DNA from: Bacteriovoracaceae bacterium
Lineage (GTDB): Bacteria; Bdellovibrionota; Bacteriovoracia; Bacteriovoracales; Bacteriovoracaceae
Reading direction: 5' to 3'
Assembly: GCA_016786485.1 (NCBI GenBank)
Contig: JAEUWD010000048.1
Coordinates: forward strand, 186,001-250,000
DNA: 64,000 nucleotides
Part shown: piece by piece, positions 1 to 64,000 of the stretch
Layout of the letters: every line of letters starts with the position of its first letter
Position numbering within the stretch: position 1 is the stretch's first letter
The notes under the pieces: generated by a model
Database searches by the model: none
The model's input: only the letters and a program-made list of their open reading frames with translations
What the model was told of the DNA's origin: nothing
Made by a program: the position numbers and the translations under genes

Positions 1-2
1 TG

Positions 3-953
3 AAAATCAAAAATCATGATCAAGTTTTCGTTTGGTTTGAAAAATTAGAAGCTAATCAAGTTAATCTTAAATTACTTGAGCAATATTTTGTCGCCATTTT
101 TCGCAGCTCTGATGAAGTTCGTCTCGAAAAAGCTTATAAGTTGCTGGGCAAATTAAAAATAACAAAAAAGGAATTAACTGTTTTCTATAACAATTTACTC
201 GCTTTTAATCATGTTTATATTAACGCGAAAGCAGAGTTTGATTTTTTCCATAATAAGATATCAGCACTCAACAACGGAGTGTCGAAACGTGATTTAATGG
301 AGCTGATGATTGTTTATCCTGATGATTTAGAAATTATTAAGTTACTAAAAAAGCATTTTAATAAGGTGGCTGCGATTCAAGAATATGAAAAAAAATTTAA
401 GCGAGCTTCCCGTTATACGGCCGAAGAAGAAGTACGTATACCAGATGAAATACAAAAGCCGAAAGCACACACTGTAAATCGTAGTAAGTTTTTTAATGCT
501 TTAGATTTTGACACAACTGATATTCATGAGCTTAAAAATAAAATTGAAAGCATGATCATGGACATAAACCTCGAGCATGAAAAAATGTCTCGTTACATTT
601 TGAATTTCTTAAAAGAAATGCGCTCGACAATTTCGATAGAAAAATATATCGGATTCTTAAAGCTAAATAAACTGGTGAGTGCTTCAACCTTTAAGGAGTT
701 GGTTTTTATACAAATCGAAAATCTTATTGATGTTCGAAAATATTATGATGCCCTTAGTGCTATCGAAGAAATCACTAAAACGTACCCTATGAATGAAAAT
801 GAAAAGCTCGGTTTTGATTATCTACAAGCAGAAGTTTATCGTAACCTTAATGAAAAAGAAAAAGCCTTCGACCTTTATAATAAAATCAAAAAGAAAAAAA
901 CGAAGTACCGTTTATTAGATGAAAGGATAAGAGAGCTTGAGTCAAATAAATAA
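3..953 (+). CDS. TPR-like helical protein, 5' end outside window
   Basis: The reading frame is open from the first bases, so the gene starts upstream of the window; the TTG at 141 is internal, not a start. About 316 residues are visible, highly charged and helical. The last 60 or so residues (around LGFDYLQAEVYRNLNEKEKA) look like a tetratricopeptide repeat, a protein-protein interaction fold. No signal peptide or catalytic motif can be judged without the N-terminus. It overlaps the TamB gene by 17 bp, so translational coupling is likely and a role connected with envelope assembly is an inference from context only. Confidence 0.75.
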   Translation, partial: KIKNHDQVFVWFEKLEANQVNLKLLEQYFVAIFRSSDEVRLEKAYKLLGKLKITKKELTVFYNNLLAFNHVYINAKAEFDFFHNKISALNNGVSKRDLMELMIVYPDDLEIIKLLKKHFNKVAAIQEYEKKFKRASRYTAEEEVRIPDEIQKPKAHTVNRSKFFNALDFDTTDIHELKNKIESMIMDINLEHEKMSRYILNFLKEMRSTISIEKYIGFLKLNKLVSASTFKELVFIQIENLIDVRKYYDALSAIEEITKTYPMNENEKLGFDYLQAEVYRNLNEKEKAFDLYNKIKKKKTKYRLLDERIRELESNK

Positions 954-3900
954 AGTTCTCTATGTTTTTTTACTCTCAATTGCGATTCTTTTGTTTCTCA
1001 TATGGCGCGTAATACATTCACAACAATTTGCTAAAATTCTTGTCAATAATACAAAAAAACATATAGCTGCACAAATCTCACCCGATTTAGATTTCGAAAA
1101 AGTAAGTCTGGAATTCTTTCCTCCTGGTGCTCGTATCCATAACGTGAAGTTTGCTTATAAAAGTAAAGATAATCTAGATATTTCAGTTTATTCAGCGAGC
1201 CTGGTTTTTTCATTTAATATGTTCGATGCGTTTAATAACAAAATTTCATTTAAAGAGATTATGCTTGAAGATGGAATAATTGATGTTCGTTATGAATCAC
1301 CAGAAACAGAATCTGAATTATCTTTTGACCAGATGTGGAAGACAATTGATGATTTGCCCGTGCACATCAAGGCGGTCAGACTAAAAAATCAGCTCGTAAA
1401 ATTCAACGAGTCGCGGGTAGATGTTAATAATTTTAAACTTGGCATCGATAAAAAGAATTTTGATGCGCTAGTAGATATTGAAAATATTTATGATCCTAAT
1501 CTAAAAATCATCACCAAGGAATCAGGCATCGATGTGGTGAAAGGTCATCTCGTTTTAAATCGTACGGAGCTTGTTTTTGGTGGGGTATCAGTTACACATA
1601 ATTTTTCAGAAGCAGTTGTGTATGGAAAAATTATGGATGTCTATAAAAATCCTGTCCCTAAAATAGATGTTAAGTTTAAGGTCTACCTGCCATCGATAAA
1701 TTATCTAACTGATAAATACATCGGGCTGGTATTTAAGAATGGTTTCATTGAAGCCAGTGCTGAGATTGATTCAGGACTTTTAGAAAAAACGAAAGTCCAA
1801 GCGCATTTCACTGATTTAGATACTAACTATTTTCATGCCACGAGCTTAGATGCTAAAGTGAGCATCAATAATAAAATCTTGACCGTAAAAGATGGAAAGC
1901 TTGAATATCGTGATTCAAAGCTTGATCAGTTAAGTGATTTGGTTCTCTATAATTTTCGAGCAAATAAATTCGAAGATTTTAATGCCAGTTTTTATGCTAA
2001 AAATATTAATCTAAGTAATGCTCTTAAATCTCAGCAAGATTACCTTGATCCTTTTAAGGGTGCGATTGACGGTTTTTTCACTTTCTCATTAGATAATGAC
2101 CGTGTTCACTTTAAATCGTTAAAAGACATGGTTTTGAAAGATTTCAAGCTTTCGGTTGATTCAGATAAAGGTGAAAAAATTCTTCTCAGTAATCACAAAG
2201 TTAATTTAGACAATGCTGTTTTTAGCATTTCCAAAGATGAATTTTTTATGACGAGTGATCTCGCTTGGGGTGAGAGTCGAATGACACTTAAAGGGCAGAC
2301 CGGAAACTCACGTTTACGTTTCTCGACTGAAAATGCGGATATTCAACTTTCAGATTTTGGAAAAATCGCGGGCCTTGATGTGAAGGGGAAGGGGAAAATT
2401 CTCATGAGTGTTGACGGACCGTCAGATGATATCAATTTAAAAATTAACGGTATTTTAAGTAATACCTATTTTGAAAATTTTCTTTTAGGCACAACCAATA
2501 ATAATATTAATCTTTCATTTAAGAAAAAAGAAATCACTCTAAATAATTCTTCAGGTAAGGTCGGAAATAGTATTTACTATGCTAACGGTAGTTTCAATTA
2601 CGACAAGAATCATTTGAACATCGAAGTTAAAACCCCACAGACTTCCTTCCAAGATGTTAAAAATATGTATGAACCGATTATCAAGCATGTTCCGTACTGG
2701 CCTGAAACATCATCCGGTTTATTCAAGATTGGTTATGTTGCAAGTGGTCCAGTAGACCTAAATAAAATCGAGATTAAAGGTGAAGTCAGCGGAAATAATA
2801 TTAATGTCTACAATGAAACATTTCAAAAAATCCAAACAGGATTTAGTTTTCGAAAGAATATTTTAGAGCTCGAAGATATTACTGTTTTAAAAGACACAGG
2901 CGCCCTTAAAGGCGAATTTACGTATGATAATAAAGATTCTTCTTTTGAATTCACCTCGAGATTTAATAATTTCAAATTAGAATCATTTAATTTAATCAGG
3001 CCATTTACGAAAGGCACCACAGGGCAAGTTTCAGGAAAGCTTCGTTATAGGAAAAGCACGAAACCCGAATTAGAGCTTAAGGCTACGCTAGAAAATGTTA
3101 AAGTTTTAGGTGAACCACAAGAGCCAAGTCAGATTACAGCTTCCTATTTAGGAGGTAAAATTGAGTACGAAGCGGGGCTTTTCTCAGATGAAATTACATC
3201 TAGCGGAGCACTCTATCCAAACAACCCACAAAAGACTTCGACGTTTAAATTAAGTATAAACATTCAGCATATTAAGAAAGTTTTAATCTCTGTATTTGGT
3301 CGATATGTAAAAGATTTTAATTTGAAAGGGAAGATAGACTCTGACATCTGGGGAAGTTTCCACTGGAATAATTTTGAGCAATTATCGCTGAACGCTAAAA
3401 TTAGTGAGTTCAGCATCGAAAAAGATGAAAGAAAAATCCTGAATGTTAAAGATCAAAATGTACAAATAAAAAACGGTGAAATACTTCAGTGGAACATTAA
3501 GTCAGAGGACGATCAATTTACTCTATACTCCATTGGCTCAGGTCATCTTAATTCAAAATATAGCATTACGGCCTCATCCCTTTTTGATATGGAGCTTTTG
3601 GAAATTTTAAGTCCTAGCATTTTGAAGTCATCGGGTCTTATTAAGGCACAAGCCAAAATCTCAAACGATTACCCTTTGAATTTAAACTTGAGTTCACCTT
3701 CCTATTCACTCTCGTACGATGGGTTACCGTTCACACTTGGTGATGCCAAGATAGCGGTGAAGTATGAGAATAATCGCATAGTGGTAGAGGAGATAGAGGC
3801 CAAGATCGGTACAGGGAGTGGGCGTGTCACCGGTATCATAACTCCAGCGCTCCCTTTTCCCGAAGTAAAGTTAAAATATGTTTTGGATAGCGCTCATTTT

Positions 3901-4929
3901 TACTTCTTAAAACGCTCACTCTTTGTAGTGAGTGGTGATGGCGCAGTTGAGGGCATAAAGCTACCATATGTTATTTCAGGTGACCTACAAATTGAGAAAT
4001 CGGAAATCAATTCTGAATTTAATGAACTCTCAGACGACAAAGCCGGAACAGCTACCTATCGCTATTTACCAGTTGAAGATGCTTTCGGTGCCGTGAATCT
4101 CTTAGAGCTTAACGTAAAAACAACAACGATGACGCCTATTATGGTGAAAAACTCACAAGTTGATTTGGCCATGGTGGGTAATATGCATATTTTGGGACCC
4201 GTTACGAGTCCCAAAATTTCTGGCCACTTGGCCACGACACCTGGACGTAGCAAGTTCTTTTTTAAGAGTAACGAATTTATCGTGGCCAAAGGTGATGTCT
4301 TTTTTCCAACAGATGCTGTCGAGATCAATCCTGAAATTGATTTTATGGCAAGCTCGACGATTACTCGTTACAAAATTTTGATGCGGATTTTTGGGAATGC
4401 CAAAAATTTTAAAATTGCTTTAAGCTCGGATCCTGCTCTTTCACAAAAAGATATTTTCTCTCTCATGGCATTTGGCTTTACGGATGAGCAAACGACACAG
4501 CTGACAGGTCAAGCTCGCAGTGAAATGTCACAAGTCGGCGTTGGTTCCATGTTGCTGGATAACTTAAAAATCAATCAGTCACTAAAAAGTGAATTTGGTC
4601 TCAAGGTCAATGTTGGCTCGGTTCTCACCAATACCGAAGCCAGTCTGTTGCAAGGGACCTCGGGCGGAACTGGTGCTGGTGTAGGTCGAACTCGTTCAGC
4701 AACTAAAATTGAAGTTCAGAAAAAGCTTTCAGAGGCACTCAATCTTTCAGTTTCAAGTACTCTCGGTGGTGGCGTGGGTCAACGTCAAAGTATGAATTTA
4801 AATTATAAAATTAACGACAAATATTCTGTTGAAGGGGTTTATGAGTCGAAGGCCTTTGAACAGGGGCAAGAAGATATTATTGGTAACTCTTTAGGTGTGG
4901 ATTTTAAGATAAAATGGTCACAAAAATAG
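937..4929 (+). CDS. tamB: TamB-like inner-membrane-anchored translocation/assembly protein
   Basis: A 1330-residue protein with one N-terminal membrane anchor (about residues 7-25) followed by a long beta-rich periplasmic region and a C-terminal TamB (DUF490) type domain, ending in a barrel-like amphipathic pattern. TamB proteins span the periplasm as a hydrophobic groove and act with an Omp85 partner in outer-membrane protein insertion or phospholipid transport. The start is a TTG at 937 inside the preceding gene, preceded by AAGGATAAG; no later start keeps the membrane anchor. It overlaps the next gene, an Omp85 protein, by 16 bp, the classic functional partner. Family assignment is from length, topology and neighbour, so the exact function is inferred. 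Confidence 0.85.
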   Translation: MSQINKVLYVFLLSIAILLFLIWRVIHSQQFAKILVNNTKKHIAAQISPDLDFEKVSLEFFPPGARIHNVKFAYKSKDNLDISVYSASLVFSFNMFDAFNNKISFKEIMLEDGIIDVRYESPETESELSFDQMWKTIDDLPVHIKAVRLKNQLVKFNESRVDVNNFKLGIDKKNFDALVDIENIYDPNLKIITKESGIDVVKGHLVLNRTELVFGGVSVTHNFSEAVVYGKIMDVYKNPVPKIDVKFKVYLPSINYLTDKYIGLVFKNGFIEASAEIDSGLLEKTKVQAHFTDLDTNYFHATSLDAKVSINNKILTVKDGKLEYRDSKLDQLSDLVLYNFRANKFEDFNASFYAKNINLSNALKSQQDYLDPFKGAIDGFFTFSLDNDRVHFKSLKDMVLKDFKLSVDSDKGEKILLSNHKVNLDNAVFSISKDEFFMTSDLAWGESRMTLKGQTGNSRLRFSTENADIQLSDFGKIAGLDVKGKGKILMSVDGPSDDINLKINGILSNTYFENFLLGTTNNNINLSFKKKEITLNNSSGKVGNSIYYANGSFNYDKNHLNIEVKTPQTSFQDVKNMYEPIIKHVPYWPETSSGLFKIGYVASGPVDLNKIEIKGEVSGNNINVYNETFQKIQTGFSFRKNILELEDITVLKDTGALKGEFTYDNKDSSFEFTSRFNNFKLESFNLIRPFTKGTTGQVSGKLRYRKSTKPELELKATLENVKVLGEPQEPSQITASYLGGKIEYEAGLFSDEITSSGALYPNNPQKTSTFKLSINIQHIKKVLISVFGRYVKDFNLKGKIDSDIWGSFHWNNFEQLSLNAKISEFSIEKDERKILNVKDQNVQIKNGEILQWNIKSEDDQFTLYSIGSGHLNSKYSITASSLFDMELLEILSPSILKSSGLIKAQAKISNDYPLNLNLSSPSYSLSYDGLPFTLGDAKIAVKYENNRIVVEEIEAKIGTGSGRVTGIITPALPFPEVKLKYVLDSAHFYFLKRSLFVVSGDGAVEGIKLPYVISGDLQIEKSEINSEFNELSDDKAGTATYRYLPVEDAFGAVNLLELNVKTTTMTPIMVKNSQVDLAMVGNMHILGPVTSPKISGHLATTPGRSKFFFKSNEFIVAKGDVFFPTDAVEINPEIDFMASSTITRYKILMRIFGNAKNFKIALSSDPALSQKDIFSLMAFGFTDEQTTQLTGQARSEMSQVGVGSMLLDNLKINQSLKSEFGLKVNVGSVLTNTEASLLQGTSGGTGAGVGRTRSATKIEVQKKLSEALNLSVSSTLGGGVGQRQSMNLNYKINDKYSVEGVYESKAFEQGQEDIIGNSLGVDFKIKWSQK

Positions 4930-7709
4930 TTTTATTATTACTATTTATTTTCGCGAGTATGAATCTCCACGCTGAGCTTGAGGTTCGGAATGTCTTTATC
5001 ACGTGTCAAAAGAAACGTTCATGTAAAGATTTTGAAAAAGATTTTGCTAAACTAATTGGTTTTTATCCGAGTTACGAACAGATCGAAGAAACAATTAAGA
5101 TATTCTTATTACGAGAAGGGATAGAGAAATTTTCGTACGAAATTGTTAAGTATGAAGAGAAGTATTACCTTTATTATCACTTAAGTCCCAGGCCAACCAT
5201 TACGAATCTACAGGTTGTTTATAAACCAGCCTTGAAACTCGATTTTAGTACAACGGCACTGGGTATTCAGGTCGGGGATTATTTTGATCCAGATGTCGCT
5301 AAAAAAGCGATCCAAACTTTAAAAATCTTTTTGGCAGAACACGGCTATCTCAACACCAATATTAATCTGCGCGTAAAAATTATGGACAAGGGACGTGCGA
5401 GTCTAGTTTATCGCTGTGATGTGGGTAAGCCTACAATTTTAGAACAACTGGATATTATCGCAGAGAGTAATACTATTAGAAAAGTTATCATCGACAGATT
5501 TGCTCAACACATGAGGAAACCTTTTAGTAATCAGAGTTTACGCGACGTTATTACGGAGTTGAAAACCGAACTTTTTTCCAACGGTTACTATCTAGTTAAT
5601 ATCACCAGTGATAATGAGGTTGATGACTTTAAAGGTAAGGCGATTATTCGGGTCGAGAATGAACAGCAGTATGCCTTTTCGTTTAATGAAAAAGATTTGA
5701 TTTTCACTCGAACAGAATTATTAAACGAGATACGACAATTCTTTGAAAAATTTAAAAAAGATATCACGCCACAGAATATTCAAAAAATATTTGCCGATAT
5801 GTACTACAAAAGAGGTTACACCAATATCAAAACTGATGTTCAAAGTCAGAACTATAAAAATAAATTTAATGAAAATGTTAAATTAATCCAGGTCAAAATT
5901 ACCGAAAATACTAAAGCTAAGATCTCTGAGGTAAAGTTTCGTGGAAATAATTTTTATACCGAAACACAGTTGATGACTTTTTATGAAGAACAAGAACACG
6001 AACTTTCGCGTTTAAAATACTTGGACGTGGAATATTATAATATCTTTAAAGAAACCCTGAAGAAAAAGTATATTACTAATGGTTTTGTTAAAATCGATAT
6101 TCAGGGGCCAAATCTTTATGAAGACACCAAAAACCAAAAGAGTGTGGTCGAGTTCCAAATTATCGAGGGCCCACGCTATAATATAGATAAGATTGAAATT
6201 ATCGGTCTAAAAGAGGAAGAGCGTCTGAAGGCAATCGAACTCATGACCAATAAGAAGGACCAAGCTTTTAACCCAGTTGGCTTCGAAGAGGATTTACTAA
6301 AGTTAACTGATTACGTTCAAGAGCAGGGTTATTATTACGCTGCTATTACCAATCTCAGCTCTGACAATATTGTTACCTATAATCAACAGCTAAACTTGGT
6401 CAGTATTCGTATAGAAATGAAGACCGGCGATCAACTGCGTTTGCGCAAATTTATTCTGATTGGAAATGAAAAAACCAAAGATGATTTTATCCTGGCCCAT
6501 ACTTATTTTTGGAAGGATGACATTATATCTCCTTCCAAGATTAAAACGCTTCAGGAGAAAATTTCATCGACGGGTATTTTCACAACCGTTATTGTCCGTC
6601 CGGTCGTAAATAATATGTTTTCGGATAAAACCGATATTCTAATTTCGGTGGTTGAGAAAAACTCAATTACGATGCAAGTGGCACCCGGCTTTAGAACCGA
6701 TCTTGGTATGAAACTTTCAACGGAAGTTAACTTTGCCAATTTACGTGGTCAAAACGAAAACGTGAATTTTAAAGCACAGATCAACCAGCGATTAAACTTC
6801 AGTACTTTGGCGCCTGAACGTCGAAATGAAAAAGAATTCCTCGAGTACGACACGCAAGTTTCCTACGGTGTGCCCGGAGTAGCTGGTCGTGACATCGGTT
6901 ACAATACTTCTCTCAGTGTTACCAGAAAACGTTTCTTCTCCTTTGATGCCGATATTCGAAGGATTGGTTTTGGAATGACTAAGGAATGGAGTCAGCGTTT
7001 TTATAGTTCCTTAAATTATCAGTACGAGGAGATTTCTCAGTACACGGCTGTCCAGGTCGATGATAACGGTCTTTTCCGAATTGGTTCGATCACGCCTTCT
7101 GTAAACTACGATCTAAGAAATAGTCGAATTAATCCTACTAAAGGTGCTTTTTTTGGACTTTCCTGCGAATTTGCTACGCCTTGGCTTTTATCCCGTGGAA
7201 ATGATGACACGACCATCGATTTTTATAAATTAATTTCCCGTAACCGCTTTTATTATCCTATTAAAGGTGGGGTTATCGCGGTTTACATAGCTATGGGGAT
7301 GCAAAAAAACAGCGCAGATGCCGCCAGCATTCCTAGTATTAAGGTCTTTCGTTTAACCGGCACCGACATTATTCGGGGTTATGATGATGAGGAAATGAAC
7401 TTAGTAGGGCTGACCGATGCTTCCGAAATTAATGTGACTAATGCTGCTTACATGAGTTTATATAAGATAGAGCCTCGATTTTTTATCAATGATTCCATGA
7501 TGTTAGGTGTATTCTTAGACGGTGGTCGGATCTTTGTTGATAGTTGGAGGCCACTGGATGTGAGGACTTCGACAGGCCTGAGCTTTAAATATCTCACCCC
7601 GGTAGGCTCCCTAGACTTTGATTACGGTATAAAGCTCGGTCGTCGCGAGCTGCCCGGTTCAGGCCAGGAAAGCGTGGGGCGACTGCACATATCTATCGGT
7701 TTTTTCTAA
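4914..7709 (+). CDS. Omp85-family outer-membrane assembly factor (TamA/BamA-like)
   Basis: 931 residues: signal peptide ending near LHA (about residue 20), a long run of POTRA-like repeats to about residue 570, then a C-terminal 16-strand-type barrel (surface antigen D15 domain). The loop-6 hallmark (V/I)RGY is visible as IIRGYDDEE near residue 822, and the chain ends in an aromatic FF, as in outer-membrane barrels. The soluble part is longer than the three POTRAs of TamA and also exceeds the five of BamA, so I do not assign TamA versus BamA. It overlaps tamB by 16 bp, which favours a TamA-type role. Confidence 0.88.
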   Translation: MVTKIVLLLLFIFASMNLHAELEVRNVFITCQKKRSCKDFEKDFAKLIGFYPSYEQIEETIKIFLLREGIEKFSYEIVKYEEKYYLYYHLSPRPTITNLQVVYKPALKLDFSTTALGIQVGDYFDPDVAKKAIQTLKIFLAEHGYLNTNINLRVKIMDKGRASLVYRCDVGKPTILEQLDIIAESNTIRKVIIDRFAQHMRKPFSNQSLRDVITELKTELFSNGYYLVNITSDNEVDDFKGKAIIRVENEQQYAFSFNEKDLIFTRTELLNEIRQFFEKFKKDITPQNIQKIFADMYYKRGYTNIKTDVQSQNYKNKFNENVKLIQVKITENTKAKISEVKFRGNNFYTETQLMTFYEEQEHELSRLKYLDVEYYNIFKETLKKKYITNGFVKIDIQGPNLYEDTKNQKSVVEFQIIEGPRYNIDKIEIIGLKEEERLKAIELMTNKKDQAFNPVGFEEDLLKLTDYVQEQGYYYAAITNLSSDNIVTYNQQLNLVSIRIEMKTGDQLRLRKFILIGNEKTKDDFILAHTYFWKDDIISPSKIKTLQEKISSTGIFTTVIVRPVVNNMFSDKTDILISVVEKNSITMQVAPGFRTDLGMKLSTEVNFANLRGQNENVNFKAQINQRLNFSTLAPERRNEKEFLEYDTQVSYGVPGVAGRDIGYNTSLSVTRKRFFSFDADIRRIGFGMTKEWSQRFYSSLNYQYEEISQYTAVQVDDNGLFRIGSITPSVNYDLRNSRINPTKGAFFGLSCEFATPWLLSRGNDDTTIDFYKLISRNRFYYPIKGGVIAVYIAMGMQKNSADAASIPSIKVFRLTGTDIIRGYDDEEMNLVGLTDASEINVTNAAYMSLYKIEPRFFINDSMMLGVFLDGGRIFVDSWRPLDVRTSTGLSFKYLTPVGSLDFDYGIKLGRRELPGSGQESVGRLHISIGFF

Positions 7710-7721
7710 AACGTTGCTATC

Positions 7722-7750
7722 GGTCAAAATATTTTCCCTGACCAGGAAAA
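7722..7750. promoter_or_regulatory. Overlapping inverted repeats just upstream of the rplM promoter
   Basis: GGTCA (7722-7726) is mirrored by TGACC (7739-7743), and TTTTCC (7732-7737) by GGAAAA (7745-7750). They sit between the Omp85 stop codon and the -35 box of rplM. They could form a weak hairpin or an operator; no T-tract follows, so an intrinsic terminator is not supported. Confidence 0.3.
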
Positions 7751-7754
7751 AGCG

Positions 7755-7784
7755 TTGACTACTGGCCCCATAATTAGTTATAAA
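7755..7784 (+). promoter_or_regulatory. Sigma-70 type promoter of rplM-rpsI
   Basis: TTGACT (7755-7760) lies 17 bp before TTATAA (7778-7783), or 18 bp before TATAAA, an almost consensus housekeeping promoter. The predicted start near 7790 gives a 5' leader of about 43 nt before the rplM start at 7833. The TTG inside the -35 box opens an in-frame extension of rplM, but it is promoter sequence, not a start codon. Confidence 0.75.
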
Positions 7785-7832
7785 GCTAAAACTCTAACGT
7801 GTGGAAATTTGTTTAATAAGCAGAAGGTAATT

Positions 7833-8282
7833 ATGTATACACAAAGATCGTTTCAGTTAACAAAAGAAAGTGCGAACGCAAATACTAAGTGGTTCGTGAT
7901 CGATGCAACCGATAAGGTTGTTGGTCGTTTAGCATCTGAAATTGCTAAAATCCTTACTGGTAAGCACCGTCCAAGTTTTACTCCAACAACAGAATCTGGT
8001 GATTTTGTTATTGTAACAAACTGTGAAAAAGTTAAGTTTACAGGCAAGAAATGGGATGAAAAAATTTATCACTGGCATACAAACCATATTGGTGGGATTA
8101 AGCAAAGAACGGCTAAAGAGCAACTTGCTAAACACCCAGAAAAAATCGTTTACGATGCAGTTCAAGGTATGTTGGCGAAATCAACTCTTGGAAGAAAGCA
8201 CTTAACTAAATTAAGAGTTTTCCAAGGTGAAGCACATACTCATGAAGCTCAAAAACCAGAAAATTACGAAGTAAAAATATAA
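7833..8282 (+). CDS. rplM: 50S ribosomal protein L13 (uL13)
   Basis: 149 residues matching L13: the N-terminal WFVIDATDKVVGRLASEIA block, then GKHRPSFTP, then GDFVIV and HWHTNHIGGIKQ, and a C-terminal segment with KLRVFQGEAHTH. L13 is an early-assembling 23S rRNA-binding protein of the large subunit. The ATG at 7833 is chosen because AGAAGG sits about 6 nt before it and the protein then has the family's normal length. It is followed after 12 bp by rpsI, the nearly universal rplM-rpsI operon. Confidence 0.97.
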   Translation: MYTQRSFQLTKESANANTKWFVIDATDKVVGRLASEIAKILTGKHRPSFTPTTESGDFVIVTNCEKVKFTGKKWDEKIYHWHTNHIGGIKQRTAKEQLAKHPEKIVYDAVQGMLAKSTLGRKHLTKLRVFQGEAHTHEAQKPENYEVKI

Positions 8283-8294
8283 GAGGATTATTTC

Positions 8295-8696
8295 ATGGCA
8301 AAAGTTAAGACGTACGATAGTCAAGCAGTTGGTAGAAGAAAGAGTTCTGTTGCAAGAGTTTATGTTGCAAAGGGTTCTGGTAAAATTACTATTAATAGCC
8401 GTGAGCTTACGGATTATTTTCCGAAAGCAACTAGCCGTTATGTAGTTAATCAACCATTAAATTTATTATCTGTTGGTGAAAAATACGATATCAAAGTTAA
8501 TGTTATTGGCGGTGGTATAACTGGTCAGGCTGGTGCAATTCGTTTAGGAATTTCACGTGCTTTATTAAAGTTAACTCCAGCTTTCAAAGCTCAACTAAGA
8601 GAAGCAGGTTTCTTAACTCGTGACTCAAGAAAAGTTGAAAGAAAGAAATATGGTCTCAAAGGCGCTCGTCGTTCTTACCAATTCTCAAAGCGTTAA
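8295..8696 (+). CDS. rpsI: 30S ribosomal protein S9 (uS9)
   Basis: 133 residues with the S9 signature: [12 protein letters not shown] near the N-terminus, [19 protein letters not shown] in the middle, and the basic tail ending [12 protein letters not shown], whose final arginine contacts P-site tRNA. An AAGAGGAT Shine-Dalgarno precedes the ATG. It is the second gene of the rplM-rpsI operon and is closed by a strong terminator 23 bp downstream. Confidence 0.97.
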
Positions 8697-8719
8697 TAGT
8701 TTATTTAATGTCTATATGG

Positions 8720-8750
8720 AAAAGCCCACCTTTTGGTGGGCTTTTTTTTT
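8720..8750 (+). terminator. Intrinsic terminator after rpsI
   Basis: AAAAGCCCACC and GGTGGGCTTTT form an 11-bp stem with a TTT loop, followed by an unbroken T-tract to 8750. It separates the ribosomal operon from the UvrA-like gene. Confidence 0.93.
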
Positions 8751-8771
8751 ATTTAAGTATATTACTGAGAG

Positions 8772-11387
8772 ATGATAAACGAAGTGATCAGTATCCGTGG
8801 TGCCCGGGTCAATAATCTAAAATCGGTGAACGTGGATATACAGTTGAAAAAAATCACCTGTGTCTCAGGCGTGTCTGGTTCGGGTAAAACCTCTTTAGCG
8901 TTTCATACCATTTTGAATGAGTCCAAGCGTCGCTTTCTTAATTCTTTTCCTAATTATTTGAAATTTTTCTCTGATCGCCCAGGAGCAGTAGACGTTGATT
9001 TGATTCAGCCTGTGTTACCTGTGTTCGGTTTACCACAAATCAACCCGATTGTAGGTACACGGTCTTATGCTATCGACGTTATGGGTGTGACTGAAATTCT
9101 ACAAAATATCTTTTTCCACGAATCAAAGCAATTATGTCCTCACCATGGAATTGCGCTGATTAAAACCGATACAAAGAGAACATTGTTGGCACTGGAGAAA
9201 GCCAAGGAAAATGATGTTATCCATTTTTTCTTAGATAAGACGGCTTACTTAAATGTTTTTACCCAGGGTGAGCGTCCGACACGTGTTTGGAATGAAGAAA
9301 AAGCTGAGATTGTTGAATTCGAAGAAGAGCAGAGTATCTGGGAAATCGGGCGGGCGAAGTTTCCAAAAATCGAGAAGATGGTGGAGTTGATTGAGCAAAA
9401 AAAACTCGAACAATATTCAATTTACTACATCAATCTAAGTGCTAAAGAAAAAAAATTAGAACGGATAGGTTTTAATGCTGGTTTGGTGTGTCCGCATGGT
9501 GACTATGGTAATGAAGAGCGCTATACGCTTGAATCCTTTACCCCGATGAATGCGTTAGGTGCATGTACGATGTGTCATGGTCATGGTGCCAACCTTGTTT
9601 ATGACCAATCGAAACTAGTTTATATCGATCGAACGGTTAATGAGGGTGCAGTTAAGTTTTTAGACTACAAACCATTTTCAGCAGTTCTGACAAAATTTAA
9701 AGCCTCGATGAAAAAAAATAATTATTCATTAAACACACCACTTAAAGATTTACCGAAAGAATTTTGGAGTTTTCTCTATGAGGGTGATGCTAGTTATCAA
9801 GGTTTTGATAAATTATTTAAATATCTCGAAAGAAAAAAGTATAAAAGACATGTTCGAATCTATATGCGAACAATTCAAAAAGAAGAGCAATGTCCGCGTT
9901 GTGTCGGAACTAGATTAAGACGTCCCATTTTAGAACGATATTTAGTAGGACAAAAAAATTATCAACTGCAAAGCATTCTCAGTTTCAATGTTTCGGAACT
10001 TCATGAACTTTTCGTAAATGAGATTTTTCCGACGGAAAATGACCATGCCAAGCGTTTGATCGCAAAACTGAAAGCTATTCTTAAAGTTTCGCTAGATTTA
10101 GGTTTAGGACACATATCGATGTTGCGAAAAACCAAAACCTTGTCAGCGGGTGAATATCAACGCTTATTGCTCCTTAAATATTTATCCTTTGAAGGGACCG
10201 AATCATTATTTGTTTTTGATGAGCCAAGTATTGGTTTAGGGCAAAAACAATTAACGACACTCAAAGAAAATTTTAAAAAACTTTGTGAGCAAGGAAACAC
10301 TGTCATCGTGGTTGATCACAGCGAATTTTTTCATAAAAATTGTGATGACTTAATTGTTATGGGTCCTGGTGCCGGAAAATTTGGTGGGGAAATTTTATAT
10401 CAAGGAAAACCAAAGCCTACATTTTCTGAAAGCTTACCTGCGATGAACCTCAGCAAGCAGAAATTCAAGGAATTTATAACGGTAGAAGGTGCTACTTTTC
10501 GAGGAATAAAATTTGATAATTTCAAAATTCCACTAAATGCGATTACTTTTATCAATGGTGAACCAGGAACAGGCAAAACCAGTTGTATTATGGAGACAGT
10601 GGCCAATGAATTGTATCGCCAAACCTTTAGTGAAAGTTATTATTCTGAATTTGGTACATTCAAAAAAATAAAATCAGACAAAAAATTCGATAATATCATT
10701 ATCATTGATTCTCAACTTAATCGTTTCTCCTCTCGTTCTACCATCGGGAGCATGACAGAATTATTCGGTATTGTAAGAAAACATTTTCTTAAAACGCCCG
10801 AGGCTATAGGTCTCAAATTAAAAGATGGCCATCTCTCTGCCAATTCAGAATTAGGTCAATGTCCAGAGTGTGAAGGCCGCGGAATCAAGATCATTGAAAT
10901 GCAATTCTTAGAGGATATTATTCTGGAGTGTGACAGTTGCGGTGGGAAAAAAATACGTCCGATATACGCTAATATTTACGATGGTAAACGTACTGTTTCT
11001 GAAACATATTCACTGCCGATTTCTGAATATATCGATGAATATAAATTAACTCCCAAGTTTCAACGCATTTGGAGTTATATGAAAATTTTAAAACTCGATT
11101 ATTTATCGCTCGATCGAGCTACTCAAAGTTTATCCGGTGGGGAAAAGCAAAGAATTTATTTATTATCTAAATTGATGAAAGAGGTTAAAAATTCAATTAT
11201 CTTTTTTGAAAATTTAACTTTTGGAATTTCAAGCAAAGAAGTTTTAGACATCGGAAATTTTTTGCAAAATCTCTTACTGCTAAATAATACCATTGTTATT
11301 TTGGACCAAAACACAGTGGTTAAAAGTTTTGCTAATTATCATGTCCGCTTCGAAATGGGTGGTAAAATCCACACAATTGACAGCTAA
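8772..11387 (+). CDS. UvrA-like tandem ABC ATPase (excinuclease A paralog)
   Basis: 871 residues, shorter than the roughly 940 of true UvrA. Domain 1 looks intact: Walker A GVSGSGKTS (about 33-41), signature LSAGEYQR (about 457), Walker B FDEPS (Asp about 483) and switch His about 516. Domain 2 keeps Walker A EPGTGKTS (about 598), the zinc module CPECEG...CDSCGG and signature LSGGEKQR (about 787). Its Walker B Asp-Glu pair reads Glu813-Asn814, and the switch His reads Gln846. The first zinc module starts CPHG instead of CxxC. UvrA proteins bind damaged DNA; some paralogs serve in antibiotic resistance. This one is probably a paralog, not the main UvrA. It stands alone after a terminator. Confidence 0.88.
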   Translation: MINEVISIRGARVNNLKSVNVDIQLKKITCVSGVSGSGKTSLAFHTILNESKRRFLNSFPNYLKFFSDRPGAVDVDLIQPVLPVFGLPQINPIVGTRSYAIDVMGVTEILQNIFFHESKQLCPHHGIALIKTDTKRTLLALEKAKENDVIHFFLDKTAYLNVFTQGERPTRVWNEEKAEIVEFEEEQSIWEIGRAKFPKIEKMVELIEQKKLEQYSIYYINLSAKEKKLERIGFNAGLVCPHGDYGNEERYTLESFTPMNALGACTMCHGHGANLVYDQSKLVYIDRTVNEGAVKFLDYKPFSAVLTKFKASMKKNNYSLNTPLKDLPKEFWSFLYEGDASYQGFDKLFKYLERKKYKRHVRIYMRTIQKEEQCPRCVGTRLRRPILERYLVGQKNYQLQSILSFNVSELHELFVNEIFPTENDHAKRLIAKLKAILKVSLDLGLGHISMLRKTKTLSAGEYQRLLLLKYLSFEGTESLFVFDEPSIGLGQKQLTTLKENFKKLCEQGNTVIVVDHSEFFHKNCDDLIVMGPGAGKFGGEILYQGKPKPTFSESLPAMNLSKQKFKEFITVEGATFRGIKFDNFKIPLNAITFINGEPGTGKTSCIMETVANELYRQTFSESYYSEFGTFKKIKSDKKFDNIIIIDSQLNRFSSRSTIGSMTELFGIVRKHFLKTPEAIGLKLKDGHLSANSELGQCPECEGRGIKIIEMQFLEDIILECDSCGGKKIRPIYANIYDGKRTVSETYSLPISEYIDEYKLTPKFQRIWSYMKILKLDYLSLDRATQSLSGGEKQRIYLLSKLMKEVKNSIIFFENLTFGISSKEVLDIGNFLQNLLLLNNTIVILDQNTVVKSFANYHVRFEMGGKIHTIDS

Positions 11388-11434
11388 CCAGTCGAAATCA
11401 CATAAGCCCAACCAACTTAGTTGCTCAAGTATTA

Positions 11435-11464
11435 TCCCGGACTTCCGATAAGTCCTTATAGGGA
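11435..11464 (+). promoter_or_regulatory. Hairpin that can sequester the Shine-Dalgarno of the next gene
   Basis: GGACTT (11439-11444) and AAGTCC (11450-11455) form a perfect 6-bp stem with a 5-nt loop. The flanking TCCC (11435-11438) can also pair with GGGA (11461-11464), which is the core of the AGGGAGA ribosome-binding site 5 nt before the ATG at 11471. This layout would occlude the ribosome-binding site. Confidence 0.5.
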
Positions 11465-11470
11465 GATACT

Positions 11471-12202
11471 ATGAAATACTTCAGTTTCTTGCTTACTTTT
11501 TTAATCCTCAGTCCAACTTTTGCAACGACTTTTATTCCGATTGCGATTGAAAAACAGGTCGAGGATGCCAACGGAATTATTTTTGGTGTCTACCATGGCA
11601 AGTATGTTTACAAAAAACAAAATGACGAAGTCGTTACCGAATTAAGTTTTAGTATCGAAAGCTCGGTCGGAATTAGTTCCAATGAAATTGCTAAGGCCAG
11701 CGAATTTAAAGTTTTAATCCCTGGCGGTGAATGGCAGGGTGTTGTTCATAAAGTTCATGGTGTACCAAAATTTTCCGAACAAGAAAGAGTCATGCTTTTT
11801 CTGACACGCAGTCATGATGGGAACTATTGGGTGCAAAACTTGGGTCTGGGTAAGTATGAACTGAAAATGAAAGGTAATCAAACTATTCTCGTTTCTAGTA
11901 TTTTTCCTTATCACCCACAAATGGGACAAATCCCGATCTCAAAATTTTACGATATCGTTCGAGAAATTAAAGGTCAGAATTTTCTTTACCGCGAAGGTGA
12001 TAAAACTGTTCTACATTCTGAGATAACTCGTGAGCGTGCACCAGCAACAGCTTATAACATTAATGACAAAGATATGAACGCGAGAAAACCATCCTCGGAT
12101 GAAGAAAATCAGAAGACTAGTGTGTGGTGGCTGATTTTTGTTTTCGCTATGATGGGTGGTGTTTCAACTATACTAAGTCGTAGCCGAGTTAAAAAACATT
12201 AA
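11471..12202 (+). CDS. Secreted or anchored hypothetical protein with C-terminal TM tail
   Basis: 243 residues. A signal peptide ends near TFA (about residue 17), and a C-terminal hydrophobic stretch (about 215-234) is followed by a basic SRSRVKKH tail, so the mature protein is probably tethered to a membrane by its C-terminus. The middle is beta-rich with no motif that I recognise. It overlaps the following metalloprotease gene by one base (TAATG), so the two are almost certainly co-translated and perhaps act together. No function is assigned. Confidence 0.8.
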   Translation: MKYFSFLLTFLILSPTFATTFIPIAIEKQVEDANGIIFGVYHGKYVYKKQNDEVVTELSFSIESSVGISSNEIAKASEFKVLIPGGEWQGVVHKVHGVPKFSEQERVMLFLTRSHDGNYWVQNLGLGKYELKMKGNQTILVSSIFPYHPQMGQIPISKFYDIVREIKGQNFLYREGDKTVLHSEITRERAPATAYNINDKDMNARKPSSDEENQKTSVWWLIFVFAMMGGVSTILSRSRVKKH

Positions 12203-13911
12203 TGAAAATATGTTTAATATTTTTTCTATTCATTGGTACGGTTGATGCGTCGGTGAGAACCCACACGGATACAGGTTTACCAGTTTACTGGAATAATACT
12301 GATATTGAAATTTATCTCAACCCAGAATCTGATAATCTTTCAACAACGGTGGTTGAATCCAACGTGAACATTTCATTACAAGAATGGACAAATAAAGGTG
12401 ATTTAAATTTCACTTTGATTAGCACGTCAGCTTTACCAGCGAATAAAAACACCATTAGTTTTGTTGAGAGTGGACCTTATATTGGTTCAGGAATTGTGGC
12501 GGTAACATCGGTACAATTTTCGAACCTGAGTGGGGTTATTGCAAAAGCCGATATCTTTTTAAATGAGCGCGATTTTAATTTCAATAACGTCCCCGGTTCT
12601 AACCCGCAGGTTGGTCAAAATATTTATCTGGCGGATGTTATCACCCATGAAATGGGGCATTTTTTAGGTCTTGGTCATTCGGAAGTTCTTGATTCATCCA
12701 TGATTTTTACTGCGTTCAAAAACCAATTTAGTATTGCTCATGACGATGCAAATGCCATTAATTATATCTATCCAAAAACAGCAAGTTCACGTGAAATCAC
12801 AGGTCGGGTTGCAGGTGGAGCAGACGTGGAAATTTTTGGTGCACATGTGAAACTGGTTTCAGCACGTAATGGAAAAATTATTGCGTCGGCACTATCGAAA
12901 GATGATGGGACATTTGTAATTGGTGGTTTACCTGATGTGGATGATAACTACTATGTGATGATTTCGCCGATTCGAAAATTAAATTCACTTCCAAGTTACT
13001 ACTCGACTTCAAAAAAGAATTTTTGTCCGAGTACATATGTGACTCGCTTTTTTTCAAAATGTTCAGCGACAGACAAAGGTTTCCCGCAACGAATTTCTTC
13101 CGACACCCAGTCTGTGATTGATTTAGGAACACTTTCTATCGGCTGTGATATCGGACTCTCGCCTGATTATCTTGCCATGAAAAACGAAGGAGAAGATACT
13201 TTTAGTTTTATATCGACGGCAGATAATCTTCTTAATGGCGGAAAAAGTTTTGTCGGTTATTTCCCAGCGACGAGTGTGAAAAATCCGAAAGCACTATCGA
13301 CGCCAGAATATCTAGAAATTGATCTCTCGGGGGTTTCATCCCCTTCGACAAAGACACTAAAGCTGAGCGTTTTATCCCAAAATTTAGGGGTGAAAATGGA
13401 TAATTATATTTCACTATATCGTTACGATTCAGGCAATAATTTGATCCTGGTTTCAGCTGAACAACATAATGAAACCGCGCTCATATTTATACTAAACGCC
13501 ACCGCTGCCAATAATCGTTATGTCTTAAAAGTTCATCCGGAACTTATCACGACCTTGACGACTAACTTTCCGGAACCGAGCGCGTTTGTTGAATCACAAT
13601 ATTTTTATTTTGTGATGGCAGATTTAGTGGAAACGGCTAATAACGAAAACTTTTTAAGTATTAATGAAGAAATGATTGAAGATAACCTGGCTTGCTTAGA
13701 TGCACCTAACGCTTACTCAGTCCAAGCTGACATTTCAACTTTGGAAAGTAATGAGCAATCGCAACTTTATAATCCAGCTTGCGGGACTTTGGACATTGAC
13801 AATGACCAATGGCCACAAGGTCCGATGAATTTAATCATTAGCTTTCTCGCCATTTTTGCCCTTTTTAGACCGCTAAGAAAACATTTTGAATTAAACTCGT
13901 TAATTGAGTAA
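12202..13911 (+). CDS. Matrixin-type (M10-like) zinc metalloprotease, secreted
   Basis: 569 residues. A short signal peptide ends near VDA (about residue 16). The catalytic zinc site HEMGHFLGLGH (about 149-159) matches HExxHxxGxxH, and SSMIF follows at the position of the metzincin Met-turn. After the protease domain comes a carboxypeptidase-regulatory-like segment (GRVAGGADVEIFGAHV). The end has a hydrophobic stretch and basic residues (ISFLAIFALFRPLRKHF), like a C-terminal sorting tail. It probably degrades extracellular or prey protein; the substrate is unknown. It shares its operon with the preceding secreted protein. Confidence 0.88.
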   Translation: MKICLIFFLFIGTVDASVRTHTDTGLPVYWNNTDIEIYLNPESDNLSTTVVESNVNISLQEWTNKGDLNFTLISTSALPANKNTISFVESGPYIGSGIVAVTSVQFSNLSGVIAKADIFLNERDFNFNNVPGSNPQVGQNIYLADVITHEMGHFLGLGHSEVLDSSMIFTAFKNQFSIAHDDANAINYIYPKTASSREITGRVAGGADVEIFGAHVKLVSARNGKIIASALSKDDGTFVIGGLPDVDDNYYVMISPIRKLNSLPSYYSTSKKNFCPSTYVTRFFSKCSATDKGFPQRISSDTQSVIDLGTLSIGCDIGLSPDYLAMKNEGEDTFSFISTADNLLNGGKSFVGYFPATSVKNPKALSTPEYLEIDLSGVSSPSTKTLKLSVLSQNLGVKMDNYISLYRYDSGNNLILVSAEQHNETALIFILNATAANNRYVLKVHPELITTLTTNFPEPSAFVESQYFYFVMADLVETANNENFLSINEEMIEDNLACLDAPNAYSVQADISTLESNEQSQLYNPACGTLDIDNDQWPQGPMNLIISFLAIFALFRPLRKHFELNSLIE

Positions 13912-13942
13912 AATAGAAGCATTGATACCAAGGATGGCTTCG

Positions 13943-14419
13943 ATGAAAACAAAATTAATATTTCTCTGCTTATGCCTTTTTACTTCAACTGTATTTGCTC
14001 AAGACCTCATGCAGGAGCGAATCTGGAAGCTTTCGCCTCGTAAAAAATCTATCTATTTAGACCGTGGTATTTTTCATTTAAGTTCGCCCCAGTCGGCGGC
14101 ACAAATTGTCTCTGTGCGAAATTCGTACGATGCTAAGACAGGCTATGAGCGTGTGGTTATCGACTTTAATTCCAATACCGTTCCGTCGGTTTATGGTCAT
14201 ATTTCAACCAATACAAAGAAGGTCTATTTAGACTTTTTTGACACAAAACTAGCTAAAACGATTAGCTCGCTAAAAAACACTAAATTTGTCGATAATTTAG
14301 ATTTTTTTAGTATCGATCAAGAGACCCTTTCGATCGAGCTAAGTATGAAAGATAAAAACACTTTTGATGTCTTTTATCTTGAGGCCCCAGGCCGTATTGT
14401 AGTCGATATAAAAAAGTAA
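13943..14419 (+). CDS. Periplasmic AMIN-domain-like protein
   Basis: About 158 residues from the ATG at 13943, preceded by AAGGAT with 7 nt spacing; earlier in-frame starts (TTG 13904, ATG 13934) lack a spaced ribosome-binding site and blur the signal peptide. A signal peptide ends near VFA. The mature part (YERVVIDFNSN, KVYLDFFDTKL, GRIVVDIKK) has the alternating strand pattern of AMIN domains, which bind peptidoglycan or localise amidases and secretins. There is no partner domain, so the function is open. Confidence 0.65.
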   Translation: MKTKLIFLCLCLFTSTVFAQDLMQERIWKLSPRKKSIYLDRGIFHLSSPQSAAQIVSVRNSYDAKTGYERVVIDFNSNTVPSVYGHISTNTKKVYLDFFDTKLAKTISSLKNTKFVDNLDFFSIDQETLSIELSMKDKNTFDVFYLEAPGRIVVDIKK

Positions 14420-14441
14420 CTTAGACTTGCCGTAATACCCT

Positions 14442-14490
14442 AGATAACTTATCTTCTAACTTGAAAAATCTATTAACTGTTTGTGTTAAT
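14442..14490 (+). promoter_or_regulatory. Palindrome and candidate promoter upstream of lon
   Basis: AGATAA-C-TTATCT (14442-14454) is a perfect 13-bp palindrome. Seven bases later TTGAAA (14461-14466) lies 17-18 bp before TGTTAAT (14484-14490), a plausible housekeeping promoter. CTTGAAA also resembles a heat-shock -35 box, but no CCCCAT-like -10 follows. The palindrome could be an operator for lon. Confidence 0.4.
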
Positions 14491-14519
14491 CAAGTACTCA
14501 ATTTAAATCTAGGAAAAAC

Positions 14520-17066
14520 ATGAAAGTAAACACTGATTCAGAAACCATCACCGAACTTCCAAGTAGCGTAGTTATTATACCAATTGTGAATGCTCCAATT
14601 TTCCCAGGTATGATTGCTCCGATTATTTTACCTCAAGATAAGTTCACTCCAGAGCTCGAGCAGTATATTGCGAAGACCGGCTTTGTAGGATTAAATCTCG
14701 TAAAGTTTAAAGAAGAAATGGAACCGATGATCGATGCGGATGAAGAAGCTGATATTCAGATTCCGGAAGACGAACAAGAAGAAGCGGTTCAAGTGGCAGG
14801 TGATCAGTCGGATAGTGCTTCCCCACAGGCTTTTTCTATCGAAAATATTACCAGCAAGGATATTTATAAAGTTGGTATCCTTTGTAAAATTGTTAAAAAA
14901 TTAAAACTGCCAGATGGCTCAGTTAATATTTTGGTTCACGGTTTAAAGCGTTACCGTGTAAAAGAATTCCTCCAAGAAGCTCATCTCTTAGTAGCGAAGA
15001 CCGAAGTTTTTGATGATATTCTTGAGCCGGATGAAGAGCTTGATGCCTACACTCGTTCAGTTATTAACCAAGTCAAAAAATTAAGTGAAATCAATCCATA
15101 CTTTAATGAAGAAATGAAACTGGCGATGCTTAATTCACCATCACCTGGTTCACTGGCTGACTTAGTAGCATTTGCTCTTTCATTAGATGTTCCTGAGGCG
15201 CAAGACTTTCTTGAAACCTTAGTGGTTAAGAAACGTTTCGCGAAATTATTGGTTTATTTGAAGCGTGAAAAAGACGTGGCCGATATTCAGAAAAAAATTA
15301 CAGATGAAGTTAACGAAAAAGTGAATAAGTACCAAAGAGAATATTTCTTACGCGAACAACTGAAGGCCATCCGAACTGAGTTAGGGATGGAAGACGATGA
15401 AAAATCGCGTGATATGAAAAAGTTCAAAGAATTAGTCGAAAAAAGTGGCATGCCAGAAGAGGCGAGAAAAGCGGCTGATGAAGAAGTTGAGCGCTTGGAA
15501 TCGATTCCTGATTCAAGTCCTGAGTACAACGTGGCACGCACATACCTTCAGTGGATTACTCAACTTCCCTGGGCCAAAGCGACTGAAGAAAATCTTGATA
15601 TCGTTGAAGCCAGTCGCATTTTAGATAAAGATCATTACGGTTTAGAAAAAGCTAAGGAAAGAATTTTAGAATTCTTGGCCGTACGTAAATTAAAACCTGA
15701 ATATGACGGCACTATTCTGTGTTTAGCGGGTCCTCCAGGGGTTGGTAAGACTTCACTTGGTCAGAGTATTGCAAATGCTCTAGGACGAAAATTCTATCGT
15801 TTCAGCTTAGGTGGGATGAGAGATGAAGCAGAGATTAAGGGTCACCGTCGAACTTACGTAGGTGCGATGCCTGGAAAAATTATTCAAGCGCTTAAGCGAG
15901 TGGAAGTAAATAATCCTGTTATCATGTTGGATGAGATTGATAAGCTTGGAAAATCTTTTCAAGGTGATCCGGCTTCTGCCTTGTTAGAAGTTTTAGATCC
16001 AGAACAAAATAAAACATTTATCGATCATTATTTGGATGTACCTTTTGATTTATCAAAAGTTCTCTTCATTGCCACAGCTAACTACGTGGGAGAAATTCCA
16101 GAAGCGTTATTAGACAGAATGGAATTGATTTCTTTAAGTGGTTATACGCTTGAAGAAAAAATGTCGATTGCCACAAAATGGGTTATTCCAAAACTGCTTA
16201 AAAAGCATGGCTTACTGAAATCAGAGTTTGTAATTGGTGCGAATACTTTAAAACAATTGATTCATGATTATGCTCGTGAACCTGGCGTGCGTATCCTTGA
16301 GCAAACGATTGCGAAACTTTGTCGTAAAGCCGCTTTAGAAAAAGTAACGCATAAGAAATTCACTAAATTTGAGCCTGAGATAAAAGATTTAGAAGAGCAT
16401 TTAGGTAGTAAGCGTTTTCAATCAGAAATGGCATTAAATCTCCTGCAGCCTGGTATTGTGACGGGTCTTGCTTGGACGTCGTATGGTGGGGAAATTCTCT
16501 TTGTCGAAACGATTCCTCTTAAAGGTAAAGGCTTCAAGTTAACAGGTCAGTTGGGTGGAGTTATGAATGAATCAGCTTCGCTAGCTTACAGTTACGTGAA
16601 GAGCTTATTACAAGAAGAAATCGATAAAAAAGCTAAACCTGTAACAACAAAACAAGCGGCGGCTGAAGTCATTAATCCAGCGACAGGGATGAAGCCAAGT
16701 GAAGAGCCGAATGATTATTTAGAAAAACATATGATTCACTTACACTTACCAGCTGGTGCAACACCAAAAGATGGTCCGAGTGCTGGTATTACGATGGCAA
16801 CTGCGCTTTATAGTTTAGCGACGAACAAAAAAGTGAAAGGTAGTGTGGCGATGACCGGTGAATTAAGTTTAACCGGAAGAGTTTTGCCTGTCGGTGGTAT
16901 TAAAGAAAAAGTTCTAGCGGCGAAACGCGCTGGTATTAAAGAAATTATTTTACCGAATGAAAATGAAAAAGATCTTAAAGAAGTTCCAGAGAGACATCGT
17001 AAGGGACTAAAGTTTCATCCCGTAAAAACATTTGATGAAGTTATTAAAATCGTATTAGGAAAATAA
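14520..17066 (+). CDS. lon: ATP-dependent Lon protease (first paralog)
   Basis: 848 residues in LonA order: N-terminal substrate domain, AAA+ module with Walker [10 protein letters not shown] and Walker B MLDEIDK, then a Ser-Lys protease domain with catalytic Ser about 753 (DGPSAGI) and Lys about 796 (GGIKEKV). Two insertions stand out: an acidic stretch in the N-domain (about residues 70-105) and a roughly 40-residue insert before the protease active site. Lon degrades misfolded and regulatory proteins in the cytoplasm. An AGGAAAA site precedes the ATG and a strong terminator follows the stop. A second lon lies at 49332-51779. Confidence 0.96.
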
Positions 17067-17096
17067 AAAAGGGCCGGATTTCCGGCCCTTTTTTTA
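17066..17096. terminator. Bidirectional intrinsic terminator between lon and rpoZ
   Basis: A stem of AAAAAGGGCCGGA and TCCGGCCCTTTTT with a TT loop is flanked by an A-tract on the left and a T-tract on the right. It can stop both lon on the plus strand and rpoZ on the minus strand, whose stop codon lies 20 bp away. Confidence 0.92.
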
Positions 17097-17115
17097 TATT
17101 CAAAAATAATAAAGA

Positions 17116-17328
17116 CTAAAATTCTTCTGCGTCGTATTCAGCAACTGGAACATGCTTAATTTTTCCAGCAGCGATTTCACGAAGTGCTGTAACAACTTCT
17201 TTATTTTTACTTCTTACAGTTGATTCTTCACCTTCGCGAAGTTGCTTAACTCGTTTGGCAGTTAAATGAACTAATTCGTAGCGGTTTTCAACTTTTTCCA
17301 AACAATCTTCAATGGTTACACGTGCCAT
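17116..17328 (-). CDS. rpoZ: DNA-directed RNA polymerase omega subunit
   Basis: 70 residues from the ATG at 17328, beginning [20 protein letters not shown], the omega N-terminus that binds the beta-prime C-terminal region and aids assembly of RNA polymerase. AGGAAATCC precedes this ATG; the open frame extends 21 codons further upstream, but that extension has no family resemblance. It ends in an acidic DAEEF tail. The acyl-CoA ligase gene begins transcription upstream on the same strand's far side, so rpoZ may have its own promoter or read-through. Confidence 0.94.
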
Positions 17329-17398
17329 GGATTTCCTCGATATAAGTGTAGATAAGACCTCATTTATAAAAGTGATGGCGATGTTTGTCAACCAACCT

Positions 17399-19216
17399 TC
17401 AATACATTTTGTCGATGGTTGCTTGGAAGTCGCTAAGTAGCTGTTTTTTCTTGATTTTTAGTGAGGGGGTTTGATAGTTTTCCGGCGTAATTTCGAACGG
17501 CAGAATGCTAAAACTCTTGATACTCTCAAAGTTGGCCAGTCCGGCATTAACTTCATTGATTTGTTGTCCCACCATTTCGCGTACTTGGGAATGGTTGGCC
17601 AGATCTGAAATCTTGCAATCCAGTGGTAAATTTAAGCTGCTTAAGTAGGGGACAAAGCGCTCTTTTTCGATAGCGATGAGCGCCGTAAGATATTTTTTGC
17701 GGTCACCGCAAATAACCACATGACTAATAAGTGACTTCGTTTTGAGCAGGTTTTCGATTTTTTGAGGAGCGATATTTTTTCCGGCCGAAGTGATGATGAG
17801 ATCTTTTTTACGGTCAGTAATGTATAGAAAATTATCTCGATCTAAGTGTCCGACATCGCCAGTTCTAAACCAACCATCATCGAAGGCGTTAGCGGTTTCA
17901 TGTGGGTTTTTATAATATTCTTTAAAGAGAGTATCAGACTGTAGACAAATTTCTCCGTCGCTAGCTATCTTCACTTTGGTTTTTCCAAAAGTTTTTCCTA
18001 CACTTCCGATTTTTTGAAGATGAGGTGGATTGATGAAACATGGTCCGCAAGTTTCTGTCAGTCCGTAGCTCTCAAGCGTCGTTAAGTTTGAATATTTTAA
18101 GAATGAGAGGATTTCTTTTTCAATTGGAGCGCCACCGGTAATAAGGTAGCGAATATTTTCTCCAAAATATTGATTAACTTTAGAAAAAACTGTTTTGTAA
18201 GCAATTTTTTGCTGGAGAATATCGAGGCTGGAAGGTGATTTTCCGGCTTCAAGTTGCTTAAAGTATTTTTCTGAAACTTCACAGGCCCAATCAAAATACT
18301 TTCTTTTTAAAACATTTTGATCTTCAACCTGTTTAATAACAGCGGAATAAACTTTTTCAAAAATGCGAGGAACTGCAATGATAACCGTTGGTCTTGCCAG
18401 CAATATATTTTCAAAAATCTTATCCATACTTTTAGCAAAGATCATTTCCCAACCAAAAATCAGCGCTAGTAATGAATCAATTCTACCTGCCACATGGGAA
18501 AGGGGTAAAAAGATTAATGAACGATCTTTATCATTAAAAGCGTTTCCGACGAATTGTTTGATCCCAATCAAGGTAGCAGTGAGTGCTCCTTGTGTGATGA
18601 CCGCGCCCTTCGGAATTCCAGTCGTACCAGAAGTATAGATAATGGTTGCTACGTCCGAAGGATTTTGCTGGTTGATTATCTCTAAAAATTTGACCTTACT
18701 TTCCTCCAGATTTTCACTGCCAAAAATCAGTAATTCTTGAAAACTTAAAATATTAAATTCAGAAAACTGCTCTTTTTCCAGTACCGTAAAATTTTTAATC
18801 GTTATAATAAAATCACAACGTTTTTTTAAAGCATCTGCTAAACGATGAAGTTCTTTTATATTTTCGACAATTAAAACATTCGAATCCGAGTGTTGATAGA
18901 GCTCAATAATTTCTGCTGTAGTATAAGAGTGATAAATAGGCACAGTGACAGCGTTTGAACACATGATGGCCATATCCAATAAGTGCCATTCGGCCCGCGT
19001 TTTTGACAGCAAAGAGACTTTGTTCTGAGGTTTTAATCCCATCTTTTGTAAGCCAATAGCTAGCAATTCAATGGTGTCGTAATAGGCCTGGAAATTATAA
19101 CGAAGGATTTTATTATTCTTAAAATGACCGTAAGCAGGTGAGGCAGCTGAGATGTTCTTGCGATTTACGAGAAGTCTGCCAATAGTGTTTAAAGTGCTCA
19201 TATTACTTATTACCAT
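17399..19216 (-). CDS. Long-chain fatty-acid--CoA ligase (AMP-binding family)
   Basis: 605 residues. The adenylate-forming signature is visible as [14 protein letters not shown], with the motif SYGLTETCG, the GWFRTGDVG block and [17 protein letters not shown], which holds the hinge region. It lacks a signal peptide and TM segments, and resembles the FadD15/FAA-type cytosolic or membrane-peripheral acyl-CoA synthetases. The start at 19216 is uncertain, because an ATG five codons later is equally plausible and neither has a strong ribosome-binding site. It probably activates fatty acids for lipid synthesis or breakdown of prey lipids. Confidence 0.9.
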
Positions 19217-19314
19217 ACTGAGCTGACTATTTTCTAGCGAGTTTTTTATTATCTTTTAAATTCAAGCAATTACTTATCAATATTCTTTCTGTGTTTTGCA
19301 CAGCTAAGCTATAG

Positions 19315-19560
19315 ATGAGAAATATTATTTCATTAACCCAGTGTGTTGCCTGTCGTTCTTATCATGGATATTTCGTGAGTGGATTTCACTTCAAAGGATA
19401 TTTGTCGGGAGTGTTGGTGAAGCGAATCATTGTGAAAAGTAAATTACGATTTGTTGTTCAGGATGAATACATACTGCATTTGAAAGTTTTAAAACACGAA
19501 AAAAACAATCTCTATTGTGATCTTTTAAGGAGTAAAAATTTAAATGAGGTTTTATCTTAG
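19315..19560 (+). CDS. Small hypothetical protein (81 aa), tentative
   Basis: A small open frame that lies alone between a divergent acyl-CoA ligase gene and a convergent gene, ending 4 bp inside the latter. The sequence has two early cysteines (CVAC), a basic middle and strand-like segments (KLRFVVQDEYILHLKVL). No recognisable ribosome-binding site precedes the ATG and I know no family. It might be a small nucleic-acid-binding protein, or non-coding. Confidence 0.4.
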   Translation: MRNIISLTQCVACRSYHGYFVSGFHFKGYLSGVLVKRIIVKSKLRFVVQDEYILHLKVLKHEKNNLYCDLLRSKNLNEVLS

Positions 19561-19964
19561 TCGACACTAACAGCGATGTAGTCACCAATCATAAATGTTT
19601 CAACATCGTAGACTGGATCATTTTCGCCAATTTTTAGTGAGTCTGCAGCGGTGATGGCAGAATCATCTTCAGAGTGTATAACTTTAAGTGTTCCGATTTT
19701 TACTTTGTAATTAATACGCTTACTTTCATCGTAAGGATTGTATTTCGAAATTACTCGGAATACGTCTAATTGGTCACCAGGATTTACGCCTTGCTTGGAA
19801 CCGATGCTAACATAATAGTTTTTGCGAATTTTTTGACTGCTATCGCCCATAGGTAATTGTTGCGAAACACTATAGATAATATATTCAGCGCTGAAGCCTG
19901 AATTCATCAGTAAAATGCTGGCAATTAAAATAATGGTCGAACGAATTATTGTCACTACCTTCAT
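19557..19964 (-). CDS. Secreted protein with FlgT C-terminal-like domain
   Basis: 135 residues with a signal peptide (about residues 1-25, ending GFSA). The mature part contains IGSKQGVNPGDQLDVFRV and IGTLKVIHSEDDSAITA, a pattern that I associate with the FlgT C-terminal domain and similar small beta-barrel repeats in outer-membrane or flagellar-associated proteins. It follows alaS on the minus strand after 91 bp. The putative ribosome-binding AAGG abuts the ATG, so a GTG a few codons in could be the real start. The function is inferred. Confidence 0.72.
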   Translation of the reverse strand: MKVVTIIRSTIILIASILLMNSGFSAEYIIYSVSQQLPMGDSSQKIRKNYYVSIGSKQGVNPGDQLDVFRVISKYNPYDESKRINYKVKIGTLKVIHSEDDSAITAADSLKIGENDPVYDVETFMIGDYIAVSVD

Positions 19965-20055
19965 CCTTGGTATTTACGACAAACCCTTGTCACAAAGCTT
20001 CTCGGAGCTTGCTGTAAAAAATTTAGTAATTATTTATGAGAAAAACGATCAATAT

Positions 20056-22665
20056 TTAAGCATGACCAGAAAGCTTAGCTTCAAATTTGCTAATAAAGTC
20101 GTCAATACCAGATGATTTCGCTCCGGAACCCTGAGACATATCCGGACGACCGCCGCCACGGCCTTCAATTAGGGGCAATAAGTCTTTTAACAATAAATTG
20201 AAATTGATATTCGTATTATTTTTGTGAGTACGAGCGAGGAAAGTGATCTTGCTATCATCAACAGAATATAAAAATAAGATCCCCTTTGGATGCTTATCGA
20301 TATAGTTGTCTGACAATGTTCTTAAGTCACCCGCCATGTCAGGAGTTATTTTGGTGATAGTTAATTCTTGACCATTAGGTAACGGTTTTGCACTACCAAA
20401 AAGATCCTTGCTCTTCGAAGCTTGTAGGCTTGAATTTAACTGCTGTAACGATTTATTTTTTTCTTTGATATCAGATTGCATTTCTCTGATACGACTGACA
20501 GCCGCTTCTTCTTTTGAAGACGTTAGTTTTTCAACTTCGGCCAAAAGTTGTGAACGATGTCGAAGATATTCAAAAGCATTTAGGTGAGTCGCTGCTTCTA
20601 ATCTGCGGACACCACTTGAAAGTGATGATTCAGAAATAATTTTAAAAATGCCAATATCACTAATATTTTGTACATGAGTTCCACCACATAGTTCAGTAGA
20701 GAACTGGCCCATTGTAACCACACGAACTGTCTCGCCGTATTTCTCACCGAAAAGGGCTTGCGCGCCTAATTTAATGGCTTCATCTTTTTTCATATTTTTA
20801 GCATTAACCGCATGCGAGTGAGCGATTTCATGGTTAACCATGTCTTCAATTTTATCAATCTGAGCGGTACTTAAAGCTTCTGAATGAGTGAAGTCAAAAC
20901 GTAATCTATCATTAGTTACCAACGAACCAGCTTGATTCACATGTTGACCAACCACTTTCTTGAGAGCGGCATGGAGGAGGTGAGTACACGAGTGGTTTTT
21001 TGCCACGTTACTTCGATATTCAACATTTACTTGTAGCGTATAGGTTTCATTTTCTTTTAAACTTTCCGCATTGCTTGAGTAGTGAACATGTAAACTATCG
21101 ACCGGTTTTTGGGTATCTTGAATTGAGCAAAGGACCGTACCACTTTTGTTTTTGATTTCGCCGATATCACCAACTTGCCCACCAGATTCAGCATAGAATG
21201 GCGTCTTGTCGAAAATAAGAATATAAGTGTCTTCAATTTTTGATTTACTTAATAATTTAGCATCTGCCGTTAAAGTTTCGTAACCTTTAAAATCAGTCGC
21301 TCCGAACTTCTCTTTGAGGCCATAGAAAAATTTAATATTGTCGTCTTGAATTTGAAATTTGCTCGATTTTTTTGAACGCTCTTTTTGTTTTTCAAGTGCG
21401 TCTTGGAAACCTTTTGTATCAAGTTCAATATTTTTTTCGCGTAAAATAACTTCGGTTAAATCAATAGGGAAGCCATAAGTATCATAAAGTTTGAAAGCTT
21501 CTTCGCCTTTTAACATCTTTGGTGATTTCTCAAGTGCTTCATTCAAGTGCTTTAAACCCATTTCAAGTGTTTCGCGAAATTTTTGCTCTTCTTGCTCAAG
21601 TAGTTTTTTGGCCAGGTCTTTATTATTAGCATTCTCTGGGAATTCATGACCTAAAACTTCAAACACACTATCAACGAGAAGATGGAAAGCATTTTGCTTA
21701 ACACCCAATTCATTTAAAAAACGAACGGCCCGGCGAATAATTCGACGTAGAACATAACCTCTGCCTTCATTCGATGGCATAACACCATCAGTGATAAGCA
21801 TGGTTGATGAACGGATATGATCCGCAATAACTCTCATCGCAGCTTGGTATTTACTATCGTTATATTCTTTTTTTGTAATCTTTTCGATTTTTTTGATAAT
21901 GGGTTCAAACAGATCGCTGTCGTAATTCCAATATTTGCTCTGAAGGGCCGCTGCAATTCTCTCAAGTCCAGCGCCGGTATCAACCGATGGCTTAGGTAGT
22001 GAGCGCATTTTAACGGTATTGCCCTCTTTGTATTTTTCAAATTGCATGAAAACCAGGTTCCAGATTTCGACGTATCTCATTTCATCGTCGAGTAGTGTGG
22101 CGTGAGTTTTCCCATCAGAAAATTTTGGTCCGTGATCAAAGAAGATTTCCGAACAAGGACCGCATGGTCCGGTTTCACCCATTTCCCAAAAATTATCTTT
22201 ATCGTCACGGTAGAAAATACGATCGCGAGGAACACCTTGGTCGTTATGCCAAATATCAGCAGCTTCTTGATCAGACTTATGAACTGTAACATAGAGTTTA
22301 TCTTTAGGTATTTTGTAAGCGACGGTTAAAAGTTTCCAAGCAAAATCAATGGCGTCTTTTTTGAAGTAATCACCAAATGAAAAATTTCCCAACATTTCAA
22401 AGAAGGTGTGGTGACGGGCAGTGAAGCCAACGTTTTCTAAGTCGTTATGTTTACCACCGGCGCGAACACATTTTTGTGAGGTGACAGCACGTAAATATTC
22501 AGGCTTAGCCTTGCCAGTAAAATAATCTTTGAACTGATTCATCCCGGCATTACAAAAAAGCAGGGTCGGATCATTATGAGGAACGAGTGAAGATGATGAA
22601 ACCTTCTTGTGGCCGTGTTTTTCGAAAAAATCTTTAAATGTTTGTCGTATTTCTTTAGCTTTCAT
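20056..22665 (-). CDS. alaS: Alanyl-tRNA synthetase
   Basis: 869 residues from the ATG at 22665, beginning MKAKEIRQTFKDFFEKHGH as usual for AlaRS; an upstream GTG at 22683 adds six unconserved residues. The class II catalytic core is N-terminal, followed by the editing domain with zinc-binding HSCTHLLH and CGGTH, a coiled coil near the SRIREMQSDIKEKNK segment, and the C-Ala domain ending with GGGRPDMSQGSG. It charges tRNA-Ala and clears Ser/Gly mischarging. It follows recA-recX, an arrangement also found in gammaproteobacteria. Confidence 0.97.
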   Translation of the reverse strand: MKAKEIRQTFKDFFEKHGHKKVSSSSLVPHNDPTLLFCNAGMNQFKDYFTGKAKPEYLRAVTSQKCVRAGGKHNDLENVGFTARHHTFFEMLGNFSFGDYFKKDAIDFAWKLLTVAYKIPKDKLYVTVHKSDQEAADIWHNDQGVPRDRIFYRDDKDNFWEMGETGPCGPCSEIFFDHGPKFSDGKTHATLLDDEMRYVEIWNLVFMQFEKYKEGNTVKMRSLPKPSVDTGAGLERIAAALQSKYWNYDSDLFEPIIKKIEKITKKEYNDSKYQAAMRVIADHIRSSTMLITDGVMPSNEGRGYVLRRIIRRAVRFLNELGVKQNAFHLLVDSVFEVLGHEFPENANNKDLAKKLLEQEEQKFRETLEMGLKHLNEALEKSPKMLKGEEAFKLYDTYGFPIDLTEVILREKNIELDTKGFQDALEKQKERSKKSSKFQIQDDNIKFFYGLKEKFGATDFKGYETLTADAKLLSKSKIEDTYILIFDKTPFYAESGGQVGDIGEIKNKSGTVLCSIQDTQKPVDSLHVHYSSNAESLKENETYTLQVNVEYRSNVAKNHSCTHLLHAALKKVVGQHVNQAGSLVTNDRLRFDFTHSEALSTAQIDKIEDMVNHEIAHSHAVNAKNMKKDEAIKLGAQALFGEKYGETVRVVTMGQFSTELCGGTHVQNISDIGIFKIISESSLSSGVRRLEAATHLNAFEYLRHRSQLLAEVEKLTSSKEEAAVSRIREMQSDIKEKNKSLQQLNSSLQASKSKDLFGSAKPLPNGQELTITKITPDMAGDLRTLSDNYIDKHPKGILFLYSVDDSKITFLARTHKNNTNINFNLLLKDLLPLIEGRGGGRPDMSQGSGAKSSGIDDFISKFEAKLSGHA

Positions 22666-22718
22666 TTCCAGTATATGTAACACGAATCATCAAAAAGTGG
22701 AATGTCTGGGACCGGAAA

Positions 22719-23204
22719 TCATTCGGATTTTATAGAATTTATGGCCTTAATTGAAGAATCAAAATCATGACCCTTGCTTATCAAGTAGCGTAAGAGTTTA
22801 TCATTGAATTTTCTACGCTCTAATCTGTCGTCCGGAATGGTCTTATTACGTATTTTCTTTTCAAGCAGTACATCAATTTGCTCTGATTCGTTAGTATTTT
22901 GTTCATCAAAGACCTCACTAATAAATGAGTCATCTAATGTGATACCTTCGAACTTTAATTTATACATGATTTGATTTTTGGAAGTGCCTCGTAAAATAAG
23001 GCTTTTAATTTTATATCTAGCATAGCGCTCATCATCCAAATATTTCAATTCTTCCAAGCGGTTAAGGGCTTGTTCAACCACCTCGGATTCGTATTCTTTT
23101 GATATGAGTTTTTTCTTGAGCTTGCTGCGAGAGTAATCACGCATACCTAGTAGTCTAAGTCCGTACTCGATAGCTAATTTGGTTTTATCTTCAGTTGTTT
23201 GCAT
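22719..23204 (-). CDS. recX: Regulatory protein RecX
   Basis: 161 residues of charged helical repeats typical of RecX, including GMRDYSRSKLKKKL and LEELKYLDDERYARYKI. RecX binds RecA filaments and limits their growth and activity. It lies 43 bp after recA on the same strand. The intergenic space is filled by an intrinsic terminator whose U-tract touches the recX start codon, and no Shine-Dalgarno is visible, so expression probably comes from a minor read-through fraction of recA transcripts. Confidence 0.9.
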   Translation of the reverse strand: MQTTEDKTKLAIEYGLRLLGMRDYSRSKLKKKLISKEYESEVVEQALNRLEELKYLDDERYARYKIKSLILRGTSKNQIMYKLKFEGITLDDSFISEVFDEQNTNESEQIDVLLEKKIRNKTIPDDRLERRKFNDKLLRYLISKGHDFDSSIKAINSIKSE

Positions 23205-23234
23205 AAAAAAATGGCCTACATTCGTAGGCCATTC
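23204..23234 (-). terminator. Intrinsic terminator/attenuator between recA and recX
   Basis: On the minus strand, ATGGCCTAC, GAAT and GTAGGCCAT form a 9-bp stem with a 4-nt loop, followed by seven U residues that run straight into the recX ATG. It would end most recA transcripts and also occupies the place where a recX ribosome-binding site should be. Confidence 0.85.
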
Positions 23235-23247
23235 CTAGTTTGTTTGG

Positions 23248-24375
23248 TTATTGAATTTTCTTTTTCTTAGACTTGGCTTTTTCGTCTAAGATTTCACCTG
23301 TTTCTTCATCAAATTCTTCACCTTCATCTTCCGAAAATGCTTTTGGAATAGAAGCGCCATTGTTGTTAAGATTTTTCTCGATAACTTTGGCTTTGATTTC
23401 GTTAGTGATGGCCGGATTATCGATGAGGTATTGTTTTGCGTTCTCACGACCTTGACCAATTTTAGCATCGTTGTAAGCAAACCAAGCACCAGACTTCTCA
23501 ATAATATTGTCACGAACAGCTAAATCAAGAATATCACCTTCGATTGAAATACCAGTACCGTACATAATATCAAATTCAGTTGCTCTAAATGGAGGAGCTA
23601 CTTTATTTTTTACGATTTTAACTTTAGTTCTACTACCCACAACATCTTCGCCGTTTTTAATAGCTGCTGTACGACGGATATCCATACGAACAGAAGCGTA
23701 AAACTTAAGTGCGTTACCACCAGTGGTTGTTTCTGGGTTACCGAACATAACACCGATTTTCATTCTTAATTGGTTAATGAAGATAACAGTACAGTTTGAA
23801 CGAGAAATTGAACCAGTTAATTTTCTTAAGGCTTGTGACATAAGACGAGCTTGTAAACCCATGTGTGAGTCACCCATATCACCTTCAAGTTCAGCGCGTG
23901 GAGTAAGGGCCGCAACTGAGTCGACGATCAGGAGGTTAACCGCACCTGAACGAACTAGCATATCTGCAATTTCTAAAGCTTGTTCACCGCTATCAGGTTG
24001 AGAGATAAGTGTGTTTGAAATATCCACACCAAGTTTTGCTGCATACGAAGTATCAAGCGCATGCTCAGCATCAATGAAAGCTACAGTGCCGCCTTGTTTT
24101 TGGCATTCAGCTGCAATATGAAGAGTTAATGTTGTTTTACCTGAAGACTCTGGTCCAAAGATTTCAATGATTCGACCTTGAGGAATACCGCCAATCCCTA
24201 AGGCTAGGTCTAGACTGAGTGAACCAGTCGGAATAGAAGGTATTCTAGACACAGTGTCATTTGTCCCAAGCTTCATGATAGCGCCCTTTCCAAATTGTTT
24301 TTCAATTGTAGATAAAGCTAAATCAAGTGCCTTCTTCTTGTTTGAATCACTAGTAACGGTTGGGTTTATGGCCAT
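23248..24375 (-). CDS. recA: Recombinase RecA
   Basis: 375 residues with Walker [11 protein letters not shown], the [16 protein letters not shown] segment before it, FIDAEHALD, the L2-region core with [20 protein letters not shown], and an acidic C-terminal tail that ends with a lysine-rich stretch. RecA forms filaments on single-stranded DNA for homologous recombination and LexA-type co-cleavage. GAGGAGAGG-like sequence precedes the ATG. pgpA lies upstream on the same strand with a 132-bp gap carrying a candidate promoter; cinA, often next to recA, is absent here. Confidence 0.98.
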
Positions 24376-24405
24376 GGTCCTCTCCTCAGTATTTATTGAA
24401 CGTGG

Positions 24406-24435
24406 TTAGTATCACTGTTCATAGTTTTTTGACAA
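24406..24435 (-). promoter_or_regulatory. Candidate recA promoter
   Basis: On the minus strand TTGTCA (24430-24435) lies 16 bp before GATACT (24408-24413), or 18 bp before TACTAA. TATGAACA occurs twice on this strand, flanking the -35 box. I see no perfect LexA operator of the E. coli, Gram-positive or TTAC-N3-GTAA type, so SOS control is not supported by the sequence. Confidence 0.4.
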
Positions 24436-24507
24436 TGTGTTCATATACAAGACTACGGAAAATTTACGGATTGTAAAGCACTGAATTTAAAATAAATATT
24501 TGAGTAC

Positions 24508-24993
24508 TCAGGTAAGACTTTCCTTAATACTGGAAATAAAAGGAATCATATAAAGAATTTTCAAAATTAACCCGGCGAGTAAACCACTCACCACATCATC
24601 CATGACTACACCAAAACCGCTTTTGAGGTGATCAAAATAAGATACAGGCCAGGGCTTAAAAATATCAAAGATGCGAAAAAGTAAAAAAACCAAAATAAAA
24701 TTTACCAATGAAGCTTCTGGGACAAAACACCAGGCCCAAATGATTCCTACCACTTCGTCGATCACAATCCACCCTGGATCGAAATTTTTAGTTTGCTGCT
24801 GATAGTAATCCACCGCAAAGATAGCAGCGATTGTAACCGTCAGATTTAATAAACATAAAACGAGTAATGAGACGTCAAATTTAGCTATGTAAAAAAGAAC
24901 CAAAATTCCCGCCGCACTTCCGAAAGTTCCTGGTGCGATAGGGGCACATCCAACGCCGAAAAATGAGAGAAAAAGTTTATTAAGTCGGTTCAA
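24508..24993 (-). CDS. pgpA: Phosphatidylglycerophosphatase A
   Basis: 161 residues with several membrane segments and the PgpA signatures GVGCAPIAPGTFGS near the N-terminus, IDEVVG, RIFDIFKPWPV and GVVMDDVVSGLLAG; the acidic residues bind the metal and phosphate. It dephosphorylates phosphatidylglycerophosphate to make phosphatidylglycerol at the inner membrane. It starts with TTG at 24993; AAGG six bases upstream supports this, and no internal ATG would keep the N-terminal motif. It precedes recA on the same strand. Confidence 0.93.
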   Translation of the reverse strand: MNRLNKLFLSFFGVGCAPIAPGTFGSAAGILVLFYIAKFDVSLLVLCLLNLTVTIAAIFAVDYYQQQTKNFDPGWIVIDEVVGIIWAWCFVPEASLVNFILVFLLFRIFDIFKPWPVSYFDHLKSGFGVVMDDVVSGLLAGLILKILYMIPFISSIKESLT

Positions 24994-25062
24994 AGGTGTG
25001 CCTTGTAATCTCTTAGTGAATTGTTTATCTTCTTAGCATTAGTTTAGCGGAAGGGAAGTGAG

Positions 25063-26310
25063 ATGAATAGACCTGACTATCTAGAGAAATATCACTTCAA
25101 TTGGGATGTCTTTGACGTCATCGTGGGTGGTAAATCTTCACTAGATATCAATTCTTATGTAGGTGAAATCGATAATCTCGATGACGTTTATAAATTCGTG
25201 AAGGGCTACGGTTTTGATCTCGCCGATCCTGTTCAAAGTGCTGAGCTCTTTGGAAATTTTCAAGAGGCCCTACAATTTATTCGACGATATTTTTTAAAAG
25301 AAGGAAACCCTGAAGGTTTACATCTGCTTATCCCAGATAAGCTATCGACGATTGGAAATGTGGCGGATTTATTTTTACTGGCAACACGTAGTCCTGCTTC
25401 AGGAGGAACACAGACAGAAAGTTTATGGGCCGGAATAGTGCTGAAAGTTATGCACACCATTCTGCACGCAGACAAAGACTTACGTTACGGATATTTTTCT
25501 GCCATTCAATTTCAAATTTTTGATAGATTTTATAAGTATATTCATCGTGATGAAGAAAATAAATTATTTTTGCGAAGCCTTGATGGTTCTCATAAAATTT
25601 TATTGGAAGATTTTCAAACAAAATCAAAAAAATCTCGTGATAGTATTATCATTAAACTGCTTCATAAGGCAGAAATTGTAGCAGATGAACTTTTTGATAG
25701 AGTTGGCGTACGAATTATTACATCACAAGCCTCTGATGCGCTCGGTGTTCTCAAATTCCTATATAAAAACAATGTTATCAGTGTGCAAAATATAAAGCCG
25801 TCACGTTCACAAAACTCACTGGTTGATTTAGAAAAATATCGAACGGGCTATGTTAATTTAGAAAAGAAAGCTATTCGTGAAAAATTATCAGAAGAAGAAT
25901 TTGCGCTAGAATGTGAAAAGTTAGCGCTTAAATGTGCTCCACAAAAAGTGGCACAGACAGAGACAAATCTCCATACTTCAAAAGAGTACCGAGCTATTCA
26001 TTTTACCTGTCGACAATTGATTAAATACAAAAACCCATTTGTTTCGGAATTTTCTGAAGTTCGCCGTTTGGCCAAGATTGATCCGAATAATGATTTGGCG
26101 AAAAAAGTTTTAAGCCTAGACACTTCTTCAATTTCACGAGACGTGAGTTTCTTTTATCCTTTTGAAGTTCAAATTACGGATATTGAGAGTCATAAAATGA
26201 ATACGAAAGGTGAGGCTTCACACGAAGAATATAAAAAATCTCAATTGCATTCAGCGATGAAGCGTATTTTTAAGCCATTGATTGAGCAATTGAATTTAAC
26301 TGTTGTATAA
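25063..26310 (+). CDS. Protein with RelA/SpoT synthetase-like motifs and a novel N-terminal half
   Basis: 415 residues, soluble. The second half carries a set of motifs in the order of (p)ppGpp synthetase domains: LFDRVGVRII (Asp212, Arg217) like FDLYAIRVI, EYRAIHFT (Tyr309, His313) like GYQSLHTTV, and FEVQITD (Glu368, Gln370) like VEVQIRT, followed by SHKMNTKGEASHEEYK like MHxxAExGxAAHWxYK. The catalytic Asp and Glu are both kept. There is no HD hydrolase, TGS or ACT domain. The first 190 residues match nothing that I know. I recall a family of uncharacterised deltaproteobacterial proteins of this kind (TIGR04552), not verified. AAGGGAAG precedes the ATG. Its last 41 bp overlap the convergent hydrolase gene. 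Confidence 0.8.
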   Translation: MNRPDYLEKYHFNWDVFDVIVGGKSSLDINSYVGEIDNLDDVYKFVKGYGFDLADPVQSAELFGNFQEALQFIRRYFLKEGNPEGLHLLIPDKLSTIGNVADLFLLATRSPASGGTQTESLWAGIVLKVMHTILHADKDLRYGYFSAIQFQIFDRFYKYIHRDEENKLFLRSLDGSHKILLEDFQTKSKKSRDSIIIKLLHKAEIVADELFDRVGVRIITSQASDALGVLKFLYKNNVISVQNIKPSRSQNSLVDLEKYRTGYVNLEKKAIREKLSEEEFALECEKLALKCAPQKVAQTETNLHTSKEYRAIHFTCRQLIKYKNPFVSEFSEVRRLAKIDPNNDLAKKVLSLDTSSISRDVSFFYPFEVQITDIESHKMNTKGEASHEEYKKSQLHSAMKRIFKPLIEQLNLTVV

Positions 26311-27175
26311 ACAATTCCATTCTTTCATTAATCAGATCCGGAAAATCGACTTGAGGCACGTGACTGCCATCGCAAATACTATAGTACTGCGAATGAGGAA
26401 TCATTTTTGCGGTTAGCTTTTGAATATAAGGTGGAATAACTTGATCGTCATCACCACTGACAACAAGTGCTGGACATTGAATGCTCTCAAGGTGCTGGAT
26501 AATTTCATGATTTGATAATGAATTAAAGAGCTGAAAGAAAAGATCGGGACTAAGTTCACCCACTTTTTGTAGATAGACTTCAATAAATTGAGTATCGACT
26601 TTTTTAGTATTAAAGCCACCCATGTGAATGATTTTTTTTGCGAGCGGATTAAGATGACTTTTTTTCCAGAACGAAGTAAAAATTTTAGGAAATGCTTGGT
26701 TTAAATCTTCCAAGAATGGGGTGGCCAAATCCATAATGTTCGAATTCAACATGACATCACGAGTGGAAATAACAGTTCCAGAAATAAGAACAATTCCTTT
26801 TAGAAAACTTGGATTGTATCGGGCCACTTCCATGGTTACGTTACTACCCATACTGTGACCTAGCATAACGATGTTACCAAATTGATAGTGCTGAATCAGA
26901 TTACTGATATCGGTCGCTAGTTGTTGAATGGTAATTCGTTCGATTTGATCTCGTCCGCTACTTAAAAAATGCCCACGATAATCATAATATAAAATTTGAT
27001 AATTTTTTGTGAAGTAGGGTAATTGAAAATCCCAATGATGATGGCTACAAACTAAGCCAGAATTAAAAATTAACAGAGGCTTTTCTGAAGTGTAATCATT
27101 CAGCTCAAAATTAGTATGAAAAACAATATGAACCTGTTCTTCAGCAGCGTAAGTAAATTTTTTAAATGTCGTCAT
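26270..27175 (-). CDS. Alpha/beta-fold hydrolase
   Basis: 301 residues. The nucleophile elbow GHSMG places the catalytic Ser at 108, with probable acid in VVSGDDDQVIP and His in CDGSHVPQVDF. YYDYRGHFLSSGRD resembles the HGxP-adjacent oxyanion region of esterases and haloperoxidase-like hydrolases. It has no signal peptide, so it is cytoplasmic; the substrate is unknown. It overlaps the upstream FHA-like gene by 4 bp (ATGA) and is the last gene of a six-gene minus-strand operon. Confidence 0.88.
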   Translation of the reverse strand: MTTFKKFTYAAEEQVHIVFHTNFELNDYTSEKPLLIFNSGLVCSHHHWDFQLPYFTKNYQILYYDYRGHFLSSGRDQIERITIQQLATDISNLIQHYQFGNIVMLGHSMGSNVTMEVARYNPSFLKGIVLISGTVISTRDVMLNSNIMDLATPFLEDLNQAFPKIFTSFWKKSHLNPLAKKIIHMGGFNTKKVDTQFIEVYLQKVGELSPDLFFQLFNSLSNHEIIQHLESIQCPALVVSGDDDQVIPPYIQKLTAKMIPHSQYYSICDGSHVPQVDFPDLINERMELFIQQLNSIAQSMA

Positions 27176-27561
27176 GAAAGATTTTTTTGTAACTCTTTTA
27201 AAAGTGCAGCGCCTTCAGGATTAGTATTAAGTAGCGTTTCAACTTCGCGATTAAGAAATTCGCGTTTAGTCAGCTGGGCCGAAGTCGAGAATTCAAGGAT
27301 TTTAAATTCTACATTTTCAAATGCAATTGTATCATTCACTTTTAGGTTCTTACTTAAAGTGGCGGTTTTTGAATTCAATTTATAGCGAGTTTTTTGATTA
27401 TTAAAATGCAATTGCTCATCGATAATATCTAAAAAAAAGGTCCCTTCATGTTCAATAAAAACATCACAAAGTCGATTACCAATAGTTATAGAATTTTTAT
27501 GAAAAGTTCTCGTTCCGAGGAGGTCAGTATTGGTAGCAGATGTGATTTCGATTTTAATCAT
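27172..27561 (-). CDS. FHA-like domain protein
   Basis: 129 residues from the ATG at 27561 (a TTG at 27576 adds five). The strand pattern fits a forkhead-associated fold: SITIGNRLCDVFIEH near the start and LKVNDTIAFENVEFKILEF near the end. The usual IGR reads IGN and there is no clear SxxH, so phosphothreonine binding is doubtful. A helical C-terminus (NREVETLLNTNPEGAALLKE) follows. It lies between recG and the hydrolase and is tightly coupled to both. Confidence 0.65.
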   Translation of the reverse strand: MIKIEITSATNTDLLGTRTFHKNSITIGNRLCDVFIEHEGTFFLDIIDEQLHFNNQKTRYKLNSKTATLSKNLKVNDTIAFENVEFKILEFSTSAQLTKREFLNREVETLLNTNPEGAALLKELQKNLS

Positions 27562-27584
27562 AACTGTATTATACAAACAAATAC

Positions 27585-29666
27585 TTAAACAGTACTAGAA
27601 ATTAAAAAGTCCTGTTTATAGAGTTCAAGTTTATCTTGTAATGGTTGATAACTGGTTTCTTCTAAAAAGCTAATATCGGCGCATACTTGGTCAAGTATTT
27701 CCTGATGTTGGATAAGATTGGCCATGCGGCGGCTAACAATCAGACCTGATTGATCGTTTCCGAAAAGGTCACCTTCACCGCGAAAAGCGAGATCAGCCTC
27801 TGCTATTTTAAAGCCATCCGTATTATTTTCAATAACCTTCAGTCTTTCCAAGCTTTGGAGCGATGGTGTACTTCGATAGACCAGAAAACAAAAACCGGGT
27901 TTACTCGCTCGACCGACGCGACCGCGTAATTGGTGAAGAGAACTTAAGCCAAAACGTTCTGGATCATAAATACTCATGATGGTGGCGTTCGCAATATCAA
28001 TCCCAACTTCGACCACGCTCGTTGCAACTAAGATATGAATACTACCTTCTCTGAAAGCATTCAGTGCGGATTCTTTTTCTTGTGAACTCATTTTTCCATG
28101 CAGGGCCGCACACTGATACTCAGGAAAAAGCCCTTGGTATTCATCGAGCACTTTATTAATATTAGCCAGATCAACCACTTCAGATTCTTCGATTGAAGGC
28201 ACGACAATATAAACCTGTTCACCTAGGCTCAGACGAGTTTTTATGAAAGTGAGATATTTATTCATAAGACTTGGGTCAACGATGCGAGTGCTGATTTTTT
28301 TTCCACTATTGGGCATAATTTTAATCACGGAAAAATCTAAATCTCCGTATTGCGTGAGACTTAAGGTTCGTGGAATTGGGGTAGCAGTCATGATCAAACA
28401 ATGAGCGTTGTTTCCTTTGGCCATGAGCTTCAATCTTTGTTCCACGCCGAACTTGTGTTGCTCGTCGATAATAGCAAGTTGTAAATCTTGAAATTCCACC
28501 GTGGCTTGGATAAGTGAATGAGTTCCGATGATGAGTTGAATTTTTCCTTCACGCAACGCTTTTTGAATAACTTTTTTTTCAGCCGCTTTGGTATTCCCAA
28601 GCAGAAGCGCAACATTGAAATCGAGTCCGTCAAAAATCTTTTGAATTGTTTTATAATGTTGGGCCGCGAGCGACTCGGTCGGCGCCATAAGGGCGACTTG
28701 TTTTTTATTGGCCATTACAACCAACGCACTCAAAATAGCGACGGTTGTTTTGCCACATCCAACATCACCTTGAAGCATTCTCATCATAGGGTGAGCGGAA
28801 TTAAAATCTTTAAGGATATCATCGAAAGCTTTTAATTGGTCAGTCGTGAGTTCATAACTAAATAATTGTAGAATTTCTTTTTTATAAGCAGGCGTGCAAG
28901 GCAATACTGTCGCTGGTTTTGTTTTCTGAAACTGTCTTCGTGCTTTCAGCTTTAATTGTTCAAGATAAAATTCCTGATATATCAATCGTTGCTTGGCTTG
29001 CTCTCGAAGCTGTTCGTTATCTTCCGGAAATTTACCGTGTAGTATAAGAAAACTATTTTTCAAAGACGAAAGTTTTCTTTTTTCTAAAATTACAGAAGGT
29101 AGTTCGTCTTGGATATTTTCCCATTCGGTTGTAGGGATTTTATCAATAAAACTTTTAACAAATTTTCCTGCTACGCCATTGATGGTTGGATATTCAATGA
29201 GTTTTTCATCGCTCTCGATTTCGATCTCCCCGGTATATTCTTGAATTTTTGGATTCATGACCTGGAGACTATTTTGAAATTCTTGCACCTGTCCCATAAA
29301 GGTGACAAGTGATAGCTCCTCGAGGCGTTTAATCACATTCGGATAAGCATTAAACCACTTAAGGCTCATGTAATGCAGATTATTTAAATCTTGTACCACA
29401 CAGGAAACTTGAAATAATTGAACACGACCTTTGCCTTTGCGTCCCCATTGTAATTGCTTTTTCAGAGATACAATTTTTCCCGAGCCTTTAACAAATTCGC
29501 CTAAGCGCATTTCTGAAAATGGTTTTTCTTTGGGTGCAGCTTGCACTCGCAGTGGAAAAATCCACAATAGGTCTTCGATAGTCTTAATTTGCGCTTCCTC
29601 TAGTCGAAGCAAGTTTTTCGAAGTTTTATTACCGTATAATTTTCGTATTGGTGTATGCAGTGGCAT
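27585..29666 (-). CDS. recG: ATP-dependent DNA helicase RecG
   Basis: 693 residues. An N-terminal wedge (OB) domain is followed by a superfamily 2 motor with Walker A GDVGCGKT (about residue 303), the Walker B variant DEQHKFG (usual DEQHRFG), TATPIPRTL, and the C-terminal block VVEVGIDIANAT...QLRGRVGRA. RecG regresses stalled forks and processes recombination intermediates. It follows greA after 2 bp and precedes the FHA-like gene by 23 bp. Confidence 0.96.
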   Translation of the reverse strand: MPLHTPIRKLYGNKTSKNLLRLEEAQIKTIEDLLWIFPLRVQAAPKEKPFSEMRLGEFVKGSGKIVSLKKQLQWGRKGKGRVQLFQVSCVVQDLNNLHYMSLKWFNAYPNVIKRLEELSLVTFMGQVQEFQNSLQVMNPKIQEYTGEIEIESDEKLIEYPTINGVAGKFVKSFIDKIPTTEWENIQDELPSVILEKRKLSSLKNSFLILHGKFPEDNEQLREQAKQRLIYQEFYLEQLKLKARRQFQKTKPATVLPCTPAYKKEILQLFSYELTTDQLKAFDDILKDFNSAHPMMRMLQGDVGCGKTTVAILSALVVMANKKQVALMAPTESLAAQHYKTIQKIFDGLDFNVALLLGNTKAAEKKVIQKALREGKIQLIIGTHSLIQATVEFQDLQLAIIDEQHKFGVEQRLKLMAKGNNAHCLIMTATPIPRTLSLTQYGDLDFSVIKIMPNSGKKISTRIVDPSLMNKYLTFIKTRLSLGEQVYIVVPSIEESEVVDLANINKVLDEYQGLFPEYQCAALHGKMSSQEKESALNAFREGSIHILVATSVVEVGIDIANATIMSIYDPERFGLSSLHQLRGRVGRASKPGFCFLVYRSTPSLQSLERLKVIENNTDGFKIAEADLAFRGEGDLFGNDQSGLIVSRRMANLIQHQEILDQVCADISFLEETSYQPLQDKLELYKQDFLISSTV

Positions 29667-29668
29667 TT

Positions 29669-30142
29669 TTATTTAAATGAAACAGATTCAATCGTGAAGT
29701 TTAAGTTACCTTTAGGTGCCTTAACAATGACTTCATCGCCTTCTTCTTTGCCAATCAAAGCTTTGCAAAGAGGGCTGGTGCATGAACGTTTATCTGGATC
29801 ATTTTTTGATTCGTCTTCACCGACAATTTGAAATTCAACTGTTTCTTCTTTGGTTTGATCATAAAGAACCACGTATGCGCCGAAAACAACGCGTGTTCCT
29901 TTAAGTTTTGTGGTGTCAATAACTTTGGCCTTGGCCAAACGATTTTGTATATCAGCGATACGGCCTTCATTGTGAGATTGTTTTTCGCGAGCAGCGTGGT
30001 ATTCAGCATTTTCTTTTAAATCGCCTAATTCGCGCGCTTCTTGAATAGCTTTTTTAATTTCTTCGCGATCAATTCGAATGAGTTTTTCTAACTCAGCTTC
30101 AAGTTGTTGTTTACCTTTAATCGTCATTGGAAAGTCGCTCAT
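29669..30142 (-). CDS. greA: Transcription elongation factor GreA
   Basis: 157 residues. An N-terminal coiled coil carries the conserved tip GDLKENAEYHAAREKQ, whose acidic residues reach the RNA polymerase active site, and a C-terminal FKBP-like globular domain has GKEEGDEVIVKAPKG. GreA stimulates cleavage of backtracked transcripts. It lies 2 bp before recG and 11 bp after the small cysteine-rich protein gene, so the block is one operon. Confidence 0.95.
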   Translation of the reverse strand: MSDFPMTIKGKQQLEAELEKLIRIDREEIKKAIQEARELGDLKENAEYHAAREKQSHNEGRIADIQNRLAKAKVIDTTKLKGTRVVFGAYVVLYDQTKEETVEFQIVGEDESKNDPDKRSCTSPLCKALIGKEEGDEVIVKAPKGNLNFTIESVSFK

Positions 30143-30153
30143 ATATTCCTTTT

Positions 30154-30441
30154 TTACTTCTTAAATAGTGCGCTTGCGGCATTTAATAATTCATTTTTTT
30201 TAGCTTGGGCATTCTCGTTACTACCGATTTGGAAGTAATCACAAAAATTGGCTTTTTCCTTTTCAGTCACTCTTTCAGCATTGCTTTCACGGCATTCATT
30301 GTAGGCGCTTTTTTCATAAAATATGCACATTTTGCAGCTATGTAAGTCAAATGAACAGAACTCGCAATCTTCATTGCGTGCCACTTTTTGACCAGCTTTA
30401 TAATCCAATTCTTTTTGGCATCTAAAGCACTTTACGCTCAT
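30154..30441 (-). CDS. Small cysteine-rich, zinc-ribbon-like protein
   Basis: 95 residues with nine cysteines: CFRC, CEFC, CKMC, and single cysteines in ECRES and FCDYF, suggesting one or two zinc-binding knuckles. The tail is charged and helical. There is no signal peptide. It starts one base inside the preceding gene and lies 11 bp before greA. A role in transcription is possible from context only. Confidence 0.75.
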   Translation of the reverse strand: MSVKCFRCQKELDYKAGQKVARNEDCEFCSFDLHSCKMCIFYEKSAYNECRESNAERVTEKEKANFCDYFQIGSNENAQAKKNELLNAASALFKK

Positions 30442-30950
30442 TAAAACTCCTGAGTAATGCCGATTCCTAATCCAGTAGGTGAATTATCTACATCACGAGC
30501 AGGTGAAAAGTAAATTTTTGGTATATTTCTTTGATTATATTCATCGATCGCCCGATTTAATAAATCTTCATTTTGAAACTGTCGGGTTTTAGCATAAAGA
30601 TAATTTCCGAAAATGACTGAAGCCCCGCCCATCACAAAGAAGTTTCGCTTATCTTTGTCCATGGAATTACCCGAACTAAGCAGGGCGTAAAGAATCATAA
30701 AGCTACCAATTGAGCTAATGATCGCTCCTTGCCAGGTGGGTCGAATATTATTTTGATATTCGTTGAGGTATTTGCAGGCCACGTCGTCTTTTTCAAGGTA
30801 GTAACGTAAGCCTTCGCCCTTCTTGGAGGATGAAGCATCAACCAAAATCTCTTGGTAGTTTACTTGGACCACGCGTGAGCAAGTCTGAGCTTCAGCAAAG
30901 ACCCTTACCGGTAGTAACGTAATGATGAGAAACAGAAAATAAACTTTCAT
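30441..30950 (-). CDS. Secreted/membrane hypothetical protein
   Basis: 169 residues with a signal peptide ending near VFAEA (about residue 21), a hydrophobic stretch at about 73-92 and a second, weaker one at about 103-119. The first cysteine is at residue 24. The C-terminal part (IDEYNQRNIPKIYFSPA) is soluble. It is the first gene of the minus-strand operon that runs to 26270. I recognise no family. Confidence 0.72.
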   Translation of the reverse strand: MKVYFLFLIITLLPVRVFAEAQTCSRVVQVNYQEILVDASSSKKGEGLRYYLEKDDVACKYLNEYQNNIRPTWQGAIISSIGSFMILYALLSSGNSMDKDKRNFFVMGGASVIFGNYLYAKTRQFQNEDLLNRAIDEYNQRNIPKIYFSPARDVDNSPTGLGIGITQEF

Positions 30951-30958
30951 TCTCGGGT

Positions 30959-30964
30959 ATTATA
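30959..30964 (-). promoter_or_regulatory. Candidate -10 box of the greA-recG operon
   Basis: A perfect TATAAT on the minus strand ends 8 bp before the first start codon (30950). No good -35 box is 16-18 bp upstream. If it is used, the transcript would begin about two bases before the ATG. Confidence 0.3.
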
Positions 30965-31053
30965 CATAATTTGCTCTGAAGGCCCTAGAAAATAATACCT
31001 GCCTTTGAATCGTGACCTAAGGTGTTTAGAATAGAACTAATCGGAATTAAATC

Positions 31054-32775
31054 ATGGATATCATTAGAACTGGGTTAGGAATTACAAAGACCATTAAAAA
31101 CGTTACACGCGCGAAGGAAATCCTGTCCATTTTTGCGCGAAACGGTTTCGATGAATTCATCATAAAATCCGGTTTAAATACTAAAATTCCAGGCTTTGTT
31201 TTGCCTCAAAAAAGAATCGATACGGCGCTTAGTGATGAAGCTTACGGCGGTGACGATTGGTGGAAATCAATAGGTTATCGTTTGCGAAAATCTTTTGAAG
31301 AATTAGGACCGAGTTTTATTAAACTAGGTCAGTTGCTTGCTACTCGAGAAGATTTATTTCCAGCGACTTTTATCGAGCAAATGAAGTTTTTGCAAAATAA
31401 GGCCATGCCGATAGATTTCAGTGAATCAAAAAAAATTATCGAAAAAGAATTAGGCAAAGATTTAAATGATGTCTTTGAGTCGTTCAATTCGGAGGCCATC
31501 GGAGTCGCTTCGATAGGTGTGGTTTATCAAGCCGTGCTTAAAGGTGGTCAGTCGGTTGTCGTAAAAGTTCGTCGCCCTGGGATCGCTAAAATTATTAAAA
31601 ACGATTTTGATATTTTAGATTTTCTTATTTCTCAAATGGATAAGGTCAGTGCAGACTTTCGCTTGCTGGGAACCGCGAGGATTCTCGAGGAGTTGCGAAA
31701 AAATATTAATTTAGAGTTAAATTTTTTGCTCGAGGGAAATAACTGTGAAAAACTAAAAAAGAACCTTGAGCGTCTCGATAAAAAGAAAGTTTTTGTTATT
31801 CCAAATGTTTACCGTGAGTTTTCAACTGAAAAGATCCTGGTGCTTGAGTACTTAAATGGCCAACACTTTAACGAATTAAAATCGATTGAAGAACTTTCTG
31901 AAAGTACTCAGAAAAATCTTCTTTCAAGCGTAAATATCTTTATTCATACCTTGCTCGTAGACGGTTTTTTTCATGCAGATCTACATGGTGGTAACTTCTT
32001 ATTGCTCGAAGATGGTAAGATTGGAATTATCGATTTCGGTTTAATGGGGACTTTAAGCCAAAAAAATCGCGCTAATCTTGCGGCCATTTTATATGCCTTG
32101 ATTTCGAATAATTATGAAAATTTAGTTTACGAATTTTTAGATGTCGCTGACTTCGATAAAATTCCCAACGACGAAGCCCTTATTCGAGATATCCGAGATG
32201 GTCTTTCTCCTTATGTAGGCTTAAGTATTCAAGAAACCAATGTGACTGAGCTCGTTTCAATGCTAATGCGTACACTAACCAAACATCACTTGTATTTGCC
32301 ACGTGAATGGTTAGTTATTTTTCGTGCCATCATGACTTTAGATGGCGTTGGTAAGTCTATTGGATTGGACCTAAATATTTTTAATATTATTCATGATGAA
32401 ATTGATGAGATCATGAAAGATCTCTTATCGAAGAATAATGCCACAGAAGAATTGATGTGGATTAGTCGAGATGCCATTAATACCCTTCGTGTTTTGCCTC
32501 GTCATATTCGTTGGTTTTTAAAAGAAGCTTCGAAGAAAAAATATGCACTAGAAATTAATCTCAACGGCCATGAGAAGCCACTTTATTCCATTAATCAGGG
32601 TCTTGTCTTCTTGGGTCATAGCGTGCTTTCGAGTGTGTTACTTCTTTGTGGTGTTCTTTTTATTGCTGATAAAAATATTAGTACTGCCAGTCATATCCCG
32701 ACGATCTCATGGGTCTTTTGGTCTATCTCATTATTTATTTTCTTACGTGGTCTGTGGTTACAAAGAATGAACTAA
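31054..32775 (+). CDS. UbiB/ABC1-family atypical kinase
   Basis: 573 residues. Family motifs: the KxGQ element in PSFIKLGQLLATR (about residues 85-97), the A-rich loop equivalent in SIGVVYQAVLKGG with VVVKVRRPG, HADLHGGNF (about 307) and DFGLMG (about 327). Two C-terminal TM helices (about 525-545 and 550-568) anchor it. UbiB/AarF proteins act as ATPases that support quinone synthesis or lipid handling. It stands alone, with its 3' end overlapping a convergent gene by 4 bp. Confidence 0.92.
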   Translation: MDIIRTGLGITKTIKNVTRAKEILSIFARNGFDEFIIKSGLNTKIPGFVLPQKRIDTALSDEAYGGDDWWKSIGYRLRKSFEELGPSFIKLGQLLATREDLFPATFIEQMKFLQNKAMPIDFSESKKIIEKELGKDLNDVFESFNSEAIGVASIGVVYQAVLKGGQSVVVKVRRPGIAKIIKNDFDILDFLISQMDKVSADFRLLGTARILEELRKNINLELNFLLEGNNCEKLKKNLERLDKKKVFVIPNVYREFSTEKILVLEYLNGQHFNELKSIEELSESTQKNLLSSVNIFIHTLLVDGFFHADLHGGNFLLLEDGKIGIIDFGLMGTLSQKNRANLAAILYALISNNYENLVYEFLDVADFDKIPNDEALIRDIRDGLSPYVGLSIQETNVTELVSMLMRTLTKHHLYLPREWLVIFRAIMTLDGVGKSIGLDLNIFNIIHDEIDEIMKDLLSKNNATEELMWISRDAINTLRVLPRHIRWFLKEASKKKYALEINLNGHEKPLYSINQGLVFLGHSVLSSVLLLCGVLFIADKNISTASHIPTISWVFWSISLFIFLRGLWLQRMN

Positions 32776-33794
32776 ATAGAATCAAGGCCTGAAACGTAGA
32801 GCGGCTTGGTTTGAAAATTGAATTCAGTGAAGGTATTAGGTCCCCATAGTCCAGTCAAAAACCTTTGGGTTGGAATAGTAAAAATTCGTTTGTCGAATTC
32901 AAAACTAATATCTTCGCCATCCGTTTTTATAATCAGGATTTTTTCCTGGGTATATTTGAAAATCATTCGGCGAAATAAATCAATGTTGGCAATTTTAACG
33001 AGAGAAGCGAATTGAGTTTCAAATTCCTCTCCGCTAACTCGGTGAGCGGGTGTAACCCAGACGTTTCCATAATTACTGACGTCATCATAAGAAGTATCTG
33101 AAGCGATTTCGTGCACGATTCCGGCCAGATCCTGACCTTTGTTCATGAAGAAGTATCCCACGATATTATTATTTTGACGTCTTATATAGAGATCGGTCGA
33201 AGTAATCAGTTCTAAATTCTTCCAATCATTTTCAGTTCGCTCAAACGAAACACAGAAATCAATAATATGTTTTTGATAGAGTCTTCGCACTTGGGCCTTC
33301 TCGGCCGTATTGAGATCTGAATAATGAGTTTTTATATAATGAGTACTCTCAGCTTTTGTTTTTTTCACTTCAACTTGCTCAATACAAAGATGGAAATCAA
33401 ACTTTCTATACAGCTGATGGTCACCAGTCCAAAGCATAAACATTCCCACCGACTCATTATGGGTATTTAAAACATGATTCATTAGTTTCGAAAATAAACC
33501 TTGGCCGCGATGTCTTTCAGCAATACAAACTCCTCCAATAAGCGCGACCGGAAACGGAACTCCATTCACCATGAGATTTTTTTTCAGCACTCCAATATGA
33601 CCAATGACGGTTTTTGATACCGTATCTACCATAATGTGACATTGATGATGATTTTCTTTCGTCATCAGAGGTGCGAAATCGACTGAAAATTTATTGTCTT
33701 CTTTATAATGGAGTGAATTTTCGATTAATTTTAGCGTTTGCTCGAAATATTCGGGCTTTTCTTTGAGTGTTGAATAATAAAATGACTCATTCAT
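32772..33794 (-). CDS. GNAT-family N-acetyltransferase
   Basis: 340 residues. The N-terminal half holds a GNAT fold with the acetyl-CoA loop in CIAERHRGQGLFSKLM, the R/Q-x-x-G-x-G/A pattern. The C-terminal half (about 160-340) looks like a second, degenerate GNAT-like or SCP2-like domain, as in Eis-type proteins. The substrate is unknown. It has no signal peptide. It is transcribed toward the UbiB gene and away from the flagellins. Confidence 0.85.
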   Translation of the reverse strand: MNESFYYSTLKEKPEYFEQTLKLIENSLHYKEDNKFSVDFAPLMTKENHHQCHIMVDTVSKTVIGHIGVLKKNLMVNGVPFPVALIGGVCIAERHRGQGLFSKLMNHVLNTHNESVGMFMLWTGDHQLYRKFDFHLCIEQVEVKKTKAESTHYIKTHYSDLNTAEKAQVRRLYQKHIIDFCVSFERTENDWKNLELITSTDLYIRRQNNNIVGYFFMNKGQDLAGIVHEIASDTSYDDVSNYGNVWVTPAHRVSGEEFETQFASLVKIANIDLFRRMIFKYTQEKILIIKTDGEDISFEFDKRIFTIPTQRFLTGLWGPNTFTEFNFQTKPLYVSGLDSI

Positions 33795-33857
33795 CTTATA
33801 TATATTGTAAACCTATCTTTTAAAAATTGCTGATTCTTGTTTTAACTCACTGAATTT

Positions 33858-33949
33858 TAATTCTTTCGGCAAAATTTTCCGACCGTAAAAAAAGATTAAT
33901 GAAGTTTTCACGACGGTCGAAACGGAGTCTAGACAGATATGACATCTGT
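33858..33949 (+). promoter_or_regulatory. Candidate FliA-type promoter and leader hairpins of first flagellin
   Basis: TAATTCTT (33858) and TCCGACCG (33878), 12 bp apart, resemble a weak sigma-28 promoter (TAAAGTTT-N11-GCCGATAA). CGACCGT (33880-33886) is repeated inverted as ACGGTCG (33913-33919). ACAGAT (33933-33938) and ATCTGT (33944-33949) form a 6-bp hairpin in the leader. The promoter call is tentative; the inverted repeats are plain. Confidence 0.35.
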
Positions 33950-33998
33950 TGGAATAAATCAGGACGATTTATTCATCCCTATAATCAAGGAGGATTGC

Positions 33999-34850
33999 AT
34001 GGGATTAAGGATTAACACCAACGTCTCCTCGATCAACGCACAAAGAAATTTGCGTTCGACGAGATTAGACTTAGACAAGACTTTGGAGCGTCTAGCTTCA
34101 GGTAGTCGTATTAACCGCGCAGGTGACGACGCCGCCGGTCTCGCTATCTCAGAAAATTTAAGAGCACAGATCAGAGGTCTGAAGCAAGCTCAGAGAAACG
34201 CTGAAGATGGTATTTCATTAGTACAAATCGCTGAAGGTGGTTTGGCCGAATCTTCAAACATCTTGATCAGATTGCGCGAACTTGCAGTACAAGCCGCTTC
34301 TGATACTATCGGACCAACTGAACGTAAGTTCTTAAACGTTGAATTCGAACAGTTAACTCAAGAGATTGACAGAATTGCAAACGCGACAGAATTTAACCGC
34401 GTTCCATTATTAAACGGAACTGGTGCCGTTTTTGATATTCAAATCGGAACTAGAAATGACCCTATAAATGACCGTTTAACGTTCGATGCATCAAGCGCTG
34501 ACGTTAACGTAGCAGCTTTAGGTCTAAACCTAGCTTCAGTTGCGGACAAAATTTCTGCACAGAACTCACTAGCAGCTATCGACCAAGCAATTGTTTCGAT
34601 TTCAGCTATCAGAGCGGACTTCGGGGCCATGCAGAACAGATTACAATCGACAATTAACAACGTTGCTATCAGCGTAGAAAACTTATCAGCTGCGAACTCT
34701 CGTGTTCGTGACACTGATGTGGCTGAAGCGACAAGTGAATTGACGAAAAATAACATTTTAATGAACGCAGGTACATCAGTACTCGCTCAAGCTAACGTTA
34801 CTACCAAGAGTGCAATCGGTCTTATTCAAGCAGCGTCTAACGCAGGCTAG
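33999..34850 (+). CDS. fliC: Flagellin (first copy)
   Basis: 283 residues with the conserved flagellin ends: N-terminal MGLRINTNVSSINAQRNL and LASGSRINRAGDDAAGLAIS, C-terminal LSAANSRVRDTDVAEATSEL and a helix rich in Ala/Gln. The variable centre is very short. AAGGAGGA seven bases upstream fixes the start at 33999; the in-frame ATG at 33939 lies in the loop of a leader hairpin and has no ribosome-binding site. It forms the flagellar filament. A second copy follows after 215 bp. Confidence 0.96.
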   Translation: MGLRINTNVSSINAQRNLRSTRLDLDKTLERLASGSRINRAGDDAAGLAISENLRAQIRGLKQAQRNAEDGISLVQIAEGGLAESSNILIRLRELAVQAASDTIGPTERKFLNVEFEQLTQEIDRIANATEFNRVPLLNGTGAVFDIQIGTRNDPINDRLTFDASSADVNVAALGLNLASVADKISAQNSLAAIDQAIVSISAIRADFGAMQNRLQSTINNVAISVENLSAANSRVRDTDVAEATSELTKNNILMNAGTSVLAQANVTTKSAIGLIQAASNAG

Positions 34851-35042
34851 GAATTGGCTAGATAGTGTTCTTGATTTGTTTAGTAACATGGCGTTTTTTG
34901 TAAGTAACCTGCAAGTTAACTATAGAAGTTAACACCATGACGTGGGTATGACGTTCATCGGGTAAGGTATTTGTTTTTTTGTAACTTATTAATAACAACT
35001 TAAGTGGACATGAAGTCCGCTAGCTTAAACAGGAGGTTTTAT
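34851..35042 (+). promoter_or_regulatory. Intergenic leader of second flagellin with hairpins
   Basis: Structure seen: GTTAAC repeated at 34915-34920 and 34928-34933; the direct repeat ATGACG around 34936-34953; and a hairpin of GGAC (35006-35009) with GTCC (35015-35018), inside a wider TTAAG/CTTAA pairing (35000-35028). The hairpin ends just before AGGAGG at 35031. No convincing promoter or T-tract terminator is seen, so read-through from the first flagellin is possible. Confidence 0.4.
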
Positions 35043-35063
35043 ATGCGTAACAACGGAGCCTAA
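35043..35063 (+). CDS. Six-codon leader ORF before second flagellin
   Basis: ATG at 35043 encodes MRNNGA and stops at 35061-35063, two bases before the flagellin ATG at 35066. The best Shine-Dalgarno of the region, AGGAGG (35031-35036), is spaced for this mini-ORF, while CGGAG inside it is spaced for the flagellin. This is a translational-coupling layout; no function of the peptide is implied. Confidence 0.5.
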   Translation: MRNNGA

Positions 35064-35065
35064 AA

Positions 35066-35899
35066 ATGGGAATTAGAATTAATACAAACGTTGCTTCATT
35101 AGCAGCGCAGAGAAATTTAGGAATTACGAACAATGCTTTGAAAGATAATTTTGCCAAATTATCTTCAGGCTCAAGAATTACCAAGGCCAGCGACGATGCC
35201 GCTGGACTAGCAATAAGTGAGAAGTTGCGTGCACAAATTAGAGGGATTAGACAAGCTAAGAGGAACGCAGAAGACGGTATCTCACTTATTCAGACAGCTG
35301 AAGGTGGATTACAGGAAATCTCTAATATCGTTATTCGACTTAGAGAACTTGCCATCCAAGCAGCTTCTGATACGGTTGGAAACACTGAACGATCTTTCAC
35401 GGATGTTGAATTTCAAAGTCTTAAAGACGAAGTTCAGCGTATCGCGATGGTCTCAGAATTCAACGGTAGAAAGTTACTTAACGGCACCGGTGGGCTGGTT
35501 GAAGTTCAAGTCGGTATCTATAATGATGCTTTTCAAGACCGACTTAAATTCGATTCCAGTGCAATCGACGCCACTTTGGAAGCCCTCGGGATCGCTGCAG
35601 AAGGGATCTCAACCAAAGAAGGAGCACAAATATCGTTGCAAGCTTTGGACGATGCTCTGGTTAAGATTAACGGTAATAGAGCGGAGCTGGGAGCACTACA
35701 AAACAGACTTGGTTCAATTGTTAATACTCAAGGCATTAACGATGAAAACCTTAGTGCGGCCAACTCAAGAATTCGAGATGTGGATGTTGCCACTGAAACA
35801 GCAGATTTGACTAAGAATTCGATTCTTAATCGAGCTGGTGTCTCGGTCTTAACACAGGCGAACGCATCTCCAGAGGCAGCCTTGAAATTGATCGGATAA
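35066..35899 (+). CDS. fliC: Flagellin (second copy)
   Basis: 277 residues, clearly paralogous to the first flagellin: MGIRINTNVASLAAQRNL, SGSRITKASDDAAGLAISEK, and C-terminal LSAANSRIRDVDVATETADL. The central region is short and differs from the first copy. Multiple flagellins with separate positions in a sheathed or tapered filament are known in Bdellovibrio. It follows a six-codon leader ORF and is closed by a strong terminator. A 197-codon open frame in another phase (35217-35810) is a shadow of this gene. Confidence 0.96.
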   Translation: MGIRINTNVASLAAQRNLGITNNALKDNFAKLSSGSRITKASDDAAGLAISEKLRAQIRGIRQAKRNAEDGISLIQTAEGGLQEISNIVIRLRELAIQAASDTVGNTERSFTDVEFQSLKDEVQRIAMVSEFNGRKLLNGTGGLVEVQVGIYNDAFQDRLKFDSSAIDATLEALGIAAEGISTKEGAQISLQALDDALVKINGNRAELGALQNRLGSIVNTQGINDENLSAANSRIRDVDVATETADLTKNSILNRAGVSVLTQANASPEAALKLIG

Positions 35900-35915
35900 A
35901 CGTAAATACCCACGA

Positions 35916-35952
35916 AACCCTTGCTCTGAATGGAGCAAGGGTTCTTTTTTTC
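35916..35952 (+). terminator. Intrinsic terminator after second flagellin
   Basis: AACCCTTGCTC (35916-35926) and GAGCAAGGGTT (35933-35943) form an 11-bp stem with a 6-nt loop, followed by C and a T-tract. Confidence 0.94.
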
Positions 35953-35990
35953 TTTATTTCCAATTTTTCCAAGAATGATAGAATCTAAGT

Positions 35991-36965
35991 ATGAAGAAAA
36001 AAACCATCCTCATTTTTGGTGTCTCATCATTTGTTGGATCAAATTTAGCTGAGTATTTTAAGCGGGATTATCGTGTTATTGGTACCTACTTCAAGAACAA
36101 AGTTAAAATTGATGGAGTTCTAACTTTTCCTTGTGATGTTTTAAAAAAATCTCAAATTCAAACCGCCATTTATACTTTCAGACCAGACCTTACTATTTAC
36201 GCTGTTGGGCTTTCTTCGTTGGATGATTGTTATCATTATCCGAAACTAGCCGATGCGTTGAACGCGGTAGGTGTCTTTAACGTAAGTGGTTTTTCTGAAA
36301 GATACCGTTCGCGTTTTTGCTTTATTTCATCTAGTTATATTTTCCCTGGTCATAATGTGGTTTACAAAGAAAACGATACTCCGATGCCGGGAACGGTTTA
36401 TGGAAATACTTTGGCCAGTAGTGAATTTTATGTGCAGAAATCATGTTTAAATTATCTTATTTTCCGCTGCTGCCCGCTTTATGGACGTAGTTATAATAAT
36501 CATCAATTAAATTTTTTCGAGCTACTTGAGCGCAGATATGCTGAAGGAAAAACATTAACTTGTGACAACAAAGTTTTCACCGGTCACTTGGATATTTATT
36601 ATTTGTCGCGTGCGATTCAACTCGCTTTGGAAGCGGATATCCGCAATCGTTTGTTTCAATTAACTTCAAAAGACTATGGAACATATTTTAATTTTGCGAA
36701 AACTTATGCCAAGGTTTTTGGTAAGAGTGAAGGCTCGATTCAAAAAGGTGACTGGGATTTTCCAGCTGAGAATCTACGCTATGCCATTAAGATGATTGAT
36801 ACTGAAAATTATTTTTATAAAATGAATCAACAAAATCTTGAAACGACGCTTAATTTTGAAATGCCTACCATTGAAGAATCACTTAAATTCACAAAATTAC
36901 GATTAGGTTCTACCAATCAAATGAAGAAGAAAAATACCAAAGCTGCGGGTGTTAGTTTTATCTAG
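35991..36965 (+). CDS. RmlD/epimerase-like short-chain dehydrogenase, YxxxK lysine absent
   Basis: 324 residues of the extended SDR fold: nucleotide loop FGVSSFVGSNL near the N-terminus, CDVLKKSQI, YAVGLSSLDDC, ISSSYIFPG with the active-site Ser, then YGNTLASSEFYV where the catalytic YxxxK should read Lys but reads Leu. It resembles dTDP-4-dehydrorhamnose reductases and UDP-sugar epimerases. The missing lysine argues for changed or lost oxidoreductase activity. It lies between the flagellins and the Tad locus, so a role in surface glycosylation is possible. It converges with the next gene, overlapping by 8 bp. Confidence 0.8.
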   Translation: MKKKTILIFGVSSFVGSNLAEYFKRDYRVIGTYFKNKVKIDGVLTFPCDVLKKSQIQTAIYTFRPDLTIYAVGLSSLDDCYHYPKLADALNAVGVFNVSGFSERYRSRFCFISSSYIFPGHNVVYKENDTPMPGTVYGNTLASSEFYVQKSCLNYLIFRCCPLYGRSYNNHQLNFFELLERRYAEGKTLTCDNKVFTGHLDIYYLSRAIQLALEADIRNRLFQLTSKDYGTYFNFAKTYAKVFGKSEGSIQKGDWDFPAENLRYAIKMIDTENYFYKMNQQNLETTLNFEMPTIEESLKFTKLRLGSTNQMKKKNTKAAGVSFI

Positions 36966-37485
36966 CAGAGTGTTTTATAAATTCAGTTAAGTAATGTCGA
37001 ACGAGTGCTTCTTGTTTTATCGATTCACCACGGAAGCGCCATTGAACTTCACCGAAAGCCCCAACTTGAGCTTGGATTTCATGGACTGTATTAATCGAAG
37101 GTGCGTCTGAACCAAGTCGTGCTGAGAATAATCCACCAGCATTAGAAAGAAAGCCGATAGTGATCACATCATTACTTCTACGGGCCACAACCAATTTAAG
37201 GGCATTACGGAATAACATAAAATCGTTAACGGTATTTGAAATTTTAAAAATTTTGATACTGTTGCGATTATCTTTTCCTGCGCGATATTCATTAAATTTT
37301 GAAACATAAATTTCGAAAAACTCACGAATGTTATTCATGAATTCGATCGATGATTCTTCTAGAATTCTTTCAGGGTTTAAATGTTCGTGGAAATTAATAA
37401 CCCCAGACTCTTCCATATTGATTTCATCCATGGCCAGAGATTCGATCCAGTCAGTAGCAATTTTTTCGTATTGAGTATGTTCCAT
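36958..37485 (-). CDS. Hypothetical cytoplasmic protein (175 aa)
   Basis: The start is placed at the ATG at 37485 (MEHTQYEKIATDWIESL). The frame stays open to 37656, but the extension is basic, low in protein character and overlaps strong hairpins. The protein is acidic at the start, with strand-rich middle (RRSNDVITIGFLSN) and a final VQWRFRGESIKQEALV segment; no signal peptide, membrane segment or family that I recognise. No clear ribosome-binding site precedes the chosen ATG, which makes the leader of interest. Confidence 0.65.
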   Translation of the reverse strand: MEHTQYEKIATDWIESLAMDEINMEESGVINFHEHLNPERILEESSIEFMNNIREFFEIYVSKFNEYRAGKDNRNSIKIFKISNTVNDFMLFRNALKLVVARRSNDVITIGFLSNAGGLFSARLGSDAPSINTVHEIQAQVGAFGEVQWRFRGESIKQEALVRHYLTEFIKHSAR

Positions 37486-37738
37486 TATTTTATTATTGAA
37501 TCTGCGGGACAATATGTCTATTGGAAATCGATTGAAGATGGGCCTGGTTGCTGGCTTCTTGAATTTCGCGCCCCTGTTAACCAGGTGGGCGCAATTAGTA
37601 ATCACTTTAGGCTTCCTATTTATCTGCACCTTTCGGTGCCAGTTAGGCGTGCACACTATGATCAGGGACAGCTCCCGAATAGAAAATTGTAGGGCGAAAT
37701 AATCAATACACCTACAACCAGACCCACTATCGATTATA
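37486..37738 (-). ncRNA. Candidate structured leader RNA or small RNA
   Basis: On the minus strand, TATAAT at 37733-37738 is followed by a 240-nt stretch without a convincing ORF but with strong hairpins. These are TTGTAGG/CCTACAA (37687-37693 with 37711-37717), GGGA/TCCC (37665-37676), GCACC-GAAA-GGTGC with a GNRA tetraloop (37626-37639), and a GC-rich stem GCGCC..CCTG with CAGG.GGCGC (37568-37592). The GNRA loop exists only on this strand. It may be the 5' leader of the gene at 37485, or a separate RNA. It does not match the c-di-GMP-I riboswitch core or any other class that I can recall. Confidence 0.4.
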
Positions 37739-37842
37739 CAACGAGAATATGAGGGGCCGAAGTCGAAAAATAAGATAAATCAGTAACCCAATCAATTCAA
37801 AAACTTAACGCTTTTGTAGAGCTGTAACTCGATGCGCAAGTG

Positions 37843-37851
37843 TGCTATAAT
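37843..37851 (+). promoter_or_regulatory. Extended -10 promoter of the Tad pilin
   Basis: TGCTATAAT (37843-37851) is a perfect extended -10 element; the -35 position has only a weak TGTAAC. Predicted start is near 37858, giving a leader of about 108 nt before the pilin start at 37966. Confidence 0.65.
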
Positions 37852-37901
37852 AATGAATGATCAGGATGATGTAATGACATAAGTATTTGTTTTTACGTTT
37901 A

Positions 37902-37959
37902 AAAGGAAAGATTCCTTAAGTTTTATACCCTTACGTACGAGAAGTATAAAACAGGGGAG
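37902..37959 (+). promoter_or_regulatory. Leader hairpins before the Flp pilin ribosome-binding site
   Basis: AAGGA and TCCTT form a small stem (near 37902-37918). GTTTTATAC (37920-37928) and GTATAAAAC (37944-37952) form a perfect 9-bp stem with a 15-nt loop. The Shine-Dalgarno CAGGGGAG (37952-37959) begins at the foot of the second stem. It may stabilise the mRNA of an abundant pilin or control its translation. Confidence 0.6.
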
Positions 37960-37965
37960 TGCTGT

Positions 37966-38166
37966 ATGAAAAAGAAAATTCTCGAGTTCCTTAAAGATGA
38001 AAGCGGACAAACATCAACAGAGTATATTCTGTTGCTAGTTATTGTTGCGATTATCGTTATGAAAATGAAGGATACATTAATTCCAAAGCTAACAGGCTTG
38101 TTGGATACTTCATTTAACGGAATCGAAGCTTCATTACAACAAGGTCTTAACGGCGGGACTAATTAA
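37966..38166 (+). CDS. flp: Flp-type major pilin
   Basis: 66 residues. The prepilin signature is ESG-QTSTEYILLL: cleavage is expected after Gly14, with Glu19 at mature position +5 and Tyr20 at +6, followed by a hydrophobic assembly helix. The mature pilin is about 52 residues, the typical size of Flp pilins of the Tad system. It has its own strong promoter and structured leader, and a 111-bp gap follows before the next gene, consistent with much higher expression than the rest of the locus. Confidence 0.92.
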   Translation: MKKKILEFLKDESGQTSTEYILLLVIVAIIVMKMKDTLIPKLTGLLDTSFNGIEASLQQGLNGGTN

Positions 38167-38277
38167 TCCGTAATTAGCTTTTTTAGGCTAAGTTAATCCA
38201 AATCAAATATACCTTACTTTCAGTAGGCAATATTTTCCTTTTATCTATTGTTGCACCAACAAGTTTAAAATAGAGTC

Positions 38278-38496
38278 ATGAGATCTATTGTAAAATCCGC
38301 GAGCGGTCAGGCGCTTTTAGAATACGTGCTAGTGCTCGTTTTCATTACCTCGACTGGATATCTTTTCTTGGGGAAATTCACCCAGTTTGTTTCCAGCTCA
38401 GTTGGTAATCTCAATCATATTTTATCCATTAATTTAAAAACTGGTGTGTGCGAAACAGAATGCTATTTTAAGGGATATAAGAATGAAAATAATTAA
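38278..38496 (+). CDS. Flp/TadE-like minor prepilin
   Basis: 72 residues. SASG-QALLEYVLVL gives cleavage after Gly10 and Glu15 at +5, then a hydrophobic helix of about 20 residues. The C-terminus carries two cysteines (GVCETECYF) that could form a disulfide. It overlaps the prepilin peptidase gene by 14 bp, so the two are co-translated. It is probably a minor pilin subunit. Confidence 0.8.
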   Translation: MRSIVKSASGQALLEYVLVLVFITSTGYLFLGKFTQFVSSSVGNLNHILSINLKTGVCETECYFKGYKNENN

Positions 38497-39007
38497 TCCT
38501 GAAACTAACAGCATTCTTTATTTTTTCTTGCTGGCCGAATTAATTTGGATTTCTCTTCTAGATATCAAAACTCAAAAAATTAAAAATTATTGGTCCATTT
38601 TAAACATAGCTGTTTTTTTCTTTTTGATTGTTTTTGCTAGCGAAACTTACCCTCTGAAGATTGCTATGTTTTATTATTCGTTTGGTTTTTTATTCGTCGG
38701 GTTTCTGCTCTTCTTGATAAAAATTATGGGGGCTGGTGATATTAAATATCTTTTCTCGTTTTTCCTCATTTTGCCCTTAGGAATTCATCAAGATATGTTT
38801 AATCGCCTTATTGTTTTCACCGGCATCTGTGCCTTCGTTTTTTTGACTTTCAATTTGGTCAAAAACTACAAAATTTTATTCTCGGCCTTAAAAGAAAAAA
38901 AATATGGATTGATCAAAAATTGTTTTGGAACAAAGTTTGCGTTTTCACCAGTTATTTTGATTACGTGGATATGGTTTGGAGTAGATAGTGGTAAATTTGG
39001 TTTCTAA
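38483..39007 (+). CDS. tadV: Prepilin peptidase, TadV/CpaA (A24 family)
   Basis: 174 residues with about five TM helices. The two catalytic aspartates of aspartic prepilin peptidases are visible: LLDIKTQ (Asp about 27) and the GxGD-type motif MGAGDIK (Asp about 86). The start is the ATG at 38483, with AAGGGA eight bases upstream; the frame opens earlier at 38444, but that adds sequence inside the previous gene. It should cut the five G-Q-x-x-x-E prepilins encoded around it. Confidence 0.9.
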   Translation: MKIINPETNSILYFFLLAELIWISLLDIKTQKIKNYWSILNIAVFFFLIVFASETYPLKIAMFYYSFGFLFVGFLLFLIKIMGAGDIKYLFSFFLILPLGIHQDMFNRLIVFTGICAFVFLTFNLVKNYKILFSALKEKKYGLIKNCFGTKFAFSPVILITWIWFGVDSGKFGF

Positions 39008-39293
39008 TTCGAAAGGCCAGTCACTGGTTGAATATATTCTTTTGATGGTACTGGTGAGTATAGTCTTCACCGTTATTATTAATAGCCAAATTATGACTAA
39101 TCTCTTGAGTGATAATGGAAGTCTTATTCAAAATACAAAATCGACGATTGAATTTAATTATCGTCATGGCCACTCTGGATTCGATGCACTCGGCTCTGGT
39201 ACTAATACCACGGATTACAATGCTGCTAATCACGCTAGTTACTCGCTCAGTAACGGAACGTACTTCTTCGCACCGGCAGAGGCGTATCCATGA
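38988..39293 (+). CDS. TadE-like minor prepilin
   Basis: 101 residues from a GTG at 38988 with GGAG eight bases upstream, overlapping tadV by 20 bp. SKG-QSLVEYILLM gives cleavage after Gly10 and Glu15 at +5, followed by a hydrophobic helix. The C-terminal 60 residues are polar and rich in Asn, Ser and Tyr (NTTDYNAANHASYSLSNG), which fits an exposed surface or adhesive region. It overlaps the next prepilin gene by 4 bp. Confidence 0.8.
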   Translation: MVNLVSNSKGQSLVEYILLMVLVSIVFTVIINSQIMTNLLSDNGSLIQNTKSTIEFNYRHGHSGFDALGSGTNTTDYNAANHASYSLSNGTYFFAPAEAYP

Positions 39294-39829
39294 TAACAAA
39301 TAATAAAGGCCAATCCAGTATTGAATTTATTCTGATGTTTACGGTGACCTTCACTTTGGTTTTTTTATGGATTGTCCAAGCTTATAATTTGGGCGTTGGT
39401 TACCTCGCTCATTACGCTAACTTTATGGCGAGTCGAACTTACCTCACGCATGATACAGGTAGTATGAACACACGTGGGGCGGTTAGCGCGATATTAACGG
39501 ATTCTCAGAATGAAGCTCGCAGAGTGTATGAAAAATATCATCTCGAACTTTTTGTCAAAGGTTCATCCCAGTTTTCAGTTAATGCGCCCCTGACCGATGT
39601 TTTAACTGAATATGTTGGAACTTTTGTGGATTTCGATCAGCCCTTTTCATTTATTAAATTTATTGGAGGCAATACACGGATAAACCTAAGAACAGAATCA
39701 TTTCTGGGAAAAGAATCTCCCCGTGCAGAATGCAAACAGCAAATTTGCCAAGCCATGTTTGGGCAAGATTGTGATGGGATCAATGCTTCCTTGCAAAGTC
39801 ATATTACCGCTTTTGATGATGGATGTTGA
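39290..39829 (+). CDS. TadE-like prepilin with C-terminal cysteines
   Basis: 179 residues. NKG-QSSIEFILMF gives cleavage after Gly7 and Glu12 at +5, then one hydrophobic helix. The periplasmic region ends with four cysteines (ECKQQICQ, DCDG, final GC) that may form disulfides. It fits TadE/TadF pseudopilins that prime pilus assembly. It overlaps neighbours on both sides by a few bases. Confidence 0.85.
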   Translation: MITNNKGQSSIEFILMFTVTFTLVFLWIVQAYNLGVGYLAHYANFMASRTYLTHDTGSMNTRGAVSAILTDSQNEARRVYEKYHLELFVKGSSQFSVNAPLTDVLTEYVGTFVDFDQPFSFIKFIGGNTRINLRTESFLGKESPRAECKQQICQAMFGQDCDGINASLQSHITAFDDGC

Positions 39830-40308
39830 AAATGAAAAATGAGAAAGGACAATCACTATTTGAATTTGTTTTTTTTCTACCTGTGTTTATTATTTGCTTT
39901 TTAGTACTAACGGGATTGGGAAGTGCCATCAACGGTTCTATCAATCAACAAAAAATTACGCGTGGTTATTTTTTTATTCGTAATAAAAACAACTCGAACC
40001 TTCCTCGTCCTGTCAATGCGAGTGCTACCACATGGACAAAATTTGGTATGTTTTACGTTGGTTACAAAATAAATCAATTCTCTGGGACGAGCGATCAACC
40101 CGAAGCTGCTTGTTATAAGATTAACCTACCTTTTGCCTCAACTTTTTCTGATACAGATTGTTCAAATCCTTATAGCACTCTCACAACCGACTTCGTTCGC
40201 GTTTATACTGTCTTTGGACTCTGTGGCGCCACTTACGAGCGTAATGGTCAGGATGTGCGACCCAGTTCCAATTCCTGGAATCGCGAAGCTTGTCTACTTA
40301 TTGACTAG
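39823..40308 (+). CDS. TadE/TadF-like prepilin
   Basis: 161 residues. EKG-QSLFEFVFFL gives cleavage after Gly9 and Glu14 at +5, then a hydrophobic helix. The exposed region has four cysteines (AACYK, TDCSN, GLCGA, EACLL), suggesting two disulfides. It is the last of five prepilin-like genes. Starts at 39823 and 39832 are both possible. It is separated by 81 bp from cpaB by a region with a perfect palindrome. Confidence 0.82.
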   Translation: MLKMKNEKGQSLFEFVFFLPVFIICFLVLTGLGSAINGSINQQKITRGYFFIRNKNNSNLPRPVNASATTWTKFGMFYVGYKINQFSGTSDQPEAACYKINLPFASTFSDTDCSNPYSTLTTDFVRVYTVFGLCGATYERNGQDVRPSSNSWNREACLLID

Positions 40309-40335
40309 GGACATTTTTCCCCTTCAGTACCTGTG

Positions 40336-40355
40336 AATTTTAACATGTTAAAATT
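40336..40355. promoter_or_regulatory. Perfect 20-bp palindrome upstream of cpaB
   Basis: AATTTTAACATGTTAAAATT reads identically on both strands. It is centred 44 bp before the cpaB start codon, in an 81-bp gap that splits the prepilin genes from the assembly-machine genes. It is too AT-rich to be a good terminator and lacks a T-tract, so an operator is the better guess. Confidence 0.55.
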
Positions 40356-40389
40356 TAAGTTGTGAATATTCTATGAAAAGTGAGTAGTT

Positions 40390-41205
40390 ATGAATAGACG
40401 TGCATTTACTTTAAGTTTGGTCATCGCAGGGATTGCGATGTTTATGGTTTACTCTTACATCAAAGGTAAAGAAGCTGAATATGTAAAATCATATGGGCAA
40501 TCAGTCGCCGTTGTTGTCGCGCAAGCGGATGTAAAAGAATTGGAATTACTTGATGACAGAAAAGTAATGGTCGTCAACGTTCCAGAAAAATTTGTGCAAC
40601 CTGGAGCTCTTCGAAATATTTCTGAAATTGATAACATGTATGCGGCCGTTCCCATTCTTAAAGGCGAACAAATTACTAAAACGCGCGTGACTCATCCAGG
40701 TGGTAGAACTGGTCTAGCCAGTCAGGTTGCTGTTGGTAAAAGAGCGATCTCCATTCGTGTTTCTGATGAAACCGCTGTCGCAAAATTAATTAAACCAGGT
40801 GACCGTGTGGATCTGGTGGCTTTGATTGATTATGCTGGTGGTAAAAAAGATATGATTAAAGTGAAGACAGTTTTACAAGATGTGCTTGTGCTTTCAACTG
40901 GTCTGAAAGTGACAAATGCGATTCCACTTATTGCTGAAAAAACGGATGCTGGTTATCAAACACGAAACCTAAATAGTTATACCGGTTTCAGCACCATCAC
41001 TCTGGAACTTACTCCATTCGAAGTTCAGAAAGTTATTTTCCTCGATTCCTTAGGCGGGAACGTGAGACTTAGTTTAAGAAACAATGACGATAAAACAATT
41101 GAAAGAATAAGTGTGACGAAAATTTTTGATGTCTTAGGCGAAGATGCCCCAGAAGCCAAATCGTATTTTGCCGAACAAAATGCGCGAACCCAAGGACGAA
41201 GATGA
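40390..41205 (+). CDS. cpaB: Tad pilus assembly protein CpaB/RcpC
   Basis: 271 residues. An N-terminal membrane anchor (about 7-24) is followed by an SAF-type domain (VVVAQADVKELELL, KGEQITKTRV) and the RcpC/CpaB domain with VAVGKRAISIRVSDETAV and PGDRVDLVAL. It is a periplasmic partner of the Tad secretin. It overlaps the secretin gene by 4 bp. Confidence 0.93.
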   Translation: MNRRAFTLSLVIAGIAMFMVYSYIKGKEAEYVKSYGQSVAVVVAQADVKELELLDDRKVMVVNVPEKFVQPGALRNISEIDNMYAAVPILKGEQITKTRVTHPGGRTGLASQVAVGKRAISIRVSDETAVAKLIKPGDRVDLVALIDYAGGKKDMIKVKTVLQDVLVLSTGLKVTNAIPLIAEKTDAGYQTRNLNSYTGFSTITLELTPFEVQKVIFLDSLGGNVRLSLRNNDDKTIERISVTKIFDVLGEDAPEAKSYFAEQNARTQGRR

Positions 41206-42686
41206 AAATTTACTTAACCTTTATTCTCTTTATTTCAATGGCGATGGCCCAGGATACTGTGCCTGAAAAAGAAATAGAAATCGAGTTAGGAATTGATCAA
41301 ATAGAAAAAGTCGATTTTGCTTACAGTACAAAAGTACAAGTAGGTAATGAGGGTATTATAGATCTTATTCTAGCTCCGCAAAAAAGAGAAATTACCTTCC
41401 GAGGAAAAAAAGAAGGTAAAACATCGATTACTGTTCGTGATTCGGTGGGTGAAATTAGACAAAAATATATCGTAAATATCAAGGGTAGTGCTAATGCCAA
41501 GACAGTCTCGGAGCTTAAAGAATTTTTAGGACAAGTCGAAGGTTTAGATATTGGAGTGAAAGGTGGAAAAGTCGTGGTCGGCGGTCATATCGTCGTTCCG
41601 ACGGATATTGGTTTAGTGGCAACAATTCTTCCTAAATACCCAGATGTTATTAATATTGTCGAATTATCACCGCAAACTCAAAGAATTATCGCCAAGAAAA
41701 TTAAAGATGAACTTAATCGAAATGGTTTACGTGATGTAAGCGTGCGAGTGGTTAACCAAACTTTCTGGCTAGAAGGTGTCGTCGGTAGTGACGGACAAAA
41801 ATCTCTTGCCGTGGCAATCGCGAATGCTTATATGCCAGATGGAATTCAGTCATTGATGAGAAATGCCGATGCTGCAAATATTCGTAAAAGAGATTTTTTG
41901 CTCGAATTCATTTCGGTCAATGAAAAGAAGCAACCACCACCAGCGAAAAAAATGGTGAAAGTCACGGCCCAATTTGTTGAGCTTACAAAAAACTATACGA
42001 AAATTTTTGGTTTTCAATGGGCCCCATTAATGAACCGTGATAATTCAAAAATTGAAATTAATCGTGACACAGATGGAACGGTAAATACCAATTCATCAAA
42101 TACGATTAGCGCTACCATTTCAGCCTTATTCCCACGCTTACAATCGGCTAAGAACGCGGGATACGCGCGAATTATTCAATCAGGTGTTGTTATCACGCAA
42201 GACCAGATGGCGGCTAACATTAAAAAGAACGATGTTACGACTTATACTACAGGTGCAGGTGAAACTCAGCGTGACGTTAGTGTTACCACTGGTTTTACGA
42301 TGGATGTAACTCCAAAAATTCTCGATCAAGAAAGAGTGGAATTAGGAGTCGGTTTAAACGTTTCCATGAATAAAACGATTACTTCAGGAACACAAAATAC
42401 TCCGTCAAATGCAACGAATGAAATAAAAACAAACTTAGTGGTGAAATCAAAAGAATCAGCAGTTCTGGGTGGGGTTGTTCAAGGTTCCGAAGCCACTGAT
42501 TACGATAAGGGTAATTTACTTGGTAATCCGCCAGAAAATACTTATCCATTATTTAATCTCATTCGTAAAAAAGATTTTAATAATCAGAAAACTCAGTACG
42601 TTATGTTTATAACTCCAGAAATTATTGCATCGGCATCAGATGGAGCAGAAGAGATACGTAAAAAATTTAGAAAACGTAGTCGTTAA
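41202..42686 (+). CDS. cpaC: Tad secretin CpaC/RcpA
   Basis: 494 residues with a signal peptide ending AMA (about residue 16). An N-terminal pilus-assembly domain (GIIDLILAPQKREITFRG, GKTSITVRD) and BON-like segments precede a C-terminal type II/III secretin domain (AQFVELTKNYTKIFGFQW, VTTGFTMDVTPKIL, KESAVLGGVV). It forms the outer-membrane channel of the Tad pilus. No separate pilotin gene is seen nearby. Confidence 0.93.
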   Translation: MKIYLTFILFISMAMAQDTVPEKEIEIELGIDQIEKVDFAYSTKVQVGNEGIIDLILAPQKREITFRGKKEGKTSITVRDSVGEIRQKYIVNIKGSANAKTVSELKEFLGQVEGLDIGVKGGKVVVGGHIVVPTDIGLVATILPKYPDVINIVELSPQTQRIIAKKIKDELNRNGLRDVSVRVVNQTFWLEGVVGSDGQKSLAVAIANAYMPDGIQSLMRNADAANIRKRDFLLEFISVNEKKQPPPAKKMVKVTAQFVELTKNYTKIFGFQWAPLMNRDNSKIEINRDTDGTVNTNSSNTISATISALFPRLQSAKNAGYARIIQSGVVITQDQMAANIKKNDVTTYTTGAGETQRDVSVTTGFTMDVTPKILDQERVELGVGLNVSMNKTITSGTQNTPSNATNEIKTNLVVKSKESAVLGGVVQGSEATDYDKGNLLGNPPENTYPLFNLIRKKDFNNQKTQYVMFITPEIIASASDGAEEIRKKFRKRSR

Positions 42687-42698
42687 ATAGGAATTATA

Positions 42699-44807
42699 AT
42701 GGCCGGACATATTATTACGATTTTGGGCGGAAAAGGTGGTGTAGGTAAATCACTTTTCGCTTCCAACTTGGCCTTCGCTTATACGCTTGAAATGCGCCAG
42801 AAAGTTCTGCTCTTGGATTTTGATCAGAAATCGGCTGGCGATCAAAATATTATTATCGGAATGAAATCAAAAAAATCCGTGAAAGACCTAGCATCTTTCA
42901 ATGCCGCGATTGATCCCAAAACAATTATGAATTTTATAGGTGTTCACAAGACTGGTTTGTCTTATGTGGGAATGCCAACGGAAACAATTGAAGCGGGACA
43001 AGTCGATGCTGAAGGGATGGGGAAAGCGCTTAAAGCAATACCAAATATTTTTCAAGTCACGATTATTGATGCGGGTAATGAGTTAACTCCTCTTGCGTTG
43101 AAAGCATTAGAATATTCAACACTCATCTTTTTAGTCGTCACTCCAGATTTACTTGCCGTTAATCAGACGAAACGTCTTTATACCGATCTCACGACCTTAT
43201 TGTTCCCAAAAGATATGATTCAAATTGTGATGAACGGATATGTGAGTGGTCACCCAGTCACTCCAGATGTAGTTGGTCGCACGATTGGAAAACCTGTTTT
43301 TGCAGCGGTTCCAAAAGACGATCAAACTTGTGCGGCTGCCTTAACCAAGTCATTACCGATTATGACGGTGGCGCAAAATTCATCATACGCAAAAGGGATT
43401 ACAGATACAGTCAGAAATTTGGCCCAGAAAAACGTTCTTGCAACACTTGAAAAACTGACGAAACCTCAAGGGACTTCAGCCGCTGGCGGTGGTGCTGAAG
43501 AAGTTAAAGATGGTAAAGCGATTAACCAATGGTTAATGCTCAAAGCTCGTATTCACCGTTCACTAATTGAAGAAATGGATTTCAAGAAATCTGATGATAA
43601 CGATCCTAAGGCCAAAATTATTTTAAAAGAACAAACCAAAAAAATGGTAGTGGAACTTTTAAGTAAAGAAGATACCAAAACCGTGCTGAAAACACGTGAG
43701 GATATGAACAAAATCGTCAAAGAGATTTTGGATGAAGCTTTAGGTTTAGGGCCATTGGAAGACTTATTGGCGGATAAAACTATTTCCGAGATCATGGTGG
43801 TTGGACCAGACAAAATCTTTTTTGAAAAAAGCGGAAAGGTTAAGAAATCTGACGTTATTTTTACGAGTGATAGACAAGTACTTAACGTTATCGAAAGAAT
43901 TGTTGCGCCGATTGGTCGTCGTATCGATGAAAAAACACCATACGTTGATGCGCGATTACCAGACGGTTCGCGGGTGCATGCGATTATTCCTCCCTGTGCG
44001 CTTGACGGTTGCACCATTACGATTCGTAAATTCCCTGAGAATCGACTGACTTATAAAGACCTCATTAAATTTGGTTCAATGACAGAAGAGATGGCAGATT
44101 TCTTGCGTATCTCGGTTGAAGCTCACAGAAATATTGTTGTTTCGGGTGGTACCGGTTCAGGTAAAACGACTTTGATTAATATGTTAGGCGGATTTATTCC
44201 GGCCAACGAACGTATCATCACAGTTGAAGATTCAGCTGAATTGGATTTTCCACAAGATCACGTGGTTCGTCTTGAAACTCGTCCTCCGTCACTCGAAGGT
44301 GATGGGGCGATTGATATTCGTACTCTGGTTAAGCAAACTTTAAGAATGCGCCCTGAGCGTATTGTTGTCGGTGAGTGTCGTGGTGGTGAAACACTCGATA
44401 TGTTACAGGCGATGAATACTGGTCACGATGGTTCAATGACGACGGTTCACTCCAACAGTCCGCGCGATTGCATTGGTCGTCTGGAAACACTGGTGCAATA
44501 TGCAGGAACAGGGATTTCTCCTAAAGCCATTAAGGAAATGGTTGCTTCAGCGGTTCACTTGATCGTGCAACAGTCTCGTTTAGAAGATGGTTCACGACGA
44601 ATTCTGAACATTACTGAAGTCGGTGGATTACAAGGTGAGATTATTACTTTGCAGGATATTTTTATTTTTAAACAAGAAGGGATGAATAAACAAGGCAAAA
44701 TCGTTGGCAAATTTCAATCAACGGGTTTTATTCCAAAGTTTGTCGAGACACTCGAGAAGAAAGGTTACAAAATTCCACGCGGAATTTTTACCAATAAGGC
44801 GTCGTAA
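42699..44807 (+). CDS. Fusion of TadZ/CpaE-like ParA ATPase and TadA/CpaF secretion ATPase
   Basis: 702 residues. The N-terminal 250 form a MinD/ParA-type ATPase with the deviant Walker A GGKGGVGKS (residues 10-18) and LLLDFDQKSAGDQ, as in TadZ/CpaE, but without the usual receiver-like domain. A linker (about 250-285, TKPQGTSAAGGGAEE) leads to a complete TadA/CpaF ATPase: Walker A GGTGSGKTT (about 484-492), TVEDSAEL, RIVVGECRGGE and TGHDGSMTTVHSNS. The frame is continuous with no stop or shift, so the fusion is real in this sequence. It should both position and power the pilus. Confidence 0.93.
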   Translation: MAGHIITILGGKGGVGKSLFASNLAFAYTLEMRQKVLLLDFDQKSAGDQNIIIGMKSKKSVKDLASFNAAIDPKTIMNFIGVHKTGLSYVGMPTETIEAGQVDAEGMGKALKAIPNIFQVTIIDAGNELTPLALKALEYSTLIFLVVTPDLLAVNQTKRLYTDLTTLLFPKDMIQIVMNGYVSGHPVTPDVVGRTIGKPVFAAVPKDDQTCAAALTKSLPIMTVAQNSSYAKGITDTVRNLAQKNVLATLEKLTKPQGTSAAGGGAEEVKDGKAINQWLMLKARIHRSLIEEMDFKKSDDNDPKAKIILKEQTKKMVVELLSKEDTKTVLKTREDMNKIVKEILDEALGLGPLEDLLADKTISEIMVVGPDKIFFEKSGKVKKSDVIFTSDRQVLNVIERIVAPIGRRIDEKTPYVDARLPDGSRVHAIIPPCALDGCTITIRKFPENRLTYKDLIKFGSMTEEMADFLRISVEAHRNIVVSGGTGSGKTTLINMLGGFIPANERIITVEDSAELDFPQDHVVRLETRPPSLEGDGAIDIRTLVKQTLRMRPERIVVGECRGGETLDMLQAMNTGHDGSMTTVHSNSPRDCIGRLETLVQYAGTGISPKAIKEMVASAVHLIVQQSRLEDGSRRILNITEVGGLQGEIITLQDIFIFKQEGMNKQGKIVGKFQSTGFIPKFVETLEKKGYKIPRGIFTNKAS

Positions 44808-44809
44808 AA

Positions 44810-45703
44810 ATGGATTTTTTATTTACGCAAGTTTTAGGAAAAAGTGGAGTCATGCTCGCAGTGGGGGCATTGGTCTTTTTCTATATCAATAAAAATAGCG
44901 AACAAGTTTTTCGTTGGATTGAAGATCAAACTTACGGTACACGTGATTACGTTTTGAGTAAGTGCGAACTCATTTTTTATGAAATTGCAGAAGAGAAAGT
45001 CACATATATTTTGCTCTTTTTATCTTTTGGTTTAAGTAGCATCGTTTTTGGGATCTGTGCCATTTTTGGTCTTTTTGGTTTAGGTGTTGTGGCCGCCGGT
45101 GTGGTGGGTTTTGTTGGCTGGAAAATTCCACGACCGTTTATGGATTTTTTAGTCAATAAAAGAACCGCTAAATTTGAAACACAAATGGTGGATGCCCTTA
45201 ATCTCCTGGCCAATGGAGTTCGTGCCGGTCTTTCACTTCCTCAAGCGCTGGGCATGGTTGTTGATGAACTACCAGCTCCTGTTTCCCAGGAATTTAATTT
45301 AATCCTTCAGCAAAATAAAATTGGTGTTCCGTTGGATGAATGTTTTGAAAATTTAGTGAAACGTGTTCCGACGGAAGATAATCAGATGTTTGTAACGAGT
45401 ATTTCTATTTTGCGAGAGACCGGCGGTAATTTGGCCGAGGTTTTTGATACGATAATTGAAGTCATTCGTGAACGAATTAAGATTAAACAAAAAATAGATG
45501 GTTTTACTGCCCAAAGTAAGTTTCAGGGTGGTTTTATGTCACTTATGCCAACTTTAATGCTTATTATGTACAGCCAATCAGATCCTGAGTCGACTAAGCT
45601 GTTATTCACCAAACCCCTCGGAATCATTATCTTAATTGTTGTTTATACGCTTACGGCGATAGGCGGATATGCGATAATTAAAATAACGAAAATCGAAGTA
45701 TAA
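44810..45703 (+). CDS. tadB: Tad platform protein TadB (GspF family)
   Basis: 297 residues. TM segments lie near 13-27, 63-82, 86-107, 245-258 and 265-290; the soluble GspF domain carries LANGVRAGLSLPQALGMV and ILRETGGNLAEVFDTI. It lies 2 bp after the fusion ATPase. Tad systems usually have both TadB and TadC; no TadC follows here, so this protein may act alone or TadC is encoded elsewhere. Confidence 0.92.
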   Translation: MDFLFTQVLGKSGVMLAVGALVFFYINKNSEQVFRWIEDQTYGTRDYVLSKCELIFYEIAEEKVTYILLFLSFGLSSIVFGICAIFGLFGLGVVAAGVVGFVGWKIPRPFMDFLVNKRTAKFETQMVDALNLLANGVRAGLSLPQALGMVVDELPAPVSQEFNLILQQNKIGVPLDECFENLVKRVPTEDNQMFVTSISILRETGGNLAEVFDTIIEVIRERIKIKQKIDGFTAQSKFQGGFMSLMPTLMLIMYSQSDPESTKLLFTKPLGIIILIVVYTLTAIGGYAIIKITKIEV

Positions 45704-45771
45704 AACTATTAAGAATTTTCCATAAACGGTCGATATCGTTACTGGGATAAGTTTAAAGAGAGAGGAAACAA

Positions 45772-47436
45772 ATGAGAGTCGCAGTGAAAAGAAATTTATT
45801 TACCAGTATATTTCTCATACTTGGATTGATGTGTTCAGCAATCGCTGGAGTCAATCTAAAGAACGGGAACTTCTACATTTCTTATACTGACATTGTTGTT
45901 CCTGGCGGCGGTGAGAAATTAGAAATCACACGCACCTATAACTCTAAAGCAACTGAAGACGGCTGGTTCGGTTTCGGTTGGGGTAGCCCATTTGAAACAC
46001 GACTTGAAGTATCTGCTGATGGTTCAGTTGTTGTTCATGAAAACGGTTCTGGTGGTAAGACTCGTTTCATTCCAAAAACTCCAGTTGATGCTGAGGCAGC
46101 TTCTCAAAAAATTGTTGAAGCCATGAGAAAGAAAACTTCAGTCACTGATGATGCTGCAAAAAAACTTGTAGAAAGACTTAATAGCAACGCTGAACTTCGT
46201 CATGCTTACGCTCTTAACTTTGGTGTAAGTTCAAACTTAGCAGCAGGAACTGTTCTTTTCTCAAATGAGAGAGGTTTACAGGAAGTTATTAAAGAAAAAG
46301 TTGGATATTTAAGAAAATTCAATGACGGCCGTAAAGAGTACTTCGACGAAAAAGGCCACATGGTTAAAATCGTTGATAAAAACCTTTATACAGTAGAACT
46401 AGTTTATAAAGAAGACGGTTCACTTGAAACAATTAAAGACTCACAAGCAAAACAATTATTTTTCAGCTGGTACGGTGACGGAAAAGTAAAAAATATTTGG
46501 TCAGCGGGTGATAAGAAAACAGAATACAAGTTCAAAGGTAAAGACCTTATCTATTCAAAAGATATCGCAGGTAACGTTTATAAATATGATTATGATACTA
46601 ATCACAATTTATTAGCGGTTGATTACTCTGAAAATGCGAACTCAAAAGGTCGCGAAAAAATGATAATTGATTATGAGCCGAAAACTTTCTTCGTATCAAA
46701 AATCACTGATAGAAATGGCGATACAACAGAATATAAATATGGTTCGAATCCGCAGAAACCAGATATGCACTATTGGACAGAAGTTATCAAGAAAGGTTTC
46801 GATGGTAAGCCAGTATCGAATCGTTATGAGTACGAAATTAAAGCTCGTGCTGATGGTTCTCAATATACTTATCGTATCAATACTAAAATCAGCGGTATTG
46901 AAACAGACACAGTTTATTCTGAATGTTGTGGTCTTCCACTTAAGATTGCTCGTGGCAAACACATCACAAATTTCGAGTATAACGACAAAGGTTTATTAAC
47001 AAAGAAAACCTCGAGTCGTGGAGAATTTGTAAAAATTGATTACGACAACACGATTAACAAAATTGCGAAAGTTGAAAATAATGAAGGCTGGACAAAATTC
47101 TCATACGATGGGAAAGGCAATCTTCAAAAAGCGCTAAACAGCACTGGCCAAGCGGTACTTTTAATCTATGACCGCAATGGCAGAATTTCAAAAATGGTTG
47201 ATCAAGACGAAAAGACAAAGCAAAGACGTACGCTTGAATTCACATACAATGCTATGGGGAAACCAGTTGAGATTGCGATGGAAAAAGTCGGCAAAATCAA
47301 TGTTGAGTACGATAACTACGGCGAAATCAAAAAAGTTGATTCTAAATCAGGTCACCAAATGGCCCTTCAAGTTACCCAAGCCTTCCAAAACCTCTTAACT
47401 GTGGTTAAACCGGCTGGCGTTAACTTGAACATGTAG
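45772..47436 (+). CDS. Secreted RHS/YD-repeat protein without toxin domain
   Basis: 554 residues with a signal peptide ending near AIA (about residue 24). The N-terminal segment (GNFYISYTDIVVPGGGEKLEITRTYNS, split by GWFGFGWGSPFETRL) is the DUF6531-like start of RHS proteins. YD-type repeats follow: YDYDTNHNLL, YNDKGLL, YDGKGNL, YDRNGRI, YNAMGKP, YDNYGEI. It ends soon after, without the DPxG core end or a variable toxin tip. An AGAGAGAGG site precedes the ATG. It sits 68 bp after tadB, so it could be a surface shell or adhesin linked to the pilus. Confidence 0.85.
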   Translation: MRVAVKRNLFTSIFLILGLMCSAIAGVNLKNGNFYISYTDIVVPGGGEKLEITRTYNSKATEDGWFGFGWGSPFETRLEVSADGSVVVHENGSGGKTRFIPKTPVDAEAASQKIVEAMRKKTSVTDDAAKKLVERLNSNAELRHAYALNFGVSSNLAAGTVLFSNERGLQEVIKEKVGYLRKFNDGRKEYFDEKGHMVKIVDKNLYTVELVYKEDGSLETIKDSQAKQLFFSWYGDGKVKNIWSAGDKKTEYKFKGKDLIYSKDIAGNVYKYDYDTNHNLLAVDYSENANSKGREKMIIDYEPKTFFVSKITDRNGDTTEYKYGSNPQKPDMHYWTEVIKKGFDGKPVSNRYEYEIKARADGSQYTYRINTKISGIETDTVYSECCGLPLKIARGKHITNFEYNDKGLLTKKTSSRGEFVKIDYDNTINKIAKVENNEGWTKFSYDGKGNLQKALNSTGQAVLLIYDRNGRISKMVDQDEKTKQRRTLEFTYNAMGKPVEIAMEKVGKINVEYDNYGEIKKVDSKSGHQMALQVTQAFQNLLTVVKPAGVNLNM

Positions 47437-47446
47437 GAGTTAGGTT

Positions 47447-47635
47447 ATGAAGAGCCTTTTATTAGCTATATTCGTTCTAAGCCTAAGCGGTAATGTGGCC
47501 ATGGCGCAGACTGAGGGTGCTGAAACGCATTGTGATGCCCCTAGAGCAGCTGATATCACCTGTGCTCAGGGCCAGAAGCAGGTCGGCGACCAGTGTGTTG
47601 AAGATAAAGAAGCTACCAAGACCAAGGAAGAGTAA
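47447..47635 (+). CDS. Small secreted cysteine-containing protein (62 aa)
   Basis: A signal peptide ends at AMA (about residue 20); the mature part is about 42 residues with three cysteines (THCDAP, ITCAQG, DQCVED) and a charged tail KEATKTKEE. AGGAGTTAGG precedes the ATG, 10 bp after the RHS gene stop, so the two are probably co-expressed. It has no recognised family. One unpaired cysteine leaves room for dimer formation or partner linkage. Confidence 0.7.
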   Translation: MKSLLLAIFVLSLSGNVAMAQTEGAETHCDAPRAADITCAQGQKQVGDQCVEDKEATKTKEE

Positions 47636-47749
47636 ATAATTATTATTTACTATATCGACTAGTTTTTACACACTGTCTATAAAATCACGCTGTATCCCTA
47701 CAGTTCAATGTAAAAACAGATACTTAGCCTTTAACCCTAAAGCCTAATC

Positions 47750-47766
47750 TTGGCACGCTCTGTGCA
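47750..47766 (+). promoter_or_regulatory. Near-consensus sigma-54 promoter
   Basis: TTGGCACGCTCTGTGCA matches YTGGCACG-N4-TTGCW in all but one position (G for the first T of TTGC), with GG and GC dinucleotides at the right spacing. Expected start is near 47777, about 38 nt before the ATG at 47815. Confidence 0.7.
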
Positions 47767-47814
47767 TTAATAAGTACCAAATAGTCAAAATAGGAACTCA
47801 CAAGGAGAGAAACT

Positions 47815-47976
47815 ATGAAAGCTTTATTGGTATTATTTGTTTTAACTTTAACTTCTTCTGCATTTGCTATCGAAAATTTAGAAGGTGAAGGTCTGTGTGC
47901 TCAAGGTCGCTCAACAGCTCAAGCGTCAGTTGATGCTCCAGCTTCAAGTTCTACAGTATCAGTTGATGAACAATAA
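47815..47976 (+). CDS. Very small secreted peptide precursor (53 aa) behind sigma-54 promoter
   Basis: An AAGGAGAG site lies six bases before the ATG. The 53-residue product starts MKALLVLFVLTLTSSAFA, a clean signal peptide, and continues with a mature peptide of about 35 residues rich in Ser, Ala and Val with one cysteine (GEGLCAQGRS, TAQASVDAPASSS). The stop abuts the stop of a convergent gene. The promoter, ribosome-binding site and signal peptide together make it a convincing gene. Possible roles include an exported peptide or envelope component; none is proven. Confidence 0.75.
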   Translation: MKALLVLFVLTLTSSAFAIENLEGEGLCAQGRSTAQASVDAPASSSTVSVDEQ

Positions 47977-48339
47977 TTAATTATTGCTCAAAAACTCATC
48001 AAGTTTACTATTATCTTCTGAATCTAGATTTTCTAATACAACGCCCTCATCGAATGATGAGGGCTTTGTATTTTGTTTTTGGATAGCTGATTTAGTTGAG
48101 CGTACACGGTCGTTAATTAAAGGCTCAGAATTCGAAATCAATTTCTTGCCCAATTCCTTAGTCGCATTAAAACCACTTTTTAAGTAACTGGCCGATACTT
48201 CTAGAATCTTATTTTTGGCTGGCTTAACCACGGTATTAATAGATTGAAAAATAGTTTTATCGTTAATTTCAATTGAAAGAAGAAGAAAAATTGCAACAAA
48301 GTGAAGAGCAAAGCTTACTAATTTAAAAGGTAATAACAT
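47977..48339 (-). CDS. Single-TM hypothetical protein (120 aa)
   Basis: A hydrophobic N-terminus (about 3-22) is either an anchor or an uncleaved signal; the rest is helical and charged (KSGFNATKELGKKLISN) with an acidic tail (LDSEDNSKLDEFLSNN). It starts directly after the CheX-like gene stop and closes the CheY-CheX operon. Its stop abuts the convergent small secreted gene. I recognise no family. Confidence 0.65.
   Translation of the reverse strand: MLLPFKLVSFALHFVAIFLLLSIEINDKTIFQSINTVVKPAKNKILEVSASYLKSGFNATKELGKKLISNSEPLINDRVRSTKSAIQKQNTKPSSFDEGVVLENLDSEDNSKLDEFLSNN
48043..48078 (+). terminator. Terminator of the small peptide gene, inside the opposing gene
   Basis: GCCCTCAT (48043-48050) and ATGAGGGC (48057-48064) form a perfect 8-bp stem with a 6-nt loop, followed by TTTGTATTTTGTTTTT on the plus strand. 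It would end the sigma-54-driven transcript while being coding DNA of the opposing gene. Confidence 0.65.
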
Positions 48340-48864
48340 TTAAACCTCTATGATTCCAGTTTGAATAATCTCAAAAGTCATTGAACATTCGATGATGTCT
48401 TGATCGATTTTTAATGAATAAGCAGTTGTGATTGGCTTGGCCGCTTCTTCAAATTTTTTAAGCTCTTTAAACAACATAGGCTGTTGAGCCGCAGTCGTTA
48501 ATATTTTAGGTGGTGAAAGATATGACATTAACGAGTGAGCATTTTCGATATTAGTAAAAATTTTTCCTAAAAGTATATTCATTGATTCAACAAAAAGACC
48601 TTGTAGAAAACCATGGCGTTTTTCATTGCTTGTGACGTTTTCAAGATTAGCTTTGCAAACAACAAACCCAGAAATCTCACCAGAAATTCCAAAAATAATT
48701 TTAAAATCGTTATGAGAAACATCCGCAACCGCCGTACTTTTTATCAAGTGTGCGCGTTGATAAATATTTAAAGCTTCTGGCATTGAAGTGGCCAAAAGTT
48801 TGTCTAATGAATTTGTTTTAATTTTCAGTGTGGGAGTATTTTTATAATTAAGAATTTTTTCCAT
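48340..48864 (-). CDS. CheX/CheC-like phosphatase-fold protein
   Basis: 174 residues. FGISGEISGFVVCKANLE resembles the strand pair of CheX (VGLSGDVSGSVV-type), FVESMNILLGKIF carries an ExxN motif typical of CheC/CheX/FliY phosphatase sites, and YLSPPKILT matches the ISPPxxL element. Such proteins dephosphorylate CheY. It lies 2 bp after a CheY-like gene, consistent with a dedicated response regulator-phosphatase pair. Enzyme activity is inferred. Confidence 0.72.
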   Translation of the reverse strand: MEKILNYKNTPTLKIKTNSLDKLLATSMPEALNIYQRAHLIKSTAVADVSHNDFKIIFGISGEISGFVVCKANLENVTSNEKRHGFLQGLFVESMNILLGKIFTNIENAHSLMSYLSPPKILTTAAQQPMLFKELKKFEEAAKPITTAYSLKIDQDIIECSMTFEIIQTGIIEV

Positions 48865-48866
48865 GT

Positions 48867-49265
48867 TTAGATAACCTCATTTTGGGTTATTTTTTCGATG
48901 GCCGAAACAAGATCTTCTTTGCTAAATGGTTTTTGCAAAAAATCTACTGCGCCTGCGCTGATAGCATCAATAACAACATGTTCTTGTGCGAGCGATGAAA
49001 TCATAATGATAGAAACATCTGTCATGCTTTTGCTAATTGAGCGAGCGAGATCGATTCCACTAATTTCTGGCATAACAACATCAACAATTGCGATGTTTGG
49101 CTTTTTTTCACCAATAATTTTAATAGCTTCTTCGGCTGAAGAGGCTTCACCGACAATACTAATAAAGGGATGACTATCGAGCATTTCCGCAATTGAAGCT
49201 CGAGAAAATTCAGAGTCATCAATAACGAACACTTTGGCTTTCGTAATTTCTTTTTTGGTTGTCAT
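48867..49265 (-). CDS. CheY-like response regulator (receiver domain only)
   Basis: 132 residues. Acidic pocket VIDDSEF (Asp16, Asp17), phospho-acceptor Asp62 in AIVDVVMP, Ser90 in IISS position and Lys112 in LQKPF are all present. There is no output domain, so it signals by protein contact. A histidine kinase is not encoded nearby. It is followed by the CheX-like and single-TM genes. Confidence 0.92.
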   Translation of the reverse strand: MTTKKEITKAKVFVIDDSEFSRASIAEMLDSHPFISIVGEASSAEEAIKIIGEKKPNIAIVDVVMPEISGIDLARSISKSMTDVSIIMISSLAQEHVVIDAISAGAVDFLQKPFSKEDLVSAIEKITQNEVI

Positions 49266-49331
49266 AAACTTATCCTTAAGTTCACAACATCATTGTAACG
49301 CTTGATAGGGATTTACAACAAGGAAAAAGAA

Positions 49332-51779
49332 CTAAGCTGCGACTTCGCCTGGATCTTGGTCATTGCGTGATGGTTTTTTCTTGGTGGTAGCTTTCTTCTT
49401 AGCTTTCGCTTTAGCAAGCTCCTGACCATTCCAATCAATTAATGCAACTTCCAAAACTTCATCAATCGTTTTAACGGGGATGAAGCTTAATTTTTCTCGA
49501 TATTCATCTGGGATATCAACCAGATCTTTTTTGTTCTTGTATGGAATAATAACGGTATCAATTCCCATCCTCATCGCAGCTAAAGATTTCTCTTTTAAGC
49601 CACCAATCGGTAGGACTTTTCCGGTTAATGTAATTTCGCCTGTCATGGCCACTTTGCGATTGATCGCATGACCAGTCAGCAATGAAACGATAACGGTAGC
49701 TAATGTAATCCCAGCACTAGGGCCATCTTTCGGAATAGCACCAGCTGGTAAGTGAATATGAATTTCATTTTCATCAAAAACTTTTTCATCGATTCCAAGT
49801 TCGGCAGCGTGACTGCGAATATATCCCATCGCTGCATGAGCAGATTCTTTCATAACATCACCTAATTGACCGGTCAGCGTAATGCCTTTACCTTTCATCT
49901 TAGTGGCTTCGATATAAAGAATTTCTCCACCGGCAGATGTCCAAGCTAAGCCTGTAGCAACGCCTACTTCGTCTTGCTCTTTTTCATCTTCTTTGGTGTA
50001 AACTTGTGGACCTAACATCTCATCAACCATCTCTGGTTTGATTTCGATCTTTTTCTTATTGCCAACCGCCATCTTCTTCGCTACTTTTCGGCAAAGGGCA
50101 CCGATTTGTCGCTCAAGATTACGTAAACCGGCTTCGCGAGTGTAATGTCGAATAACATGCTCGATACCTTCGTCCGTAATATTAATATCAGTCGTGGTAA
50201 CACCGTTTTCTTCCATTTGTTTACTCACAAGATACTTTTTAGCAATCGCAACTTTTTCTTCTTCGGTATAGCCAGTAAGAGTGATAATTTCCATACGGTC
50301 ACGCAGAGGTGAAGGAATATTTTCTAAAACGTTGGCCGTTGCAATGAACATAACATTTGAAAGATCAAATGGTACGTTTAAATAATGATCTCTGAATGTA
50401 TTATTTTGTTCCGGGTCTAAAACCTCTAACATCGCACTCGATGGATCACCTTTGTAATCTGAGCCGAGTTTATCAATTTCATCTAACATGATAACTGGAT
50501 TGGAAGTCCCAACTTGTTTGAGTGCTTGGATAAATCGACCAGGCATTGAACCAACATACGTTCGACGATGACCGCGCATTTCTGCTTCATCTTTCACCCC
50601 ACCGAGTGAAATTCTGACGAATTCACGACCGGTAGCTCGGGCAATTGATTTACCAAGAGATGTTTTACCAACACCGGGGGGGCCAGAAAAACATAGAATA
50701 GGGCCTTTCATCTTCGTGCCCTTAAGGCTACGAACGGCAAGGTATTCTAAAATTCTTTCTTTGATTTTATATAAATCGAAATGATCTTCATCTAAAACTT
50801 TTTTAGCAAATTCGAGATCAGTAATTTCTTTTGATTGCTCTGACCACGGAAGTTCAACCATCCACTCAAGATATGTGCGAAGGATACTCGACTCTGAAGA
50901 ATCGGGATGCATTCTTTCTAAACGTGAAAGTTGCTTTAGTGCTTCTTTTTCAGCTTCTTCTGGCATTTTTTTAGCGAGTAATTTATCTTTTAAATCTTGG
51001 AATTCATCTGGTTTTTCTGCGCCTTCTTCGCCTAACTCACTTTTAATAGCGCGAATTTGTTCGCGTAAAAAATATTCTTTCTGCGTACGAGAAATTTCTT
51101 CTTTTGTATTGTTACGAATCTGCTGTTGCACCTGAAGAATTTCAAGTTCACGAGCTAAAAGATCGTTAATTTTATTCAAACGATCCATTGGATTTAAAGT
51201 TTCAAGAATCAACTGGGCTTCAGTTACTTTTAAATTAAGATTTGAAGCAATCAAATCCGCTAAACGACCTGGGTCTTGAATATCTTCAAGTACCATAAGA
51301 ATATCTGGCGATAGAATTTTTCCTAATGAGATAACTTTTTCTAAGCGTTCGCGTACTGTACGCATAATAGCTTCAACAGCAACCGTTGGTTTTTCAATAT
51401 TTTCATTTTCAACTTTTAAAACTTTTACCTTATAGAATGGTTCCGTTTGTACAAAACTGGTAATTCGAGCTTTTGATAGACCTTGAATAAGAATTTTAAT
51501 ACGACCATCTGGTAGTTTTCTCATTCTCATGATCATCGCCAGTGTACCTAATTCATATATTTCAGATGGAGCTGGTGTTTCAGCTTGAATATCTTTTTGA
51601 CTAGAAAGAAGAATAAGGCGGTCAGTATTATTTAATGCCTCTTCAACAGCTTTGATTGATGAATCTCTGCCTACAAACAGCGGAAGAATCATGAATGGGT
51701 AAACAACTATATCTCTAATAGGTAGCAAAGGGAGTGTCTCTTTAAATTCGATGCTATCTCCCTCATAATTTGTTACCAT
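49332..51779 (-). CDS. lon: ATP-dependent Lon protease (second paralog)
   Basis: 815 residues from the ATG at 51779 (GGAGGAAA seven bases upstream); an upstream frame to 51842 adds 21 unlikely residues. LonA layout: N-domain with LPLLPIRDIVVYPFM, Walker [17 protein letters not shown], and protease domain with Ser about 688 in DGPSAGIT and Lys in GGLKEKS. The N-domain lacks the acidic insertion of the first Lon. A basic Lys-rich tail (KAKAKKKATTKKK) with an acidic end follows the protease domain and may bind DNA. It is transcribed toward the CheY operon with a 66-bp gap. Confidence 0.96.
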   Translation of the reverse strand: MVTNYEGDSIEFKETLPLLPIRDIVVYPFMILPLFVGRDSSIKAVEEALNNTDRLILLSSQKDIQAETPAPSEIYELGTLAMIMRMRKLPDGRIKILIQGLSKARITSFVQTEPFYKVKVLKVENENIEKPTVAVEAIMRTVRERLEKVISLGKILSPDILMVLEDIQDPGRLADLIASNLNLKVTEAQLILETLNPMDRLNKINDLLARELEILQVQQQIRNNTKEEISRTQKEYFLREQIRAIKSELGEEGAEKPDEFQDLKDKLLAKKMPEEAEKEALKQLSRLERMHPDSSESSILRTYLEWMVELPWSEQSKEITDLEFAKKVLDEDHFDLYKIKERILEYLAVRSLKGTKMKGPILCFSGPPGVGKTSLGKSIARATGREFVRISLGGVKDEAEMRGHRRTYVGSMPGRFIQALKQVGTSNPVIMLDEIDKLGSDYKGDPSSAMLEVLDPEQNNTFRDHYLNVPFDLSNVMFIATANVLENIPSPLRDRMEIITLTGYTEEEKVAIAKKYLVSKQMEENGVTTTDINITDEGIEHVIRHYTREAGLRNLERQIGALCRKVAKKMAVGNKKKIEIKPEMVDEMLGPQVYTKEDEKEQDEVGVATGLAWTSAGGEILYIEATKMKGKGITLTGQLGDVMKESAHAAMGYIRSHAAELGIDEKVFDENEIHIHLPAGAIPKDGPSAGITLATVIVSLLTGHAINRKVAMTGEITLTGKVLPIGGLKEKSLAAMRMGIDTVIIPYKNKKDLVDIPDEYREKLSFIPVKTIDEVLEVALIDWNGQELAKAKAKKKATTKKKPSRNDQDPGEVAA

Positions 51780-52031
51780 GCGCGTTTCCTCCAACGAGTC
51801 GAAAATAATCTTTCGACGAACATCATCACCACATATAAGCAATTCGGCTTTTTAAGATTGCGACTTGATAGTGTTTTTCACGTATCTTTGTTTTTTTTCC
51901 TTTAACTTCATATACTTGTCTGTTTTGATTTTGCGCACTGTATAGAATTATATTCAGGAAATTGTCTAAAATTTATGCTAAATTTTTTTTTACACTGAGG
52001 AATTATCTATATTTTCGACAAAAGGGTAAAT
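51780..52031. other. Divergent intergenic region between lon and glmU
   Basis: 252 bp, strongly AT-rich with T-runs (51889-51900 and near 51985). It must hold promoters for both divergent genes, but I see no clear -35/-10 pair on either strand. TATAGAAT near 51941 is a weak -10 candidate for glmU. No repeats of note. Confidence 0.3.
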
Positions 52032-53453
52032 ATGGCCGACTCAATTGGTATAGCTCTCTTAGCTGCTGGCAAGGGAACACGGATGAAAATTGAAACAGCA
52101 AAAGCACTCGCCCCGCTGCTTGGAAGAAGCCTCATGGACTTCGTTATTGATGGCGTTTCTGCTTTCTCAGAAAAATTTAAATTAGATGCACATATTGGCG
52201 TGGTTATCGGACATCGTCGAGAAGACGTCCAGAAGCATGTCTTGAGCACTTATCCTAAGCGTACAGATATTTCCTTTGCCATCCAAGAGCAACAAAAAGG
52301 CACCGCAGACGCACTAAAGAGTTATTTTCAGGGTACGAGCAAGGCTTGGAAACAGAAGTACACTATGGTGATTTGTGCTGATACGCCGTTAATTTCTGAA
52401 AATGAACTCAGTCAATTATTTGAGCAATTAAGTCAGAATCCAAAATTAGAAGGTGTTGCTGCTACTTTTAAAACCAATGATCCAACAGGCTACGGCCGAA
52501 TTGTTCGTTCGAGCAAAGGTTTTCATATTACTGAAGAAAAAGATGCTGATGCTGAAACCAAAAAAATCCAAGAAGTGAACTCAGGTTTATATATCTTTAA
52601 AACAGATTTCATTAAAAAGCACTTAGAAGAAATTGATAATAAGAATAAGTCAGGGGAATTCTATTTAACTGACCTCTTTCAAGATGAATATGAAGTGAAG
52701 CCACTGTTATTTGCCAATGAAATGGTTTTTCATGGGGTAAATACTTTGGACCAGTTAGAAGAAGCAGAATTACATCTAAGAAAAAAAAAGACAAAAATCC
52801 TAAAAAATAAAGGTGTGCGTTTCTACGATGCGGACACTTGTTATCTTGATTGGCAGGTGGAAATTGGAAGTGGTTCGGTGATTTATCCGAACGTTGTAAT
52901 TCAAGGTGCAACCGTGATTGAAAACGATTGCGTGATAGAGATGGGAAATACCATTAAAAATTCGCGTATTGGTCGTGCAACAACCATCTTTGCTAATAGT
53001 TACATCGATGGGGCCCAGGTGGCGGCTGAAGTGAATATCGGTCCATTTGCGAGACTTCGCCCAGGCACTGAACTGGCGGACAAAGTAAAAATTGGCAATT
53101 TTGTGGAAGTTAAAAAATCTCAATTGGCAAAAGGCGTTAAAGTTTCACATTTAAGCTATGTTGGCGACTGTGAAATTGGCCAAGAATCAAATATCGGCTG
53201 TGGCTTTATTTCCTGTAATTACGATGGGGTAAACAAGCATAAAACCAAAATTGGCGAAAATACTTTTATAGGCTCTGACGTGCAAGCTGTAGCGCCGATT
53301 ACTATCGGTAGCGATGCCTTTATCGCAGCTGGTTCAACTATCACCAGTAACGTTCCAGATGGTGCCTTTGCCATTGCGCGAACCAAGCAGGTAACGAAGC
53401 CTGATTTGGCCAAGAAATTCCTCCCTAAAAAGGTGAAATCCTCAAGCTATTAA
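52032..53453 (+). CDS. glmU: Bifunctional UDP-GlcNAc pyrophosphorylase/glucosamine-1-phosphate acetyltransferase
   Basis: 473 residues. The N-terminal uridyltransferase domain begins LLAAGKGTRM (GxGTRM loop) and has QEQQKGTADAL and CADTPLI; the C-terminal half is a left-handed beta-helix of hexapeptide repeats with HLSYVGDCEIG, NYDGVNKHKT and AAGSTI. It makes UDP-GlcNAc for peptidoglycan and lipopolysaccharide. It is followed by glmS after 59 bp, the usual pairing. Confidence 0.96.
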   Translation: MADSIGIALLAAGKGTRMKIETAKALAPLLGRSLMDFVIDGVSAFSEKFKLDAHIGVVIGHRREDVQKHVLSTYPKRTDISFAIQEQQKGTADALKSYFQGTSKAWKQKYTMVICADTPLISENELSQLFEQLSQNPKLEGVAATFKTNDPTGYGRIVRSSKGFHITEEKDADAETKKIQEVNSGLYIFKTDFIKKHLEEIDNKNKSGEFYLTDLFQDEYEVKPLLFANEMVFHGVNTLDQLEEAELHLRKKKTKILKNKGVRFYDADTCYLDWQVEIGSGSVIYPNVVIQGATVIENDCVIEMGNTIKNSRIGRATTIFANSYIDGAQVAAEVNIGPFARLRPGTELADKVKIGNFVEVKKSQLAKGVKVSHLSYVGDCEIGQESNIGCGFISCNYDGVNKHKTKIGENTFIGSDVQAVAPITIGSDAFIAAGSTITSNVPDGAFAIARTKQVTKPDLAKKFLPKKVKSSSY

Positions 53454-53512
53454 TAGAGTGATAAAAGTGGTAAATAAAAAATGAACTTTTTCTTTTAGAA
53501 AGGACGTTTTTT

Positions 53513-55324
53513 ATGTGTGGAATCGTTGGATACAGCGGACCTCAAAATGCTATTATCCCAGTTTTAGAAGGCCTTACTCGTTTGGAGTACCGCGGGTACG
53601 ACTCAGCCGGTGTTAGTTATCTCGTTAATAACGAAATTCAGATCATTAAGAAAGAAGGCAAGATTGATAATTTAAAAGCCGAAATTAAAAATAAAAATCC
53701 TTTTTCTCATACAGCTATTGGGCACACACGTTGGGCCACTCATGGTGCAGTTAACGAACTTAATGCTCACCCACATACCAACGAAACATTTTCGATCGTC
53801 CATAATGGGATTATTGAAAATGCTTCGGAAATCAAAGAGGACTTACAAAAAGAAGGTTTCAAATTTAAAAGCGATACCGACTCAGAAGTTTTCTTAGTGC
53901 TTTTAACCAAATATTTTCTTCAGACCAAAAGTGTAAAAGACTCGATTTCATTAGCGATGAAACTCATTCGCGGTAATTCGGCTTTTGTTATGATGATGAA
54001 AGATTCAACATCGCTCTATGCTGTGAAAAGAGGAGCGCCTTTAGTGGCAGGAAATAACCCTGCTAAAAAAGAAATTTACCTTTCTTCAGACCCATACGCT
54101 TTAATTGGTTTTGCTGAAAATATTTATTTCCCAGAAGATGAAGTTATTTGTGAATTAAACCGTACGGACAAAGATATTGAAGTGAAATTCTTTGAACTCT
54201 CTGGCCAAAAATCAGAACGCTACAAAGCGCAAGCGAAGAAAATGAGTCTGGATGTCGCAAACAAAGGTGAACACGAACACTTCATGCTCAAAGAAATTTA
54301 TGAGCAACCAGGTTTAATCAAAAATCTTTATGAGTATTATCTCAATCAAGAAGGTCGTCAGCTTTTAACGAAGATAACAAAGTATAAACCAGATTTTATT
54401 CATATCATTGGTTGTGGAACGGCTTGGCACGCGGGCTTAGTCATTAAAAACTTTTTTGAAGAACAAAATAAAGTTCGCGTGAATGTCGAACTTGCCAGTG
54501 AATTTCGTTACCGAAATCCTATTCTCAAAAAGAACGATATAGGTATTTTTATCAGCCAGTCAGGTGAGACGGCAGATACGCTAGCGAGTTGCGATCTTTG
54601 TATTGAAGAAAAGGTCACCGCCCTTTCAATTGTCAACGTCGAAGGTTCAACCCTTTATCGAAATTGTGCAGAAAACTTTTTGATCAAAGCAGGTTTAGAA
54701 ATTGGTGTTGCAAGTACGAAAGCCTTCACGATGCAAGTTCTGACTGGTTACCTGATGTCACTCTCGATGGCCGGAAAATTAGAAGCAAAAAAAGTTCAAA
54801 AAGAATTTGATTTGTTGGCCGATAATATTAAACAAGTCTTGTCTCGCACGACAGAAATTAAGGCCATTGCCGATGCTGTTTATAATAAAAAAGGTTTTAT
54901 TTTTACTGGTCGCGGAATTTATTTCCCAATCGCTCTTGAAGGAGCACTTAAGTTAAAAGAAATAGCTTACGTACACGCTGAAGGTTATGCCGCGGGAGAG
55001 TTAAAGCATGGCCCGATTGCTTTAATTGATCAACACATGGTGAACATTTCAATCGTGGGGCCGGAGTTACACGAGAAAGCACTTTCAAACACAGAAGAAG
55101 TAAAATCGCGTCGCGGTTTAATTATTGGTATTGGTGATGAAAAAGATAAAAAACTAAAAGGCGTGAGTGATTATTATTTTGGCATGAACTTGGAAGGCCT
55201 AGATCACCTGCGTCCAGTTCTGGTTAATATTTCAATGCAATTATTTGCTTACTATGTTGCAAAACTTAAAGGCACAGATATTGATAAGCCAAGAAACTTG
55301 GCGAAGTCAGTTACGGTAGAGTAA
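53513..55324 (+). CDS. glmS: Glucosamine--fructose-6-phosphate aminotransferase
   Basis: 603 residues. MCGIVGYSG exposes the catalytic Cys2 after Met removal; the glutaminase domain (GHTRWATHG, HNGIIEN) is followed by two SIS sugar-isomerase domains (SQSGETADT, STKAFTMQ) and EGYAAGELKHGPIALI near the end, then the conserved LAKSVTVE C-terminus. It supplies glucosamine-6-phosphate for the cell wall. AAAGGACG precedes the ATG. No glmS ribozyme can be recognised in the 59-bp gap. Confidence 0.97.
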   Translation: MCGIVGYSGPQNAIIPVLEGLTRLEYRGYDSAGVSYLVNNEIQIIKKEGKIDNLKAEIKNKNPFSHTAIGHTRWATHGAVNELNAHPHTNETFSIVHNGIIENASEIKEDLQKEGFKFKSDTDSEVFLVLLTKYFLQTKSVKDSISLAMKLIRGNSAFVMMMKDSTSLYAVKRGAPLVAGNNPAKKEIYLSSDPYALIGFAENIYFPEDEVICELNRTDKDIEVKFFELSGQKSERYKAQAKKMSLDVANKGEHEHFMLKEIYEQPGLIKNLYEYYLNQEGRQLLTKITKYKPDFIHIIGCGTAWHAGLVIKNFFEEQNKVRVNVELASEFRYRNPILKKNDIGIFISQSGETADTLASCDLCIEEKVTALSIVNVEGSTLYRNCAENFLIKAGLEIGVASTKAFTMQVLTGYLMSLSMAGKLEAKKVQKEFDLLADNIKQVLSRTTEIKAIADAVYNKKGFIFTGRGIYFPIALEGALKLKEIAYVHAEGYAAGELKHGPIALIDQHMVNISIVGPELHEKALSNTEEVKSRRGLIIGIGDEKDKKLKGVSDYYFGMNLEGLDHLRPVLVNISMQLFAYYVAKLKGTDIDKPRNLAKSVTVE

Positions 55325-57558
55325 TGGAATTATCGAAGTTAAACCCATCGCAAAGACAAGCTGTCGAGAACACTGAAGGCCCAGTGATGATTTTAGCTGG
55401 TGCCGGATCGGGTAAAACTCGAACGCTGGTCAGTCGTATACAATATTTGATCGAAGAAAAAAATATAAGTCCTTTTCAGATTCTGGCCGTGACCTTTTCA
55501 AATAAAGCTGCGCGTGAAATGCGTGAGCGAGTCGCTCATACTACCGGACATGATATGAATGCTCTCCAAATTACGACTTTCCACTCTTTTTGTTCGCGAG
55601 TGCTTCGAATGGAAGCGGAATATATTGGCTTGAGTAAGAGTTTTACGATTTACGACGATTCAGAATCAAAAACGGTAGCTAAGCATATATTGGGCAAGCG
55701 TGGAGTAAATCCTAAGGAAATTCCACCGTCTGCTCTTTTGTATTACATCGATAATTTAAAGAATAATGGTTACTATCAAAATCATCCAAAGCGTGATGAA
55801 GATGAAGAAATCATCGCAGATAAAACAGAACAGATGTATTTGTTCTATCAAGATTACGAAAATGAATTAGCGAAATCTAATGCCATCGATTTTGGTGGTC
55901 TTATTACAGGTACGATCCAGCTTTTTGAAAAGCACCCTCAAGTGCTTGAACGCTATCGTCGTCGTTATAAGTATATTTTAGTGGATGAATATCAAGATAC
56001 TAACCGCGCTCAATTTATTTTAATTAATCACTTGGCCAAAGAAACACGAAATCTTTGTGTGGTTGGTGATGAAGATCAATCCATTTATTCTTGGCGGGGT
56101 GCTGATATTCGAAATATATTAGATTTCGAAAAAATTTATCACGAAGCTAAAATATTTAAACTCGAACAAAACTATCGTTCTTCAAAAAATATTATCGAAG
56201 CTGCTAGTCACGTTATTTCTCTCAACCAGCAAAGAAAAGGTAAAGAGATGTGGACGGATAATGATGCCGGTGACTCGATTGATATCGTTGAATGTCCTGA
56301 TGATAGAGATGAATCACAATTTCTGGTGGATGAAATTAAAAAGCTCACCAAAGCAGGAGCTGTAGCGGATGAGATTGCCGTTTTTTATCGTAGCAATGCT
56401 CAGTCGCGTGTATTGGAAGATGCCCTTCGCAAGGAAAAAATCCATTATCGAATTGTTGGCGGTATAAAGTTCTACGAACGTAAAGAAATTAAAGATTTAT
56501 TAGCTTATTTACGTGTGGTCGTTAATCCGAAAGACTCTTTGGCGCTTTCGAGAATTATTAACACCCCTCCACGTGGGGTCGGTACAACTTCCATGACAAA
56601 AATTGAAAACGAAGCGATTAGCTTGCAGTGTTCACTTTTTGAAGTGATGGAAAAAATTATTGATTCACCTCAGGAATTTACCCATTTAAAACTCTCAGCG
56701 AAGGTGCGCTCGTCATTAGGTGCGTTGATTAGTTTATTGCAAGAAGCTCAAGTCGAAAGTTCTCAAAACGCTTCACCTCATTATCTTTATGAAAAGCTAC
56801 TCCATGGTTCTGGTTATGCTGATTTTTTACGTGCCGAAAAGACCCATGAATCAGTAGCGAGAATTGAAAACCTATCAGAATTGGCCAACGCCATTTTACA
56901 ATATGAAGATGAGAACAAAGAAGCTAATTTGATTGGCTTTCTTGAGACTATCACGCTTGATACTCAAAAAGATGAGAACGCTCCGGATCAACCACAAGTT
57001 TCTTTAATGACCGTACATAGTTCGAAAGGTTTGGAATACCCATATGTTTTTGTCGTAGGCGTTGAGGAGTCGATGTTTCCAAGTTTTCAAAGTATGGAAG
57101 GTGGAGACATGGCCATAGAAGAAGAGCGCAGGCTTTTCTATGTGGCGATGACTCGCGCGATGAAGAAGCTGTACATTACTTTTTCGCAAGCTCGCATGTT
57201 ATGGGGAACGATGCGTTTTAATGGTCCAAGCCGTTTTATCAACGAAATTCCAGAGAATTACTATAATTGGAAAAGCTTAACGAAAAAAAGCCAACAGTTC
57301 ACAAAAAGTTCAAATAGTTTTGATGATTTTTCACAAGAGACTTCGCAGTATGATGATGTCCCAAGCACTTATCAAAAGCAGGCAGCACAAGCCGCACACA
57401 AATTTCAGAGCGGTATTAGAGTTCGCCACTCGCTCTATGGTACAGGGACCGTGATGGAATCTGAAGGTTTTGGCAATGATGAGAAAGTTGTTATAAAGTT
57501 TAATGATGGTGCTCGTAAAAAATTTATGGTTAAATTTGCACCACTAGAAAAAATATAG
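55324..57558 (+). CDS. UvrD/PcrA-type DNA helicase
   Basis: 744 residues of the SF1A fold: Q-motif LNPSQRQAVENTEGPVMI, Walker A LAGAGSGKT (about 24-32), VDEYQDT, GDEDQSIYSWRGA, QNYRSS, VSLMTVHSSKGLEYP, and VAMTRA. The C-terminal Tudor-like domain (GIRVRHSLYGTGTV) is typical of PcrA. It unwinds DNA in nucleotide excision repair and removes RecA. It starts on the last base of glmS (TAATG). Confidence 0.95.
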   Translation: MELSKLNPSQRQAVENTEGPVMILAGAGSGKTRTLVSRIQYLIEEKNISPFQILAVTFSNKAAREMRERVAHTTGHDMNALQITTFHSFCSRVLRMEAEYIGLSKSFTIYDDSESKTVAKHILGKRGVNPKEIPPSALLYYIDNLKNNGYYQNHPKRDEDEEIIADKTEQMYLFYQDYENELAKSNAIDFGGLITGTIQLFEKHPQVLERYRRRYKYILVDEYQDTNRAQFILINHLAKETRNLCVVGDEDQSIYSWRGADIRNILDFEKIYHEAKIFKLEQNYRSSKNIIEAASHVISLNQQRKGKEMWTDNDAGDSIDIVECPDDRDESQFLVDEIKKLTKAGAVADEIAVFYRSNAQSRVLEDALRKEKIHYRIVGGIKFYERKEIKDLLAYLRVVVNPKDSLALSRIINTPPRGVGTTSMTKIENEAISLQCSLFEVMEKIIDSPQEFTHLKLSAKVRSSLGALISLLQEAQVESSQNASPHYLYEKLLHGSGYADFLRAEKTHESVARIENLSELANAILQYEDENKEANLIGFLETITLDTQKDENAPDQPQVSLMTVHSSKGLEYPYVFVVGVEESMFPSFQSMEGGDMAIEEERRLFYVAMTRAMKKLYITFSQARMLWGTMRFNGPSRFINEIPENYYNWKSLTKKSQQFTKSSNSFDDFSQETSQYDDVPSTYQKQAAQAAHKFQSGIRVRHSLYGTGTVMESEGFGNDEKVVIKFNDGARKKFMVKFAPLEKI

Positions 57559-57568
57559 GTAGTACAAT

Positions 57569-57892
57569 ATGTCTGAATTTATCGTATCGAAAGAAACCGT
57601 GAAACATGTCGCGAAGCTGGCACGTTTGGAAATCGCCGAAAGTGAAGTGGCTTCATTTCAGCAGCATATGCAGAAAATTTTAAATTACGTGAAAGAATTG
57701 GATGCGGTTGACACCAATGGTATTGAGCCTTTGTATTCACCAGTTTATGAAAATCTAGATCTTTATTATAAAACATCACCTTTGAGACATGATGAAATTC
57801 AAGCCTCATTAGAAGTAGATGCTTTATTGAAAAATGCTCCACAAGCTAGCCAGGGTCAATTCAAGGTGGAAGCAGTTATTGAGGAAGAATAG
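57569..57892 (+). CDS. gatC: Asp/Glu-tRNA amidotransferase subunit C
   Basis: 107 residues; helical small subunit with KHVAKLARLEIAESEV near the N-terminus and ELDAVDTNGIEPLYSP, the GatC hallmark. It clamps GatA and GatB together. It starts 10 bp after the helicase and precedes gatA by 2 bp. Confidence 0.95.
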   Translation: MSEFIVSKETVKHVAKLARLEIAESEVASFQQHMQKILNYVKELDAVDTNGIEPLYSPVYENLDLYYKTSPLRHDEIQASLEVDALLKNAPQASQGQFKVEAVIEEE

Positions 57893-57894
57893 TT

Positions 57895-59322
57895 ATGAAA
57901 GATATTTATACGTTACATACAGAACTTAAAAATAAAAAAATTAGCGCGGTGGAAGCGGTAAAAGATTGTTTGTCGAAATTGAAAAAGTCGAATTGCAATT
58001 CTTTTATCTCGGTGCTTGAAGACAAAGCTCTAGTTGATGCTCAGACTTCACAAGATGAAATCCAAAAAAATGGTCCGAAAAATTATCTACATGGTGTACC
58101 TTATAGTTTAAAAGATCTTTTTATCACCAAAGACATTCGAACGACTGCGGGTTCAAAAATTTTATATAATTACATTCCGCCGTACGATGGTTATATGTCA
58201 GAGCAATTTAAGAAAGCCGGTGGCGTGCTTGTAGGAAAGGTAGGTTGTGATCAATTCGGTATGGGTTCAACCAACGAAAACACACCGTTCGGAGTGGTTT
58301 TAAACCCTTTGAATAAAGATTATGTGGCGGGAGGTTCTTCTGGTGGTTCAGCGGCTTCAGTTGCAGAAGGCTCTTCTTATTTCAGTATTGGAACAGATAC
58401 AGGCGGTTCAACTCGATTACCAGCAAACTTCTGCGGTATCGTAGGTTATAAGCCGAGCTATGGTCGTGTCTCTCGTTATGGCCAAATTGCCTACGGTTCA
58501 AGCTTGGATCAGTCGGCCCCAATTGCCAAAACTGTTTTAGATATGGGTTGTATTATTTCAAATATTACAGAAAAAGATCCGCGCGATACGACTAACGTGC
58601 CGTTACCTAAAATTGAAATCGTAAATGATTTAGTAAATATGAAAGCGAGTTATTTAAAAGGTAAAAAAATTGGTTTACCTGCTGGCTTCATCGATGCTTG
58701 TGATGCTGACATTAAGAAAAATCTTTTAGCCGCGATTGATGAATTTAAAAAACTTGGGGCCGAAATGGTCGATGTCACACTACCAAATGCTAAATATTGT
58801 GTTTCAACTTATTACCTCATTGCCACTTCAGAAGCTTCGGCCAATTTAGCGCGCTTTGACGGTATTCATTACGGCCATCGAGATATGAAGGCCAAAGACG
58901 GAATTGAACAAACATATGTTAAATCTCGGACTCAAGGTTTTGGTGAAGAAGTAAAACGTAGAATTATTCTTGGAACCTTTTCACTATCTTCGGGTTATCA
59001 AGATCAATATTTTGCGAAAGCGTGTAAAGTTAGAAGAAAAATTTATAACGATTTTCAAACAGCATTTAAAAGTTGTGATGTGATTTTTTCCCCAGTTTGC
59101 GCGAGTAACGCGTTTAAAATTGGTCAGAGTGATAATGATCCAATCAAGATGTATATGAACGATCTATATACGATTCCTGTAAATTTGGCTGGCTTGCCAG
59201 GGATTGCTCTACCGTATGGTAAGGGCGCTAATCAATTGCCGACGGGTTTCCAGTTAATTGGAAAAACTTTTCAAGATGCTGAGCTCTTAAAAATTGCTCG
59301 TGCCTTTGAAGTGAGAGCTTAA
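57895..59322 (+). CDS. gatA: Asp/Glu-tRNA amidotransferase subunit A
   Basis: 475 residues of the amidase-signature family. Catalytic Lys73 (YSLKDLF), Ser148 and the nucleophile Ser172 (GGSTRLPANF), with GGSSGGSAASVA between, are all present. It releases ammonia from glutamine for conversion of Glu-tRNA-Gln or Asp-tRNA-Asn. It lies between gatC and gatB with 1-2 bp gaps. Confidence 0.97.
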   Translation: MKDIYTLHTELKNKKISAVEAVKDCLSKLKKSNCNSFISVLEDKALVDAQTSQDEIQKNGPKNYLHGVPYSLKDLFITKDIRTTAGSKILYNYIPPYDGYMSEQFKKAGGVLVGKVGCDQFGMGSTNENTPFGVVLNPLNKDYVAGGSSGGSAASVAEGSSYFSIGTDTGGSTRLPANFCGIVGYKPSYGRVSRYGQIAYGSSLDQSAPIAKTVLDMGCIISNITEKDPRDTTNVPLPKIEIVNDLVNMKASYLKGKKIGLPAGFIDACDADIKKNLLAAIDEFKKLGAEMVDVTLPNAKYCVSTYYLIATSEASANLARFDGIHYGHRDMKAKDGIEQTYVKSRTQGFGEEVKRRIILGTFSLSSGYQDQYFAKACKVRRKIYNDFQTAFKSCDVIFSPVCASNAFKIGQSDNDPIKMYMNDLYTIPVNLAGLPGIALPYGKGANQLPTGFQLIGKTFQDAELLKIARAFEVRA

Positions 59323-59323
59323 T

Positions 59324-60754
59324 ATGAATTACGAAGTTATTATTGGTTTAGAAATACATGCTCAACTTGCAACAAAAACCAAAGCTTGGTGTAGTTGTGA
59401 AATCTCAACTAAAGCTTTTGAAAACACCAAGGTTTGTCCGGTATGTTCCGCACAACCAGGTGCTTTGCCTGTCTTAAACGAAAAAGCTGTTGAGTATGCG
59501 ATTAGTTCGGCACTGGCCTTGAATTGCAAGATTAATCCTCATTCAAGTTTTGATCGTAAAAATTATTTTTATCCAGATTTACCAAAAGGTTTTCAGATTA
59601 CACAGTTTCCTTCACCAATAGGAACTGACGGATATATTTCTATTAAAGATTCTAACGGCAATGAGAAGAAAGTCGGCATAGAAAGAGTTCAAATGGAAGA
59701 AGACACCGGTAAGTCAACTCACATGGCCGGAGCTTCACTGATTAACCTCAATCGTTGTGGTACTCCACTGATTGAAATTGTTGGTAAGCCTGATATTCGT
59801 GATGCTAAAGAAGCGTCTGAGTACTATAAAAAAATTCAATCTATTCTCGTTTATCTCGGTGTTTCTCATGGAAATATGCAAGAAGGTAACTTACGTTGTG
59901 ACGTAAACTTATCCCTTCGTAAAAAAGGTGACACTAAATTTGGCACACGGACTGAAGTTAAAAACCTAAATAGTTTTAAAAGTGTTGAGAAAGCGATTGA
60001 ACACGAAATTCAAAGACAAGCCGCACTTTTAGATTCAGGTAAAAAGGTTGAACAGCAAACGCTTTTATTTAATATCGATACAGGCACGACGAAAGTTATG
60101 CGTACTAAATCAAACGCTGATGATTATCGTTATTTTCCTGAACCGGATTTGTTGCCATTAATTGTCAGTGAAGCGCAAATTAAAAAATTAAAAGAAAATT
60201 TACCAGAGTTACCGGATGCTAAAATTAAACGTTTTATGCAACAGTACTCAATTCCTTATTACGATGCCGACGTTTTAACTTCATCAAAAGAGCTTGCGCA
60301 GTATTTTGAAACAGCAGCTGGCGCTTATAAAGGCGAAGCTAAAAAAGCTTCAAACTGGATCATGGTCGAGTTATTAAAACTGATCAATGAATCTGGTTCA
60401 GATATTGCGAAGTCACCAGTTCCGGCTTTGGAATTAGCAAATTTATTAAACTTTGTTTTGGATGATACGATTTCTGGAAAAATCGCGAAAGATGTTATGC
60501 AGAAGATGTATGATGAAAGAATTTCAGCTGCTAAGGCCATTGAAAAGATGGGCGTGAAACAGATTAGTGATACTTCAGCGCTAGAAGAAATGATTAAGAA
60601 AACATTAACGGAACATGCGGCGGAAGTTGATCGTTATCGTAAAGGTGAAGTGAAGCTTTACGGTTTCTTGGTTGGTCAGACAATGAAAAATACTAAGGGA
60701 CAAGGTAATCCAAAACTTATTAATGATATCTTAAAAAAGTTACTCGATGGTTAA
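59324..60754 (+). CDS. gatB: Asp/Glu-tRNA amidotransferase subunit B
   Basis: 476 residues. IGLEIHAQLATKTKAWCSC and VCPVCSAQPGALPVLN form the kinase-like cradle with four cysteines for zinc; GIERVQMEEDTGKS holds the phosphate-binding region; the C-terminal YqeY-like tail domain (KKLLDG end) contacts tRNA. It phosphorylates and amidates misacylated tRNA. It overlaps the following AsmA-like gene by 8 bp. Confidence 0.97.
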   Translation: MNYEVIIGLEIHAQLATKTKAWCSCEISTKAFENTKVCPVCSAQPGALPVLNEKAVEYAISSALALNCKINPHSSFDRKNYFYPDLPKGFQITQFPSPIGTDGYISIKDSNGNEKKVGIERVQMEEDTGKSTHMAGASLINLNRCGTPLIEIVGKPDIRDAKEASEYYKKIQSILVYLGVSHGNMQEGNLRCDVNLSLRKKGDTKFGTRTEVKNLNSFKSVEKAIEHEIQRQAALLDSGKKVEQQTLLFNIDTGTTKVMRTKSNADDYRYFPEPDLLPLIVSEAQIKKLKENLPELPDAKIKRFMQQYSIPYYDADVLTSSKELAQYFETAAGAYKGEAKKASNWIMVELLKLINESGSDIAKSPVPALELANLLNFVLDDTISGKIAKDVMQKMYDERISAAKAIEKMGVKQISDTSALEEMIKKTLTEHAAEVDRYRKGEVKLYGFLVGQTMKNTKGQGNPKLINDILKKLLDG

Positions 60755-62978
60755 AATAACAGAACAACACAAAAAGTCCGCAATTGTAACGCTCGTTTTT
60801 ATCTTTTGCATAACGTGCTTTTATATCTATTTGCATTCAATTGTGGATGTTGAAAAAATTAAAAAAACTACAACCGAATCCATTACCAAAATGTTTCCAC
60901 GTCTGGAGCTTACCGTTGAACAGTTAGATTATAAGTTGGCGAGTAGCTTAAAATTTAGTGGCAATAATCTTGCTTTAAAATTAAAAAAGCGCCCACAAGA
61001 TGGTTCTTCTGAAACTTTATTGCTCATCGAAAGTTTTGAATTAAGAATTCCGCTACTTTCATTGATTACCAATGGTGGAAATCTCAAGTTTTTGGCCAAA
61101 AACGCCATTATCAATTATGAAGAGTATGAATCGGCGAATAATTGGAAATATGCTTTTAAAGAAGTGAATTATCAAAAAGAAGTCGATGTTTTATCATTCC
61201 TGACCAATAGCAAACTGAATTTCAATTTCAAAAACTCAAAGCTGCGTTTCAAATTAAAAAATCAAAAAAATGGTGAGTACGACTTAACTAAAATAATTGT
61301 TCGAGACTTTAAGCTTTCATCTTCGTCGGCTTTTGAAATTGAGACTGCTTTAAATTATGAACTGGCACCTGATAAAAAAATCGATTCAAAATTATTAATA
61401 ATCGGCGAAATTGATCTTAAGAAATATATTGATGAATCTATTATTCAAGCTTCGTTAATTACAACACTTTCAGATTTTTCTTATAGCGAACTTGCTAGCA
61501 AAATCCCTAAAATTAAAAACAAAATTAATTTTACTTTGAATTCAGATCAATCTTTGTTTTTTGATTTTAACTTAGATATCGATAGTTTGTTAAACATTGA
61601 ATCTAAAGGGAATTTAGAAAATAATAAAATCCGCTTAAGTGATATTAAATCCGAAGTGAGTCTGACACATCTTAAGACCTTGCTACCACAAAGAGTAAAT
61701 GATTCTCTTCACAATTTTGATTTTCTTGATTCTAAACTGCAAATTGCCGGTAAGCTTAATATCGATCGACAAACAAAAGCGATTGAAACCAATCTCGATT
61801 TGTTAACAACTAAGAAATTTAATCTTATTCTACCATTAGGAATGAATTTTTCAACCTTGCTTAAAGGTAATCTGACTTCCGACAAGTTGCAATTTACGCT
61901 TGTTTCTGAGCTTTTTGGTGGCACGATGACCGTCGAAACCACGACAAAATTATCGAATGACAATTTCGATTTTAAAATCGAAAGATTTAATACTTTGGTT
62001 CGCGCTAGTGGAATCAAGTTGGATAATTTCAATTTTGGCCATGTCTTAAATTCGACTTCAAGTGAGCCAGACAAAAAGTCTAAAAATGATTCAAAATTTA
62101 TTCCAGGTGAGCTGGAGTTAGCTTTTGAACAATTTTATATTAATAATCAAGAGTTAAAACTCAACGGTAAAATTCAGGTTTCTCCAGATCAGGTCTTGGC
62201 GGAAAAAGTCAGCGTATTCATTGGCAGTGATGCCCAGGCACAACTGTATTATAAGCAGACTATTTCAGAAAATAAATTGATTAACACTAAGTCGGTGGTA
62301 ACGCTTAATCGTTGTGATATGAAAGAGCTAGCGATTATCACACCATCGGCGCTTTCAGGTGTAGCAGGTAAGGTGACAGGTAAAATCACTACCGATATTT
62401 TAAGACATAATGAACGCCGAATTGAGAACCGCGTTTTTGATTTAAAATTGGTTGATGGTAACTTAACTTTCTTTGATAGTAATACCTATATCACGAATCT
62501 TGTGGCCCACAATGCTTTCTTTAAAAGCTCAACTAATGACACCGTTTTAGTTGAAGAATTCAAGAAGATGAATACTGAATTTAAAGATTTTAGTGTTCAG
62601 GCCAAACTAGAAAATGATCTGCTTACCATTAATCAATTCGCTTTCCGCGAAAAAAACGGCAATTACAGTTTAAAAGGTAATGGAAAAATTTACTTATTAG
62701 AAAATATCGATAACGCGAGCACCGTTTTATTTGATTTAAATATGCAAAATAAAGTGGTTGGAGCAAAGTTACTCGAAGTTGCTGGCTCAAGCCAAATTCC
62801 GGTTAAATTAAAGGGTACAGCGACAAATCTCGCGCCAGACTTAGATTACACAATTGAGACGTTAATTAATCAGAGCCTAAAAGAGCGTTCAAAAAAATAT
62901 TTTAAATCAGAAACACTGAAAGAACTATTTGATGGTAAACGGATTATTATTAACCCTGGATTATTAAAATCAATATGA
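60747..62978 (+). CDS. AsmA-like inner-membrane-anchored envelope protein
   Basis: 743 residues: one N-terminal TM helix (about 13-32), then a long beta-rich periplasmic part, with the C-terminal LKGTATNLAPDLDYTIE near the end, as in AsmA/YhdP-type proteins that bridge the periplasm for lipid traffic. No catalytic residues are expected. It shares an overlapping junction with gatB (8 bp) and the Ppx gene (4 bp), so it is in the same operon. It is a distant relative of the TamB protein at the left end. Confidence 0.8.
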   Translation: MVKITEQHKKSAIVTLVFIFCITCFYIYLHSIVDVEKIKKTTTESITKMFPRLELTVEQLDYKLASSLKFSGNNLALKLKKRPQDGSSETLLLIESFELRIPLLSLITNGGNLKFLAKNAIINYEEYESANNWKYAFKEVNYQKEVDVLSFLTNSKLNFNFKNSKLRFKLKNQKNGEYDLTKIIVRDFKLSSSSAFEIETALNYELAPDKKIDSKLLIIGEIDLKKYIDESIIQASLITTLSDFSYSELASKIPKIKNKINFTLNSDQSLFFDFNLDIDSLLNIESKGNLENNKIRLSDIKSEVSLTHLKTLLPQRVNDSLHNFDFLDSKLQIAGKLNIDRQTKAIETNLDLLTTKKFNLILPLGMNFSTLLKGNLTSDKLQFTLVSELFGGTMTVETTTKLSNDNFDFKIERFNTLVRASGIKLDNFNFGHVLNSTSSEPDKKSKNDSKFIPGELELAFEQFYINNQELKLNGKIQVSPDQVLAEKVSVFIGSDAQAQLYYKQTISENKLINTKSVVTLNRCDMKELAIITPSALSGVAGKVTGKITTDILRHNERRIENRVFDLKLVDGNLTFFDSNTYITNLVAHNAFFKSSTNDTVLVEEFKKMNTEFKDFSVQAKLENDLLTINQFAFREKNGNYSLKGNGKIYLLENIDNASTVLFDLNMQNKVVGAKLLEVAGSSQIPVKLKGTATNLAPDLDYTIETLINQSLKERSKKYFKSETLKELFDGKRIIINPGLLKSI

Positions 62979-63898
62979 AAAATCTAAGAGCTAGTATTGA
63001 TATCGGATCAAATAGTACCCTTTTACTAGCAGGTAATTATCAGAATGGTAAGTTCGAAGAACTGGCCAATGAATCACGTATCACGGGTTTAGGTCGTGGT
63101 TTAGATATCGATAAGGCCTTCATTCCTGAGGCGATGAGTGACGGTTTAGAAGCGCTTAAGGAATACAGTGCGATTTGTGTAAAACTAGGAATTAAACCGG
63201 AAGATGTGATTGTCACTGCAACCGAAGCTTCTCGCGTTGCCCGCAATGCTAAAGATTATTTTGCAAAAATTAAAAAAGAAACTGGCCTTAATATTCAAAC
63301 CATTACTTCGGATGCGGAGGCCTATTATTCAGCTCGCGGAGTTTTATTTGATCCACTTATTAAGGATAAAACTATTTATATTATGGATATCGGTGGAGCT
63401 TCGACAGAAATTATTGAAGTTGAAACCAAACCTTTTAAAATCATTCGTTCGATCAGCCTTCCGATGGGTGCGGTTCGAATGACGAGTTGGTTAAAAGAAA
63501 AAAATAACCTGGATAAAGTGGAGGAAATTTTCACCAAATTTTCCGATATCTCTAGTTATAAAACAAAAAAATTGTTCTGTGTGGCCGGTACGATGACTTC
63601 TATTGGAAATATGTATTTAGGTCATTCAGAATTTGTTGAAAAAGAAGTGAACTTGCTCGAATTAACTTCAAAAGATTTAAATAACGTCGTCGAAAAATAT
63701 TTTCCAATCGCTGAAGCTGATATTTTAAAAAAATTTCCTTTCCTCGGTAAGCGCAGTCGCACCATTCATGGTGGAATGTTAGTGGCAAAAACGGTTTGTG
63801 ATAAGTTAGCAGTGGAAAAGATAGTTATTTCAACCTATGGTTTAAGATATGGTACACTCATTGAAGGAGTAATAAAGCATGAGTTCCTTTTCAAGTGA
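62975..63898 (+). CDS. Ppx/GppA-family exopolyphosphatase/pppGpp phosphatase
   Basis: 307 residues, the two-domain ASKHA fold with IDIGSNSTLLL near the N-terminus and MDIGGASTEII (about 134) as the second phosphate loop; GMLVAKTVCDKL follows. It lacks the C-terminal extension of E. coli Ppx, as in many short members. It degrades polyphosphate or converts pppGpp to ppGpp, and cannot be told apart by sequence. It overlaps the next gene by 20 bp. Confidence 0.92.
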   Translation: MKNLRASIDIGSNSTLLLAGNYQNGKFEELANESRITGLGRGLDIDKAFIPEAMSDGLEALKEYSAICVKLGIKPEDVIVTATEASRVARNAKDYFAKIKKETGLNIQTITSDAEAYYSARGVLFDPLIKDKTIYIMDIGGASTEIIEVETKPFKIIRSISLPMGAVRMTSWLKEKNNLDKVEEIFTKFSDISSYKTKKLFCVAGTMTSIGNMYLGHSEFVEKEVNLLELTSKDLNNVVEKYFPIAEADILKKFPFLGKRSRTIHGGMLVAKTVCDKLAVEKIVISTYGLRYGTLIEGVIKHEFLFK

Positions 63899-64000
63899 AG
63901 CAGTAGAAGAGAAGATCCTTAAACGTGGTGATATTCTTTTTAAAGAAGGCGAAAAGCCAAAGCGGATTTATCTTATTGCTTATGGGAAAATCATCGGTAT
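63879..64000 (+). CDS. Cyclic-nucleotide-binding-domain protein, 3' end outside window
   Basis: 40 residues are visible from the ATG at 63879, with AAGGAG ten bases upstream. RGDILFKEGEKPKRIYLIAYGKI matches the start of a CAP-family effector domain (GDxLFxEG...xxYxIxxGxV). Whether it is a transcription factor or another cNMP-binding protein is outside the window. It overlaps the Ppx gene by 20 bp. Confidence 0.8.
   Translation, partial: MSSFSSEAVEEKILKRGDILFKEGEKPKRIYLIAYGKIIG

Follow-up and report, generated by a model that had tools for sequence, protein, structure and literature searches.

The protein encoded at positions 25063–26310 (+) of the window, the 64,000-nucleotide stretch of Bacteriovoracaceae DNA that was analyzed as a whole, is a TIGR04562/TIGR04552 family protein of 415 amino acids, and its fold and catalytic residues, as judged from sequence and a structural model, support its placement in the RelA/SpoT synthetase-fold family. 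It is probably a housekeeping and catalytically competent ATP-dependent pyrophosphokinase, the acceptor of which is probably not GDP or GTP. The gene is a core gene of Bdellovibrionota and occurs beside a normal long Rel.

Family membership and predicted fold

The open reading frame starts with ATG and lies directly 3' of a Shine–Dalgarno-like sequence, GGAAGGGAAG (25049–25058, +), which was read from the sequence. In gross layout, the protein consists of a helical N-terminal region followed by the RelA/SpoT-fold synthetase core. It is matched over its full length by two unnamed NCBIfam families that have no function attached, namely TIGR04562 (403 bits against a curated cut-off of 140, E = 1e-120) and TIGR04552 (385.5 bits against a curated cut-off of 125, E = 3e-115). 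Both models also match 41 of 41 diverse family members, and named homologues come from genomes of Bacteriovoracaceae, Halobacteriovoraceae and Bdellovibrionales. The protein is thus a full member that does not differ from these families and not an orphan. In addition, its score with Pfam PF04607 (RelA_SpoT), 35.3 bits (E = 1.6e-8), exceeds the gathering threshold of 27 bits, and this model matches 31 of the 41 diverse members at E <= 0.1. The three motifs on which a sequence-only reading of this DNA was based, LFDRVGVRII (Asp212), EYRAIHFT (Tyr309 and His313) and FEVQITD (Glu368), were found in the translation with the same residue numbers; because PF04607 scores above its cut-off and both Asp212 and Glu368 are present in 100 of 100 homologues, they are real synthetase motifs and not chance resemblances.

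The synthetase (SYN) core comprises residues 139–405 (25477–26277, +), as located by VIA, PF04607 and hhalign. An AlphaFold2 model of the full protein, built with 57 relatives, has a mean pLDDT of 85.7 and a pTM of 0.70, and its strands and helices follow the order of a RelA/SpoT synthetase. VIA alignment of the model (residues 139–386) with Staphylococcus aureus Rel gave Z = 11.1 over 135 residues, with an r.m.s.d. of 3.5 Å and 21% identity, and most other Rel and small alarmone synthetase (SAS) structures gave Z values of 7–11; next in the list was DNA polymerase lambda (Z = 6–8.5), a more distant fold of the nucleotidyltransferase type. The top Foldseek matches of the full-length model were RelP, RelQ and Rel, with no match at E <= 0.001. 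Profile alignment by hhalign of the family with Rel and SASs covered just the C-terminal 33 columns when the insertions described below were kept, and became a full alignment (probability 97.1, E = 6e-11) once both were cut out, pairing Lys190, Lys198, Asp212, Tyr309, His313 and Glu368 with the canonical Rel/SAS residues. The comparison of a model with Rel synthetase structures, which had been suggested as a check, therefore recovers the SYN core, and together with hhalign and conservation it bears out the earlier proposal of a core that has the synthetase fold and retains the two catalytic acids. Alignment with the SYN structures of Rel suggests that Asp212 and Glu368 would face one pocket. 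TGS and other C-terminal regulatory domains are missing, as the protein ends ten residues past the helices of the SYN core.

The N-terminal helical region (residues 1–138; 25063–25476, +) was delimited by AlphaFold2, Foldseek, VIA and conservation. When residues 1–146 were modeled alone, a helical structure with a pLDDT of 81.6 was obtained. This model has no meaningful match in the PDB (E values above 4 with Foldseek, highest Z of 3.4 with VIA), and a likeness to retroviral capsid domains at that Z value was read as a common helical arrangement. Conservation among 100 homologues is complete at His131 and nearly complete at His135 and Asp139. A Pfam search of the region found no domain. An HD domain may still precede SYN, although Pfam gave no match to one and the N-terminal model no fold match. 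The description of this domain as uncharacterized consequently stands, since neither Foldseek nor VIA gave a fold match for residues 1–138.

Donor and acceptor sides of the active site

Conservation was assessed in 100 non-redundant homologues, down to 26–30% identity, and the family was compared with 33 Rels and 13 SASs, some of the latter from Bdellovibrionota. Lys187, Lys190, Lys198, Asp212, Gly215, Arg217, Asn251, Asn302, Arg317, Glu368, Gln370, Gly383, Tyr390, Gln394 and Arg401 are invariant in all 100 homologues, and Ser194 is kept in 97. On the ATP-donor side, conservation and the Rel/SAS alignment identify the strand–helix of residues 187–198 (25621–25656, +), containing Lys187, Lys190, Ser194 and Lys198, as the counterpart of GRxKxxxSIxxK. 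The Asp212-Gly215-Arg217 motif (DxxGxR; 25696–25713, +) follows, in which Asp212 pairs with the Asp of Rels and SASs and is the predicted metal ligand. The Glu368-x-Gln370-Ile-x-Asp373 motif (26164–26181, +) is the counterpart of ExQIRT according to hhalign, with Glu368 as the predicted catalytic acid.

In FaRel2, ATP is contacted by R64, K66, S70, K74, R77, G93, R95, E145 and Q147, and the metal is located on D90 (PMC11782079). The first five of these positions are occupied here by residue 188, Lys190, Ser194, Lys198 and residue 201, the last of which adjoins the nearly invariant Lys202; G93, R95, E145, Q147 and D90 correspond to Gly215, Arg217, Glu368, Gln370 and Asp212. The Arg of GRxK is found in 33/33 Rels and 12/13 SASs, whereas residue 188 of the family is Ser, Ala, Pro or others. 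The donor half-site is thus kept except at the R64 position, which is adjoined by the invariant Lys187, and this Lys perhaps substitutes for the lost Arg.

The acceptor side has been rebuilt. AlphaFold2 secondary structure and the lengths of the family members define a helical hairpin that is specific to the family and lies in the G-loop (residues 252–301; 25816–25965, +). It comprises two helices in the model and is present in every member, with 36–52 residues between Asn251 and Asn302. A second, variable insertion (residues 325–358; 26035–26136, +), defined by alignment and lengths, is missing from the shorter Bdellovibrionia-type members. The large insertion noted in the sequence-only reading is therefore present, but as two insertions (about 252–301 and 325–358) rather than one. 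Between them lie Tyr309, residue 313 and Arg317 (25987–26013, +), placed by conservation and alignment. Tyr309 is predicted to stack on the acceptor base; it is retained in 93/100 homologues, with Phe in six and His in one, and the residue at 313 is His, Gln or Lys.

The canonical acceptor signatures are lost. A Lys four residues before the Tyr of the G-loop occurs in 33/33 Rels and 11/13 SASs, whereas the family has Thr or Ser there in 100/100 members, and the eleven residues preceding Tyr309 contain no conserved Lys or Arg among these homologues. The Arg of QIR is likewise found in 33/33 Rels and 11–12/13 SASs, whereas residue 372 of the family is Val, Thr, Met or Leu. Most of these G-loop Lys and QIR-Arg signatures are kept by SASs from Bdellovibrionota itself. 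Against the full range of SAS classes, the acceptor region is not alignable with confidence. SxH, a guanosine signature (PMC12226406) that likewise occurs in all 33 Rels and most of the SASs, is retained by 4/100 members. In these alignments, the family lacks the signatures characteristic of (p)ppGpp-making enzymes. From the loss of these signatures and the presence of a G-loop hairpin in their place, we infer that pyrophosphate is probably transferred from ATP to an acceptor different from GDP and GTP. However, swapping SYN signature motifs did not turn one specificity into the other (PMC12226406), and sequence alone therefore leaves GDP or GTP possible as the acceptor.

Compared with known systems, the family shares with Rel, RelA and SpoT the SYN fold (VIA Z = 10–11), the catalytic Asp and Glu, and the DxxGxR and ExQ motifs, but it lacks the TGS and C-terminal regulatory part as well as the GR-Arg, G-loop Lys, SxH and QIR-Arg. 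RelP and RelQ are its best Foldseek matches and give VIA Z values of 8.4–9.9 over about 150 residues; however, the family protein is about twice their length, with the extra N-terminal region, the G-loop hairpin and the loss of acceptor signatures. FaRel2 and CapRel (toxSAS) and the (p)ppApp synthetases Tas1 and Apk resemble it in fold, in most ATP-donor residues and in having an altered acceptor side, whereas the Apk signatures GxN and YH (PMC12226406) differ from those of the family.

Distribution and relation to Rel

In a survey of genomes of Bdellovibrionota plus 14 controls, TIGR04552 was present in 265/290 Bdellovibrionota genomes (214/229 of the good ones), nearly always as a single copy, and in 0/14 controls. 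The Bdellovibrionota genomes that do not have the gene are mostly small (1.2–2.4 Mb). One genome, G106, has two full-length copies (C24:1015-2193 and C114:7864-9039), each scoring about 426–430 bits. PF04607 was found in 113/114 genomes, nearly always in a long Rel of about 730–770 residues, and the source genome of the window carries its long Rel on a different contig. Genomes without the family gene (G003, G009, G012, G019 and G024) have a long Rel as well, so the family protein comes in addition to Rel. Among six evolved populations of Bdellovibrio NC01, one had a single-A deletion in the family gene as one of its high-frequency mutations (PMC9888234), which suggests that the gene is dispensable in laboratory co-culture.

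A search of plasmids with the protein as query gave no matches, and a profile search of viral contigs found no relatives. Carriage by Microcystis phage MaAM05 (MW495066, 273,876 bases) was considered and dropped. This entry (MW495066.1) carries rpsA, rplU, rpmA, secE, nusG, trpS, fliA, secDF, tRNA-Trp and a type III secretion secretin; because of its rpsA, rplU, rpmA, secE, nusG, trpS, tRNA-Trp and secDF it was not taken as a phage, and it looks like a mislabeled piece of bacterial chromosome. The entry (L127 and L208) shows that the family also occurs in a lineage of about 30% identity.

The sequence-only reading had offered a toxSAS-like enzyme as another option. Unlike toxSASs and (p)ppApp synthetases, which are otherwise similar in the respects given above, the family gene has neither an antitoxin nor a delivery domain and is near-universal and syntenic: it is a single-copy chromosomal gene with fixed synteny, no antitoxin-like partner was found at the compared loci and PADLOC gave no match. 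A mobile toxSAS was consequently rejected owing to the conserved synteny and the absence of an antitoxin.

Candidate reactions and gene neighborhood

The activity, donor, chemistry and acceptor of the family protein can be proposed from these observations. Mg-ATP would bind to the conserved donor half-site formed by Lys190, Ser194, Lys198, Gly215, Arg217 and Gln370, and perhaps Lys187; Asp212, holding the metal, and Glu368 would then move the beta,gamma-pyrophosphate of ATP to an acceptor hydroxyl. The rebuilt G-loop (Tyr309, the helical hairpin, Asn251, Asn302 and Arg317) would hold the acceptor, and the enzyme would work alongside the canonical long Rel and not as its replacement. That the ATP site lacks its first Arg (GR) is a point against a pyrophosphokinase. 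This loss also fits proteins that have retained the fold with another chemistry (nucleotidyl transfer) or with none (a ligand sensor), as does the position of DNA polymerase lambda-type nucleotidyltransferases immediately behind Rels and SASs in the structural list; however, both catalytic acids are invariant throughout the phylum, as are most residues of the donor site, which is unexpected for a dead protein, and a change or loss of chemistry is regarded as improbable.

Transfer to GDP or GTP by an unusual SAS, which would retain (p)ppGpp synthesis, use its N-terminal region for regulation and serve as a second source beside Rel, is more credible than this but still unlikely. The SYN fold and catalytic residues, the frequency of Tyr309 and the co-occurrence of Rel and a SAS in many bacteria are all consistent with it, whereas the family's loss of the G-loop Lys, SxH and QIR-Arg, most of which SASs of the same phylum retain, speaks against it. 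Thus, of the earlier suggestion of a small-alarmone or other pyrophosphokinase, the fold and catalytic acids stand, while a plain ppGpp-making SAS has been weakened by the loss of the guanosine-side signatures. The loss of the conserved G-loop Lys may instead be viewed in the light of the tRNA-modifying enzymes of this fold, in which the positive patch for nucleotide phosphates is reduced (PMC11782079), and the extra N-terminal region could, speculatively, bind RNA. A pyrophosphokinase acting on the 3' end of RNA or tRNA, in a regulatory role instead of as a toxin, is nevertheless quite improbable: no antitoxin gene or PADLOC match accompanies the family, a single-copy core gene of this kind would require tight control and FaRel2 itself aligns poorly (VIA Z = 4.2).

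If the preferred pyrophosphokinase is active, the family would represent a core branch of such enzymes that spans the phylum, has a remodeled acceptor site and accompanies a normal Rel. It is conceivable, although this is put forward tentatively, that a core enzyme of a largely predatory phylum pyrophosphorylates an acceptor new to the superfamily and thereby produces an unrecorded signal or modification. The main RSH survey filtered SYNTH-domain matches at about E = 1e-4 (PMC3153485). In G042, a genome of the Bdellovibrio type, the family protein was missed by PF04607 at E = 0.01, and the family is therefore easily overlooked in catalogs of alarmone enzymes.

Possible acceptors would include a nucleotide-linked cofactor or lipid precursor, in view of the operon in which the shorter Bdellovibrionia-type genes are found. 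In 13/15 of these loci, the family gene is followed on the same strand by a PF01553 acyltransferase gene (PlsC type), mostly within about 20 bases, and the two form a tight operon. A PNP_UDP_1-like phosphorylase gene lies between them in three loci; the phosphorylase at L140, L146 and L155, from three Bdellovibrionota families, is weakly like the hopanoid-associated HpnG. In other families, a closely spaced gene pair lies downstream, the second gene of which encodes an iron–sulfur protein.

The layout in Bacteriovoracia is also conserved, with pgpA divergent upstream (position -1 in 65/67 loci showing pgpA) and an alpha/beta-hydrolase gene convergent downstream. In the window, pgpA (phosphatidylglycerophosphatase A; PF04608, E = 1e-39) occupies 24508–24993 (-), and the gene for the alpha/beta-fold hydrolase (PF00561), at 26270–27175 (-), overlaps the 3' end of the family gene by 41 bases. 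pgpA forms a block with recA, recX and alaS that is common in bacteria, and its adjacency was therefore given little weight as a lipid link. Farther along, 27172–27576 (-) encodes a 133-residue protein with no Pfam or NCBIfam match, which has a conserved position across about 60 related loci and by eye is like a small FHA-type domain. A tandem pair of flagellin genes is located at 33939–35899 (+), and the region 38444–42686 (+) contains a prepilin-peptidase-like gene (Peptidase_A24), two small open reading frames with no Pfam match and a secretin gene, a set that resembles a Tad/Flp-type pilus cluster.

Follow-up and report, generated by a model that had tools for sequence, protein, structure and literature searches.

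Evidence for a 6S RNA gene directly upstream of a conserved, uncharacterized protein gene in a Bacteriovoracaceae bacterium

The window analyzed here is a 64,000-nt stretch of genomic DNA from a bacterium of the Bacteriovoracaceae, a family that the taxonomy assigns to Bdellovibrionota; the organism is probably related to predatory bacteria. On its minus strand, a small RNA gene is followed by a short spacer and a protein-coding gene that has a promoter of its own. The features are listed below in the order in which they are read on that strand.

37733-37738, minus strand: -10 box TATAAT of the 6S promoter
37536-37728, minus strand: 6S RNA gene (ssrS), 193 nt, matching Rfam RF00013
37689-37705, plus strand: predicted product RNA (pRNA) beginning GUAGGGCGAAA, copied from the 6S bubble; putative start, arbitrary end
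37627-37638, minus strand: GAAA-capped hairpin, CACC-GAAA-GGTG, in the variable apical tip
37486-37535, minus strand: spacer after the 6S RNA, holding the promoter of the next gene
37515-37520, minus strand: -35 box TAGACA of the downstream gene
37492-37497, minus strand: -10 box AATAAT of the downstream gene, 6 nt before the ATG
36958-37485, minus strand: 6S-linked gene for a conserved, uncharacterized protein of 175 aa, with an mRNA predicted to be leaderless

An Rfam scan of the whole window, one of the checks proposed in the initial annotation, returned 6S RNA as the sole match above cut-off. The match scores 58.7 bits against a cut-off of 46.4 bits and covers the model from end to end (positions 1-187 of 187). 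It is also the only Rfam family matched at E values up to 1 within 37440-37860, in agreement with the earlier statement that the stretch does not resemble the c-di-GMP-I core. The margin above the 6S cut-off is just 12 bits, and the Rfam alignment has a loose 5′ arm and flags ten positions (five pairs) as nonstandard. A search of the organism’s own genome, extended to matches at E 10, found a single copy of 6S. On the basis of the sequence match, the conserved fold, the promoter box, and the phylum-wide occurrence, we identify the minus strand of 37536-37728 as the ssrS gene encoding the 6S RNA of this bacterium, with a probability of about 96%. The structured small RNA that was first described on this strand is real; it is a member of a known family with a known mechanism and, given the full-length 6S match, not the new class of RNA that had been envisaged.

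The predicted fold is that of a 6S RNA. In the available part of PMC8414754, 6S RNAs are described as rod-shaped molecules of about 160-200 nt that end in a closing stem, and the 193-nt RNA has this length and this form. The predicted folding energy of 37536-37728, minus strand, is -74.4 kcal/mol compared with a mean of -53.6 for shuffled sequences (z -4.93), a value equaled by 0 of 200 shuffles. Inverted repeats were initially put at four or more; the stretch contains 15 arm pairs of at least 6 nt, including a long imperfect pair (37539-37573 with 37692-37726) that corresponds to the closing stem region. The ends of the RNA are paired in both the MFE and centroid folds. In the MFE fold, a large open central bubble is predicted, with 15 unpaired nt on its 5′ side and a small hairpin on its 3′ side. 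GC content is 48% within the RNA, 43% across 37486-37738, and 35% in the right-hand intergenic flank, so that the higher local GC reported earlier is borne out. The 3′ end of the RNA probably lies near 37536. No intrinsic terminator was found on the minus strand in a scan of 37300-37980, and as this promoter and terminator scan also demands a -35 box, the 6S promoter is not listed in its output.

This RNA shares with RF00013 its length, closing stem, apical arm, and a bubble with a hairpin opposite, in addition to a pRNA template with GG at positions 4 and 5, a TATAAT box of its own, and the presence of one gene. It differs from typical members in its GAAA-capped tip and in having a neighbor other than ygfA. 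It also differs in divergence, which is such that Rfam searches miss or under-score some of its relatives.

Conservation of the fold was assessed in an alignment of 35 of the 49 6S places in the family with fetched loci, mostly the best-scoring ones. Pairing holds in 98.7% of the 770 cells of the apical arm, and double changes are seen in 11 of its 22 predicted pairs; as all 35 RNAs were found through the 6S model, these counts are biased towards the 6S structure. Sliding the partners by one to three columns reduces pairing to 32-52%. Covariation, another check proposed at the outset, is present: double-change cells number 53 against a mean of 15.0 in shuffles (0 of 500 as high, in a test that ignores relatedness of the sequences), whereas further pair types, at 21 against 19.6, do not exceed the shuffles (101 of 500 as high). 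The closing stem of these 35 RNAs, the ends of which are poorly aligned, was not recovered by RNAalifold, and pairing between own and swapped ends was therefore tested directly. The 5′ and 3′ ends of the same RNA pair with a mean energy of -23.5 kcal/mol compared with -12.8 for ends swapped between species, a difference that 0 of 10000 permutations matched, relatedness again being ignored. The own end ranks first as partner in 24 of the 35 RNAs, and its lowest rank is 15.

The apical tip varies in length and sequence among the family RNAs. The hairpin with a GAAA tetraloop that headed the initial annotation is present on the minus strand (37638-37627), but a GNRA loop closed by at least three pairs occurs in the apical region of only 7 of the 35 family RNAs, and it was rejected as a defining element. 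The repeat TTGTAGG/CCTACAA had prompted the idea of an alternative pairing between the pRNA template and the 5′ arm. As a conserved switch, this pairing was also rejected, with 3 of 35 family members beating shuffles at the 5% level.

The promoter of the RNA gene is recognizable in most of the family loci. The TATAAT that had been pointed out at the expected start lies at 37738-37733 on the minus strand. An exact TATAAT is found near the mapped 6S start in 28 of 35 loci, including this one, compared with 2 of 35 in an upstream control stretch; the remaining loci carry a 5-of-6 match (six loci) or a 4-of-6 match (one locus). Given this box, a transcription start near 37726-37727 is a reasonable reading of the sequence. 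Within the bubble, a template CCTA(C/T) is present in all 35 family RNAs and one of the CCTACnA type in 34 of them, as counted from sequence only. The corresponding pRNA would have GG at its positions 4 and 5 with an adjoining A, start-site features described in the available part of PMC8414754 for the pRNAs of Gram-negatives and for reference 6S RNAs. Among 11 more distant RNAs of the phylum, cores of CCTACA, CCTTACA, or CCGACA were seen by eye in several, though not in all.

The physiological role can be predicted from the known family. The 6S RNA would mimic an open promoter, and its central bubble would fill the active site of the housekeeping RNA polymerase, restraining the enzyme as growth slows. 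On recovery, the polymerase would copy a short pRNA, here probably beginning GUAGGGCGAAA, from the bubble, leading to release. The adjacent protein gene would probably be transcribed separately, from its own promoter and as a leaderless mRNA.

To describe the distribution of 6S RNA, genomes were sampled at several levels. Among 39 genomes, this one included, 6S was detected at E values up to 0.001 in 35; it scored above the cut-off in 27 and not in 12. In a sample of 144 genomes from across the phylum, 6S was matched in 130 and scored above the cut-off in 125, and in the same search 4 of 14 control genomes, including E. coli and B. subtilis, scored above it. Within the family, 48 of 59 genomes have 6S at E values up to 0.01, 40 of them above the cut-off. 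Broad surveys of 6S RNA may already include these species.

A family-specific model recovers 6S genes that the standard search misses in this lineage. It was built from the 35 aligned RNAs and excluded six family genomes (G010, G014, G039, G064, G067, G149) in which the linked gene is present, so that the link would predict a 6S gene, and in which an Rfam search had reported no 6S. The model gave one strong 6S match upstream of the linked gene in all six, at 115.6-143.1 bits. The gap between RNA and gene is short in five of these genomes and about 1.4 kb in G014, whose 6S had earlier been seen below the Rfam cut-off. With the same model, no 6S was found in six family genomes without the linked gene (G008, G013, G044, G045, G051, G063) or in three gene-bearing genomes of group f4 (G027, G089, G095); the f4 result either counts against a universal link or marks a limit of the family model. 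In total, 6S and the linked gene are both present in 53 of the 59 family genomes; the other six, all incomplete at 66-86%, have neither.

The less ordinary feature of the locus is this conserved, uncharacterized neighbor, not the 6S RNA. The protein family is present in 53 of 59 family genomes and in 131 of 144 genomes across the phylum, and both 6S and the gene were detected in 124 of the 144. At the locus described here, RNA and gene share a strand, and 50 nt separate the end of the 6S RNA from the gene downstream. The same order and orientation, with 6S directly upstream at a distance of at most 500 nt, are found in 75 of the 124 genomes, which represent ten family-level groups; the median gap is 82 as measured to the profile match. 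The two are near each other but otherwise arranged in 8 genomes and apart in 41, either far away on the same contig (13) or on different contigs (28); a link in every genome was rejected on these counts. Linkage was never seen in f6 (0 of 20, one-contig genomes included) or f11 (0 of 9). In the phylum-wide Rfam search, 7 of the 131 gene-bearing genomes lacked 6S: four belong to the window’s own family, where 6S was found by other searches, and the other three are f4. Six genomes, four of them f9, have 6S with no gene detected.

Individual loci show further variation. At L054/L155 (G070:C21), the linked gene comes first and 6S follows after 7 nt, encoded on the opposite strand. The congeneric G012 and G175 do not share this arrangement, which looks like a local inversion. 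Some metagenome bins contain two 6S-linked genes (L061, G041:C7 and G041:C76; also L123/L147), and in G041 each of the two has its own 6S; such doubled genes could reflect duplication or a mixed bin. The loci L147 and L148, from different bins, show identical match values.

The linked gene has a conserved promoter. Among 33 loci, including this one, 22 have a TTGACA-like box (5 or 6 of 6) that starts exactly 35 nt ahead of the ATG, and four more have one that starts 36 nt ahead of it; in the other seven, the box is elsewhere or weak. Of the 35 loci, L031 was omitted as its fetched stretch contains no gene and L054 for its gene on the opposite strand. The -10 boxes, which precede the ATG by 6 nt, are less well matched, with 5 of 6 positions in the window and usually 4 of 6 in relatives. 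Across 80 named loci, a TTGACA-like box was found at -34 to -36 of any of the first three ATGs for 70 of 76 recognized linked genes compared with 26 of 476 other ORFs with unconfirmed starts. The spacing of the -35 box should place the transcription start on the start codon or immediately beside it. As stated initially, no Shine-Dalgarno sequence is visible by eye before the downstream gene; this is best explained by a leaderless mRNA, and the transcript is probably of this type as judged from its promoter. Two loci from one genus (L024, L062) and L012 have a longer spacer and, by eye, a purine-rich stretch resembling a Shine-Dalgarno sequence. Among 48 ORFs tested in the window, the sole other TTGACA-like box at leaderless spacing lies around 48339 on the minus strand; it may be there by chance, since a purine-rich stretch also precedes that ATG.

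These data bear on the earlier suggestion of a riboswitch-like leader, according to which the RNA would be a new riboswitch or another cis-acting element controlling the downstream gene. The conserved position of the RNA, which in 75 of 124 genomes closely precedes the gene in the same orientation, would suit such a role. Nevertheless, a leader is very improbable: the RNA matches a known trans-acting RNA from end to end, the gene has its own -35 box at a leaderless distance by both of the counts given above, and RNA and gene persist while apart in f6, f11, and other groups. It is less probable still that a longer protein gene begins within the stretch. The frame that continues to 37656, named initially as what might overturn an RNA, does exist and spans 232 codons, and in 10 of 32 relatives it likewise extends a little way into the RNA. 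In the other 22, it closes before the RNA, and conservation within the RNA tracks base pairing; the extended frame is probably not coding, and the initial judgement that no convincing ORF is present holds. Just as remote is a 6S-like RNA of another kind, such as Ms1, whose partner would be the core polymerase and not the holoenzyme. The available part of PMC9130861 describes a structural relationship between Ms1 and 6S RNA, but 6S is the sole family matched at E values up to 1 in a library that may not include Ms1, and the features of a pRNA template are present.

With the RNA assigned to 6S, the link to the protein gene may matter, as such links can point to a shared function. To our knowledge, protein partners of 6S RNA besides RNA polymerase are poorly known. 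It is conceivable, though doubtful, that in this phylum the product of the linked gene acts as a partner of 6S RNA or of RNA polymerase. Such a protein might, for example, load, release, or counteract 6S during growth arrest, and its gene might be kept beside the RNA gene and leaderless so that both products appear under the same conditions.

The 175-aa protein has no convincing sequence relative in Pfam, NCBIfam, or the PDB, and no match in a phage collection. Two sets of names were considered and rejected as chance: MenI, from a weak NCBIfam match (E 0.059), and scattered Pfam matches, each in one or two of 33 members (best E 0.0026). A structure model with a mean pLDDT of 86.5 has two N-terminal helices, six strands, and a C-terminal helix. 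Foldseek gave 0 PDB matches at E values up to 0.001 for this model. VIA-align gave a best Z of 9.7 to 2fug chain 7, a bacterial complex I subunit (rmsd 2.5, 105 aligned), which exceeds only by a modest margin the 7 to 8 that is typical as the top Z for models with no clear match. The next matches are Mediator and CyaY (frataxin) chains at Z 8.3 to 8.0, with CyaY at 8.1 and 8.0. A frataxin-like arrangement is suggested by VIA-align only.

The locus can be compared with several systems in the literature. In gammaproteobacteria, according to the available part of PMC4064990, ssrS-ygfA likewise has 6S directly upstream of a protein gene and is kept across many species. In that system, the 5′ UTR of ygfA contains 6S, whereas the neighbor here is uncharacterized and has its own promoter. 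A ygfA/fau homologue (PF01812) is found on another contig, C18, of this organism’s own genome. A neighborhood conserved within a clade is also described for lactic acid bacteria, where, in the available part of PMC8414754, 6S lies between rarA and uspA; the neighbors differ from those here. In a Bdellovibrio, B. bacteriovorus, the available part of PMC3627812 describes merRNA, which is likewise an abundant structured RNA. Unlike this locus, merRNA holds a c-di-GMP riboswitch, of which the window has no match above cut-off. 6S RNA does not occur in the available text of that paper, and the terms 6S RNA, ncRNA, and ssrS do not occur in a comparative genomics study of Bdellovibrionota (PMC11656739). 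Among the matches listed in open-licence literature, no paper on 6S RNA in Bdellovibrionota was identifiable by its title or the start of its abstract.

Other genes surround the locus in the window. The linked gene is convergent with a gene of the RmlD/NAD-epimerase type (35991-36965, plus strand), and a similar-looking convergent gene adjoins the linked gene in L108 (Bacteriovorax sp. BSW11_IV). On the plus strand at 33939-35899, there are two tandem flagellin-like genes, the second confirmed by Pfam and the first recognized by eye. A probable Flp/Tad-type pilus cluster occupies 37966-41205 on the plus strand and includes a small Flp-like pilin (below the Pfam cut-off), a gene of the prepilin peptidase family, and ORFs that appear pilin-like by eye.
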